A stretch of DNA of 44,773 nucleotides from Candidatus Aenigmatarchaeota archaeon (GTDB lineage Archaea; Aenigmatarchaeota; Aenigmatarchaeia; QMZP01): the NCBI GenBank assembly GCA_016783545.1, contig JADHWJ010000008.1, forward strand, positions 1 to 44,773, in the 5' to 3' direction. The first letter of the stretch is position 1; each line of letters starts with the position of its first letter. The position numbers were made by a program, and so were the translations under genes. Below, piece by piece: positions 1-44,773 of this stretch. The notes below the pieces were generated by a model that saw nothing but the letters and a program-made list of their open reading frames with translations, was not told where the DNA came from and ran no database searches.

Positions 1-145
1 CAAAAACTAAGAAACTACTTCCTATTCATTTTGATGTCTGTTGGGAAAGTCATCATACCATTCTTTGGATATCAAGTATTTAAAGTTTTCGTTGTTTTTC
101 TACGATATTCGTAAGCTTTATTAAGCAAAAATGTAAATAATAGTT

Positions 146-559
146 ATGATGGACCAAATTGACTTTGGAATAATAGAATTATTGGATGCTAATAGTAGAA
201 TCTCTAATACAGAAATAGCAAGAAAGGTTGGTGTTTCTGAAGGAACTGTAAGGAAAAGAATAGAAGGTCTTATTGATTCTGGATTAATTGAAAAGTTCAC
301 AATAGAATTTGGAGTTAAAAGAGGTTTAAAGGCATTTGTACTTTTGAAGTATTTACCGCAAAAAAATACAAAGGAAATCGTTGAAGCAATCAAAGCCATA
401 CCAGAAGTTAGAAGCTGTTTCCAAACAACAGGTGAATGGGATATGATTGTAAGGGTTTTCACTGATTCCTCTAAAGAGTTTAATAATGTTGTTGATAAAA
501 TAAGAAAGTTCCCATGGATAATAGAAACAAAAAGTTTAGTTGTTCTGGATATTGATTAA
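146..559 (+). CDS. Lrp/AsnC-family transcriptional regulator
   Basis: Small one-component regulator of 137 residues. Residues about 5-60 form the winged helix-turn-helix typical of Lrp/AsnC proteins (DANSRISNTEIARKVGVSEG, then a recognition helix with TVRKRIEGL). The rest is the RAM-type effector-binding beta-alpha-beta fold (residues about 70-135, with GEWDMIVRV). Length is close to the usual 140-150. A second ATG follows directly at 149. An AT-rich TATA-like stretch (CTTTATTAA, about 116-124) sits some 25-30 nt upstream, which fits a leaderless archaeal transcript. Family members act as dimers or octamers that bind DNA in response to amino acids; the ligand here is unknown. The downstream neighbours belong to a foreign-looking island on the other strand. 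Confidence 0.85.
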   Translation: MMDQIDFGIIELLDANSRISNTEIARKVGVSEGTVRKRIEGLIDSGLIEKFTIEFGVKRGLKAFVLLKYLPQKNTKEIVEAIKAIPEVRSCFQTTGEWDMIVRVFTDSSKEFNNVVDKIRKFPWIIETKSLVVLDID

Positions 560-580
560 ATCCCGTTTAATTGACAATAC

Positions 581-598
581 AAAGCCCCGTAGGGCTTT
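581..598 (-). terminator. Hairpin terminator-like palindrome
   Basis: AAAGCCC-CGTA-GGGCTTT is a perfect 7-bp stem with a 4-nt loop, starting 2 nt after the stop codon of the minus-strand gene at 601-849. It looks like a bacterial intrinsic terminator, although the T-tract after the stem is short and interrupted (TTTGTATTG). It marks the left edge of the GC-rich island. Confidence 0.55.
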
Positions 599-600
599 TG

Positions 601-849
601 TCATTCGTATTCCTCCCACTCCCCACCATCGCCGTTGGAGCAGTTGGGGCAGTTCTCGTTTGGATTGGACTCACCAGTGCCCCAACAGGTGTCGCAGGCA
701 ATCCACCTGAAAGCCACTATTGTCCCTCCACAAGAACATTTACCACTTCTCTCTTCATAATTCTCCTTACCACATCCTTGGCAGACGCTCCGTATGACCA
801 GCGTATTTTCGTCATACACGCTGATCTTCGTCTCTCTTGGCTTTTTCAT
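601..849 (-). CDS. Small zinc-ribbon-like protein, island 1
   Basis: 82-residue protein I cannot assign to a named family. It carries four Cys pairs or part-pairs: CQGCG (about residue 20), CSCGG (about 38), CDTCWGTG (about 52, like the CxxCxGxG repeat of DnaJ) and CPNCSNG (about 68), so it probably binds zinc. The tail is acidic (GGEWEEYE). A strong Shine-Dalgarno sequence (AGGAGG) precedes the ATG by 7 nt. It is the last gene of a four-gene minus-strand cluster, 13 nt downstream of the previous gene, followed at once by a terminator-like hairpin. Base composition and codon use are much richer in G+C than the flanking archaeal genes, so a transferred bacterial or viral origin is likely. Confidence 0.6.
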   Translation of the reverse strand: MKKPRETKISVYDENTLVIRSVCQGCGKENYEERSGKCSCGGTIVAFRWIACDTCWGTGESNPNENCPNCSNGDGGEWEEYE

Positions 850-862
850 TCTCGGCCTCCTC

Positions 863-1081
863 TCAGAAATAAGGGTCCACTACAACATGCTGTGGCCCTC
901 TACCCTTGGCGACCTCTCCAGACTTGCACATAGGGCACTGACTTGGCTTCCGCTTTCTCCGAAACTTCTCCTCACAGGAGAGGCAGTGATACCAGTGTGT
1001 GCCCTTTGTGGGGTGATCCTTGAAAGCCTCCTCCACAAACTTTGTAGCCCATCTAAATGCGTCAGCACGTGTTTTGGCCAT
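863..1081 (-). CDS. Small Cys-rich protein, island 1
   Basis: 72-residue basic protein with a probable zinc ribbon: HYHxC-type segment WYHCLSCEEKF (about residues 30-41) and CPMCKSGE (about 49-56). The N-terminal half is probably alpha-helical. No function can be assigned. Purine-rich Shine-Dalgarno sequences (AAAGGAG, AAGGAG) lie directly upstream of the ATG. It belongs to the same minus-strand cluster as its neighbours, with 21 nt to the gene upstream and 13 nt to the gene downstream, and shares their high G+C content. Confidence 0.6.
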   Translation of the reverse strand: MAKTRADAFRWATKFVEEAFKDHPTKGTHWYHCLSCEEKFRRKRKPSQCPMCKSGEVAKGRGPQHVVVDPYF

Positions 1082-1102
1082 CTCTCCTTCTCCTTTCTCA
1101 GC

Positions 1103-1252
1103 CTACCACCCAGTAAAGGAAGACCAGAATCTGTCAATGGTATTGTAGTGATCTATCCATGCCTGCTGTTGCCTGCGAGACATATGGATAGCGTAACGAA
1201 TGACCCCAAACATGGCACCAAATGCGAACAAGGCCAATAGGATACCTTTCAC
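1103..1252 (-). CDS. Small single-pass membrane protein, island 1
   Basis: 49-residue ORF starting at GTG. Its GTG overlaps the TGA of the upstream gene (GTGA), a sign of translational coupling, and the end of that gene supplies the Shine-Dalgarno sequence GGGAGAAG. The start of the protein is hydrophobic (VKGILLALFAFGAMFGVIRY), followed by a basic, Gln- and Trp-rich tail (MSRRQQQAW ... FWSSFTGW). That makes a single N-terminal membrane segment or signal anchor. It has no recognisable family. Small membrane proteins in a tight cluster are common in phages and plasmids, which is an inference only. Confidence 0.5.
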   Translation of the reverse strand: MKGILLALFAFGAMFGVIRYAIHMSRRQQQAWIDHYNTIDRFWSSFTGW

Positions 1253-1443
1253 TTCTCCCTTTCAATAGCATAATGTGGTGTGGGCTCCCGAACAGCCTTT
1301 ATCATTCTTTCCCACCTGCGCTTACGAGAGTTGTGGAACAGTTTCTCATCGAGCCAATAGAAAAGGCCATTGTGAATCGCCACAGCAAACAACACCATAA
1401 CGAACATAACGAGCACAAGCGAACCAACAATCCTCAGCAACAT
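1249..1443 (-). CDS. Small membrane protein, island 1
   Basis: 64-residue protein with one strongly hydrophobic segment near the N terminus (LLRIVGSLVLVMFVMVLFA), then a basic stretch (HNSRKRRWERM) and a charged tail. I place the start at the ATG at 1443 because GGAGGAAG lies 6 nt before it; the frame is open further upstream to an ATG at 1470. The stop overlaps the GTG of the next gene. It is the first of four genes read leftward as one cluster. No family is recognised. Confidence 0.5.
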   Translation of the reverse strand: MLLRIVGSLVLVMFVMVLFAVAIHNGLFYWLDEKLFHNSRKRRWERMIKAVREPTPHYAIEREK

Positions 1444-1499
1444 TGTTCTTCCTCCACGAAAGATTCTCAAAAGACTGTTAGAAACAATACAGAACGATA

Positions 1500-1630
1500 G
1501 CTAGAAGTAAACAACTCCCTGTTCTCTTAGAGTGTTTACAGATAAGATAGCATGCCTGGTTTTTACACCATAGACTGCTACTTAAATTAATGGAATTGTA
1601 TTTAAAAGTTATTGAATCCCTAAAAGCAGG
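1500..1630. other. Gene-less stretch between island 1 and ABCE1
   Basis: About 130 nt without a convincing gene. G+C content falls back to the AT-rich background from about 1560. GTTCTGTATTGTTTC (minus strand, about 1479-1493) shares TGTATTGT with the motif at the other island edge. No clear promoter or terminator hairpin was found. Confidence 0.4.
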
Positions 1631-3421
1631 CTAATTATAGAAGTATTCGCCTTTTTGCTTTTGCTGGCTATCTAACTGGCTATCTGGCTTGTTTGCCCTT
1701 GCCCTTCCAGTCTGAGGGTCCCTTCTGAACGTTATCCCCAGGGATTTCAGGAAGCTGTTCATACCATCCTTCATATGCACTGGTGTTTTTCCAATTCCAT
1801 TTATACCCTGCTTTCCTTCGAATATCATTAATCTGTCAGATACAGTATCAATGAACTGAAGGTCATGGTCAACTATAAAGCATGGAATTTCATTTACCTC
1901 AGCGTGGTTTTTTAATATCTTGGAAACTCTTAGTCTTTGTTCAACATCCAGAAATGCAGAAGGTTCGTCCATTAAAAGCATATCATGCGGCTCTGAAAGG
2001 GCTTTTACTATGAAAACAGCCTGAAGCTCTCCGCCGGAAAGCGAGCCCAGTTTGTGCTCAAGTAGCTTTTCCAGGCCCAATATTCTTATGAGATTCTTTG
2101 TCTCTTTCTTTGAGGTATTTTTTATATATTGACTAACCATAACATTCTCTTCGGTTTTTTTCAGGACAAGCCTCTGTGGTTTGTAGCTTAGTTTTAGCTT
2201 TGGGATTTCCCGGAATGTATCTCTACCTGAATCGGGTAGAGGGTGTTTATCTGGTTTTATCTCTCCTGTAAGAATTTTTATGAACGTTGTCTTTCCGATG
2301 GCATTTGGCCCTAGTATGCCAATGACTTCACCTTTATATATTTCTCCGGGCGCTGTTTCCAAAGAGAACCCCTGGAATTTTTTGAAGAATGAAGGAAATT
2401 CCAAGAATAGTTGTGTCTTTCTGGAAGTTCTTGCTCTTTTACTAAACTTTACTTCGTTTTCTCTGAACCTTACATTTTCTTCCTTTAGATAACCGTCAAG
2501 ATATGTGTTTATGCCTTCCCTGACACCATATGGATTTGAAATAATTCCAAAAACCCCTTTGCTACCATACAATATATGCACAGAGTCCGCAAGATAATCA
2601 GCTACAGCAAGGTCATGCTCAACAACAATAGTGATAGCATCTAGTTTTCTTATCTCTTTTGACATTACCAATCTTTGCTGAACATCCAAATAGCTCGAAG
2701 GCTCATCGAAGAAATAAAAATCAGCTTTCTTTAACAGTGTTGTTGCTATTGCAAGCATCTGAAGCTCTCCGCCGGAAAGGTCTTTTATATTTTTATTAAG
2801 AATTGTCTCTGAATTCAGTCTTTTCAGAACAGATTCAACTTGTTTTTTGTTTGTAATTTTCTCTAGAAATTCTTTCACTTTGCCTTTATACTCTTTTGGT
2901 ATTAAATCAACATGCTGGGGCTTGTATGCGGATTTCAGTCCTTTTGACAGCTTCTCCAAATATGATTGAAGCTCTGAACCCTTGAACTTGTTTATTATTT
3001 CCTTCCATTCTAATTCTGTTTCAAATTTTCCAAGATTTGGTTTTATTGTACCTGAAAGCATGTTAAGGACTGTTGTTTTACCTATTCCATTCTGACCTAT
3101 AAGACTAACAACTGATTGTTTTTTTGGAACAGGTAATTTATAGAGAACAAATTTATTTTTCCCATATCTGTGAGTTGGCTCATCTAGCTGTATAGGAAGG
3201 TTTACTACATTAATAGCTTCTTTAGGACACTTGCGAACACAAATTCCGCAACCTATACATAGAGATTCATCTATCAGAGGCTTTTTGTCTTCCAATGAAA
3301 CTGTCACACAGTCTTTTTTTGACCTATTTACAGGACAGACTCTTTGACAGAGATAAAATCCACATACCTTTGGCTGGCATTTTTCCCTGTCTATTATAGC
3401 TACTCTTTTTGGCTTGGGCAT
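1631..3421 (-). CDS. ABCE1/Rli1 ribosome-recycling ATPase
   Basis: 596-residue member of the ABCE1/Rli1 family, the iron-sulfur ATPase that splits post-termination 70S ribosomes into subunits together with aRF1 or Pelota. An N-terminal ferredoxin-like domain carries two cysteine sets (C15, C20, C25, C29, C38 and CIGCGICVRKCP at 55-66). NBD1 has Walker A GQNGIGKTT (109-117), signature LSGGELQ (215-221) and Walker B FYFFDEP. The hinge follows, then NBD2 with GPNAIGKTT (370-378), LSGGELQ (461-467) and MLLMDEP. No membrane segment is present, as expected for a soluble ABC protein. The C-terminal 25 residues (rich in Gln, Asp and Lys) are an extra tail. It lies alone, divergent from the next gene. 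Confidence 0.97.
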   Translation of the reverse strand: MPKPKRVAIIDREKCQPKVCGFYLCQRVCPVNRSKKDCVTVSLEDKKPLIDESLCIGCGICVRKCPKEAINVVNLPIQLDEPTHRYGKNKFVLYKLPVPKKQSVVSLIGQNGIGKTTVLNMLSGTIKPNLGKFETELEWKEIINKFKGSELQSYLEKLSKGLKSAYKPQHVDLIPKEYKGKVKEFLEKITNKKQVESVLKRLNSETILNKNIKDLSGGELQMLAIATTLLKKADFYFFDEPSSYLDVQQRLVMSKEIRKLDAITIVVEHDLAVADYLADSVHILYGSKGVFGIISNPYGVREGINTYLDGYLKEENVRFRENEVKFSKRARTSRKTQLFLEFPSFFKKFQGFSLETAPGEIYKGEVIGILGPNAIGKTTFIKILTGEIKPDKHPLPDSGRDTFREIPKLKLSYKPQRLVLKKTEENVMVSQYIKNTSKKETKNLIRILGLEKLLEHKLGSLSGGELQAVFIVKALSEPHDMLLMDEPSAFLDVEQRLRVSKILKNHAEVNEIPCFIVDHDLQFIDTVSDRLMIFEGKQGINGIGKTPVHMKDGMNSFLKSLGITFRRDPQTGRARANKPDSQLDSQQKQKGEYFYN

Positions 3422-3471
3422 ATGAATAAATTCCTTTAATATTTATTAAGAAACGTTGATAATATATAAAT

Positions 3472-4266
3472 ATGGGAAAATTGAATTATAAAAAAACTCT
3501 TATAGATTCATTGAAATTCGGTATTAATCCCTATAGGTGGCTCCCTCTATTTGCTCTGGATGCAATATGCATGTCCATAATCGCTATTTACCTGTCATCA
3601 AAATTCGGGGTGTTCATATCATTATTAACATCTTTTACTTCAGCATCATCAATGGTAATGGGTCTTGTAGGACTTGCCCTGCCTTTGGTAGTTATAGTAA
3701 TCGTATGTATACTTCTGAAAGTCTGGGTTGAAGGTGCAATAATACATCAGGCCAATAAAGAGAAAGAATTCAATCAGTCATGGAAAGTTTCATGTAGCAG
3801 ATATCCAAGATTATTCTTAGTTATGCTTGTTATTTTGGTTTTAACAACCGTAGCCAATATGATACCTCTTGCCGGTTTCGTTCTTGCTATAATTGTTGGT
3901 TTGATATTCTTTTTCCCTTCACAGGTTATTATGGTGGATGATAAAGGTGCTTTGGATTCGCTTAGGAAAAGCCTGGATATATTCAAAAAGAAGCCGCTTC
4001 ATGTTTTCCTTGTCTGGATTATTATTGCCATAATAGGCGGTATCATAGCAATGGTATTCATGTTCCCATTGACAAGTTTCTTAGTGACAAAATTATTAGA
4101 ACAGGGCGGAACAATAGGAGCAAACAATATTACAACGCTATTGAATGCGTTAGTAGATAATATGCAAGATGTTTTCATTTACGGGGTCATATTCTTAATC
4201 GGAGCAAGCATTGCAAAGGCATTCCAGCTAAAAGCACAAACAGATTTCTACAAACAGCTGAAATAA
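3472..4266 (+). CDS. Multi-pass membrane protein of unknown function
   Basis: 264 residues with about six hydrophobic segments (near residues 20-45, 60-85, 110-140, 180-205 and 235-255), separated by short charged loops. The central loop LDSLRKSLDIFKKKPLH recalls the repeated helix-loop unit of archaeal DUF4013-type and glycerophosphodiester-phosphodiesterase membrane domains, but this is weak. The ORF begins 50 nt from the divergent ABCE1 start, so the two share a promoter region with AT-rich TATA-like sequence (AATATATAAATATG). Function unknown. Confidence 0.6.
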   Translation: MGKLNYKKTLIDSLKFGINPYRWLPLFALDAICMSIIAIYLSSKFGVFISLLTSFTSASSMVMGLVGLALPLVVIVIVCILLKVWVEGAIIHQANKEKEFNQSWKVSCSRYPRLFLVMLVILVLTTVANMIPLAGFVLAIIVGLIFFFPSQVIMVDDKGALDSLRKSLDIFKKKPLHVFLVWIIIAIIGGIIAMVFMFPLTSFLVTKLLEQGGTIGANNITTLLNALVDNMQDVFIYGVIFLIGASIAKAFQLKAQTDFYKQLK

Positions 4267-4300
4267 ACCCTTTTATTACATGAAACTAATTTTTTCTCAT

Positions 4301-4323
4301 GTTAAACCGTTTGTTGGTTTAAC
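4301..4323 (+). promoter_or_regulatory. Perfect 8-bp palindrome upstream of YchF-like gene
   Basis: GTTAAACC-GTTTGTT-GGTTTAAC is a perfect inverted repeat with a 7-nt loop, 36 nt before the start codon of the next gene and 35 nt after the stop of the previous one. It could end the upstream transcript or serve as an operator; there is no T-tract after it, so an operator is at least as likely. Confidence 0.4.
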
Positions 4324-4358
4324 AGATATGCCTTTATGGTGTATGTAGGAGGCATTAG

Positions 4359-5501
4359 ATGTTGGTAGGTTTAGTAGGAATACCAAGTAGCGGTAAGTCA
4401 ACAATGTTCAAAGCACTGACATTGAAAGATGTTGCGATAGCAGACTATCCATTTACAACCATAAAGGCAAATGAAGGTGTTAGTTCTGTTGCTATTGAAT
4501 GTCCTTGCAAGGAACTTAATGTTAAATGCAATCCAAAAAATTCTGAATGTAGAGATGGTATGAGACACATACCAATCAAGCTTTTGGACGTTGCTGGTCT
4601 AGTTAAAGATGCTCATAAAGGCAGGGGTAGGGGAAATGAATTTCTTGATGATCTAAGGCAGGCTTCTGCATTGATACATGTATTGGATGTTTCTGGTAAA
4701 ACCGATAGTGAAGGCAAACTAGGTATTGGGAATCCAGAGGAAAATGTAAAAATACTTGAAAATGAAATAGACTACTGGATTTTTGGAATAGTCCAGAAAA
4801 ACTTAGGTAAAATCGAAAGAACTGCAGCGGCTGAAAAAACACCTTTACAAAGGCTCTTGGCAGAACAGCTTTCTGGTCTTGGTGTCAACGAAAATGATAT
4901 TAAAACAGCATTGGATAAAGAAAAGCCAGAGACACTTGAATTTGCAAGAGAACTTAGAAAGATATCAAAACCCATTATTGTAGCTGCAAACAAAATAGAT
5001 ATTCCAGAAGCGCAGAAAAACTTTGAAAAAATGAAAGATGGTATTGAAAATATAGTACCATGTTCTGCTGATTCTGAATTGGCATTGAAAGAGGCTGATG
5101 AAAAAGGCCTGATAAAATATGATGGTAAAGATTTTGAAATACTCGGTCAAGTTGACGAAAAACAAAATGCAGCTCTAGAATTTATCAAAAAAAATATATT
5201 GGAAAAATATGGATCTACTGGCGTACAGGAATGTTTAAACAGGACTGTATTTGAATTCCTTAACATGATTGTTGTCTATCCAGTGGAAAATGAAAATCGT
5301 TATTCAGATAAAAAGGATAATGTTTTGCCAGATGCTATTATTTTGAAAAAAGATTCAACAACAATGGATCTGGCAAAAGCAATACATTCTGATATAGCAG
5401 AAGGCATGATCGGGGCAATAGATGCAAGGACAAAAATGAAGATAGGAAAAGACCACGAACTCAAAGGTGGGGATATAATAAAGATAATCTTCAAGGGATA
5501 A
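4359..5501 (+). CDS. YchF/Obg-family translation-associated GTPase
   Basis: 380-residue P-loop GTPase of the Obg/YchF superfamily (archaeal COG0012 type), ribosome-associated in studied members. G1 is GIPSSGKST (residues 7-15), G3 is DVAGLVKDAHKGRG (about 77-90), and G4 is AANKID (about 208-213), i.e. the classical NKxD that favours GTP, unlike bacterial YchF with NxxE that uses ATP. A TGS domain forms the C terminus (about 300-380, with DLAKAIHSDIAEGM and GDIIKIIF). A Cys-rich insert (CPCKELNVKCNPKNSEC, about 48-64) is typical of archaeal forms. AGGAGG lies 7 nt upstream of the ATG. Confidence 0.9.
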   Translation: MLVGLVGIPSSGKSTMFKALTLKDVAIADYPFTTIKANEGVSSVAIECPCKELNVKCNPKNSECRDGMRHIPIKLLDVAGLVKDAHKGRGRGNEFLDDLRQASALIHVLDVSGKTDSEGKLGIGNPEENVKILENEIDYWIFGIVQKNLGKIERTAAAEKTPLQRLLAEQLSGLGVNENDIKTALDKEKPETLEFARELRKISKPIIVAANKIDIPEAQKNFEKMKDGIENIVPCSADSELALKEADEKGLIKYDGKDFEILGQVDEKQNAALEFIKKNILEKYGSTGVQECLNRTVFEFLNMIVVYPVENENRYSDKKDNVLPDAIILKKDSTTMDLAKAIHSDIAEGMIGAIDARTKMKIGKDHELKGGDIIKIIFKG

Positions 5502-5643
5502 GCTTTATAAGACTGTATTACAAAAATTACTTGTGATTGATATGATACTGAATATTTGCATGTAAGCACTGGTGTTTTCTTAGAAACATTTTTCAGTCAC
5601 AAAATATATAATCTAAATATACGCTTTTTAATGGAGTGATTTT

Positions 5644-6561
5644 ATGGATATTGCTATAGAAATTAAGAACATATCTAAAAGATTCAAGACAAAGAAAGGG
5701 TATTTTTATGCCCTAAGGGGGGTTTCTTTTAGTGTTAGGAAGGGTGAGATATTCGGGCTTTTGGGACCAAATGGAGCAGGAAAGACCACATTAATGAATA
5801 TAATCACTAACCTGCTTTATCAGGATGAAGGTACTGTTACTGTGCTTGGCAAGAATATCCGCAAGGACAAGAGTATCTTTGATGAGATAAACTATATTTC
5901 AGGAGAAAGTGAGTTCCAGCGAGTTCTTACAGGAAAAGATGTCCTGAATTTTTACGGAAGGGTTTATGGCGTGCCAAAGGAAAAACTGAAAAAAAGAATA
6001 GCAGAACTTGCAAAGTTTTTCAACATAGAATCTCTATTGAACAAAAAGTATTCCTGGATGTCAACAGGTGAAAGGATGCGGCTGATACTCGCAAAAAGTA
6101 TTATAAACTATCCAAAGATTCTCCTACTTGACGAGCCTACCCTGGGTCTTGATCCAGAAATGGCTATCAAAACAAGGAAAGAGATAATGAAAATAAACAA
6201 GAAATACAAAACCACAATCATTCTAACATCTCATTATATGCATGAAGTAGAGCAGCTATCAGATAGGGTGGGATTTATTCACAAAGGAGAGATAATCGAC
6301 ATAGGAGATGTAAAAAAAGTAAAGCTGAAACAATTCACAGAATATGATTTGATCATTGAAGTTGATGGTGTAAAGAATTTAATAGGTATGAAAAAGAACG
6401 GTTTTAGGGTAAAGGGAAAGAAGCTTTACAGGAAACTTTCTTATGATGAAGATTTGAGCAGGATACTTTCCATTGTGGTAAAAAGTGGTTGTAAAATTAT
6501 TGATGTTGAGACAAAGAAACCGACATTGGAGGACTACTTTGTAAAGATGTCCAGGAGTTAG
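5644..6561 (+). CDS. ABC-2 type exporter, ATP-binding subunit
   Basis: 305-residue nucleotide-binding subunit of an ABC-2 exporter. Walker A GPNGAGKT (about residues 40-47), Q-loop region ISGESEFQRVLTG, a degenerate signature WMSTGERMRL in place of LSGGQ, Walker B ILLLDEPTLGLD, and a switch His in TSHYMHE are all present. The C-terminal extension after residue 215 is usual for DrrA/NatA-like subunits. GGAGTGA sits about 8 nt before the ATG. The permease gene follows about 80 nt downstream, so the two form a transporter operon. Substrate unknown: drugs, lipids, polysaccharide and sodium are all exported by relatives. Confidence 0.9.
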   Translation: MDIAIEIKNISKRFKTKKGYFYALRGVSFSVRKGEIFGLLGPNGAGKTTLMNIITNLLYQDEGTVTVLGKNIRKDKSIFDEINYISGESEFQRVLTGKDVLNFYGRVYGVPKEKLKKRIAELAKFFNIESLLNKKYSWMSTGERMRLILAKSIINYPKILLLDEPTLGLDPEMAIKTRKEIMKINKKYKTTIILTSHYMHEVEQLSDRVGFIHKGEIIDIGDVKKVKLKQFTEYDLIIEVDGVKNLIGMKKNGFRVKGKKLYRKLSYDEDLSRILSIVVKSGCKIIDVETKKPTLEDYFVKMSRS

Positions 6562-6642
6562 TTATGTTCATAAATATCATTAGAAAATGGGGAGATCAGG
6601 AAAACCTTGAAACTGAGAGGGTCTCCCTCGCGGTTTAGTATG

Positions 6643-7416
6643 AAATGGCATAAAATAAGCGCTTTGATGCAAAGGGATTACTTAGTTGTAAAAAGATCGA
6701 AATGGAGGCTTATAGAGATATTCTATTTTCCGATAACCACAATAATAATCTGGGGCATTTTCGCATTATATTCAGCACAATTCGCAGCAGAGGCAGGTCT
6801 GATTATTTTAGCTGTTAATGTTTTCTGGGCGTTCTCAATACAATCACAGCAACACGTAAACCTTCAGATGAACGAAGATGTCTGGAGCGGCTCGTTGAAA
6901 CAGATCCTATCTTCAGGAATTTCAGAATTTGAATATCTGGTAGCAAGAGTGATAACATCGATATCAATATCCTTCTTAATAGTATCAATACTATTGGCTC
7001 TTTCATTACTGTTCGGACTTTCATTTATTTTGACAAATACAGTGGAAACATTGATAATATTAGTAGGTGTTTTCATTGCTTCAATAGGACTTTCCATACT
7101 AACAGCAGGACTGATAACATTTTTCGGAAGAGAATATACATTCCTTGCATGGACAGTGCTTCAGATGTTTATACTATTTTCAGCACCGTTCTTTCCTGTT
7201 GAGATGCTTGGTCCATTACAGCCAATAGCATGGATAATGCCATACACAAGAATGTTTGCAGCAATAAGGGATCTGGTAACACTGGGTTCAACAAATTTTT
7301 ACATGCTTTATGAATCATTGGGTATTGCAATTGTATACATATTTGCAGCTCTGCCTTTCTATAAATATGCGTTTAAACGAGCAAGAAGAACTGGGAAATT
7401 AATAGAAATGGGATAG
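6643..7416 (+). CDS. ABC-2 type exporter, permease subunit
   Basis: 257-residue integral membrane protein with six predicted membrane segments, matching ABC-2 permeases. The N terminus is basic and amphipathic (MKWHKISALMQRDYLVVKRSK). The central loop before TM3 (EDVWSGSLKQILSSGISEFEYLVAR) resembles the coupling-helix region of the family. I choose the ATG at 6643; an upstream in-frame TTG at 6607 would add 12 residues across a small GC-rich palindrome (GAGGG-TCT-CCCTC). It follows the ATPase gene and is almost surely its partner. Confidence 0.85.
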   Translation, partial: KWHKISALMQRDYLVVKRSKWRLIEIFYFPITTIIIWGIFALYSAQFAAEAGLIILAVNVFWAFSIQSQQHVNLQMNEDVWSGSLKQILSSGISEFEYLVARVITSISISFLIVSILLALSLLFGLSFILTNTVETLIILVGVFIASIGLSILTAGLITFFGREYTFLAWTVLQMFILFSAPFFPVEMLGPLQPIAWIMPYTRMFAAIRDLVTLGSTNFYMLYESLGIAIVYIFAALPFYKYAFKRARRTGKLIEMG

Positions 7417-7446
7417 AAATTAAAAACTTATTATCAAATACTAAAG

Positions 7447-7809
7447 ATGAATGATCCTAAATCAAAAAGTAAAAAACTTGATGTATTCATTATTATATTT
7501 TCATTTGCTTCTATTATAGGAACGTTTTTTATAGAATTATTTGGGGCAGAATCTGGATTTATTGTTTTTGCAGTTATAATTGGCGTTGTTTTGATTTACA
7601 CATTTTTCTCATTTTATAAAGATATGTTCAAAGATAAATTTCAGGAGATTGAAGAAAACATAAAAAATATAAGTCAGATTAACGAAAGATTAACTGTAAT
7701 GGAAGATAAAATAAACTCAAAAAAAGGCGCAATAGATCCAAGATGGTTCTTTATTGTAATATTGATATTACTTCTCATAATCTATCTTAGGACAGTTGGA
7801 TTGATTTAA
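7447..7809 (+). CDS. Small membrane protein with coiled coil
   Basis: 120 residues. Two adjacent membrane segments (about 13-32 and 36-55), a polar helix with coiled-coil spacing (FQEIEENIKNISQINERLTV, about 65-90), then a third C-terminal membrane segment (WFFIVILILLLIIYL). No family is recognised. It begins 30 nt after the ABC permease and may belong to that transcript. The stop codon is 1 nt from the convergent MBL-fold gene. Confidence 0.55.
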   Translation: MNDPKSKSKKLDVFIIIFSFASIIGTFFIELFGAESGFIVFAVIIGVVLIYTFFSFYKDMFKDKFQEIEENIKNISQINERLTVMEDKINSKKGAIDPRWFFIVILILLLIIYLRTVGLI

Positions 7810-7810
7810 T

Positions 7811-8470
7811 CTATTCAACAGGTTCTGCTTTGTCAGCCTCTTTGAGAAGAGTCTCTATTCTTTTTGCACCCTGTTTTTCAACAGGCTCTCCATGACCAGG
7901 GAAGTACCTATCTATTTTCATTTTAGAGAGTTTTTCCAGACTTTTCCTTAATTCATCTGCATTTGAATTGATAAATTCTGTGCTGCCAATACCATCTGCA
8001 AAAACACTGTCTCCGGTAAACGCTATCTTCTTGGCTTTGTCGTAAAGTGTAATAGAACAATCTGTATGACCTGGTGTGCGGATAACTTCTAGGTTATATT
8101 TTCCAGCTTTTATTTTATCTCCTTCTTTAAGAACCTGATCAACTTTTCTTGGTTTTAGCTGACCGTTGTAGAAATCAGCAGCACTCATATCAATATCAGC
8201 CTTCTCTATAACAGGCACACCGACATCAGAGCATGCTATCTTTGATTCAAAGAAATATCTTGCACCGCCTATATGGTCAAAGTGTGTATGAGTGCACAAA
8301 ACAAGTTTTACATCATCCATATTTTTCTTCATCATCTTGAACAAATACCTCATTGACGGGAAGTTAAACCCAGTACCGCTATCTATCACAACGTCACCAA
8401 CCAGGTAGATATTGGAATCAGTATCAGAAAGTTGGATAAGTGTCACATCGCCCATTCTTTTTAGTTTCAT
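7811..8470 (-). CDS. Metallo-beta-lactamase-fold hydrolase
   Basis: 219-residue MBL-fold hydrolase of the glyoxalase II-like group. The metal-binding motif THTHFDHIGG (HxHxDH, about residues 71-80) is intact, with further ligands in TPGHTDCS (about 132-139), TGDSVF and FPGHGEP. Such enzymes hydrolyse thioesters or related bonds; the substrate cannot be told from sequence. It is divergent from the next gene, and a TATA-like element lies about 28 nt upstream of its ATG, consistent with a leaderless mRNA. Confidence 0.85.
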   Translation of the reverse strand: MKLKRMGDVTLIQLSDTDSNIYLVGDVVIDSGTGFNFPSMRYLFKMMKKNMDDVKLVLCTHTHFDHIGGARYFFESKIACSDVGVPVIEKADIDMSAADFYNGQLKPRKVDQVLKEGDKIKAGKYNLEVIRTPGHTDCSITLYDKAKKIAFTGDSVFADGIGSTEFINSNADELRKSLEKLSKMKIDRYFPGHGEPVEKQGAKRIETLLKEADKAEPVE

Positions 8471-8493
8471 AATTATTTTTTTGTATGAAAAAG

Positions 8494-8505
8494 TATTTAT
8501 ATAAG
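8494..8505. promoter_or_regulatory. Shared divergent TATA element
   Basis: TATTTATATAAG reads as a TATA box on both strands. It sits about 28 nt upstream of the minus-strand MBL start (8470) and about 55 nt upstream of the plus-strand ATG at 8555. Confidence 0.45.
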
Positions 8506-8554
8506 TAAACGGGACTTGTACAAAAGGCTTAAATTAGTTATTTTCAATTATTAT

Positions 8555-8929
8555 ATGATTTATATGATTTACAATGCATTGGCTGAAAAGAGAATAAGAG
8601 AAGCGCTTGATGCAGCAAAAAAATCTCTGGGAGAAGATGGTTTTGATGTTTCTGTAATCTGTGGAGAATTAAATCAGGCTTATGATATTGCATTAGATCT
8701 ATTTCCAGCATATGACGCAGAAGAAGCAGCAGAAAGAGCTGGTGTTCAATTAAGAACATATAAGGAAATTATAGACACGTTCATAGAAATAGTTGACGAG
8801 GCTTCTGAAAGGAAAAGTAAATCAGGAGAGCCTAATATGTTTGGCGAAGAAACAGACGAGGATAGAGAAGAATATATGCGCGATTTAAAAGATGTTGATA
8901 GAAATGTAATAGCCACATTAGATGTTTAA
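8555..8929 (+). CDS. Acidic helical protein of unknown function
   Basis: 124 residues, strongly acidic, mostly predicted alpha-helical. A central LFPAYDAEEAAERAGVQLRT followed by EIIDTFIEIVDEA suggests a helical bundle; the tail (EETDEDREEYMRDLKDVD) is highly charged. No catalytic motif. The start could be the ATG at 8555, the ATG at 8564, or a TTG at 8516 that would lie at the predicted transcript start; I prefer the ATG. The 3' end overlaps the convergent RNase HII by 4 nt. Confidence 0.5.
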   Translation: MIYMIYNALAEKRIREALDAAKKSLGEDGFDVSVICGELNQAYDIALDLFPAYDAEEAAERAGVQLRTYKEIIDTFIEIVDEASERKSKSGEPNMFGEETDEDREEYMRDLKDVDRNVIATLDV

Positions 8930-9662
8930 CATGGCTTATTTTTATTCTTTATTTTTCCAAAGAAACTGTTCAGTTTATTTTGTTTTTTCTCTGCTAAAAG
9001 TCTTCTAGTAGTATCCCAGCTCTTTCTCACAAAATCCGGTAGCTCTTTATGGCTTCTCAGCCATTCTCTTAGCCATTCTATTGTTTCCTCATCATGGGAA
9101 TAACCATTTCCTCTCATTCCATATTTCTTTTTTATCTTCTCAATCTCTTCATCTCTCATAACTTTTGCAATAATAGAAGCGGCAGAAACAATCGGATAGT
9201 TTACATCTGCCTTATGTTCAACAATCAACTCTGTTTCTTTATCCAGCATCTTCTTAACAATTAATTTGAATTTTCCACAGTTTGTATCAGGACAGTCAAT
9301 GATAGCTCTGTCTGGTTTTATCAGGTTTATAATCTCTGCAAATTTCATTGCCTCCAATCTGTTCAGATTTATGCCCTTTTTCTTTGAATTGTCTATCTTG
9401 CAGGGGCTGATTTTCAATATTATAGTATCTTTTGCAACCTCTTCTATCTTTTCAGCAAGATGCTCCCTCTGATGAGGTTTCAGAAGCTTAGAATCCTTTA
9501 CACCCAATTTTTTCAACATGTCTTCTTTGGAGGCTTCTATGGAAAGCCCTACAACTACCATTGGACCGACAACAGGGCCTTTTGGCTTGGAATGTGTCTC
9601 ATATCACAATCCTAACTACCAGCCTCTTCAATCCCAACTACTACAAAGTCTCTTTTTTTCAT
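8926..9662 (-). pseudogene. rnhB: Ribonuclease HII, interrupted in its N-terminal motif
   Basis: RNase HII cuts RNA in RNA-DNA hybrids and removes single ribonucleotides. Normal proteins begin with a GIDEAGRGPVxGP motif. Here MKKRDFVVVGIEEAG is read from 9662, then a TAG stop at 9614-9612. After about 35 extra nt the frame resumes shifted with KGPVVGPMVVVG at about 9582. The downstream piece, from ATG 9561, keeps AIIDCPDTN, HKADVNYPIVSAASIIAKV and the C-terminal helices. Of the four catalytic acids, the first Asp of the motif is changed to Glu (GIEEAG). The extra segment folds as GGATTGTG-8 nt-CACATTCC (one mismatch). Either a decaying gene, a very short intron-like insert, or an assembly error. 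Confidence 0.75.
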
Positions 9663-10061
9663 AATCTCTATATTACCATTTAACCCCCAATTTTTATTAT
9701 TTCTTTTTACAATACCTAGTTTCTCAAGTTCTTTAAGTCTTCTATGAGAAGCTTTAAAACATACATTCATTGCATTTGAAAATTCGTATGTCCTACTCAT
9801 ACCATTTCGTAAGAAATTCAAATATTTCATTTTTTTGTGAGAAATTATACGAATATTATCAGTATTATTCGTCCAAAAATCTCTATTATAAACTCTATAA
9901 TTTTTTACCTTACCTTCTTTTTTCATATCTATTAAAACATCTTGTATTCTGGCAAAACTTCTATTAAACTTTTTTGATAAATATCTTGTTGTTTTTGGTT
10001 TGTCTAATTCTGAGAAAACAGATTTCTTAAGAAATAACTTCGGATAATGAATTTCAGACAT
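9612..10061 (-). CDS. Winged-helix DNA-binding protein running into rnhB start
   Basis: 149 residues with two winged-helix-like units: about 15-60 (TRYLSKKFNRSFARIQDVLI then KKEGKVKNYRVY) and about 85-130 (SRTYEFSNAMNVCFKASHRR, LKELEKLGIVKRNNKNWGLN). The last 15 residues, MKKRDFVVVGIEEAGS, are in fact the beginning of RNase HII, so either the regulator lost its own stop codon or the two were fused. A TATA-like sequence (CTATAAATAAG on the plus strand, about 10078-10088) lies about 22 nt upstream of the ATG. Possibly a transcription factor of ArsR/MarR-like fold; target unknown. Confidence 0.6.
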   Translation of the reverse strand: MSEIHYPKLFLKKSVFSELDKPKTTRYLSKKFNRSFARIQDVLIDMKKEGKVKNYRVYNRDFWTNNTDNIRIISHKKMKYLNFLRNGMSRTYEFSNAMNVCFKASHRRLKELEKLGIVKRNNKNWGLNGNIEIMKKRDFVVVGIEEAGS

Positions 10062-10094
10062 AGTAAAAGATTGGTTCCTATAAATAAGAATTAA

Positions 10095-11201
10095 TCACCA
10101 GAAAGTATCGTGTACATATCCTGCTAATTCCGGTATGATAGAAAATTTTGCGTATGTAGATTCTATACTATCACTCGCAGCTATTCTAACACCAAGATCT
10201 TCAATACAGCTACAACCGTAGTTACCTAATTTAGTGTTATAATTATTTTTTGCAGCAACAGCCACAACATGTATATTTTCTGGATTAAAACCTAAATCTA
10301 ACACCCGTTTTATATGTTCTACGAGTGTACCTCCAGTAGCTATCTCATCATCATAATATATCAACGAAACATTTCCTCGCTGCCCCTCAGGTATGTCTTC
10401 CATAACCTTTGTTCTTGCACTTACTTCACCACTTAACCTATCTCTTTCTTTTCTTAAGGCAATCGTTCCAGCATTTATTGCTTCTGCTATTGGAAATCTT
10501 AATTCTCCCTGTGACTGACCTGAATCACATGTTACCAAATACCTATCCGGAAGAAAATCAACACATTCTAAATATCTAGTTACAGATGGTGTTGCATCCA
10601 TATTCCAGCAATTTCCATCCATCTCACCTGTTGTTCTATAATTATGTGCAGAAACTGTTATCAACATATCTGCAAATCTTGTATTATCAGTTATTACTTT
10701 TCTTACATATTTTGCAGAGTGTGGCTCTCCTGTTCTATATCTATCATGCTGCCTTGAATATGGATAATATGGCCAGACAACACACATATCTGCTTTTCTG
10801 CATCTATCCCTTATCTCACCAGTTAAAAATAATGTATCCATAAAGATATCAGTTGGGTCCCAGTGTTCTCCTGAAACACTTCTACTAACAACTATTGCTT
10901 TTTCTCCAGATCTAATACGCCTTATCAAACTTTTAGGTGGTTCATACAAGCTTTTTTCATCTGGTCCTAATTTTTGACGTTCTGCCTCACTTATTGTTTT
11001 GATATTTTCTATTCCATCTGCTGGTCTAAATCCATCAGTAAGTCTTGGTAATGTTTCAGAATCAGGATGGTGTCTATGTTCAACAGGGAAAAAATCAGCA
11101 TCTTCAGAGTTTAATCTTGTTAATTTTTCTGTTAATTCTTCGCAAAAAACATCATCTTCGTTTAATTTTCTACCTATTATTATCATATTATGTTTTATCA
11201 A
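10095..11201 (-). CDS. Ribose-phosphate pyrophosphokinase-like protein
   Basis: 368 residues with the double phosphoribosyltransferase fold of PRPP synthetases. VVWPYYPYSRQHDRYRTGEP (about 147-165) matches the ATP-loop motif PY.RQDR. The PRPP-binding loop appears as IYYDDEIATGGT (about 290), close to the DDxxxTGGT consensus. VTCDSGQSQGE (about 225) aligns with the ribose-5-phosphate region, but the DLHA-type metal-binding motif is replaced by VSAHNYR. It is about 60-80 residues longer than usual. PRPP synthetase activity is plausible but the substitutions and insertions mean a divergent activity is possible. An internal ATG at codon 6 is an alternative start. Confidence 0.65.
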   Translation of the reverse strand: MIKHNMIIIGRKLNEDDVFCEELTEKLTRLNSEDADFFPVEHRHHPDSETLPRLTDGFRPADGIENIKTISEAERQKLGPDEKSLYEPPKSLIRRIRSGEKAIVVSRSVSGEHWDPTDIFMDTLFLTGEIRDRCRKADMCVVWPYYPYSRQHDRYRTGEPHSAKYVRKVITDNTRFADMLITVSAHNYRTTGEMDGNCWNMDATPSVTRYLECVDFLPDRYLVTCDSGQSQGELRFPIAEAINAGTIALRKERDRLSGEVSARTKVMEDIPEGQRGNVSLIYYDDEIATGGTLVEHIKRVLDLGFNPENIHVVAVAAKNNYNTKLGNYGCSCIEDLGVRIAASDSIESTYAKFSIIPELAGYVHDTFW

Positions 11202-11270
11202 AAAATTTTAAATAATAGTAAAAACAGAGTTATTTTTATTAATAAGTAGAAAATCTAAAAATAGGTATAT

Positions 11271-11398
11271 AGCGGGATGGAGCAGCTTGGAGTGCTCGTT
11301 GAAGGTATTATACCTGCGAAAGGCTCATAAGTTGTCCTGGGACACCCAAAGAACTATTGTTCGGGTTTAGGTCGATGGTTCAAATCCATCTCCCGCTA
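11271..11398 (+). tRNA. Initiator tRNA-Met(CAU) with three inferred introns
   Basis: Acceptor arms AGCGGGA (11271-11277) and TCCCGCT (11391-11397) give the A1:U72 pair of archaeal initiators; D-stem GAGC/GCTC and T-arm GATGG-TTCAAAT-CCATC are intact. A normal anticodon arm appears only if three segments are removed: 11302-11321 (20 nt, position 29/30), 11330-11343 (14 nt, canonical 37/38) and 11350-11368 (19 nt, variable loop). The joined product has TTGGG-CTCATAA-CCCAA with three consecutive G:C pairs, the initiator hallmark, then AGGTC, 75 nt in all. Each excised piece can form a small hairpin: AGGTA/TACCT, GTCC/GGAC, GAAC/GTTC. No CCA is encoded. The exact junctions of introns 2 and 3 are ambiguous by 1 nt. 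Confidence 0.85.
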
Positions 11399-11905
11399 TG
11401 TTTTTCTCCAATAAACAAATCCAGAAAGAACTATCAATAAAAACATTGAAAAGAACTCAAGTCCTGAAAATCCAGGAGGCATTCTGGTCACCACATCCAT
11501 ATTATATGTTCCTATTGAAACACCGCTTTTATCATAAGATGCATCAAAGACAAGATCTTTACCATCTTCCCTTTTTGCCACAACCCTTATGTAGACTTCT
11601 GCGTCTTTGCCTGGCTTTAAACCAGAAACAATGAATTGTGTATCTGTTATACTGAAGTCATTGAAATTTATCTGTTTTGCAGGATTTATGTTGGAAAACC
11701 AAGAAGGTCCGTATTCTGTTGTCTTAAGAATCAATTTAACATCTATATCATTTGCTTCTGTATTCTCTATTACCACAGTGACATCTCTTTGCTGGCCCAT
11801 TGTTATTGCAAGCTTTTCCTGTTTGAATCTTATTTCAACAGCACTTACCGAAGAGATGCTTATTATAAAAATCATAAAAGCCAATGCAAAAACTAAAGGT
11901 TTCAT
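11396..11905 (-). CDS. Exported membrane-anchored beta-sandwich protein
   Basis: 169 residues: N-terminal signal peptide (LVFALAFMIFIISISSVSAV), an extracellular domain of about 110 residues with the alternating pattern of a NEW3/CARDB-like Ig fold (QRDVTVVIENTEANDIDVKL, LKPGKDAEVYIRVVA), and a C-terminal membrane segment followed by WRKT. The segment before the C-terminal helix, MPPGFSGLEFF, loosely recalls PGF-CTERM anchors cut by archaeosortase, but this is a guess. Its stop codon overlaps the last bases of the convergent initiator tRNA gene. Confidence 0.65.
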   Translation of the reverse strand: MKPLVFALAFMIFIISISSVSAVEIRFKQEKLAITMGQQRDVTVVIENTEANDIDVKLILKTTEYGPSWFSNINPAKQINFNDFSITDTQFIVSGLKPGKDAEVYIRVVAKREDGKDLVFDASYDKSGVSIGTYNMDVVTRMPPGFSGLEFFSMFLLIVLSGFVYWRKT

Positions 11906-11994
11906 ATTATAGTATTTGTTTGGATGAAATAAAAATCAGAAGACCTCATTTAGAGGGATATTTTATTTATAAATAAATCCTCTCAATACTTGTT

Positions 11995-12384
11995 ATGTTA
12001 TATAAAATTTTAGTTGCAGAGGATGATATAGTTGTGAAGAGGTCTTTAGCTATTTTCCTTGGAAAATCCAGTGATGAATATGATTTTGAAGTTGTGGAAG
12101 CAAAAGATGGTGTTGAGGCATTAGAATTATATGAAGCAGAAAGGCCTGATATGATTTTTACTGATCATAGTATGCCAGAAATGTTTGGTGATGATGTTGT
12201 AAGAAGAATCAGAGACCCTAACGGTTATAATGATCATAGAACCAGGATTTGTATGTTGAGTGCCGGAACAATTTCAGAGGGAGCTGCTATTGCCGCAGGA
12301 GCAGATGATTTCCTAGGTAAGCCTTTCGGAAAAGCAGATGTAATTGCCATACGCGACAGATATGCAGAAGAATTAGATACTTAG
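11995..12384 (+). CDS. Stand-alone response-regulator receiver domain
   Basis: 129-residue CheY-like receiver with no output domain. The acidic pocket (E9, D10, D11), phospho-acceptor D57 in FTDHSMPE, S89 in MLSAG, and K109 in LGKPF are all present, so it should be phosphorylatable. No histidine kinase is encoded nearby. A TATA-like sequence (TTTATTTATAAATAAA) precedes it by about 25-35 nt. Its 3' end overlaps the 3' end of the HisRS remnant on the other strand. Confidence 0.9.
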   Translation: MLYKILVAEDDIVVKRSLAIFLGKSSDEYDFEVVEAKDGVEALELYEAERPDMIFTDHSMPEMFGDDVVRRIRDPNGYNDHRTRICMLSAGTISEGAAIAAGADDFLGKPFGKADVIAIRDRYAEELDT

Positions 12385-12519
12385 GCCTTCCAGACTAACT
12401 TTTTTCTCTTTTCCTGTTTTCATGTCCCTTAGAGTGAACTTCTTTGATTTCAATTCCTTATCGATAACAAAAACAAATATTCTTCTGGTATCCAATTTGA
12501 ACATTTTTCGCCCAAGTAA
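12373..12519 (-). pseudogene. C-terminal remnant of a second hisS
   Basis: Frame read leftward to TAA at 12375-12373. It encodes about 48 residues: LGRKMFKLD, then IFVFVIDKELKSKKF, TLRDMKTGKEKK and VSLEGLSI. This aligns with the C terminus of the intact HisRS in this window (LGKQMKYVN, YTIIMGTKELGRGEV, LLRDMKTGKEKR). The frame has a stop about 5 codons before LGRKM, so no full gene is present. The final 54 nt of the upstream LAGLIDADG gene overlap it in another frame. It looks like the 3' end of an older or displaced hisS copy left behind an inserted endonuclease gene. Confidence 0.75.
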
Positions 12520-13586
12520 TTACAAGCTTCTATTATTACTGAAAGCGGCGGATTAAACCAATTTATACTCCAATTCTTTACTGTGAATGGAGATGCTTTG
12601 TAATGACATTTCTTTTCTATGAAATCTGCAAATTCTTTCCAAGTGAACCCTGATCTATTTTTCCATCTTAGTATAACATCACCTGAATTTCTTACCCTAA
12701 GTACATTTAAAAATTGGTATTCTGATAATATTTTTATAAAATGATTTCTTTTTTCTTTATGAATTAAATATGGATATAAATTATGGAATAACTTAATACA
12801 ATCTTCTGCCTTTGAAATATTTAACTTATTTCGACCATATTTATCTGTATTTATTCTAGAAATTATATTATATTTCTTCAATATTTTTTGTAATCCTTCT
12901 AAAAATTCTTCACTGTTGCTATTAAACATTATCCTTGGAACTTTATAATTATATCTTTTAGTTTTTCTCCAATTATATGAAAAACTCCCGTCACCATCTA
13001 TACACCCAGAAATAAAAGCAAATTGCTTCTCCTTAGATAGATTAAACATATCCTCTGGGACTTGTATGACATTACTTTTCTTTCCCATTGGTATTTTGTA
13101 TCTTAGATTAAAGTATTCTCTCATGGCAGATATATTTATTCTAAGTTTCCAATTATTCTTATCAGGACTAATTGTCATTCCATTTTGTATATCAAAGCAC
13201 TCTTCCAGATTTTTCTTTAATTTCTTTAAATACATTCTATTATGTTGACTTATTTCTACCCTAAAACCATTTTTCGGTATATGACCTTCTGTTAATAACC
13301 AACCCAAAAAACTGCATTCTTCTATGCTTATTTCCTTTGAAACCTTGAAATATCTATTTTTGGATTTAAGTTTTTCTTCATGAAGAAATTCCCAGATATC
13401 CATATCTATATTTTTACATATAAAATCAATGAAATTCATTGGCGTTGATCTAGCACCTCTAAGATATCTATGAATATTGTCATTATGTATTCCACATAGT
13501 TTAGAAACTTCTCGTGTTCCACCATTTTGCTTTACGAAATCTTTCATTCTTTCTCTTAAACTAGCCGAAGCAATTATATATATCAT
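12450..13586 (-). CDS. LAGLIDADG homing endonuclease with N-terminal HTH
   Basis: 378 residues. Residues about 8-60 are a helix-turn-helix (REVSKLCGIHNDNIHRYLRG). Two LAGLIDADG motifs follow: FLGWLLTEGH (93-102) and FISGCIDGDG (191-200), the second with the acidic residues needed for cleavage, the first with Glu as the acid. The tail includes a second HTH-like stretch (WKEFADFIEKKCHYKASPFT). No intein splice motifs are seen, so it is a free-standing or intron-type endonuclease. Its C terminus lies over a HisRS remnant, and intact hisS is 0.3 kb away, suggesting hisS was its former target. Confidence 0.85.
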   Translation of the reverse strand: MIYIIASASLRERMKDFVKQNGGTREVSKLCGIHNDNIHRYLRGARSTPMNFIDFICKNIDMDIWEFLHEEKLKSKNRYFKVSKEISIEECSFLGWLLTEGHIPKNGFRVEISQHNRMYLKKLKKNLEECFDIQNGMTISPDKNNWKLRINISAMREYFNLRYKIPMGKKSNVIQVPEDMFNLSKEKQFAFISGCIDGDGSFSYNWRKTKRYNYKVPRIMFNSNSEEFLEGLQKILKKYNIISRINTDKYGRNKLNISKAEDCIKLFHNLYPYLIHKEKRNHFIKILSEYQFLNVLRVRNSGDVILRWKNRSGFTWKEFADFIEKKCHYKASPFTVKNWSINWFNPPLSVIIEACNYLGEKCSNWIPEEYLFLLSIRN

Positions 13587-13635
13587 ATATTCACCCTTTG
13601 TTCACCTTATATTAATATATTAGTTTTACTAATAT

Positions 13636-13896
13636 TTGAATGTTATGGTTAGTCAGGATATAATGATTAAATTTCTGAAGAAATCAGAAACTAAAACTAT
13701 TATCTTAAAAAAAATATTTGAAGAACCTTACTACTTGAGAGAGTTGTCAAAAAGTATGGGTATATTTCCTTCTGGGTTATTAAAACATATGAGATTTCTA
13801 GAAAAGGAAGGCTTGATAAGATCTGAAGAGGTGGGAAGAAAAAAATTTTATAAACTGACAAACAATGGTCTTGAAATATTGAAAAAACTAGAGTGA
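13636..13896 (+). CDS. Small winged-helix transcriptional regulator
   Basis: 86 residues forming a single ArsR-like winged helix: EEPYYLRELSKSMGIFPSGL, then LLKHMRFLEKEGLIRSEEVG and RKKFYKLTNNGLEIL. The start could be the ATG at 13636, 13642 or 13660. It overlaps the end of convergent hisS by 9 nt. It could regulate the adjacent endonuclease, which starts 50 nt away in the opposite direction; this is an inference from position only. Confidence 0.7.
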   Translation: MNVMVSQDIMIKFLKKSETKTIILKKIFEEPYYLRELSKSMGIFPSGLLKHMRFLEKEGLIRSEEVGRKKFYKLTNNGLEILKKLE

Positions 13897-15186
13897 TTTA
13901 GCAACATCTACTATCTTTTCGTTTTTTATTCTTTTTTCTTTTCCGGTTTTCATATCTCTTAGAAGAACTTCTCCTCTGCCGAGTTCTTTTGTTCCCATTA
14001 TTATAGTGTATGGTATGTTCATTGCATTGACATATTTCATCTGTTTCCCTAACTTTTTACCAATCAGATCTGTATCAGCTTTTATGTTATTTTTTCTTAA
14101 TATCTGAACTATTATTATCGCTTCTCTTCTCGTTTCTTCGTTCACAGGTGCAACGAAAATTTTAACAGGTGAATATTCTTCATCCTTCAATATCTCCATT
14201 AATCTATCTATTCCTATTCCAAAACCAGTTGCTGGTGTTTCTCTACCACTATATATTTTAATTAAATCATTATACCTTCCCCCAGATGCAACTGATCCAA
14301 AATTCTCGTAGCCTTTCACAAACGTCTCAAAAACAAATCCTGTGTAATAGTCTATGCCACGAACAATAGAAGCATCAAATTCTATATTCCTCACACCAAA
14401 AAGCTTTGCTAATTTAATTATTCTTTCAAGTTCACTAAACCCCCCCATTGCATCATTTTCCTCTGGATTTTTATTTTTGTTCTTATATACTCCAATTATA
14501 TATTTTTTCAGCTCCTCTATAGATATTGAATTTCTTAAGATGTTTTCTGCTGATATATATTGCTCCTTTTTTAGACCAAGTTTTTCAAATTCTTTGAATA
14601 CAGCTTTTGCTCCAATCTTATCCAACTTATCGAGAATTCTCATATAATCTGGCCACAATGGTTTTTTGATATCAAATAATTGAAGTATACCATTTACAAT
14701 CTTCCTTGAATTAATTTTGAAACAAAAATTTTTTATTCCTATGGCGTTCAGCGACTTAAAAACTAATGATAGTACCTCTGCATCTGCGTCTGCTCTATCA
14801 GAACCTATCAATTCGGCTCCACATTGCCAAAACTCTCTCCATCTAGCAACAGATGGCCGATCATATCTCCACATATTTGTTATATAATAAAATTTTATTG
14901 GTTTCGCCAAAGAAAGATTTGAAGCAACAATTCTACAAATAGGTACTGTAGGGTCAAAACGTAATCCAAGTTTTCTGCCATTCTTATCTTTGAATGTGTA
15001 AATCTCTTTTTCTATATCAGGTCCAGATTTTTTAGATAAAAGTTTGAAATCTTCAAAAGCTGGAGTACAAACTTCACCATAACCATATAATTCAAAGACA
15101 TTTCTTATACTATCAAAAGCTTTTCTACGTCTATTCATTTCTTCAGGAAGAAAGTCCCTTGTTCCACGAGGTGGTTGTATTTTCAT
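13888..15186 (-). CDS. hisS: Histidyl-tRNA synthetase
   Basis: 432-residue class II synthetase that charges tRNA-His. Motif 1 lies near residues 50-80 and motif 2 near 105-125 (MWRYDRPSVARWREFWQCGA). The HisRS-specific signatures are RFDPTVPICR (about 76-85) and VRGIDYYTGFVFE (about 272-284). Motif 3 is ATGFGIGIDRLME (about 318-330). The C-terminal anticodon-binding domain includes LGKQMKYVN and LLRDMKTGKEKR. The gene lies 46 nt downstream of tRNA-His on the same strand, so enzyme and substrate may share a transcript. Its C-terminal segment has a decayed homologue at 12373-12519. Confidence 0.97.
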   Translation of the reverse strand: MKIQPPRGTRDFLPEEMNRRRKAFDSIRNVFELYGYGEVCTPAFEDFKLLSKKSGPDIEKEIYTFKDKNGRKLGLRFDPTVPICRIVASNLSLAKPIKFYYITNMWRYDRPSVARWREFWQCGAELIGSDRADADAEVLSLVFKSLNAIGIKNFCFKINSRKIVNGILQLFDIKKPLWPDYMRILDKLDKIGAKAVFKEFEKLGLKKEQYISAENILRNSISIEELKKYIIGVYKNKNKNPEENDAMGGFSELERIIKLAKLFGVRNIEFDASIVRGIDYYTGFVFETFVKGYENFGSVASGGRYNDLIKIYSGRETPATGFGIGIDRLMEILKDEEYSPVKIFVAPVNEETRREAIIIVQILRKNNIKADTDLIGKKLGKQMKYVNAMNIPYTIIMGTKELGRGEVLLRDMKTGKEKRIKNEKIVDVAKSL

Positions 15187-15232
15187 ATTATCACTCCTTT
15201 AATTCTTTGTTTGCTTTCAATAAATCCTTTAG

Positions 15233-15305
15233 GGCCAGAACTGGGACTCGAACCCAGTACAGAAGATCCACAATCTTCTATGTTGCCAATTACACTATTC
15301 TGGCC
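15233..15305 (-). tRNA. tRNA-His(GUG)
   Basis: Read leftward: acceptor GCCAGAA/TTCTGGC, D-arm, anticodon arm GAAGA-TTGTGGA-TCTTC with anticodon GTG, and T-arm CTGGG-TTCGAGT-CCCAG. The gene encodes the extra G at -1 (15305) opposite C73 (15233), the identity pair of tRNA-His. No intron and no encoded CCA. It lies just upstream of hisS. Confidence 0.93.
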
Positions 15306-15440
15306 ATAGATTCTCCTTTCCAAAAACAAAAGAACAAAATTATACTTAAGATTGTATCGTATTTTGATAATAGAACTATTATTCAAACCTAGATTCTTTC
15401 TTAGAAAGCTTGGTATAACTACCCTTCCTTTAAAATCCAT
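15306..15440 (-). pseudogene. Decayed AbrB-like gene overlapped by tRNA-His
   Basis: The frame encodes MDFKGRVVIPSFLRKNLGLN, then an IRYNLKYNFVLLFLERR segment, and runs into the tRNA-His gene. It closely matches the intact AbrB-like protein next to it (VDSKGRVSIPSWMRRYIGIE). Upstream in the same frame is SSNSEEISLK, the first strand of the fold, but without an ATG; a TAG lies further up. The lack of a start and the loss of the 3' end suggest a remnant. Confidence 0.5.
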
Positions 15441-15477
15441 TTTTAGGCTTATTTCTTCAGAATTAGAACTAAAAAAA

Positions 15478-15567
15478 TCATTGATGAACTAACCCAAGGT
15501 CTGTTGCAGCGCTTTTGCTAACAATTTCTCCTAGGGTTCCTTCCTTGGTATTGATTTTATTAGTCAT
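15478..15567 (-). CDS. 29-residue ORF between two AbrB-like genes
   Basis: Starts at ATG 15567, overlapping the end of the intact AbrB-like gene by 8 nt, and ends at TGA 15478. The product begins MTNKINTKEGTLGEIV and ends ATDLGLVHQ. Codon use looks coding. It may be a real short peptide or the N-terminal part of the decayed AbrB-like gene separated by a frameshift. No function can be given. Confidence 0.3.
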   Translation of the reverse strand: MTNKINTKEGTLGEIVSKSAATDLGLVHQ

Positions 15568-15763
15568 AGTTAATTTTTGTATTTCTGGCTTTTAAAGGTT
15601 CTGTGGGAGGCTGAAACTCTAAAATAACGAAATTTGACTCCATATCAAACAATATTGATACAACTGTATTTTCAATGCCTATATATCTTCTCATCCAACT
15701 GGGTATTGATACTCTGCCTTTGGAATCCACCTTGCATTTTATTTCAAAGTTTTTCTGAATCAC
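15560..15763 (-). CDS. AbrB/SpoVT-like DNA-binding protein
   Basis: 67 residues with the swapped-hairpin AbrB motif KVDSKGRVSIPSWMRRYIGI (about 11-30), followed by a second strand pair (VVSILFDMESNFVILEF). Such proteins are dimeric regulators or antitoxins, but no toxin gene is adjacent. It starts 6 nt after the M29-like gene's stop on the same strand and is followed by a 29-codon ORF and a decayed paralogue. Confidence 0.65.
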   Translation of the reverse strand: MIQKNFEIKCKVDSKGRVSIPSWMRRYIGIENTVVSILFDMESNFVILEFQPPTEPLKARNTKINYD

Positions 15764-15768
15764 TTTGC

Positions 15769-16674
15769 CTAGCCATATTTACCACCCAATATGATTTTAT
15801 CCCCTTTTTCGTTTTTCAGGATTATTCTGTCAAATCTTGCAGATATATCTATGTGACCATTTGATGTATTCTCTCCGGAAAAAACACCTTGATTGTTTCC
15901 AAAACCAAGGCATATACCACCAACAGCTCTTTCAGTATCAAATCCTTCATATGGTTCTGTTATCAAAGGATTGGTTCCAAATGTTATGTGACCTATTGTA
16001 AGGCATTGATCATCAAATCGATTGAAAAATTCTTTTATTTCACCATCACACTCTACATTTCCGTTCTTTATCAGAATTTTACCAGAAAGCTCCTTGCACC
16101 TAACACTACCTGAAACATTTTCAACAAATCCATTGAATTCCAATTTTCCGTTCACGTTGTTTTCAATAGGCGCAAAACTAACACTTGCTGGAGGCAGAAT
16201 AGTATCTGAACCAGTCTTTACATCAAAACCATCAACAATCACTGGTCTATTACATATAACAGCCTTAATTGTATTGTTACCTATTGATATCTCTATCTCT
16301 TTTGAATTCTCAAGGAAATTCTTCAGATTCTGTGTAATAGATTCATCAATTGTTTCATAATATTTAAGGAATTTTCCATATGGTTTCAGCATATATACAA
16401 TCTTTCTCCCATTCAGAAGACCTTGCTTCAATTCTGAATACATATCAGTTGTTTCACAGCAGTCCAGTATTATAGTTGCCTGTTCCATTGCCTCTTTTAC
16501 AGACTGTGGGTAGTTTGGGAGATTTGCTCCTTTATCTGGATAGACTAGAAGAACTGTATTTGTTATTTGTCTGAGAGAATTGCAGATTTCTGTTATGAAT
16601 GGATTCATTATACTTTCTTCTACTATTATCAATACATTATCATTTTCATCCGCTTCTATGAAATTCTCTTTCAT
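15769..16674 (-). CDS. M29-type (AmpS-like) metallopeptidase family protein
   Basis: 301 residues. The C-terminal half has the order of conserved segments seen in M29 aminopeptidases and 2,5-dihydroxypyridine dioxygenases: PPASVSFAP, then NPLITEPYEGFDTERAVGG preceded by IGHITFGT, ICLGFGNNQG and NGHIDISARFD. His and acidic metal ligands appear in GHITFGT and HIDIS. At 301 residues it is shorter than typical M29 peptidases (360-410). It overlaps the upstream gene by ATGA, so they form an operon. Catalytic activity is not certain. Confidence 0.6.
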   Translation of the reverse strand: MKENFIEADENDNVLIIVEESIMNPFITEICNSLRQITNTVLLVYPDKGANLPNYPQSVKEAMEQATIILDCCETTDMYSELKQGLLNGRKIVYMLKPYGKFLKYYETIDESITQNLKNFLENSKEIEISIGNNTIKAVICNRPVIVDGFDVKTGSDTILPPASVSFAPIENNVNGKLEFNGFVENVSGSVRCKELSGKILIKNGNVECDGEIKEFFNRFDDQCLTIGHITFGTNPLITEPYEGFDTERAVGGICLGFGNNQGVFSGENTSNGHIDISARFDRIILKNEKGDKIILGGKYG

Positions 16675-17792
16675 AGTGTTTCACCTGATATTATTGAAAG
16701 TTTTTCTCTTAGTACTGGGAACATCTCTTCTTCAAGTTCACCTATCCCATTTCTTACCTGATCCATTGTTTCCAGTCCTGTAACTGTTTCTTCACCTCTT
16801 TTGATGGCTTTCTTATCCTCTGTTAATGTATATAGTCTTTCTGAAAGTTCAACATCGCCTGTAAACATAAGCAAAATTCCCATTGGAGATGTATAAAACC
16901 CACTTCCATTATTTCTCATTGACTGAAGCTGCTCTGACAACACTTCTGGATCACCCATATAAAGAGGATTTTTATTATCCATCTCTCTTTTCTCCATACC
17001 AAGGCTTATCGGTGGTATAAGTCCAAGGAAATTCATTGAACCATCATCAAAACATTCTTCAAACTTTCTTTTGAATATATCTCCGTTTACGCATTCTGTT
17101 CCATGTGTAAAGTTCTCAGCAACAGTGTATTCACCTGGACCAAAAAGCTGTTCTGCAAACTCAGGCATATATGTAACTTCTATTCTCATCTTCATTCTCT
17201 GTCCCATTTTTTTTCTTGTTTCAGATACGTATTCTCTCATACTTTCAAAAGCAATATCATCTATCATCTCATTATTCTCTGGTTCGTGTGTATAGAAGTA
17301 TGTGAAATCTGCTTCTGAATCAATCATCTGCTGATATCTCTTACACATTGCGACTGTTCTTTCAGCTACCTTCAGAACTTCTTCAAGTATGTCGTCATCC
17401 AGCTTTCCGCCTACAAAAGAACCATATTCATATGTTTCAAGAACCATTACAACATTACCGGTTAATGGATAGCCCTGACAAACTATATTCTGAAACGTGG
17501 GTGCTTTCTTTAAACATTCTATATAGAATTGCTTTGCTCCAGATGTATCGTATGATTCCATTCCTTTCATTTGCTTTATATCAGTACTTGGAAGGAAACA
17601 TGGACCAGTTATAACATTCTTTCCACTAGGACTATTAACAGTGCCATAAACAACAGGTGCTTGTGGAGTATAGTATTCGTTTATTACCATCAAAGCCTTG
17701 CCAGCAGGAAGTTCAAAAGGGGGTTCCAAATCAACAATGCCGTAAGACTTTATTCTAAAATCAGAACTAAAATCAGTTTTCACAATTATCAC
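16671..17792 (-). CDS. Conserved-looking protein of unknown function, partner of M29-like
   Basis: 373 residues, soluble, rich in acidic residues and Met. No motif I recognise. The start is GTG at 17792. The stop overlaps the start of the M29-like gene by 4 nt (ATGA), so the two are probably translated together and may form a complex. Cys residues are scattered (TGPCFLPS, NIVCQGYP, TECVNGD, FEECFDD), and the segment GSGFYTSPMGILLMF is notable. An 11-bp sequence (TTATGAACGTG) that flanks island 2 lies 58 nt upstream. Confidence 0.5.
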   Translation of the reverse strand: MIIVKTDFSSDFRIKSYGIVDLEPPFELPAGKALMVINEYYTPQAPVVYGTVNSPSGKNVITGPCFLPSTDIKQMKGMESYDTSGAKQFYIECLKKAPTFQNIVCQGYPLTGNVVMVLETYEYGSFVGGKLDDDILEEVLKVAERTVAMCKRYQQMIDSEADFTYFYTHEPENNEMIDDIAFESMREYVSETRKKMGQRMKMRIEVTYMPEFAEQLFGPGEYTVAENFTHGTECVNGDIFKRKFEECFDDGSMNFLGLIPPISLGMEKREMDNKNPLYMGDPEVLSEQLQSMRNNGSGFYTSPMGILLMFTGDVELSERLYTLTEDKKAIKRGEETVTGLETMDQVRNGIGELEEEMFPVLREKLSIISGETL

Positions 17793-17849
17793 AGAATAAG
17801 TTTAAAGTTCTAAGTCACAGAGCCAATGCTAAAAAATTACCTTTTTCTC

Positions 17850-17860
17850 TTATGAACGTG
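17850..17860 (+). repeat. Left copy of 11-bp direct repeat flanking island 2
   Basis: TTATGAACGTG, identical to 19802-19812. The pair encloses the GC-rich gene at 18021-19688 with about 1.94 kb between. It may be a target-site duplication or attachment-site core. Confidence 0.4.
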
Positions 17861-18020
17861 ACTAAGCGAACTCATAATAAAAATATTGATTAGATTATAT
17901 AAAAAGGTTTGGTGGGATATATCCCTCTTAATAGACATATTAAAGGGGAGGTTCTGGTCGTATCTGCCCAGCAGACCAGAACTTGCGAGCATGCCTTTGC
18001 TCCTCCCCCAAATCTCCTCC
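17861..18020. other. Left border of GC-rich island 2 with hairpin
   Basis: AT-rich to about 17944, then GC-rich. TTCTGGTC (17952-17959) and GACCAGAA (17974-17981) form a perfect 8-bp stem with a 14-nt loop; GGGGAGG (17945-17951) and CCTCCCC (18002-18008) could add an outer stem. This lies just after the stop of the island gene and could end its transcript. Two purine-rich SD-like blocks (GGAGGAG) precede an ATG at 17992, but that ORF soon enters AT-rich DNA, and I do not call it. Confidence 0.4.
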
Positions 18021-19688
18021 TTATCTGGTGGGGTCCCTAGGACCCATCTCGAGCGTGGCCTTGTCAGACTTGATGTCCAACACCTTAAGCCTGACCCCAA
18101 ACGACCAGACCTCCTCACCGAGCGAGATCTTTACCTCTTCGTCCTGATTCCAGACACCTTGAATATACTCTGAAACCAAGACTCTGACACTCCGCTCGTC
18201 GACGATCTCGACGAGCTTGATGATGAGGTAATCACCACTCTCATCGAGTTTCAACATATAGTGCTCGCCGACAGGGAGGGTGGAATAACGCTTCACCACC
18301 ACATTGATCTCGAACCGGACGCTGACCTCGTACTCCCCATCCGAGACCATGACCACGAAGCTGTCCAAGCCTTCGAATCCCTTGTTCGGGGTGTAGTTGA
18401 ACCGCATACAGAATTCTCCACAGTCACCAGGCTGTTCGATAAACCCATGTAAAGGAGTTGTCCAGCCAGTGATGTGAAGTGGTTCCGGACGGCCATCGTC
18501 TGTGACGCACTTACCAACGTTGAAGTGAACGCCCTGCTCCACTGCCAGCTCTTGCTCGACAAGACCAAGAAGAACTTTCGGAGGGTTGTTCTCGACAACA
18601 AACTCCTCCCAGATGTCCAGAACCACCCGAACTTTCAGGCCGTCGTCAGAACGTAGGTGAGCAAGCTCCCGGATCCCGATATACAAGCCGGGAATCGGGA
18701 TTGCTGTCCGCTCACCCCAGGGCAGAATGGTGGTGATTCCGTCGACTTCCAGGAGGATGTGACTCTTCTCATCTTCACCATCAGTTGACCAGCCCACGGC
18801 ACGCAGGGCAAGCTCAGTGCTCAGGCCACTCTGCTCAATGACCTGGGTGAGCTTCTCTGGTGTGAAGACCACGACATTCAAGGTCTCGACAAAGACCTTG
18901 GTCTCCACAAAGTACTCCCCGTCGGTGATAACCACCGTGAAGGAGTCCTCGCCCCACCAATCGGGATCTGGGTGGTAGGTGACCGCGGTTAGGCACACTG
19001 GCATCGGCCCGTCTGGCCCGCCCGGAGTTGACGGAATAGAAAGCCAGCCGTGGGAGGGATCGGTCCAGTCCGAAATCCTCAGCGGCTCCGGCTTCCCATC
19101 GTCCCATGCTGGTACGCAGATATCAACCTGCTCGCCCCGATATGTCTGGGTATGATACTCAGACGGGACATCTGGCGGCTCGTTCTCCCGAGGGAGAATC
19201 AGAACCTCGACCTCGGCTACGACGCTGTGGCCGTCGTCGTCAGTGGCCACGAGAACGAAGCTTGTCTCGACTTCCTCTTCGGATCCAGGAGCAAATCCCG
19301 CAACAAACAGCTCCCGGAAAGCGCCCTCTCCGAAAACATACGCGACTGCCACCGGTTCGACTATGACCCCATATTCGAGCTCCGGATTCGCAACAGTGAC
19401 CTCAATGTTCTCCCAGAAGGTCCGATCCTCGCCTGTGTCCTTCACCAACCTCTTGTTGATGGGAATCTGGCGGAAAGTCCCTTCAGTGATTATCAGGGGC
19501 TGCTCAATCCTGATCTTTGGGTGACCCTTCCGAAAACGAAACGTCTTCATTCTGACGTCAACGTCGCCTCCGCCACCTCCGCCTCCGCCACCTGGACTGG
19601 GCTCTGTCCCAAGCATCGAGTCAAACACTTGCGCCTGAGCGAGCGCGCAGAACGCAAACAACATTCCAAACGCCATCAGCTTCTTCAT
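18021..19688 (-). CDS. Secreted cadherin/Ig-like tandem-domain protein, island 2
   Basis: About 555 residues. A Sec signal peptide (MKKLMAFGMLFAFCALAQAQ) is followed by a nine-Gly linker. At least two homologous beta-sandwich domains follow: PEPLRISDWTDPSHGWLSIP ... DWWGEDSFTVVITDGEYF and PEPLHITGWTTPLHGFIEQP ... GFEGLDSFVVMVSDGEYE, matching the YTPxxxFxGxDSFxxxVxDG pattern of cadherin-like Big repeats. I choose the ATG at 19688 because AGGAGGAG lies 7 nt upstream; an in-frame TTG/GTG precede it. G+C content and codon use are far above the flanking genes and the signal peptide and SD look bacterial, so recent transfer or contamination is likely. Probably a surface adhesin or wall protein. Confidence 0.75.
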   Translation of the reverse strand: MKKLMAFGMLFAFCALAQAQVFDSMLGTEPSPGGGGGGGGGDVDVRMKTFRFRKGHPKIRIEQPLIITEGTFRQIPINKRLVKDTGEDRTFWENIEVTVANPELEYGVIVEPVAVAYVFGEGAFRELFVAGFAPGSEEEVETSFVLVATDDDGHSVVAEVEVLILPRENEPPDVPSEYHTQTYRGEQVDICVPAWDDGKPEPLRISDWTDPSHGWLSIPSTPGGPDGPMPVCLTAVTYHPDPDWWGEDSFTVVITDGEYFVETKVFVETLNVVVFTPEKLTQVIEQSGLSTELALRAVGWSTDGEDEKSHILLEVDGITTILPWGERTAIPIPGLYIGIRELAHLRSDDGLKVRVVLDIWEEFVVENNPPKVLLGLVEQELAVEQGVHFNVGKCVTDDGRPEPLHITGWTTPLHGFIEQPGDCGEFCMRFNYTPNKGFEGLDSFVVMVSDGEYEVSVRFEINVVVKRYSTLPVGEHYMLKLDESGDYLIIKLVEIVDERSVRVLVSEYIQGVWNQDEEVKISLGEEVWSFGVRLKVLDIKSDKATLEMGPRDPTR

Positions 19689-19801
19689 CACCAACTCCTC
19701 CTAAGACTGGCCCAAGACGAACAGAAAAAACTTCTCAATATTCCTCTGGCTAGTAGAATCAATCGTCTCCTTTCTCTTAGCTAGCCTAAAAAAGACTAAA
19801 G

Positions 19802-19812
19802 TTATGAACGTG
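19802..19812 (+). repeat. Right copy of 11-bp direct repeat flanking island 2
   Basis: TTATGAACGTG, identical to 17850-17860. G+C content drops to the background within a few tens of bases of this copy. Confidence 0.4.
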
Positions 19813-19852
19813 TTGAAAGCCTATTTGGATTTTACCCCAAAATCGACATATA

Positions 19853-19874
19853 TAGCCACTATTTGATAGTGAAT
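19853..19874 (+). repeat. 22-bp imperfect palindromic repeat, copy 1
   Basis: TAGCCACTAT-TTGATAGTGAAT, with inner palindrome CACTAT-TTG-ATAGTG. It matches 19 of 22 positions of the copy at 20023-20044, in the same orientation. Candidate operator. Confidence 0.5.
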
Positions 19875-20002
19875 AATATAATTGTATTGTCCCCTTATAA
19901 AGATATTTTTACTCTAAAAACGGATTGTTTTAGCCTTTTAATAAAAGGGATGTTTTTCAACGGTCTGGGCCGAAAAATAGCTATATAACACTGTTATACA
20001 TG

Positions 20003-20012
20003 CTTATAAATA
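20003..20012 (+). promoter_or_regulatory. TATA box for the gene at 20033
   Basis: CTTATAAATA is a good archaeal TATA box centred about 25 nt upstream of the ATG at 20033, which predicts a leaderless transcript and decides that start over an upstream ATG at 20000. Confidence 0.6.
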
Positions 20013-20022
20013 GTCAATATAA

Positions 20023-20044
20023 TAGTCACTATATGACAGTGAAT
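20023..20044 (+). repeat. 22-bp imperfect palindromic repeat, copy 2
   Basis: TAGTCACTAT-ATGACAGTGAAT. It spans the predicted transcription start and the start codon at 20033, an ideal position for an operator that blocks initiation. Confidence 0.5.
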
Positions 20045-20575
20045 TTTACTGAATTTGATGGGTATGTGGGGTTTCAGATAGGAGAAAGAGGCTCTGAAAT
20101 TTACGAGCAGACAAGAAAAAGATGTGAATCCTGTGTATATTCTATAGGTCTTGAAATAACACGTAGTAGTAAAGAAAAACCTAAAGAAGTTAATGATTGT
20201 TATAAGATTCTTATTGAACTTCCAGAAAGTGTATCAAGGGAAGGTGCTAAAGAGCTTGTTGAAAAATTCCCTGAAGGTGATTATGCAGGTAAAATAGGCG
20301 ACTGTCAAAATGATGCTGATTCATGTGATTTAAACCCAACAATAGTTGTTTATGGTAATGGTGCTGCTAGAGAAGAATACCTAGCTAGATTTCAAGAATG
20401 GGTAAAAATAGAATGTCCTAAAGCATCTGTTAGGGTAAGAGAAGGTTGTGCACCATATGAGATTATTGACTGGGAAAGTGGAGAGGTTGGTGGAACACCT
20501 AAACAGAGAAAGAGACTAGCAAGTATGCTTGGAATTACTTCTGAAGTTTTTGATGTGGAAACTGAAGAATGGTAA
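20033..20575 (+). CDS. Orphan soluble protein of unknown function
   Basis: 180 residues from the ATG at 20033 (an ATG at 20000 would add 11, but lies before the TATA box). It has a CESC pair (about residue 31), a second cluster CQNDADSC (about 88-95) and later single Cys (IECPK, EGCAPY). The middle (YKILIELPESVSREGAKELV) looks like a beta-alpha unit. It resembles no family I know. Codon use is AT-rich like the host backbone, unlike the neighbouring island. The upstream palindromes suggest tight repression. A convergent terminator-like hairpin follows. Confidence 0.5.
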   Translation: MTVNFTEFDGYVGFQIGERGSEIYEQTRKRCESCVYSIGLEITRSSKEKPKEVNDCYKILIELPESVSREGAKELVEKFPEGDYAGKIGDCQNDADSCDLNPTIVVYGNGAAREEYLARFQEWVKIECPKASVRVREGCAPYEIIDWESGEVGGTPKQRKRLASMLGITSEVFDVETEEW

Positions 20576-20580
20576 GTTAT

Positions 20581-20632
20581 AAGGGCTTTTGCTTGCCCAC
20601 TTTTGTTAACCAATTTAATCAAAGAAGCCCTT
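20581..20632. terminator. Convergent-gene hairpin
   Basis: AAGGGCTT (20581-20588) and AAGCCCTT (20625-20632) form a perfect 8-bp inverted repeat with a 36-nt spacer between two convergent stop codons. Smaller stems AGCCC-TT-GGGCT and AAAGC-GG-GCTTT follow. Probably terminates one or both transcripts. Confidence 0.4.
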
Positions 20633-20650
20633 GGGCTCTAAAAGCGGGCT

Positions 20651-22546
20651 TTATACTAGAACTTTCAGTCTCTTAGAAACGACACTATGCAATACTTTCT
20701 TACCTAATTCAGACTTTTTCTTCACTTTGATAAGACCCTTTTTGCCCACATATGGGCTGAAAATGAAGTCGTCTCCAGAATAAACATCCACTTGCTCACC
20801 AATGAATTCATTTGCAATTCTAATCAAAATATGAGCACCTGATTCTTCATAGTGCCAAGGGATTTCCTGCTTCAAAGTTTGACTTTTTGGTTCAACGGAT
20901 AGATGAATTCCTAACTGTTTCTCAATTTCATCTATGTTTTTTCCTTGTTTTCCAATAAGCCTTGCTATGACATTTTCATTCACCTTTACAACAGCTCTGT
21001 CAGCTGAAATAATTTCCACCTCTACAGATGGATCATATTTTGACATAAACTGTTCAACTGATTGCTTTGCAAGGTCATTGACAGGTGACTTTGCTTCCTT
21101 TACAGGTATCATTATTGTCTCTTCACCGTAACTGTATATCTCGTATACAAGTTTCTTTGTTTCAAAATCCCTTACTTCTACAACAGGTCTTGATAGATCT
21201 GCTTCTACCATTCCCGAAGGAACTTTTACTGTTAGACTTAGTTCAAGAACACTTTCTATTTTACCTGCTTCTATGAATATCACAGTGTCTATGATATGTG
21301 GTATTACACCAAGCTCTACTCTTCCAAGGAATCTCTGTATTGCATCAACAGGATTAGTTGCGTGTACAACACCAACCATTCCTACTCCTGCAAGTCTCAT
21401 GTCAGAGAATATCTTGAAGTCTCTGGTCTTTCTGACTTCATCAAAGACAGTGTAGTCAGGTCTTACCAAAAGCAATATCTCAGCTGCTTTTTCCCAATCA
21501 CCTTCTAGCGGAGCATATTGAGTTATACTATCTCCAACTTGAAGGTCTCTTGGCTGTTCAAAGGTTTTTACAATCTTACCTTTCTTATCTATAAATTCTG
21601 CCAAAGAGGCAGTGAAAGTAGATTTACCTGAACCAGGAGGTCCTGAAACAAGAACACCACTTGATCTGTCAAGTATTCTGTTTTCAATCTCCTTATGTAG
21701 TTCGTAATCTTCAATACTTACTTTCGCTATAGGTCTTACAGCTGTTATTTCTGTAGCATTGGAAAATGGTGGCTTTGTTATTGCTATTCTATAATTACCT
21801 AATTGTATAACAACAGCACCTTTCCTGCTTATTTCCATAAAACTGTTTTCCATTACTCTTGACCTTGAGACAATCTGGTCTCCTAATTTTTTAAGATCAT
21901 CTTCTGTGATCTTGTTCTTTCCTATTTTGTGAAGGATAACCTCTCCTGGCTTCCCTCTTTTCGCCACAGGATATGCACCTGCTTTCAGATGAACAGATTG
22001 TGTATCATTTGTAAAATACTTTTCAAGAGCGAATTCTTTATTCATTACACTGCTTCCTGAAGGTATGTGATCAACTGATACTCCTTCTGCTTCACCTACG
22101 AGTGCCTGAACATAATCAGAAGTTAGAAGCGTTGCATTCATTTCTTTTGCAACATCCCTTATCAGAGCATCCAGTCTTCCTTTTCTAGCAAGTCTGATCT
22201 CTTCAAAAGTAGGTCTTTTACCTGTAAAATCAACTTTGATTTTTTTCTTTTTTCCTAATTCTCTGATTTTTTTGATCTCTTCCAATCCGGAGAAACCAAT
22301 GTCCCTGCCTGTTGAGGCCTGGGCCTGTAACTCATCGATAACAACGTTTGGTATCAGTATTTGTTTATCTTTGAGTTTTCCTGATTCTATCAATCTTGAA
22401 AGTTTTTTACTTACAAGAACTGATGTATCTGGAACTATAATTTTAGCCTTGGAAGTACTTGTACTCCCTCTTGCTCCTCTGCTTCTGTTGGGATAAGGAG
22501 AAGCAGTGTTTTGGCTAATTTTTCTATTTGTATTTTTATTTTTCAT
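20651..22546 (-). CDS. PIN domain-ATPase-KH protein
   Basis: 631 residues. After a basic, disordered N terminus, a PIN ribonuclease domain (about 35-160) keeps acids D40 (VPDTSVL), D125 (GRLDALIRDVA) and D144 (TSDYVQ). A PilT/VirB11-like ATPase follows with Walker A GPPGSGKST (302-310) and Walker B TVFDEVR (about 366-372). A KH-type RNA-binding domain lies at about 515-550 (VIARLIGKQGKNIDEIEKQL). This is the archaeal PIN-ATPase family (COG1855), which is widely conserved and of uncertain role, probably in RNA handling. It is single-copy here with no antitoxin. Confidence 0.9.
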   Translation of the reverse strand: MKNKNTNRKISQNTASPYPNRSRGARGSTSTSKAKIIVPDTSVLVSKKLSRLIESGKLKDKQILIPNVVIDELQAQASTGRDIGFSGLEEIKKIRELGKKKKIKVDFTGKRPTFEEIRLARKGRLDALIRDVAKEMNATLLTSDYVQALVGEAEGVSVDHIPSGSSVMNKEFALEKYFTNDTQSVHLKAGAYPVAKRGKPGEVILHKIGKNKITEDDLKKLGDQIVSRSRVMENSFMEISRKGAVVIQLGNYRIAITKPPFSNATEITAVRPIAKVSIEDYELHKEIENRILDRSSGVLVSGPPGSGKSTFTASLAEFIDKKGKIVKTFEQPRDLQVGDSITQYAPLEGDWEKAAEILLLVRPDYTVFDEVRKTRDFKIFSDMRLAGVGMVGVVHATNPVDAIQRFLGRVELGVIPHIIDTVIFIEAGKIESVLELSLTVKVPSGMVEADLSRPVVEVRDFETKKLVYEIYSYGEETIMIPVKEAKSPVNDLAKQSVEQFMSKYDPSVEVEIISADRAVVKVNENVIARLIGKQGKNIDEIEKQLGIHLSVEPKSQTLKQEIPWHYEESGAHILIRIANEFIGEQVDVYSGDDFIFSPYVGKKGLIKVKKKSELGKKVLHSVVSKRLKVLV

Positions 22547-22668
22547 AATTTTTTCACCTTTTAAATTTTTAATATTTAACGTTAAACTCGGTTAGGAGAA
22601 GTAACCTGTAATTGTTAATTATATAATTAATATAGTGTTTAGAGGTTTATAAATGTTATTTTAGTGTT

Positions 22669-22692
22669 TATAACAGCGTTATATTACTTTAA
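22669..22692 (+). repeat. 24-bp direct repeat, left copy
   Basis: TATAACAGCGTTATA followed by TTACTTTAA, identical to 23706-23729. The first 15 bases are a palindrome (TATAAC-AGC-GTTATA). This copy overlaps the last codons and stop of the HEPN gene. Together the two copies bracket the HEPN-MNT pair. Confidence 0.75.
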
Positions 22693-23115
22693 TCTTTCAT
22701 GAATCTTCTCTAAAAATTCGACAACTTTCTTTCCATATTCAGCATCAAAGCTCTTTCCATAATAAATTATTCCGTTTCTGAAATACCTAAGCTGGTCTGC
22801 AAACTGAATTTCATTTTCATTAAAATCTAGTTTCCTTAGAAAGGAGACTTCTGCTTCATGTGCTCCATGACCAGATGAATTAAAACCCTTTCGTAGCATT
22901 TTAGCTCTTATTAGTTCCATGATTATGTCATAACATAATTTAATAATGCTATTCGTATTCTCTTCATTTACTCCCATATCATTTATTATTTTTCTGAGAA
23001 ACTGGAATGATTTTCCGGATTCATTCTCAAGGAATTCTGCCCTTGAAAAGTCTGGTGATTGCTTTTTCACAACACCATTATTTATGAAATTCTCAAAATT
23101 CCTTACCATTCTCAT
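22684..23115 (-). CDS. HEPN-domain protein of a HEPN-MNT pair
   Basis: 143-residue helical protein. The segment SGHGAHEAEVSFLRKLDF and the C-terminal RYFRNGIIYYGKSFDAEY (about 110-127) mark archaeal HEPN proteins found beside minimal nucleotidyltransferases. The usual RNase motif R-x4-6-H reads R113-NGII-Y118 here, so the catalytic His is missing and nuclease activity is doubtful. The start overlaps the stop of the MNT gene by 4 nt. By analogy with type VII toxin-antitoxin systems (HepT/MntA), the MNT may nucleotidylate this protein. Confidence 0.8.
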   Translation of the reverse strand: MRMVRNFENFINNGVVKKQSPDFSRAEFLENESGKSFQFLRKIINDMGVNEENTNSIIKLCYDIIMELIRAKMLRKGFNSSGHGAHEAEVSFLRKLDFNENEIQFADQLRYFRNGIIYYGKSFDAEYGKKVVEFLEKIHERLK

Positions 23116-23657
23116 AATTCAATACCCCCTGATAAAACAATTCCATTGCAAATGTTTTCTTTGAGGTTTTTGTGAACAGATTTCAGGTTTTCATAGAAAT
23201 TGAGCCTTATCTCTCTTTCAAGAAGCTTTTCGTATTCCTCAAGGTTAATATCTTTTTCTTTTCTACCGATAATCGCTATGTCTATATCTGATGATGAATC
23301 ATCATTTCCCCTTGAGTAGCTTCCAAAAAGAACTACTGTCGATCCAGGCAGCGTATTTTCCAAGAAATCGGCCAAGCCGGATTCATATATCATTTTCAGG
23401 TTTTCAGCTCTTTTCTTCTCCATTGTTTTAGGATTTTCTCTTTCAAGTTCAATAATAGAAAGATTTATCTTATATTCTTTTTTTATCTTCACTATTTTTT
23501 CCTTTTTCAGAAGCTTTAGGGCTTTTGAGATTGCTGTTGGAGACACATTTAATGATTTGGCTATTTCTCTTTGGTTTAATTCTGTACCTGCCTTTATACA
23601 AAGAAGCCTGAATATTTCATTCTGAAGCCTTGTAAACTTAAGTTTATATATGTCCAT
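23112..23657 (-). CDS. HTH-fused minimal nucleotidyltransferase (MNT)
   Basis: 181 residues. Residues about 8-60 form a winged helix (ELNQREIAKSLNVSPTAISK, LLKKEKIVKIKKEYKINLSI). Residues about 105-175 form the nucleotidyltransferase core with VVLFGSYSRGND (about 108-119) and SDIDIAIIG, where D124 and D126 bind metal. It is the likely antitoxin partner of the overlapping HEPN gene and, given its DNA-binding domain and the twin palindromes at its start, probably represses its own operon. Confidence 0.85.
   Translation of the reverse strand: MDIYKLKFTRLQNEIFRLLCIKAGTELNQREIAKSLNVSPTAISKALKLLKKEKIVKIKKEYKINLSIIELERENPKTMEKKRAENLKMIYESGLADFLENTLPGSTVVLFGSYSRGNDDSSSDIDIAIIGRKEKDINLEEYEKLLEREIRLNFYENLKSVHKNLKENICNGIVLSGGIEL
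23631..23648 (-). promoter_or_regulatory. Candidate MNT operator, inner copy
   Basis: TGTAAACTTAAGTTTATA (plus strand) contains the perfect palindrome TAAACTTAAGTTTA. It lies inside the first codons of the MNT gene (about codons 4-9) and is 17/18 identical to 23671-23688, exactly 40 nt away. Confidence 0.5.
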
Positions 23658-23670
23658 ATTAGTTTATATT

Positions 23671-23688
23671 TGTAAACTTTAGTTTATA
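23671..23688 (-). promoter_or_regulatory. Candidate MNT operator, outer copy
   Basis: TGTAAACTTTAGTTTATA (plus strand), palindromic TAAACT-TT-AGTTTA apart from its centre. It lies 14-31 nt upstream of the MNT start, where the TATA box or transcription start should be. A half-site AGTTTATA is also present at 23661, giving 20-nt spacing. Confidence 0.5.
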
Positions 23689-23705
23689 AACACTTTATTG
23701 GTACG

Positions 23706-23729
23706 TATAACAGCGTTATATTACTTTAA
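23706..23729 (+). repeat. 24-bp direct repeat, right copy
   Basis: Identical to 22669-22692, spaced 1037 bp, upstream of the MNT gene. Read leftward it contains a copy of the end of the HEPN gene (last codons and TAA), as expected if the module was duplicated or integrated at that site. Confidence 0.75.
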
Positions 23730-23785
23730 AAGTATACCGAATTGTTCGGTAAGAGTCTTTCGATTCTCTTTCTAGGAGTCATGCC

Positions 23786-23985
23786 ATGTCTACGCCAGAA
23801 AATCTTAAGAATCTCTTTGCCGAACTGGAGACTCAGAAGACGACGACAGAGTAATTCCCATAAGCAAGAAGGATCTCGAAGCTATGGGGAAGCATGTCAC
23901 CGATCCGCTGAGCCGAAGCCGGATCCAGAACATTCTGGTGAAGGCATTGTATTGTCAAGTTAGAGGGATTAATGTTTTATTATAA
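23786..23985 (+). pseudogene. Small GC-rich gene with a frameshift, island 3
   Basis: TAGGAGT precedes ATG 23786. The first frame gives MSTPENLKNLFAELETQ and stops at 23854. From about 23845 a second frame continues coherently (DDDRVIPISKKDLEAM, GKHVTDPLSRSRIQNIL) to a stop at 23985. The two pieces join by one indel near the repeat GACGACGACAGA and together give a protein of about 65 residues of bacterial character. The DNA is GC-rich compared with both sides. Function unknown. Confidence 0.4.
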
Positions 23986-23989
23986 TTAA

Positions 23990-25525
23990 CTATCCACTTT
24001 CCATTTCCTCTATCTCTGCAAGCTCTTCGTCACTTTCCATTGGTTCCTCGAACATTGAGAAGAAGTTGCCCATTGGTTCCCATATTAATGCAAAGAAGTT
24101 ACCAAGAATATTTGTTTCTTTATTTTCTTGGAGAATGCCACCACTTTCAGTAACAAAACCTTTCAGTTCTATATTGTCCAGATACATACTCCCTCTTACA
24201 AGAAATGAATGTAAACTTAGATACTCATTATCTGGTTCAAGTCTTTTCAAATCAGCAGCCATATCTCTTTCTATCGTATGCCACTGACCATTTTTTGTCT
24301 CTACGCCTATACCGAATTTAAGATATGTCGGATTTGTATGTATCTCTGCATAGTCTGTACTCAGTGGCTTATAAGTAAGGTATCTGAGACCTTCTTTTGT
24401 CCGGATTCTGACATAAATAATGAATGGTTTTCCAGAAAATGCATTCATTTCCCAAGATATTTTGGGCGTGTTATAAGTTTCTGGGAAGGGTATGCCGCCA
24501 AGTGATGTTAATCTGAAACCTGTTTGTGCTGGTTGCTCTTTATTTATACTCCATATTTTCAAATAATTATTATCTCCACCCCAAATACTTGGAGCTTTTT
24601 CATCAAACATTATTGTTAAAAATCCTCTGGGGTTATTGTCATAGATTTCGAAAGCAGTGTTTAAAGGCGATTCAAAATCTTCAACAACTATCTCTTTTAG
24701 AAATTCTTTTTTTGTGTAAAGTCCTGTATGTTGTAGGTCATGCTGGAACATCGGCCAGTCCATTGTTGATTCATCATAATTTTTATTTAAATCCCATATG
24801 TATACATAACTATCTTGTGAACCAGCTACAAGCTCTATAGTTCCATCGTTCTCAAGATCACAGACAGCAACCCCTGAAGTATGACCCAAATTTTCGGGTT
24901 TCATATTTTTTGGGAAGCCATTAATTATATTACCGTTATAATCAAATGCAAACACCTTTCCTAGTTCAGAATCCGCAGTAACAATATCGGGAAAACCATC
25001 TTCATTCAAATCAGCTATTATAATTGAAAAGAATTTTGCACCGGATATATCAATTTCCCAGCTAGTTGTTTGTGAATCAATTATATTATATACAGTTATA
25101 CCTCCTGATCTACCAACAACTATTTCAAGAACACCATCTTCAAAGAAAGCTTCCTGGTTTCTTCTAATGTTTCTTCTTCTGCTTCTGTTTTCTTTTCTAA
25201 GATCATCTCTTGTTATTAAGCACTGTGCACAGTCTATTCCATAACAATCAAAGAAACGCTCATCATAGAGTCTCATTAGATGTGGCTGGCCTAGTGCAGA
25301 AAGCCTTGCCTTTGCATAATCATCTTCAGGTATCTCTGAAAGGCCAGTTAAACTAGCCTGCATTGCTATTGCACCAGAACTGACAATAAGAACTTCATTA
25401 TCTTTCATTAATTCAGAAATCTCATAGACAAACCCATCCATCTGTTTTTCAATGAAATCATAACCATTTCTTATTCTACTGAAAAAATAACCGCTTCCTA
25501 CCTTAACCAATAGCCTGTGAGCCAT
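23990..25525 (-). CDS. Chimera: glutamate 5-kinase N-part and FG-GAP C-part
   Basis: 511 residues in one open frame. Residues 1 to about 130 are the amino-acid-kinase domain of glutamate 5-kinase (ProB): LVKVGSG, VLIVSSGAIAM, ARLSALGQPHLMRLYDERFF, QCLITRDDL, RRNIRRNQEAFFEDGV. At EDGVLEIV, where ProB should continue with PIVNENDTV, it changes to FG-GAP/VCBS repeats (ADLNEDGFPDIVTADSELGK, CDLENDGTIELVAGSQDSYV), then a beta-sandwich of carbohydrate-binding type and an acidic tail. FG-GAP proteins are normally exported, yet there is no signal peptide, and the kinase lacks half its fold. Probably a deletion fusion or an assembly join near 25135; a working enzyme is unlikely. Confidence 0.75.
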   Translation of the reverse strand: MAHRLLVKVGSGYFFSRIRNGYDFIEKQMDGFVYEISELMKDNEVLIVSSGAIAMQASLTGLSEIPEDDYAKARLSALGQPHLMRLYDERFFDCYGIDCAQCLITRDDLRKENRSRRRNIRRNQEAFFEDGVLEIVVGRSGGITVYNIIDSQTTSWEIDISGAKFFSIIIADLNEDGFPDIVTADSELGKVFAFDYNGNIINGFPKNMKPENLGHTSGVAVCDLENDGTIELVAGSQDSYVYIWDLNKNYDESTMDWPMFQHDLQHTGLYTKKEFLKEIVVEDFESPLNTAFEIYDNNPRGFLTIMFDEKAPSIWGGDNNYLKIWSINKEQPAQTGFRLTSLGGIPFPETYNTPKISWEMNAFSGKPFIIYVRIRTKEGLRYLTYKPLSTDYAEIHTNPTYLKFGIGVETKNGQWHTIERDMAADLKRLEPDNEYLSLHSFLVRGSMYLDNIELKGFVTESGGILQENKETNILGNFFALIWEPMGNFFSMFEEPMESDEELAEIEEMESG

Positions 25526-25625
25526 AAAATGAATTGGTTGTTCTATTTAAAAATACAAAATATAGTTTGCGATATAAATTTTCCTTTTGGTTATGTCTAT
25601 TTATTTTTTAACATCAATTAATCTT

Positions 25626-27314
25626 ATGCCAAGCTCTGAAAAGTTTAAAGAGATTTCTAAGAAAGTTAGTGGAGAGAAATACAACAATGTACCAAAAGGT
25701 TACGAGATTGGAAAAACCAAATATGTTATCATAACAGGTTCTGTGATGTCAGGTGTTGGAAAGGGTAGTTTTTCATCATCAATAGGCAATCTTTTGAAAA
25801 TGTTTCATGGTCTGAAAATCTCTCCAGTGAAGTATGACGGTTATTTGAATCAAGACGCAGGTACATTAAATCCATTCAGGCATGGAGAAGTTTTTGTTCT
25901 TGATGACGGAACAGAATGTGATTTAGATCTAGGAACATATGAAAGAATGCTTAATCAGAACCTTTTGAAAGATAATTATCTTACAGCAGGAAAGCTATTC
26001 AAGACTATTATAGATAAGGAAAGGGCAGGTGACTATCTTGGAAGGGATGTTCAATTTATTCCCCATGTAACAGGTGAGATAAAGGCATTTGTAAGGAACC
26101 TTGCAGTAAAAGCAAATGCTGACATAGTTTTAATTGAAGTTGGTGGAACAATTGGTGATTTAGAGAATTCATATTTCATAGAAGCTATGAGAGAGCTTGC
26201 ATACGAGGAAGGTAGGGATAACATATGTTTCGTAAATGTTTCTTACATTATACAACCAAAATCACTTGGAGAGCAGAAAAGCAAGCCTGCACAAGTTGGG
26301 ATGAAACTTCTAATGGGACTTGGAATACAGCCAGATGTAATAGTATGCAGAAGCGAAAAACCCTTACAACAGAATGTTATTGATAAGCTTAGTATGTTTT
26401 CAAATGTGCCTGCAAAAAGAATTGTTAAATGTTCTGACCTTAGTAACATATATAATCTACCTCTTTTCTTAAAAGAATCGAAAATAGATGAAACAATATT
26501 GGATATATTGAAAATTGAGAGTAAAGGGGAGACAAAAGAAGCCAGAGAATGGAAATCTTTTGCAGAAAGGATTGAGAATAGTAAAAAAGATATTACTATC
26601 GGCATAACAGGAAAATATACAAATGTTCATGATTCTTATATGTCAATTCTCAAGGCATTGGAACACACAGCTCCATATTATAATACAAAAGTGGAGGTTG
26701 AATGGATTGAAACAACAGACATAACAAAAGATAATGTTTCTGATAGATTAAAGGGTTTGAATGGTATAATTGTTCCTGGTGGGTTCGGAGCAAGAGGGAC
26801 AGAAGGTAAGATAGAGTGCATCCGGTATGCAAGAGAGAATGATATTCCTTTCTTAGGTCTTTGTTATGGTTTTCAGATGGCTACCATAGAGTTTGCAAGA
26901 AATGTCTGTGGTTTGCCAAACGCAAACTCAACAGAGATAGAACCTGAAACAAAAGAACCTGTTATTTGCATACTACCCGAACAGGAAGAGATAGAAGGCC
27001 TTGGCGGAACAATGAGATTAGGTGGAATAGATCTTTCTGTTAAAAAGGATACAAAGGCTTTTGAACTCTATGGAAAAGAAAACATAAAGATGAGATTTCG
27101 TCACAGATTCAATGTCAATACAAAATACATAGATATTTTAGAGGAAAATGGTTTAGTTTTTTCTGGTTATGCACCAAAGAAAAGAATAATGCAGATATTA
27201 GAACTTCCTGATAAGAAATTCTTCATGGCCAGCCAATATCATCCGGAATTTACATCAAAGCCATTAGAACCCAACCCTATGTTTAGAGGGTTTATTGAAG
27301 CTTGTTTAGATTAG
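25626..27314 (+). CDS. pyrG: CTP synthase
   Basis: About 562 residues from ATG 25626; an ATG at 25593 or TTG at 25587 would add 11-13 residues. It makes CTP from UTP, ATP and glutamine. The synthetase half has the P-loop TGSVMSGVGKG (a variant of TGGVVSSLGKG), KYDGYLNQDAGTLNPFRHGE, DLDLGTYERM and EVGGTIGDLE. The glutaminase half (from about residue 280) has GGFGARG, the nucleophile Cys in PFLGLCYGFQM, and QYHPEF with the catalytic His/Glu. Several otherwise near-invariant residues in the N-terminal half differ, so it is a divergent but apparently complete enzyme. Confidence 0.95.
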   Translation: MPSSEKFKEISKKVSGEKYNNVPKGYEIGKTKYVIITGSVMSGVGKGSFSSSIGNLLKMFHGLKISPVKYDGYLNQDAGTLNPFRHGEVFVLDDGTECDLDLGTYERMLNQNLLKDNYLTAGKLFKTIIDKERAGDYLGRDVQFIPHVTGEIKAFVRNLAVKANADIVLIEVGGTIGDLENSYFIEAMRELAYEEGRDNICFVNVSYIIQPKSLGEQKSKPAQVGMKLLMGLGIQPDVIVCRSEKPLQQNVIDKLSMFSNVPAKRIVKCSDLSNIYNLPLFLKESKIDETILDILKIESKGETKEAREWKSFAERIENSKKDITIGITGKYTNVHDSYMSILKALEHTAPYYNTKVEVEWIETTDITKDNVSDRLKGLNGIIVPGGFGARGTEGKIECIRYARENDIPFLGLCYGFQMATIEFARNVCGLPNANSTEIEPETKEPVICILPEQEEIEGLGGTMRLGGIDLSVKKDTKAFELYGKENIKMRFRHRFNVNTKYIDILEENGLVFSGYAPKKRIMQILELPDKKFFMASQYHPEFTSKPLEPNPMFRGFIEACLD

Positions 27315-27319
27315 ACTCT

Positions 27320-28441
27320 CTATAAATCTAGAGTAACAGGTATTTTAGGTTTTTGTATGGCTGGTGCAACTCTCAATAATTCATATTCCTGATCTCTTTG
27401 AAGTTCAGGCCATCTTCCACAAACTTCATCATGATTTTCTAAAGTTTCTAAATATCTTTCAGCAAACTCCCATGGCATCATATTCCCAGGAAAATGTAAA
27501 TGAAATGATGCCCCAGAATCAATGAGAACAGCATTTCTCCTATCAAAACCAAATCTTGGATCTCTTTGCAGTTCTTCCATTACTTTTATAGCTTCTTCAG
27601 GATCACTACACCTGAAATCTATCATTGGTGCATGAAGATTGAATTTCCATCTATCTGACCAATCAGTTTGATATTCCTGTTCTGGATGAAGCCTTCTAGA
27701 TGAAACTCCCATTGTTATATCAGGTTCCATTTTAAAGAAAATTTCACCGAGTTTTTCTCTATTAACTCTGCCTTGAAAAACAGGAACTTCATGTTTACTT
27801 ACAAAATTATTTCTGAAATGTCCATATCTTATTTCATCTGCTGTTAAACCAACTGAGCTTCTGTTTATTCTGTCACCTGGTGGATCATATACAACTATTT
27901 CACAGGAAGTAGCATCATAAATACTTTCTCTTCCTCCTAGAATGGCATCCACATTATCAACTACTTGTTCAAAAATCTGTTCTGTTCTAAAATGATCTGT
28001 TTCTTCAATGGCAACATGAAAAGGTTTTGGTTCAAGAACTCTGGTTTTACATGAATTGGATAGTCTACGTTTGCATCTTTTCTCAGCTATTCTATATCCC
28101 ATTCTACTCAGTCTTGTTAAAAAACCATTCTCAGCTCTATCAAGTGTTCTACTATCCCCTAAAACAGCAACACCTAAACTTGGATATACAGTAGCCATTC
28201 TTTGATTAAAATATTTTTTTGGTTCAGTTCCCCTTTCAACGGCTAAGCCAAACTTATCATCAACAGGATATACTAAATATCTATGACGAGTTGTTTCCTT
28301 TCTCCAGTCTTCTCCTTCTGGCTGCCAGTACCCTGTACTTTGCCAATAAGAAAAAGCATTCCTGAGTAATTTAGTATGATATTCTATTTCTTCTTTTCTC
28401 AATGGCTGTTTTAGATTAGGAGTCTGATGTCTATATCCCAT
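27320..28441 (-). CDS. Unknown protein with primase-like (AEP-like) motif order
   Basis: 373 residues, basic, soluble. No confident family. The C-terminal 110 residues show three segments in the order seen in archaeo-eukaryotic primases: an acidic strand APMIDFRCSDPEEAI (271-285), SGASFHLHF (309-317, like the sxHxxF motif), and LLRVAPAIQKPKIP (355-368, like the hR.pgS..K motif). The N-terminal half resembles nothing I recognise. It lies between pyrG and the MCM helicase gene on the MCM strand, 55 nt downstream of MCM in transcription order. A role in replication is a hypothesis. Confidence 0.45.
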   Translation of the reverse strand: MGYRHQTPNLKQPLRKEEIEYHTKLLRNAFSYWQSTGYWQPEGEDWRKETTRHRYLVYPVDDKFGLAVERGTEPKKYFNQRMATVYPSLGVAVLGDSRTLDRAENGFLTRLSRMGYRIAEKRCKRRLSNSCKTRVLEPKPFHVAIEETDHFRTEQIFEQVVDNVDAILGGRESIYDATSCEIVVYDPPGDRINRSSVGLTADEIRYGHFRNNFVSKHEVPVFQGRVNREKLGEIFFKMEPDITMGVSSRRLHPEQEYQTDWSDRWKFNLHAPMIDFRCSDPEEAIKVMEELQRDPRFGFDRRNAVLIDSGASFHLHFPGNMMPWEFAERYLETLENHDEVCGRWPELQRDQEYELLRVAPAIQKPKIPVTLDL

Positions 28442-28496
28442 ACAAATAAATTAATAATAAAAAATAAATACTCAAAATATTCACTCATATTATATT

Positions 28497-31400
28497 CTAA
28501 ACTTTCTGAACATACCCTGCACTTGGCTCAAATAACATGCCCTCTTTCTTTAGCTTGTCTACAACATCGTCCACTTCTTCAACACCTTCTTTCTTTGCAG
28601 CTGTTATTATCTCTCCAATAGGAACCTCTTTCTTCTTCTCAGAAAGCTTGTTTATTATATCCATTACAATTCTTATCTTTGACCTCTCACTTGATGCCAC
28701 ACCACCTTCTGCTAAATCAATATCTATCTTACCTGTTGCAGGATCGAATCCTAGTTGTTGCAATGAATATGTCATTAGCTTTATGGCCCTTTTAGCGTCT
28801 TCTTTTCTCACAACATCTGACAGCTGAATTTTAGCGCTTGCCTCTGCAAGCCTTATCATTGCCTCAAACTGTCTTAGTGTTATTGGTACAGGCGAACCTT
28901 CCTGTTCTGCCCTCTTCCTTGAGTCTATGTAGAATTTCTTCAGAATATTTCCCACTTCTACTGTGAGTTCTGGCTTGCAGTGCTCCTTTGAATATGCTAT
29001 ATATCTTCTTAAGAAATCAGTTTCCAGAACTGGTTTCGCACCCTCATAATTTTCATCCTGTCTCGCTCTCAACATGTGTTCAACAACAAGCTTGTCTTTT
29101 GCGGAATTTGGAAGGTCTTTTAATATGAACTTTAAATCAAAACGAGAAAGAAGTGTTGGAACTATTGTAATCTGCTGCATTATAGAAAGCATTGGATCAA
29201 ATCTGCTGAATTTTGGGTTTCCGCCTGCAAGCACTGATGTTTCAGCAGGAAGTGTTGCTACTATGGACGCCTTGGCGATACTCACTGAGCCCTGTTCCAA
29301 CGCTTCGTGCATGGCAACAGAGTCTTCTGGTGCCATTTTTTCAAACTCATCTATTGAAAGGATGCCTTTGTTTGCCAGGACAATCGCACCTGCTTCCAGT
29401 ACCCACCCGCCCATAAATTCTTCATCTTTTGTGACCGTGGCGGTATTATGTATTACCATACCATTACATACAAAACTATGTTCGTCTTCAACCGTAACAT
29501 CATATACATAGTCATGATCTTTATTTTGGAAAGTTTCAACTTTTTTGATTTTTTCCCACACAATGTCAGAGTTTGCAAGTTTTTCCAAATGCTTTAGTGT
29601 TTTGTTAGAGCCGTTTATTTTCATTTTATTGACTAGCCATTTTAACTTGTTTTTTGATATTTGTGTTCTCCCCTCTTCATAATGATAATTCTTATAGCCA
29701 AATATATCGCTTGAAGATAAACCAATATCATTTCTTGCTTTCTTTATAAGATGACCTATATTAGGTATAATATCAAAATTTGTATGTTCGTTTTTTGTTT
29801 TTGAAATTATTTTCTCCAAAATTATCTGTTTTCTTGGTAATTTGAACCCAATATTTTTATGGAATTTTTTGAAGTTCCCAAGTCCTCTGATTTCCAAAGT
29901 CCATTTATAACCAGATACAACCTCCCTACCTCTTATTTTAGATTTTGTAGGGTTTCTTTTTCTGACAAAAGATATTATGCCAAATTTTAGCATCAGTAGT
30001 TGTATTCCTTTAATAAACATTTCACTTGCAGAATCCAGCTCTATCAAATTAGATCCGCCACTTCTCATCATAACCGAACCGTCTGTATCGAATACGCCTC
30101 GTATATAAGAGCCTAACAATTCATTAGGCAATAAAGATAGATTTCTGTTAATATGTATTCTTTTTGATTTTTTTCCAGTGGGTATTCCAAAATCATTCAA
30201 TATAGCACCAATTATTTTTGAAGAGAATCTATAATATTGTATCCTATTCCATTGTTTTCTATATTTTGGCACGAAACCCAATTGATTTGCACATATTTTC
30301 TTATATTCGTCCATTAACCACACGTCATTATTTGTGAATTTTATATCAGAGCCACCATAAGGGGTTTTTGTTATATTTCCATCACCTGCAACAAGACCCA
30401 TAATATATGCAAATTCTTTATTGAGTTTTTTCGGTATTTCTATCTTATGACCATTATATTGCGAGAGTATTAATTTGGATGGCAGGGTGCTGTAAAAATC
30501 AGTATCTGTATCTTCACATAGCATCCTAAGAGCTTTCAGGCTTGGTTTGCCACAATTAGTAACATCTCTCCACAGATGATAAATTTGATTTTCACTTATA
30601 TCATGACTTCTTGTATATTCCCTTAACGTGGTTTTTTCTTTTATTTTTTCCACAGTATTGTTTACGATATTCGCTGCGTTTAAAATCTTTGCAGATTCAT
30701 CTATGTATTCCGTTAGATTAACATTCCTCTTATTTGATGGCAATAAAACTCTTGAACATGCTATATAATCATTCCCTGTCAGCTTGCTTGCCCTTTTCCA
30801 TATAAGTTCTCCTTTGTTTATTACCAGAATTGGGTTATCAGGCGTAACTATAATATCCTTTCCTGTTTTTGATATGATTTTCGTTAATTTAGTAGGTGCT
30901 TTCAATTTCCAGAACTTTGTTATTTTTTTAGGTTCTATTTTCATTTTATTTTTGTTAAAAGATACTATACGTCCTGATTGTTTTTCTGAAACAAAAACAC
31001 CTGGTCGTACCTCTTTACAATTATGTTTTATTTCATCTTCAACTACATCGCCTATTTTGGCAAAGCCTCCGTCTGATTTTTGTATGATACTATCATATGT
31101 TGTGCAAAGCCCAGCAGTGCTTACTCCCTTACCAGAAACATACTTTCCTCTTGGAACAATTGTTGGTGCGAGCTTAAGGAGCTGGGAATTATGAACAAAT
31201 ATCTGATTTGCTATAAAATTATGCACTTCTGGAATTTGCAAATCATACACCCATTTCTCATTTGACTTTATTTTTTCTATATTTTTTACCCTATCCCAGA
31301 AAATATCACTTCTATTCAATCCTATCAGAGATTCTATCTTTTCACTCAGTTTCTTATCTTCTATTTTCATTTCTTTTATTTTTTCTTCTATGTTTCTCAC

Positions 31401-33575
31401 AATAACATTCATAATTCTTTTCGTTGGGTTTCTATCACCTCTTTCATAATGCTGATATGTTGTTCTTTTTATTCCCATATCAAATTGGCTCAAACCTAGA
31501 TGTTTTCTGATATACTTTAATGTTTCTGATAGATTAGGAATTACATCTGAAATAGAAAATTTGTTTTTAAACATTTCCAGTCTTTTATTCTTCTTTTTAG
31601 TTGAGAATCCTATCATTTTGCTAAATTTCTTAAGGTCAGAACCAGAAACTATAATCCTATAGTATTTTCTGTATTTGGGGGTTGGAGAATTTGTAGCTCT
31701 TTTCATCATTCCATGCACCTGAGATAATATACTGAATCTTAGCAATAATATCTGTATCTGTTCTGCCATAATTTTGCTTGCAGTGCTAAGTTCTATTCCT
31801 CTTCTTCCTATATGCGCCTCACAATCAAAAAATACCTGTAAAAATTCTTTAATTTCATTATCGCTTGCTCTAAGTATTATATTCGGTATTTTCTTGTTTT
31901 TGGATTTTTCCAAGAAACTTGGCTCAATTTTCTCAAGAAAATCGACAAGTTCTATAGAAGAGAGATAATAATCCCAAGCGGTTTTTCCCTTATGCGGGAT
32001 TCTCTTATGAATCGGTATGTTGAATATCTTAGCAGACATCTCAAAATCTTTCAAAATTTTCGGGTCATTGTTAGTGAACCAAATCAATTTTGATTTCTCT
32101 CTTTTCTGCACATAACCTTCAGCAAGTATATATGCTAAAAATTTACAAAGTCTTGGTGTTGTTTTTTTAGGAATAATTATATGCTTTGCGTTGTTTGCTT
32201 TGCTTCTTCTAACATTAATTCTAATATTTTGCTGCTTACCTTTAATTGAAAGTTTCCTCGGGGATGCTATGAAATCATTCTTAGAAAGTTTTGATGCCTC
32301 TATGGATTTAACAGAACCATCTGAACAAATAAAGAATGGATGTGTAGGTGTAACAGTTATTGTTTTTCCAGAGTAAGTTTCTATATTATAGAGACTTTTC
32401 GGGCTTTTCCTTTTCCAAAATATGTTTGCCTTTGTTTTCTGCATCTTTCCGATCAAAGACAAACTTAATAAATCATCATTTCCCTCTGCATACCAACCAT
32501 CTTTTATCTTTTCTTTATTGTTTTTTAATTTATTTTCTACAATATCTTCTATTTTTTTTATCTCTCCATTTATCAGGATAACATTCGTATTACCAGAAAC
32601 GCATTTTCCAGCCGCCGGATCTCCTAACAACAAAACATGTATATCACCTCTTATCTTTGTATTATCCCTCATCAATTTTGGTACACCACCAAAGAGCTGA
32701 AGTATTATGGATTCCTTTATTTCTGAAAGACCATATAAAGAAGGTGCTAAGCTACCAACCAACTTTTTATAAACCATTGGGTCATTTGAAAGTTTCTTTA
32801 TTCTTTTCTCATCCTCTTTGCTAACTTCAACCTTTTCCCAGCCAAGTTCTGTTGGTTCTATATGATTTGCCTCAAAATAAAAGTCAAGCTTTGATGAATA
32901 GAACTTTCCCTTTGGTATATCTCTAAGCATGCCTGTAATTCTTAGCCTGTTACCAGCATCTGTCATCCTTCTGCCTTCTTTCGAGCAAAGGTCTCTTTGA
33001 AGTATTATGTTCATCTGTGACGGTTTCTCTCCTTCTGTTAATTCAAAAGGTTCATCAATAACTATTCTTCTGGTATCAATCAGCTTTGCTTCAGCTTGTT
33101 TGAATCCCTTTGTATTGCCGCATTCGCACTTGTACGGCTTTGAGACAAATCCGAGCCTTGCTTCCTGCTCTATCTTATCACCGCACTCAGGGCATTCCCA
33201 TATGGAAGCTGTTATTTCCGGCCTTATTTCCGATGATCTTCTAACTATACCCTCGATTGCAATGAATTTTCCTATATGCCTTGCTCTCAGATCCCTTATA
33301 TTAACCAAATCAGTATGATTTTTGAATCTTATATTAACAGGCCCAGGGAGTTCTATCTGCTCAGTTGCCTCTTCAAACACTTCAAAGATTGATTCAGGCT
33401 GTTCTTTTAGAATATCAACAATATCTGGATGCGCTTTATCTAAAAAGGCAATATCAACTTCCAGCGCTTTCTCCTCTTCAGATGCTCTGAATAACTCCTT
33501 CTTGTATTTTCTATTTAGAAAATCTTTTATCCTGGTAATGAATTCATTCTTTTTTCTTTGAGAGAGCTCTTCCAT
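28497..33575 (-). CDS. mcm: MCM replicative helicase precursor with two inteins
   Basis: 1692-residue precursor giving a 666-residue MCM after splicing, the hexameric 3'-5' replicative helicase. N-terminal domain with zinc ribbon CPECG ... CECGNTKG (about 128-153). AAA+ core: Walker A LLLGDPAAGK at 315-324, interrupted by intein 1, then SQLLKLAPTIVPRGKYVSGK, interrupted by intein 2 after STAGL, then TATVTKDEEFMGGWVLEAGA. Walker B is ILSIDEFEKM, sensor 1 AGGNPKFSRFD, and arginine finger LLSRFDL. A C-terminal winged helix follows (EKKKEVPIGEIITAAKKEGV). Both junctions have Cys1 and end in HN followed by Ser or Thr, so splicing looks competent. Confidence 0.96.
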   Translation of the reverse strand: MEELSQRKKNEFITRIKDFLNRKYKKELFRASEEEKALEVDIAFLDKAHPDIVDILKEQPESIFEVFEEATEQIELPGPVNIRFKNHTDLVNIRDLRARHIGKFIAIEGIVRRSSEIRPEITASIWECPECGDKIEQEARLGFVSKPYKCECGNTKGFKQAEAKLIDTRRIVIDEPFELTEGEKPSQMNIILQRDLCSKEGRRMTDAGNRLRITGMLRDIPKGKFYSSKLDFYFEANHIEPTELGWEKVEVSKEDEKRIKKLSNDPMVYKKLVGSLAPSLYGLSEIKESIILQLFGGVPKLMRDNTKIRGDIHVLLLGDPAAGKCVSGNTNVILINGEIKKIEDIVENKLKNNKEKIKDGWYAEGNDDLLSLSLIGKMQKTKANIFWKRKSPKSLYNIETYSGKTITVTPTHPFFICSDGSVKSIEASKLSKNDFIASPRKLSIKGKQQNIRINVRRSKANNAKHIIIPKKTTPRLCKFLAYILAEGYVQKREKSKLIWFTNNDPKILKDFEMSAKIFNIPIHKRIPHKGKTAWDYYLSSIELVDFLEKIEPSFLEKSKNKKIPNIILRASDNEIKEFLQVFFDCEAHIGRRGIELSTASKIMAEQIQILLLRFSILSQVHGMMKRATNSPTPKYRKYYRIIVSGSDLKKFSKMIGFSTKKKNKRLEMFKNKFSISDVIPNLSETLKYIRKHLGLSQFDMGIKRTTYQHYERGDRNPTKRIMNVIVRNIEEKIKEMKIEDKKLSEKIESLIGLNRSDIFWDRVKNIEKIKSNEKWVYDLQIPEVHNFIANQIFVHNSQLLKLAPTIVPRGKYVSGKGVSTAGLCTTYDSIIQKSDGGFAKIGDVVEDEIKHNCKEVRPGVFVSEKQSGRIVSFNKNKMKIEPKKITKFWKLKAPTKLTKIISKTGKDIIVTPDNPILVINKGELIWKRASKLTGNDYIACSRVLLPSNKRNVNLTEYIDESAKILNAANIVNNTVEKIKEKTTLREYTRSHDISENQIYHLWRDVTNCGKPSLKALRMLCEDTDTDFYSTLPSKLILSQYNGHKIEIPKKLNKEFAYIMGLVAGDGNITKTPYGGSDIKFTNNDVWLMDEYKKICANQLGFVPKYRKQWNRIQYYRFSSKIIGAILNDFGIPTGKKSKRIHINRNLSLLPNELLGSYIRGVFDTDGSVMMRSGGSNLIELDSASEMFIKGIQLLMLKFGIISFVRKRNPTKSKIRGREVVSGYKWTLEIRGLGNFKKFHKNIGFKLPRKQIILEKIISKTKNEHTNFDIIPNIGHLIKKARNDIGLSSSDIFGYKNYHYEEGRTQISKNKLKWLVNKMKINGSNKTLKHLEKLANSDIVWEKIKKVETFQNKDHDYVYDVTVEDEHSFVCNGMVIHNTATVTKDEEFMGGWVLEAGAIVLANKGILSIDEFEKMAPEDSVAMHEALEQGSVSIAKASIVATLPAETSVLAGGNPKFSRFDPMLSIMQQITIVPTLLSRFDLKFILKDLPNSAKDKLVVEHMLRARQDENYEGAKPVLETDFLRRYIAYSKEHCKPELTVEVGNILKKFYIDSRKRAEQEGSPVPITLRQFEAMIRLAEASAKIQLSDVVRKEDAKRAIKLMTYSLQQLGFDPATGKIDIDLAEGGVASSERSKIRIVMDIINKLSEKKKEVPIGEIITAAKKEGVEEVDDVVDKLKKEGMLFEPSAGYVQKV
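29445..31106 (-). mobile_element. Intein 2 of MCM with LAGLIDADG endonuclease
   Basis: 554 residues inserted between GL and TATV of the AAA+ core. Starts CTTYDSIIQKSDGGFAKIGD (block A, Cys1), has VTPDNPILV (block B), LAGLIDADG motifs YIMGLVAGDG and YIRGVFDTDG, then HTH-like segments, and ends EDEHSFVCNGMVIHN before extein Thr. Motifs have the acids needed for cleavage, so homing may still work. Confidence 0.95.
31188..32603 (-). mobile_element. Intein 1 of MCM in the Walker A motif
   Basis: 472 residues inserted between the P-loop Lys and the following Ser (AAGK/SQLL). Starts CVSGNTNVILINGEIKKIED (block A), has VTPTHPFFI (block B), degenerate LAGLIDADG motifs LAYILAEGYV and FLQVFFDCEA, an XRE-like HTH (GLSQFDMGIKRTTYQHYERG), and ends EVHNFIANQIFVHN. 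The precursor cannot bind ATP until this intein leaves. Confidence 0.95.
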
Positions 33576-33674
33576 GGAAACACAAAGACTAATTGGAATT
33601 AAAATTTATATTGTTAAGAGCTTTTTACAAGAGTTTCCACTTCTGCAAAAATCTCTAGGAAAAACCTGTAAATA

Positions 33675-34514
33675 TCAAATTATCAAAAGGAACAGATTCC
33701 CAATAAATAGACTGACAACAAGTGTGATAACAAATACAGGTGCAAGCCTTACGCCTTCCTTTATGCAGACACTTCCACCCTTCTCCTTTAGTGCCTTAAC
33801 TTCAGCTGGCTTCAAGACTCTCCATTTATCAGTAAGGGGAACATCCCCAACTCTGAGCTCAGATGCGTCTATTCTTTTCCTGAATACAGTACTCTCTATT
33901 ACCTTACCATAATTTATGAAAACCAGTACAAAGAGCAAAAGAACAGGTATCCAGAACATTGTATATGTGAACTGAAGACCTATTCCATAAAACTCATACA
34001 TGAAATAAACAAGCAAAACAGTCAAAACAGAAAAGAAACCCACTATTGAAACAATTCCTTTGTATTTTAATTTAAGGGATTTTTTAAATTCGTTCATTGC
34101 TTTTGGATTTCTAAAGCCGACTATAATAGAATATCCTATCAGATAAAAAAAGCTTATCAGAAAGAAATTAAATATAAGAGTTAATGGAAATGGAAATCTC
34201 TGGGGTATAATTGTGGCAAATGATCCTATTGGAAACAAAAATCCCATTACACCTAAAAGCCAGGCGTCACCATCTCCCCATTGTCTTGTAAAATAGAGAA
34301 GATATCCAATACCCAGGAAAACCAAACCAACTACAATTGAGCCAATTATTATATTGAAGTCAGCTAAGAAAAAGGATGCCAAACCCCTTACCGCCAGCGC
34401 TGCAACTATTGTTGCATATGGCAGCCAATCAGGAAACTCTGTTGTTTTAAGATCAAGATATCCAGCAGCCCCAAGACCTAAAACACCTATTATGAGAAGA
34501 GCCCATTCAAACAT
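33675..34514 (-). CDS. Type IV prepilin peptidase (A24, FlaK-like)
   Basis: 279-residue membrane aspartic protease that cleaves class III signal peptides of archaeal pilins and archaellins. The two catalytic Asp are in GYLDLKTTEFPDW (D21, followed by the ExP feature) and WGDGDAW (GxGD, D83). About seven membrane segments. A soluble insert at about 200-255 (FRKRIDASELRVGDVPLT) separates the last two, longer than in typical FlaK. It is divergent from a FlaJ/TadC gene 168 nt away, suggesting a type IV pilus locus although no pilin or ATPase gene is nearby. Confidence 0.85.
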   Translation of the reverse strand: MFEWALLIIGVLGLGAAGYLDLKTTEFPDWLPYATIVAALAVRGLASFFLADFNIIIGSIVVGLVFLGIGYLLYFTRQWGDGDAWLLGVMGFLFPIGSFATIIPQRFPFPLTLIFNFFLISFFYLIGYSIIVGFRNPKAMNEFKKSLKLKYKGIVSIVGFFSVLTVLLVYFMYEFYGIGLQFTYTMFWIPVLLLFVLVFINYGKVIESTVFRKRIDASELRVGDVPLTDKWRVLKPAEVKALKEKGGSVCIKEGVRLAPVFVITLVVSLFIGNLFLLII

Positions 34515-34581
34515 ATATCCACCTAGACCGATTGTTTGTATTTACTTAGTCAGTCAAACATGTTACTAATTTATTTTGCTA

Positions 34582-34643
34582 GCTTTTATTTGATATTGTG
34601 TTTTTGTTTTGGCTGTTTTTATTTGATTGCGTCTTTGTTGGCT
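34582..34643 (+). repeat. Imperfect tandem repeat in the intergenic region
   Basis: GCTTTTATTTGATATTGTG + TTTTTGTTTTGGCT (34582-34614), then GTTTTTATTTGATTGCGTC + TTTGTTGGCT (34615-34643): a duplicated T-rich unit of about 30 nt between the prepilin peptidase and FlaJ-like starts, upstream of the TATA-like CTTATATTTAT near 34650. Confidence 0.35.
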
Positions 34644-34682
34644 AGATTCTTATATTTATCCCATTTGAGACAATAATAAATT

Positions 34683-36719
34683 ATGCCTTCAGATGATGTT
34701 TACCTGCCTGAACAAAGGATGCCTGAGATAAGAGGTAGAGAGTACAAACTCTATATGAAGTCTGAAGAGAGAAAACTGAGTTGGTATGAGAAACTGGCAA
34801 AACTTGCTTCTAAATTCATTAAAATGAACCCAGACCAGTCCACAAATGAAAATTTGGGAAAGGCAATAAGCTTTGCTGACCTCAGGATCACACCTACAGA
34901 TGTAATGAGCCTTTTTGTGTCAACGATTGTTCTTTTTATCATAGTGGGTGTTGTTACTGGTGTCACTGGTGTTGTTCCTTTGATGGCAGGTGTTCTGATA
35001 GCTGCTCTTGGGCTTGGTATTGGTTATTATTTCCTTAAGTATCCTATAAACCTTGTTAAAAAAAGGAGAATAGAGGCAAGCTCTGAGGTTGTTCTCGCCA
35101 TACTTTATATGGTTGTTTCAATGAGGATATCACCAAATCTGGAAAGAGCTCTGAGATTTGCTGCAGTAAACATATCAGGAGCCTTGGCATGGGATATGAG
35201 AAAACTGATATGGGATATAGAGATGGGAAAATACACGTCAGCCGAACAGGCCATAGACGACTATATGGTTAAATGGAAATCAGAAAATGAAGAGTTCTCA
35301 GAAGCATTAAGACTGATAAAGGAATCTTTGAGGCAGATACCAACACGGGCAGAAACCATTTTAGATGAGTCATTGACAGTAATACTCGAGGGATCGAAAA
35401 CAAGAATGAAGCATTATTCTCAGGAGCTTATGCTTCCTGTGATGGTTATACATATGATGGGTATAGTGCTCCCTGTTTTAGGAACCATAATGGCACCTCT
35501 GGCTGCTGTGTTCATGGCAGACCTTGTAAGACCAGAATATTTTATAATTGGATATGATATTGTCCTTCCTATAGTGATAATATGGTTCATAAACAATACA
35601 CTGAACAAAAGACCTATGACATTTTCCCAGGTAGATATATCAAAGCATCCGGATCTTCCCAAGGGAAACAGTTTCAGGCTGAAAGGAATAGATATACCAG
35701 TTCTTCCTGTTGCAATAATTATTACAGCTGCATTTTTAATTTCCCCTATTATGTTTTTCGCCCAAAATCCAGATATACTGGCAACGGGTATTGTGGAACA
35801 GGACAGGCATACATTCTACTCCATGCTCATGTCGATAATGGTTATAATAGGTATTGGTGTTGGAATCTCTGTATATTACATACTTTCGAACTTCCAAAAA
35901 AAGATAATATATGACAAAATACAGAAAATGGAAGGTGAATTTGAGCTTGCACTTTTCCAGCTTGGTAATAAAATAGCAGGCGGAACACCAACAGAAGTTG
36001 CAATAGAAAAATCCATAGATGATGTAAAGGATTTGGAGATAGTTGGTCTTTTCAAAAAAAGCCTGGATAACATAAGAAATCTTGGAATGACATTTGAGCA
36101 ATCAATATTTGATGAAGAATATGGAGCGATTAGATATTATCCATCTAAATTGATCAAGAACATAATGTATGCTGTTATTGATACGGCAAAGAAGGGTGTT
36201 ACATATGCATCCGAGAGCATGTTAAGAATTGCAAAGTATCTAAAAAACGTAAGGGAAACACAGGAATATCTAAGAGATATTCTGTCAGATACTGTTTCAA
36301 GTATGAGTTTTCAGGCATACTTCCTTTCCCCGATAATAACAGGTCTGATTGTTTCAATGGCTGATGTGATAATAAAGGTATTAAGCAAGCTCGGGGCTTA
36401 TCTGGAAGGCATGGGTCTGGAAGAGGCCGGAATGGGTGGTGGAATGGGACTGTCAAACATATTCGGCAATATGGAGTCTTCCATATCACCTGAACTCTTC
36501 CAAATGATAGTTGGTATATATTTAATAGAGGTTATTATCATCCTTTCAATGTTTGTGACAAAAATAAATCATGGTGAAAACAAGATACTCCAGAAAAATA
36601 GTATCGGAAGGACGCTGATAATTGCGCTTATTATATATGCATTGGTTGCTCTGGTTGCTGGCTCTTTGTTTGGGGATATGATAGAGTCTGCGCTTTCTGG
36701 AATGGGAATCATAGCGTAA
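34683..36719 (+). CDS. FlaJ/TadC-type pilus assembly membrane protein
   Basis: 678 residues with two type II secretion F-like domains, as in archaeal FlaJ/TadC platform proteins, which anchor the assembly ATPase and pull out pilins. Membrane segments occur near 75-120, 255-310, 340-365, 385-410, 545-570, 605-625 and 650-675. The cytosolic parts carry the family's conserved helices: EASSEVVLAILYMVVSMRIS ... ALRFAAVNISGALAWDMRKL in domain 1 and EFELALFQLGNKIAGGTPTE in domain 2. A GMGGGMG loop (about 580) is notable. The partner ATPase is not in the window, unless supplied from elsewhere. Confidence 0.85.
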   Translation: MPSDDVYLPEQRMPEIRGREYKLYMKSEERKLSWYEKLAKLASKFIKMNPDQSTNENLGKAISFADLRITPTDVMSLFVSTIVLFIIVGVVTGVTGVVPLMAGVLIAALGLGIGYYFLKYPINLVKKRRIEASSEVVLAILYMVVSMRISPNLERALRFAAVNISGALAWDMRKLIWDIEMGKYTSAEQAIDDYMVKWKSENEEFSEALRLIKESLRQIPTRAETILDESLTVILEGSKTRMKHYSQELMLPVMVIHMMGIVLPVLGTIMAPLAAVFMADLVRPEYFIIGYDIVLPIVIIWFINNTLNKRPMTFSQVDISKHPDLPKGNSFRLKGIDIPVLPVAIIITAAFLISPIMFFAQNPDILATGIVEQDRHTFYSMLMSIMVIIGIGVGISVYYILSNFQKKIIYDKIQKMEGEFELALFQLGNKIAGGTPTEVAIEKSIDDVKDLEIVGLFKKSLDNIRNLGMTFEQSIFDEEYGAIRYYPSKLIKNIMYAVIDTAKKGVTYASESMLRIAKYLKNVRETQEYLRDILSDTVSSMSFQAYFLSPIITGLIVSMADVIIKVLSKLGAYLEGMGLEEAGMGGGMGLSNIFGNMESSISPELFQMIVGIYLIEVIIILSMFVTKINHGENKILQKNSIGRTLIIALIIYALVALVAGSLFGDMIESALSGMGIIA

Positions 36720-37134
36720 TTTTGTTCAGGTCACCCTCGAGCATAACAGGCTGCATTATTCTGACCTCATGAACCCATCTATGATCTTTATAGTCTGGAA
36801 GATTGTTTAGAATGAATATCTTCTTGTTTAGATAACGAGCCAGACCAATCTCCATCATTGTTGAGGTTCCAATATAGCCATCAATATCATTCTTTGGATG
36901 GTTCAGAACAACTATGGCATCGCTTTTTTCAATAAAGCCAAAACATGTTTCCATAACCTGGTTTTCAATACAATGTTCAAAATCCTTGTCAAGATCGTCT
37001 ATGAACTCAGAATCTTCTAAATGTAAATCTATATCACAGGGAAGAAGTGCTTCATGTCCCATGCTCTCTAGTTTCTTTTTTGCTTCCATCATCTCTTTGG
37101 CAAACGACATACTTCCGCATATCATTATTATCAT
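36709..37134 (-). CDS. Nucleoside 2-deoxyribosyltransferase-like protein (copy 2)
   Basis: 141 residues with the Rossmann-like fold of the nucleoside 2-deoxyribosyltransferase/TIR-like group: N-terminal strand MIIMICGSMSF, helix KEMMEAKKKLESMGHEALLP, then SDAIVVLNHPKNDIDGYIGT, STMMEIGLARYLNKKIFILN with the conserved Glu. Paralogue of the adjacent 37131-37571 product, with which it overlaps by ATGA. Relatives act on nucleotides or their glycosidic bonds; the substrate is unknown. Confidence 0.7.
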   Translation of the reverse strand: MIIMICGSMSFAKEMMEAKKKLESMGHEALLPCDIDLHLEDSEFIDDLDKDFEHCIENQVMETCFGFIEKSDAIVVLNHPKNDIDGYIGTSTMMEIGLARYLNKKIFILNNLPDYKDHRWVHEVRIMQPVMLEGDLNKITL

Positions 37135-37571
37135 AGCTCACCTATCTTGCTTAGATCTCCGTTTAGAACTATCGGCTGCATGGCCTTTATCTCATCTGTA
37201 TAGCTCATATCAGGTATATCGTTTAGAAGGAAAATCTTTTTCCCAAGAACATGTGCAAAACCCATTTCCAAGAGTGTGTTGCCGCCAATGTATCCTTTAA
37301 TCCCTTTCTTTTCCACATTTATTACAAGAACAATATCAGATTCTCCAATTGTCTTATAGTATCTTTTAATAGGGTCACTCTGAACCTTCCTGAAAGCTTC
37401 ATCACCGCACTCTCTTTTCTCATTTTTATATTCTTCAAGCGTCAGTTCACCATTAAGAATTCTATTTGCTGTAAATGGTATATGGACATCATGTCCTTTT
37501 TCTTTAAGTTTTTTTGAGGCCTTGTCTATTTCATATGTAAAATCAATGCTACTGCAGATTATTATTTTCAT
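37131..37571 (-). CDS. Nucleoside 2-deoxyribosyltransferase-like protein (copy 1)
   Basis: 146 residues, first gene of the pair. MKIIICSSIDFTYEIDKASK, then KLKEKGHDVHIPFT, SDIVLVINVEKKGIKGYIGG, NTLLEMGFAHVLGKKIFLLN, and a shared C-terminal end (EIKAMQPIVLNGDLSKI, compare EVRIMQPVMLEGDLNKI in the other copy). The two probably arose by tandem duplication and may form a heterodimer. Confidence 0.7.
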   Translation of the reverse strand: MKIIICSSIDFTYEIDKASKKLKEKGHDVHIPFTANRILNGELTLEEYKNEKRECGDEAFRKVQSDPIKRYYKTIGESDIVLVINVEKKGIKGYIGGNTLLEMGFAHVLGKKIFLLNDIPDMSYTDEIKAMQPIVLNGDLSKIGEL

Positions 37572-37594
37572 ACAAATAATTAGATATTTTATAT

Positions 37595-39244
37595 TTATTT
37601 ATGACCGAAGACTAGAACGACTTGGCCTTTTGTTTTGGAATCAACTCTTGCAAAACCAATTCTGTTCATCTGGATAATATCACCGACTTTTAGCTTGGCC
37701 ATAGCCGGTTCTCCCAAACCAGAAAGCTCGCCTTCTGGTGTTAGAATCTTTATCTTTACATTGGGTTCAGAAACCCATTGTATCTTTTGCATGCTCTGTA
37801 TTAATTCATCTCCATTGTATTGGGAAGTTTTGTCAAGTTTTATATTTCCAAGCTCTATAAGCCTTATGCTCTTTCCCTTCAGACACTTGAAGTCTTCTCC
37901 GGAAATGAAAATGTTTTTGGAAACATCTACCTTTCTTTTGCCTCTTTTGGGAAAATCAGGGTGGTAGATAAGTTCTGTCTGTTTTTTATTAGTTTCCATC
38001 TTGATTTTAACAGGATCTATTACAGCCATATACCGGTCTGCTTTTGGATCCACTGATTTCCTGTTAAATGCGTATATGTTCTCCCAACCAAGCCTTATAT
38101 CTGTTTTTGAAAGTCCGCAGCCCTTTGCGGCTTCTAAAAATGCTTCTGGCTGGAATCCTCTTCGAAGGAAGGCTCTTAGTGTTGGCAATGAGGGGTCATC
38201 CCATCCAGAGTATTTTCCTGTTTTTATCCCGTCTTTAATGTCCCTTGTATGAAGCTTTTCGCCAGGAAGGTAGACCATTCCAAAATTTATCACAATAGGC
38301 GGCTTCCATCCCAGAGCCTTGTAAACTCTTTCCTGGATAGCTGTGTTGTGCTCATGTTCCTTGCCCCTGAAAACATGTGTTATTCCCTGAAGATGATCTT
38401 CTACGGTATTTGCAAAATTATACAAAGGCCACACATAATATTTGTTTCCGGTAAGAGGATGTTTGCCTTTAGCTATTCTAAATAGAGGAGGGTCTCTGAT
38501 AGCTGGATTAGGATCACTCATGTTGGTTTTCAGCCTGAGAACAGCCTCGCCTTCTTCCATCTTGCCTTCAAGCATTTCATTCCAAAGGAAAAGACTTGGC
38601 TCATCGCTTCTTTTTCTGCAATCACATTCTTTTTTCTCAATTTTCAGCTTTCTGAAATCTTCAGCAGAACAAGAGCATACATATGTATCCCTATTTCTAA
38701 TCAATTTTTCAGCCTGTTCATAAAATTTTTCCATATCATTGGACTCTATTATAACTTTGTCTGGCTTCAGGCTAACTGATTTCAGATCTTCCTCTATCAT
38801 TCCATAGAACTGTTTCTCAACCTTGGATGGATCTGTATCTTCCAAGCGAAGAATAAACTTCCCCTTATACCGTTTTGCATATATATAACTCAGAGAAGCT
38901 GCTCTGAGTATGTGGAATATTGTAAGTGGTCCTGATGGCGCTGGAGCAAAACGAGTAACAACCTTTCCCATTTTAGCATCTTTCAATTCAGGTAGACCTT
39001 GTTTTTTCTCTTCTTTGACAAGAAGTTTCTTATCTATTCCTTCAAGCTCCTTCTTCTGGTCTTCTGGACTTAGCTCATTTACACTTTCAACTGTATTTTC
39101 AATATCAGACCTTAAAGGTGCTATATTTTTTCTTAAATTGGGGTTTTCTGCAAGAACCTTTCCAAGCACAGCTCCGGGGTTAGCCTTGCCATTATAAAAC
39201 ACAGCATTTTGAAGTGCATACTTTCTTATCAATTTTGAATCCAT
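37595..39244 (-). CDS. gltX: Glutamyl-tRNA synthetase, archaeal type
   Basis: 549 residues, class I synthetase, probably non-discriminating as in most archaea. About 95 residues of N-terminal helical extension precede the Rossmann fold. The HIGH region reads RFAPAPSGPLTIFHILRAAS (98-117), i.e. TIFH in place of HIGH. LRLEDTDPSK, VEDHLQGITHVFRGKEHEHN and WDDPSLPTLRAFLRRG are family signatures. The KMSKS loop reads EKLHTRDI (329-336). The C-terminal anticodon-binding beta-barrels are complete. The changed signature motifs are odd but the rest is well kept. Confidence 0.93.
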   Translation of the reverse strand: MDSKLIRKYALQNAVFYNGKANPGAVLGKVLAENPNLRKNIAPLRSDIENTVESVNELSPEDQKKELEGIDKKLLVKEEKKQGLPELKDAKMGKVVTRFAPAPSGPLTIFHILRAASLSYIYAKRYKGKFILRLEDTDPSKVEKQFYGMIEEDLKSVSLKPDKVIIESNDMEKFYEQAEKLIRNRDTYVCSCSAEDFRKLKIEKKECDCRKRSDEPSLFLWNEMLEGKMEEGEAVLRLKTNMSDPNPAIRDPPLFRIAKGKHPLTGNKYYVWPLYNFANTVEDHLQGITHVFRGKEHEHNTAIQERVYKALGWKPPIVINFGMVYLPGEKLHTRDIKDGIKTGKYSGWDDPSLPTLRAFLRRGFQPEAFLEAAKGCGLSKTDIRLGWENIYAFNRKSVDPKADRYMAVIDPVKIKMETNKKQTELIYHPDFPKRGKRKVDVSKNIFISGEDFKCLKGKSIRLIELGNIKLDKTSQYNGDELIQSMQKIQWVSEPNVKIKILTPEGELSGLGEPAMAKLKVGDIIQMNRIGFARVDSKTKGQVVLVFGHK

Positions 39245-39316
39245 ATATAATATTTGGAATAGATTAATATTAAATCAAAAAACGCAAATATTAAATCTAT
39301 AGAACAATAATTAAAT

Positions 39317-41149
39317 ATGTCATATAAAGTGGGTATTTCTACAGGCCTTTACACTGTTGCAAGATCAGAAGAGCTTTCAACTGTCCTTAGAAAGCTGGGC
39401 TTCGGCCTTACAAGGGGAACTTCTGTTATTGAAATAACAGGTGACATACCGCACGAGATAGATATTTCTACAGGTCTGGAACTAATGGCAATAGCCAATA
39501 AACAGGGTCTTGAACTAACACTCCATGGCCCGCTGACTGTTCCCATATGCATACCAGAAAGAGGTGAGTGGAGGGATGCGGATGACCACATGAAAAAAGC
39601 AGTGAGGTCTGCTGTTTTCGCTGGATGTACATATATGAATGTCCATACATGCCTCAACATTTGGCTTGAACTAATGACATACGCAGGAAGAAAGCTTACA
39701 ATGGTTTTCTGCGACCATGAAGGTCATTTCATAGGAAAGATACTCAAGGATAGTGAGAAATTAAGGGAATGGTTCATTGCAAGAAGATGGCATCTTTATT
39801 ACAGGGATATGCTGAACAATGAGGAATTTGAGAAAGCCAGGCATAAAGCACAGGTAGAGCGCGGTGATGTATGGATAAGGGAAGAGATGGACAGAAGATC
39901 AACAGAAAATGCTGAGAAAATACTTAAAGAAATGGGCATAGATCCAGACCGCCCAACACCAGAAACTGGAAGGATAATAGAAAAAGTTTTTAGAGAAGAG
40001 AGGACAAAGGTTGAAAAGGAAGTACGTGAACAAGCATCAAAAGAGCACGCAGAGCTCCAGGAAATGTACATAAAGGAAGAGATAAGAGACAAGCTTAAAA
40101 ACGGCCGCGACTGGGACACTGAAGAGCTTAGGGGTGTTGTGGGTGTTATAGACGGTTACCAGATAATGGCACATTATTTATTTTATACCAAAGATCCGTT
40201 ATGGGGAAAGATGGTAGAAATGTACAGGGATGTTATTGTTGATAAATATAAAATGAATTATGGCGATGATTACTGGCTAGATGATGCCTGGAAAAGCGCT
40301 GAGAAAAACAATGATAGATCATTTAAAGAATTTTTCTACGCGGTTGTTGGTGCAAAGTTCCTAGAAGGTCATATAAAGCATATATTGGATTGGATGAAAG
40401 ACGATAAAGATGGTCTGGTAAAGGAAATAAATGACCTTGCCATAGAAGAAGAAGAAAAAGAAAAGATTTTGGCTAATATAAAAAGGCTGAAATTGGCATT
40501 TGAGACTCCTGATGCAAGAGACCCACAACACGCAGGCCTGTTTATACTTTGGCATCCAAAACAGCAATATGCTGCCATAAAGACCATCAGAAAAACACTG
40601 AAAACTGATAAAGTCTGGATGCTTATGGATTATGAGCATGTGGCAACCCAGGGCGTTGATGCTATCAAGGATATGGAAAAGGTTGTTAAGATAGCGCCGG
40701 ATTTTGGGGAATTTGTAATATCTGTACACTCGAATCCACCGAACCCATTGCATGCAATGGATCCCATAGAGTTGGGAGATGATAGAGTATACCAACTTCT
40801 TTGGATGCTGAGAACAACTGGATTTGGCAAAGGTGATCATAATGGTTATCTTATATTTGAGAGAGGTGGTGCAAAGGATCCTTTTGCAAAATCTGTTGAA
40901 GTTCTGAGATTATGTATTGAATATCTAGAAAGGGATATTCCACCAGACGAGCTCCCTCCTGAATTCTATGGTATTAAAGGCGCGGTTGCAGGAAGTGATA
41001 AGAGACAGATGCAGATAATAAAAGACCATTTCCATGAACCTCTGAGAGATTTGTTAGAGATGCCTGAAGAAGAGTGGACATTTCTTTCCCAAACAGCTAT
41101 AAAGAAAGGCAAGAAGGGTGAAATCTTCAAGAAGGGAGAGTTCAGATGA
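39317..41149 (+). CDS. Xylose-isomerase-like TIM-barrel protein with large insert
   Basis: 610 residues. The N-terminal 130 residues have the beta-alpha pattern of xylose isomerase/endonuclease IV-type TIM barrels (YKVGISTGLYT, VIEITGDIPHE, LELTLHGPLTVP, VFAGCTYMNVHTC). The C-terminal third continues it (LKLAFETPDARDP, VWMLMDYEHVATQG, FVISVHSNPPNPLH, GDHNGYLIFERGG). Candidate metal ligands include H in NVHTC, E in LAFET, D and E in MDYEH, and H in SVHSN. Between (about 150-340) lies a long charged helical insert. Sugar isomerase, epimerase and nuclease roles are all possible. Confidence 0.65.
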   Translation: MSYKVGISTGLYTVARSEELSTVLRKLGFGLTRGTSVIEITGDIPHEIDISTGLELMAIANKQGLELTLHGPLTVPICIPERGEWRDADDHMKKAVRSAVFAGCTYMNVHTCLNIWLELMTYAGRKLTMVFCDHEGHFIGKILKDSEKLREWFIARRWHLYYRDMLNNEEFEKARHKAQVERGDVWIREEMDRRSTENAEKILKEMGIDPDRPTPETGRIIEKVFREERTKVEKEVREQASKEHAELQEMYIKEEIRDKLKNGRDWDTEELRGVVGVIDGYQIMAHYLFYTKDPLWGKMVEMYRDVIVDKYKMNYGDDYWLDDAWKSAEKNNDRSFKEFFYAVVGAKFLEGHIKHILDWMKDDKDGLVKEINDLAIEEEEKEKILANIKRLKLAFETPDARDPQHAGLFILWHPKQQYAAIKTIRKTLKTDKVWMLMDYEHVATQGVDAIKDMEKVVKIAPDFGEFVISVHSNPPNPLHAMDPIELGDDRVYQLLWMLRTTGFGKGDHNGYLIFERGGAKDPFAKSVEVLRLCIEYLERDIPPDELPPEFYGIKGAVAGSDKRQMQIIKDHFHEPLRDLLEMPEEEWTFLSQTAIKKGKKGEIFKKGEFR

Positions 41150-41201
41150 ACTTATCTTGTTCAATATAATACTTTTTATTGCAAAGAAACAATATTTATT
41201 C

Positions 41202-41600
41202 ATGGCAGTTTTTGGAAAGGGGCAACCAAAAAAAACATTTAAAACAATTATAAGCGAAATTGTCAATAGAACTAACGATAATACGATGAGGCTTAGAAGA
41301 ATTGAGCAGTCAGCTCAATCAATAAATATGAGAATGGATTCTATAGAACAGAATTTCCTTGAGGAAAGAAAGAATATTGAAAAGGGTATTGCTGAAATTA
41401 AAGACCTTTTATCATCACATGAGAGGAAAATTACTGAAACTGAAAAGAATTTACAGGAAATAGTTGAACATATTAAGAAAATGCCCAAAAATGAAAAACT
41501 AGCAGAACTGGAACAGCTTGTAGAGATATATAATCCGTTGAAATCAAATTTTGTTACAAAGGAAGAAGCTAAAAAAATGTTAGAGGAAAGAAAAGTTTAA
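41202..41600 (+). CDS. Coiled-coil protein
   Basis: 132 residues from ATG 41202; the frame is open upstream to 41118 inside the previous gene, but that extension is not natural-looking. Residues about 30-110 form a long coiled coil (RLRRIEQSAQSINMRMDSIE, ERKITETEKNLQEIVEHIKK). The end VTKEEAKKMLEERKV is helical. No enzymatic motif. The following gene encodes another coiled-coil protein with similar heptads, so the two could pair. Confidence 0.55.
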   Translation: MAVFGKGQPKKTFKTIISEIVNRTNDNTMRLRRIEQSAQSINMRMDSIEQNFLEERKNIEKGIAEIKDLLSSHERKITETEKNLQEIVEHIKKMPKNEKLAELEQLVEIYNPLKSNFVTKEEAKKMLEERKV

Positions 41601-41706
41601 AGACAATTTTTGATATTTATTAATATTAAAAAACAAAAACATATTAGGCATGATAAATTCATCTTGAATTTAAAACATGTTTTATTTAAAATATTAAGGT
41701 AGATGT

Positions 41707-42426
41707 ATGCAGTGGCCATTTGGTGAAAAAAAAGGAAAAGGTGCTATCAATAAAATTCCGTCAGCTGAAAGGGTATCTACGCTTTCTCATCAGGGTTTTT
41801 CAGATACAGAGATAATAAGAGCAATGAGAGGTGAAGGTTATTCCCCATTGGAAGTTGATGAAGGAATGAGATCAGCAGTAAAAACAGCGGCTGCACCTCC
41901 AGAACCAAGACCTCCGGTAGAGCAGCAACCTGCTCCAGTGCAAAGACCACCTGAACCAATACCAAAAGAGATGCCACCGCCAGAAACACATGAAATTCCA
42001 GGGTTACCTGAACTGCCTGGTACTGAAGGCCTAGGAGAGATACCTGATTATCCTGATGATATTGATTTGGGACGTCCAGAATCTCCTGCAAAGCATAGAT
42101 TGGGAAGGGACACCGAAGAGCTTGTTGAAGCAGTGACTGATGAAAAACTTGATGCTGTCAGAGAGGATATAAGAGAGGTAAAAACCGATACAAGGGATCT
42201 TAGAAGAAAGGTAGAAGATGTTGAAACTAAGATACAAAAGCTAGCCGGTACAGAAAAAACAGAAGTTACTGAAATTAGGAAACTTGTGACTGGCTATGGT
42301 GATTCTATTTCTGAGATGGCTGCTAAAATGGAAAGCATTGAAGCTGCATTAAAAGATAGTTTAAGGCCAATGCTCCAGACAATGAGAAGCCTTTCTGAAA
42401 CTGTTAAAGAATTAAAAGATAAATAA
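41707..42426 (+). CDS. UBA-like, proline-rich linker and coiled-coil protein
   Basis: 239 residues in three parts. Residues about 18-60 form a small helical module (LSHQGFSDTEIIRAMRGEGY, SPLEVDEGMRSAV) that resembles UBA or peptidoglycan-independent three-helix modules seen in DPANN proteins. Residues about 60-130 are a Pro/Glu-rich linker. Residues about 140-239 are a coiled coil (LDAVREDIREVKTDTRDLRR, VEDVETKIQKLA). It may be a cytoskeletal or secretion scaffold; the archaellum FlaC/D/E proteins have similar coiled coils, but no clear homology is seen. Confidence 0.6.
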   Translation: MQWPFGEKKGKGAINKIPSAERVSTLSHQGFSDTEIIRAMRGEGYSPLEVDEGMRSAVKTAAAPPEPRPPVEQQPAPVQRPPEPIPKEMPPPETHEIPGLPELPGTEGLGEIPDYPDDIDLGRPESPAKHRLGRDTEELVEAVTDEKLDAVREDIREVKTDTRDLRRKVEDVETKIQKLAGTEKTEVTEIRKLVTGYGDSISEMAAKMESIEAALKDSLRPMLQTMRSLSETVKELKDK

Positions 42427-42837
42427 TTAAAGTTTTTTAAGACCAGGGCATTTGAACATTGTTCTTACAAAGACAACTTTTCCATTTATATATCTATTAA
42501 ATGGCCATGTTCCGCATGCAGACGGCTTGTAGTCGTGAATTGAGCACATATGCTTTCCAGATATTCTTTTCTGAAAGACACATGACTTATCATCTCTTTT
42601 CTTAATATAATTGTTTTTTCCAACAAAGAATTCTTTTTTATGGCCCCTGTTTTCTATTTTCTTTATATCAGATTCAAGTAGTGGGACTTTGAAACGCTTG
42701 CAACATTTACCACATTGTTGGCAGTCGAATTTCTCTTTTTTTCTTCCAAGATGAAGACCTCTTATGAATAAGAAAAAAATGTATACCAAAAGTGATAAGT
42801 TAATATAAAGGAGAATGAGTTTGATTGTTGTTATCAT
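42427..42837 (-). CDS. YkgJ-family CxxCxxCC metal-binding protein
   Basis: 136 residues. An N-terminal membrane anchor (IKLILLYINLSLLVYIFFLF) precedes the metal-binding domain with FDCQQCGKCCKRF (CxxCxxCC), CVFQKR, MCSIHDYKPSACGTWPF. The Cys set matches the zinc/iron-chelating YkgJ (UPF0153) family of unknown function. It lies 3 nt from the gene upstream on the same strand. Confidence 0.85.
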   Translation of the reverse strand: MITTIKLILLYINLSLLVYIFFLFIRGLHLGRKKEKFDCQQCGKCCKRFKVPLLESDIKKIENRGHKKEFFVGKNNYIKKRDDKSCVFQKRISGKHMCSIHDYKPSACGTWPFNRYINGKVVFVRTMFKCPGLKKL

Positions 42838-42840
42838 AGT

Positions 42841-43386
42841 TTATGTTGATGCCGGTGCTGCTGCCTTTTTACCTTCCCTTCCAAGGACATAGAGAATGAT
42901 TCCTATTATTACTATGAAGAATATTATTGTCCAAATATCAGAGTTGAACAATACGCTTGATGTCCCTCCAAGTGGAAATGCTCCGAGTATCAATATGACT
43001 GCTATGAACACCACTATTATTGCAACAACGACACCTTTGCCTGACCATGTTTTTTCATCGTTTATCTTAAATCCAAGCAATGCAAGCACCACTATCAGCA
43101 GAAGTATTGCGCTCGCTATCATTAAGAACATGCCTGATATCGAAACCAATAATCCATAAAGATAAGGATTCCACAAAAAGAAAAGCATTATAAAGAAACC
43201 AAATATTATTGAAATCAGAGCACTGGGAGCTTTTGGTATTCTGTCGCCAAGTGCCCAGTTAATTAAAACATAAATGATTGCCATTCCCAACAAGAATGGA
43301 AAGAGTAATTGGAAGAACTCCATGTTTAACATGTTGTTTAACATTGCTGAGAGTCCACCGCCAAATTGCGCCAAATAATAAACCAT
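42841..43386 (-). CDS. Multi-pass membrane protein of unknown function
   Basis: 181 residues with five or six hydrophobic segments (about 25-45, 52-75, 78-105, 115-140, 150-170) and an Ala-rich basic tail (GREGKKAAAPAST). No family is recognised. A TATA box (TTTATAAATA-like, 43409-43420) sits about 28 nt upstream of the ATG. It heads a probable two-gene transcript with the YkgJ-like gene. Confidence 0.6.
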   Translation of the reverse strand: MVYYLAQFGGGLSAMLNNMLNMEFFQLLFPFLLGMAIIYVLINWALGDRIPKAPSALISIIFGFFIMLFFLWNPYLYGLLVSISGMFLMIASAILLLIVVLALLGFKINDEKTWSGKGVVVAIIVVFIAVILILGAFPLGGTSSVLFNSDIWTIIFFIVIIGIILYVLGREGKKAAAPAST

Positions 43387-43408
43387 GTTATTTTATTGTA
43401 AAAGTAAC

Positions 43409-43420
43409 TTTATAAATATT
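43409..43420 (-). promoter_or_regulatory. TATA box of the membrane-protein gene
   Basis: Read leftward AATATTTATAAA, centred about 28 nt upstream of ATG 43386. The remaining intergenic DNA to the RT stop (43421-43486) holds the small hairpin CCTTT-ATAATAC-AAAGG (minus strand) and no convincing DGR template repeat. Confidence 0.5.
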
Positions 43421-43486
43421 AACTGATTTTTCTTAATCTAAACCTTTTCCGCGCCTTTGTATTATAAAGGACAGATATTATCATTA

Positions 43487-44566
43487 TCATAATGGCTTTA
43501 AATTTTTGAATTCTTCTTGAATCTCGTTTCTTAGCTTATATGTGTCTGCCTGCATAGCGTATCCAAGCCATCCACTAAGGCTTCTTTCAATATCATCTGA
43601 ATCCATTAAACCACTTTCATATTCAACCTTAAACTTTTCAACTCTATTTCTAATTCCAATTATATTTTTCTTGCTTAGAAGGCTATAATGATAGAATATT
43701 CTGAAACCAAGAAAATTTACACCTTTGCACAAAGGATAGACCTTTGTCTTGTCCGAATGCAACTCTAGCTTTAAAGCTTTCATAAATATTTTTATTTCTC
43801 TTTTGAAACCCTCAAGCAGACTTTTTGATTTTCCCATAACAACAAAATCATCCACATATCTTATATAGTACCTTGCCTTTAGCTTATGTTTCATAAAATG
43901 ATCCAACTCATTTAGATAAATATTTGCAAAGAACTGACTTGTGAGATTTCCTATAGGCATCCCTTTGCCAGGTATTTCAGATATATGATTCTTTATTATC
44001 TGATTTATCAATATTAAGATATTTCTATCTTCTACTTTCCTTTTTATAATTTTCATAAGAATATTGTGATCAATAGTATCAAAGAACCTCTTAATATCTG
44101 CTTTCAGAACATAACCAGCAACCATATTATTATCTCTGTGCTTGTTAATAATCCTGCCGTTTACAGATACTTTTCTTTTGAATCTATTTAATCGCTCCAC
44201 TGCTTTGCTAGAACCTTTGTTTATCTGATTTGCAAATGAATCATAGATAAAGCCTTTCTCGAATATCGGCTGTATAATATTATACAAAGCATGATGAACT
44301 ACCATATCTCTAAAATATGAAGCAGATATCCTTCTTGTTTTAGGGTCTCTTATAATAAATTGCCTCAACGGTTTCGGTTTATATTTGAATGTTTCAAGTT
44401 CATATTTTAAGTTGAGAATATTTTGTTCAAGGTTAGATTCAAATTTCTGAACAGGTTTCTTTCCTCTTTTACCTTTTCTGGCTTTCCTATAGGCAAGCTC
44501 CAGATTTCTGAAGGAGCAGAGTTCATCATAGAGGTTTCTGTGTTCCACTCCGAACCCCCCCCCCAT
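43487..44566 (-). CDS. DGR-type reverse transcriptase
   Basis: 359 residues. The RT domain has LKADIKRFFDTID (D157), GMPIGNLTSQFFANIYLNEL (203-222) and RYVDDFVVMG (YVDD, 237-240), then FLGFRIFYHY. The motif GNLTSQ, rather than the QG..SP of group II intron RTs, is the mark of diversity-generating retroelement RTs. No maturase or endonuclease domain follows. N terminus HRNLYDELCSFRNLELAYRK is also typical. The start is uncertain: ATG GGG GGG GGG at 44566 or GTG soon after. The reading frame begins inside the G10 tract shared with the avd-like gene. Template and variable repeats were not found in the window and may lie past its right edge. Confidence 0.88.
   Translation of the reverse strand: MGGGFGVEHRNLYDELCSFRNLELAYRKARKGKRGKKPVQKFESNLEQNILNLKYELETFKYKPKPLRQFIIRDPKTRRISASYFRDMVVHHALYNIIQPIFEKGFIYDSFANQINKGSSKAVERLNRFKRKVSVNGRIINKHRDNNMVAGYVLKADIKRFFDTIDHNILMKIIKRKVEDRNILILINQIIKNHISEIPGKGMPIGNLTSQFFANIYLNELDHFMKHKLKARYYIRYVDDFVVMGKSKSLLEGFKREIKIFMKALKLELHSDKTKVYPLCKGVNFLGFRIFYHYSLLSKKNIIGIRNRVEKFKVEYESGLMDSDDIERSLSGWLGYAMQADTYKLRNEIQEEFKNLKPL
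44555..44564 (-). other. G10 homopolymer at the avd/RT junction
   Basis: Ten consecutive C on the plus strand (G on the coding strand). It lies exactly where the avd-like and RT frames meet, and is the only homopolymer of this kind I noticed in the window. Confidence 0.8.
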
Positions 44567-44773
44567 ATGTCATCGAGCAGGGCGCTCGCATATTCATATT
44601 TCCTGAAGCTGAGATAAGACAGGTCCTTGCTTAATCTCAGAAGAATCTGCAATTTTTGTATCTCATTGAGAATTTTTCTCCTTTTTCTTCTTGTATCATT
44701 ATTGCTTAAATCTATGACAAGTTCAAGTATTCTAATAGAAGTGAGTTCTATTCTTTGGGATAATACAATTCTC
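44555..44773 (-). CDS. Avd-like DGR accessory protein, 5' part missing
   Basis: Partial gene cut by the window edge. It encodes RIVLSQRIELTSIRILELVI ... LQILLRLSKDLSYLSFRKYE, YASALLDDIWGGG, matching the C-terminal helices of Avd/four-helix-bundle proteins (LRLxxDLxxLSxxxYExxxxxLxEIGxxxGGW). Avd is the RT partner in diversity-generating retroelements. After GGG the native frame runs on to a stop at 44407 through unrelated codons over the RT gene, whereas Avd proteins normally end near GGW. A single extra G in the G10 tract would fuse it in frame to the RT. Confidence 0.7.

Follow-up and report, generated by a model that had tools for sequence, protein, structure and literature searches.

An interrupted initiator tRNA gene

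The window (the whole 44,773-nt stretch of archaeal DNA analysed here) carries a 128-nt initiator tRNA-Met gene on its forward strand at 11271-11398, with exact boundaries at A1 (11271) and the discriminator A73 (11398). The gene is divided into four exons, all on the forward strand. Exon 1 (11271-11301) holds tRNA positions 1-29, i.e. the 5' strand of the acceptor stem, the D arm and the start of the anticodon stem, and was delimited with the decoder described below and with intron-free relatives. Exon 2 (11322-11329; positions 30-37, with the anticodon CAT inside) and exon 3 (11344-11349; positions 38-43) were delimited with the decoder and the fold, and exon 4 (11369-11398; positions 44-73) supplies the variable loop, the T arm, the 3' strand of the acceptor stem and the discriminator A. 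CCA is not encoded. The tRNA gene's final three bases, CTA, double as the stop codon (TAG) of a convergent open reading frame on the reverse strand (11396-11905).

Taking out 20, 14 and 19 nt at 29/30, 37/38 and 43/44 leaves AGCGGGATGGAGCAGCTTGGAGTGCTCGTTGGGCTCATAACCCAAAGGTCGATGGTTCAAATCCATCTCCCGCTA, a 75-nt sequence whose minimum free energy (MFE) fold is a cloverleaf and which ARAGORN calls as tRNA-Met(cat). It has a 7-bp acceptor stem (AGCGGGA/TCCCGCT) followed by A73, a D arm (GAGC..GCTC) and a T arm (GATGG TTCAAAT CCATC). The A at 11271 pairs with the U at 11397 to form the A1:U72 initiator pair, and the spliced anticodon arm, UUGGG-CUCAUAA-CCCAA, contains the three G:C pairs (GGG/CCC) and the CAU anticodon. 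All 75 exon positions are intact with every stem paired, and 68 of the 75 are identical in the intron-free initiator tRNA of a member of the same family. The original prediction, which had placed an initiator tRNA-Met with three introns and with these initiator hallmarks at this locus, is thus borne out by the coordinates, the spliced cloverleaf and the agreement of the decoder.

Standard tools see little of this gene. ARAGORN at default settings found nothing in the unspliced initiator sequence and elsewhere in the window saw the tRNA-His; with introns allowed it misread the precursor as a tRNA-Pro, a call rejected in favour of the tRNA-Met(cat) of the spliced form. Rfam at the gathering threshold missed the initiator gene, with tRNA-His as its only match, and an Rfam scan of the locus by E-value returned chance families only. 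Heavy interruption accounts for the failure of standard finders to detect the initiator tRNA, and probably many others, in such genomes.

Introns and bulge-helix-bulge motifs

Junctions were judged by the bulge-helix-bulge (BHB) criterion of a 4-bp central helix, in which the 3' end of the exon pairs with the 3' end of the intron, between two 3-nt bulges; the first bulge was taken as two exon bases and one intron base, and the second as two intron bases and one exon base. This search, which the original prediction had asked for, showed that each of the window gene's three junctions forms a complete (4/4) central helix. Intron 1 (11302-11321, forward strand; 20 nt, AAGGTATTATACCTGCGAAA) lies at 29/30 and has the central helix TCGT/GCGA (4/4), an internal helix of 5 bp and an outer helix of 2 bp, so that both flanking helices of the strict hBHBh' form are present. 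Introns 2 and 3 have relaxed forms. Intron 2 (11330-11343, forward strand; 14 nt, AGTTGTCCTGGGAC), at the canonical position 37/38, pairs CTCA with TGGG (4/4, one G.U) and has an internal helix of 1 bp and, after removal of intron 1, an outer helix of 5 bp. Intron 3 (11350-11368, forward strand; 19 nt, AGAACTATTGTTCGGGTTT), at 43/44, has the central helix ACCC/GGGT (4/4), a 4-bp internal helix (GAAC/GTTC) and an outer helix of 1 bp under the strict bulge. Three placements of intron 3 give an identical product; the best is at 43/44, the base of the variable loop. The first two positions of the original prediction therefore stand, and its third, given as the variable loop, is refined; its statement that each removed piece is self-complementary applies to introns 1 and 3, but intron 2, with its single internal base pair beside the bulge, shows little self-complementarity.

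With the exons held fixed and each intron shuffled 200,000 times, the combined score of central and internal helix gave P values of 1.7e-4 (29/30), 7e-3 (37/38) and 1.4e-4 (43/44). The same three introns were recovered by an independent dynamic-programming decoder, whose template was built from the intron-free initiator tRNAs of related genomes together with the spliced window sequence. In the predicted ensemble of the unspliced RNA the central helices of the first and third motifs have pairing probabilities of ∼0.70-0.80 and 0.33 respectively; the MFE fold includes both. The second motif is unpopulated in the predicted ensembles of both the precursor and the intermediate from which introns 1 and 3 have gone (−28.3 kcal/mol for the fold that contains it versus −39.0 for the MFE), so that its use would depend on folding in vivo or on help from proteins. 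In these fold models intron 2, with its motif, is the weakest element of the three-intron arrangement.

The host genome and its splicing machinery

The genome assembly is a draft of 885 kb in 18 contigs and is 70% complete. The search for a second, intron-free initiator gene, a check proposed with the original prediction, found none in these 885 kb, making the window gene the sole copy found. Most of the genome's remaining tRNA genes are interrupted too: when ∼12 archaeal-looking ones were inspected visually, tRNA-His alone was clearly unbroken. This tRNA-His gene (window 15232-15304) lies directly upstream of, and on the same strand as, a histidyl-tRNA synthetase gene (13888-15186, reverse strand). 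A separate stretch of the assembly (G000:C7:28960-29924) has four tRNAs that, in contrast to the interrupted ones in the rest of the genome, are intron-free, and an encoded CCA follows at least one of them; the stretch is possibly viral, mobile or contaminating DNA. An MCM-like helicase gene in the window (28497-33575, reverse strand; 1692 aa) has intein-like insertions and appears, by eye, to carry two inteins; a free-standing LAGLIDADG protein is encoded at 12450-13586 (reverse strand).

One tRNA_int_endo protein, a 392-aa open reading frame at G000:C12, was found in the genome. Its residues 5-392 align over the full length with residues 8-387 of the ARMAN-2 endonuclease EndA (PDB 4fz2; E=3.1e-101), and it has the epsilon2 hallmark of a single chain of ∼390-400 aa made of three fused units. 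Residues Y237, H251/H254/H257 and K281/K282 are invariant in a six-sequence alignment and line up with the catalytic Tyr, His and Lys of the ARMAN-2 enzyme. By homology, then, the genome encodes a splicing endonuclease of the epsilon2 type, answering the expectation that such a gene would need an enzyme of broad specificity. Epsilon2 enzymes are reported to cut non-canonical introns (PMC4033280, PMC6379350, PMC12397907), with broad substrate cleavage reported for the ARMAN-2 enzyme only (PMC6379350, PMC12397907). Among named genomes, those whose endonucleases are closest to this one nearly all belong to Ca. Aenigmatarchaeota, in accord with the earlier description of the genome as DPANN-like. 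The ligase RtcB was not found in the 885 kb of this 70% complete genome; since 35 of 41 genomes from the order encode it, its absence here is probably due to incompleteness of the assembly.

Transcription, folding of BHB motifs, cutting by the endonuclease and ligation are the standard archaeal route to a mature tRNA from an interrupted gene. On this route the transcript of the window gene would fold BHB motifs at its three exon/intron junctions, the epsilon2-type endonuclease would cut at the two bulges of every motif, and ligation of the four exons, by RtcB in relatives, would give an ordinary 75-nt initiator tRNA. Motif 2 overlaps motif 1 at nucleotides 31-32 and motif 3 at nucleotides 39-40, while motifs 1 and 3 should be able to coexist; because of these shared nucleotides, excision probably starts with introns 1 and 3, and the anticodon stem restored in this way would then give intron 2, the canonical one and the last to go, its outer helix of 5 bp.

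Alternative explanations

The computed exons, BHB pairings and conserved positions, together with the endonuclease gene, argue that a member of Ca. Aenigmatarchaeota almost certainly has here a functional, spliced gene for its initiator tRNA-Met; the transcription of this gene and the cleavage and ligation of the transcript we infer. Decay of a once-functional initiator gene through short insertions, an intact copy being present elsewhere, is extremely unlikely: such a copy could sit in the missing part of a 70% complete genome, and the splicing that would rescue the window gene is itself deduced from sequence, but decay is hard to reconcile with 75 of 75 intact exon positions and paired stems, with insertions that fall at splice positions, carry BHB motifs and recur across families, and with the lack of any other initiator copy in 885 kb. 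That the 53 nt were inserted by an assembly or sequencing artefact has a negligible probability, since independent assemblies of other species have different intron sequences at the same three positions, even though the present assembly is a draft in 18 contigs.

A reading in which introns 1 and 3 are real and the 14-nt stretch at 37/38 is retained or otherwise removed draws on the features that set intron 2 apart, namely its 1-bp internal helix, its shuffle P of 0.007 and a motif that goes unpopulated in the predicted ensembles. We nevertheless regard it as very unlikely. Retention of the 14 nt would leave no seven-base CAU anticodon loop, relaxed motifs are known epsilon2 substrates (PMC4033280), and 28 decoded genes (the window gene included) have an intron exactly at 37/38, mostly with three to four of the four central pairs. 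Excision of all three introns therefore remains the preferred reading.

Initiator genes across the class

Pattern searches were run on 156 genomes of the class, part of which gave matches, and genes broken within the patterns would have escaped detection. Fifty-seven initiator genes were decoded cleanly: 11 intron-free, 15 with one intron, 18 with two, nine with three, three with four and one with five. Introns are thus present in 46 of the 57 and three or more in 13, and intron-rich initiator tRNAs are usual throughout the class; intron-free initiator genes occur in G001, G035, G038 and G023. Positions 37/38 and 29/30 are preferred, followed by 59/60, 14/15, 43/44, 7/8 and 53/54. A complete 4/4 central helix is formed by 68% of 91 related initiator introns compared with 3.8% of shuffled ones. 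It is found in all 20 decoded genes with a 29/30 intron (the window gene among them), including L208, where exon TCAT is matched by intron GTGA, a compensatory change from the usual TCGT/GCGA. Some boundaries are less secure: introns near 7/8 in L190, L191, L192 and L205 have poor BHB scores and uncertain boundaries, the 43/44 introns of L046, L208 and L198 were read by eye, and the initiator genes of G015 (L040) and G106 (L206) were not reliably decoded.

The exact trio of the window gene recurs in G026, from another family of the same order, and in G110, from another family of the same class, and is contained within larger intron sets in G080 and G009; several families are represented among these genomes. 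The 43/44 intron is common to these four genomes, its boundary in G026 and G110 being set by eye where the decoder was 1-2 positions off. Their distribution across genomes suggests that the 29/30, 37/38 and 43/44 introns are probably an old set with later losses, as in the intron-free G001, G035, G038 and G023, and additions.

Two further initiator loci have unusual structures. L213 (G123:C8, ∼21542-21563) is a candidate split initiator tRNA with halves on opposite strands ∼100 nt apart: the 5' half ends CCCATA|GCGTGGTCCGCC, the 3' half reads AGGCGGACTCGTTAGAA|ACCCGG..., and the tails GTCCGCC/GGCGGAC are complementary. Its central BHB helix is weak, and an assembly inversion may instead account for the arrangement. 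At L206 (G106:C8, upstream of 895-916) the initiator is cut at 37/38 by an insertion of more than 200 nt with an open frame (AAKRLREEGWEIFSPTVVCDRIGVKEGEVFLIEFKKPGQ...), possibly encoding an intron-borne nuclease.

Relatives with more than three introns

In the literature examined the stated maximum is three introns per archaeal tRNA (PMC4033280, PMC3218864, PMC8450103), and a literature search, with subscription journals mostly outside its coverage, returned no tRNA with four or five. Four introns are present in the initiator genes L051 (G025), L081 (G029) and L193 (G080), and five, at 14/15, 29/30, 37/38, 43/44 and 59/60, in that of G009 (L078; G009:C83, near 4342-4358), where all five junctions have a 4/4 central helix with internal helices of 3-8 bp and shuffle P values (central plus internal helix) from <5e-5 to 7.5e-4. 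These relatives go past the three-intron maximum of the literature examined. Because neighbouring motifs have exon nucleotides in common, the four- and five-intron tRNAs would need an ordered excision cascade. We consider it likely that BHB introns have a hot spot in the Ca. Aenigmatarchaeota initiator gene, in numbers above the maximum of that literature, and that such a cascade by one epsilon2 endonuclease would be needed before translation can start.

Relation to known systems and significance

Multi-intron archaeal tRNAs are already known; what is new is their occurrence in Ca. Aenigmatarchaeota, a lineage for which they had not been described, as the searchable literature yielded no description of an epsilon2 enzyme or of such introns there. 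Multi-intron tRNA genes are familiar from the Thermoproteales (Pyrobaculum, Thermofilum), which belong to another phylum and use an (alpha-beta)2 endonuclease rather than epsilon2; here the introns are in the initiator tRNA, and some relatives have more than the three reported as the maximum. The original prediction, however, overstated the rarity of the arrangement outside Thermoproteales, given how common intron-rich initiators are in the class and given the multi-intron tRNAs of ARMAN-1 and ARMAN-2 (PMC4033280) and of Asgard archaea (PMC11291895). ARMAN-1 and ARMAN-2 combine multi-intron tRNAs with a homodimeric endonuclease that has three units and a broad specificity, as the full-length alignment suggests for the window genome, although the host here is of Ca. 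Aenigmatarchaeota and not Micrarchaeota. The Asgard Atabeyarchaeia and Freyarchaeia, a different lineage, likewise have heavily interrupted tRNA genes, with introns in 92-95% of them, several in over half and often non-canonical (PMC11291895). The tRNAscan-SE 2.0 paper describes close-set introns in other archaea of which one must go before the next motif forms (PMC8450103), a dependency like the one proposed for the window gene. Initiator genes are also interrupted in Nanoarchaeum equitans, where the gene is split at 37/38, and in Thermofilum pendens, where it is permuted at 59/60 with a 37/38 intron (PMC3218864); these positions are also used in the window gene or its relatives, but the window gene keeps its parts in collinear order, separated by three cis introns.

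These results add one more DPANN phylum to those with heavily interrupted tRNAs and an epsilon2 endonuclease, and in it even the most essential tRNA is not free of introns. The synthesis of any protein by the cell would hinge on removing three introns correctly from a 75-nt tRNA. With the four- and five-intron relatives, ordered splicing and intron gain versus loss would become testable with one recombinant enzyme and natural substrates.
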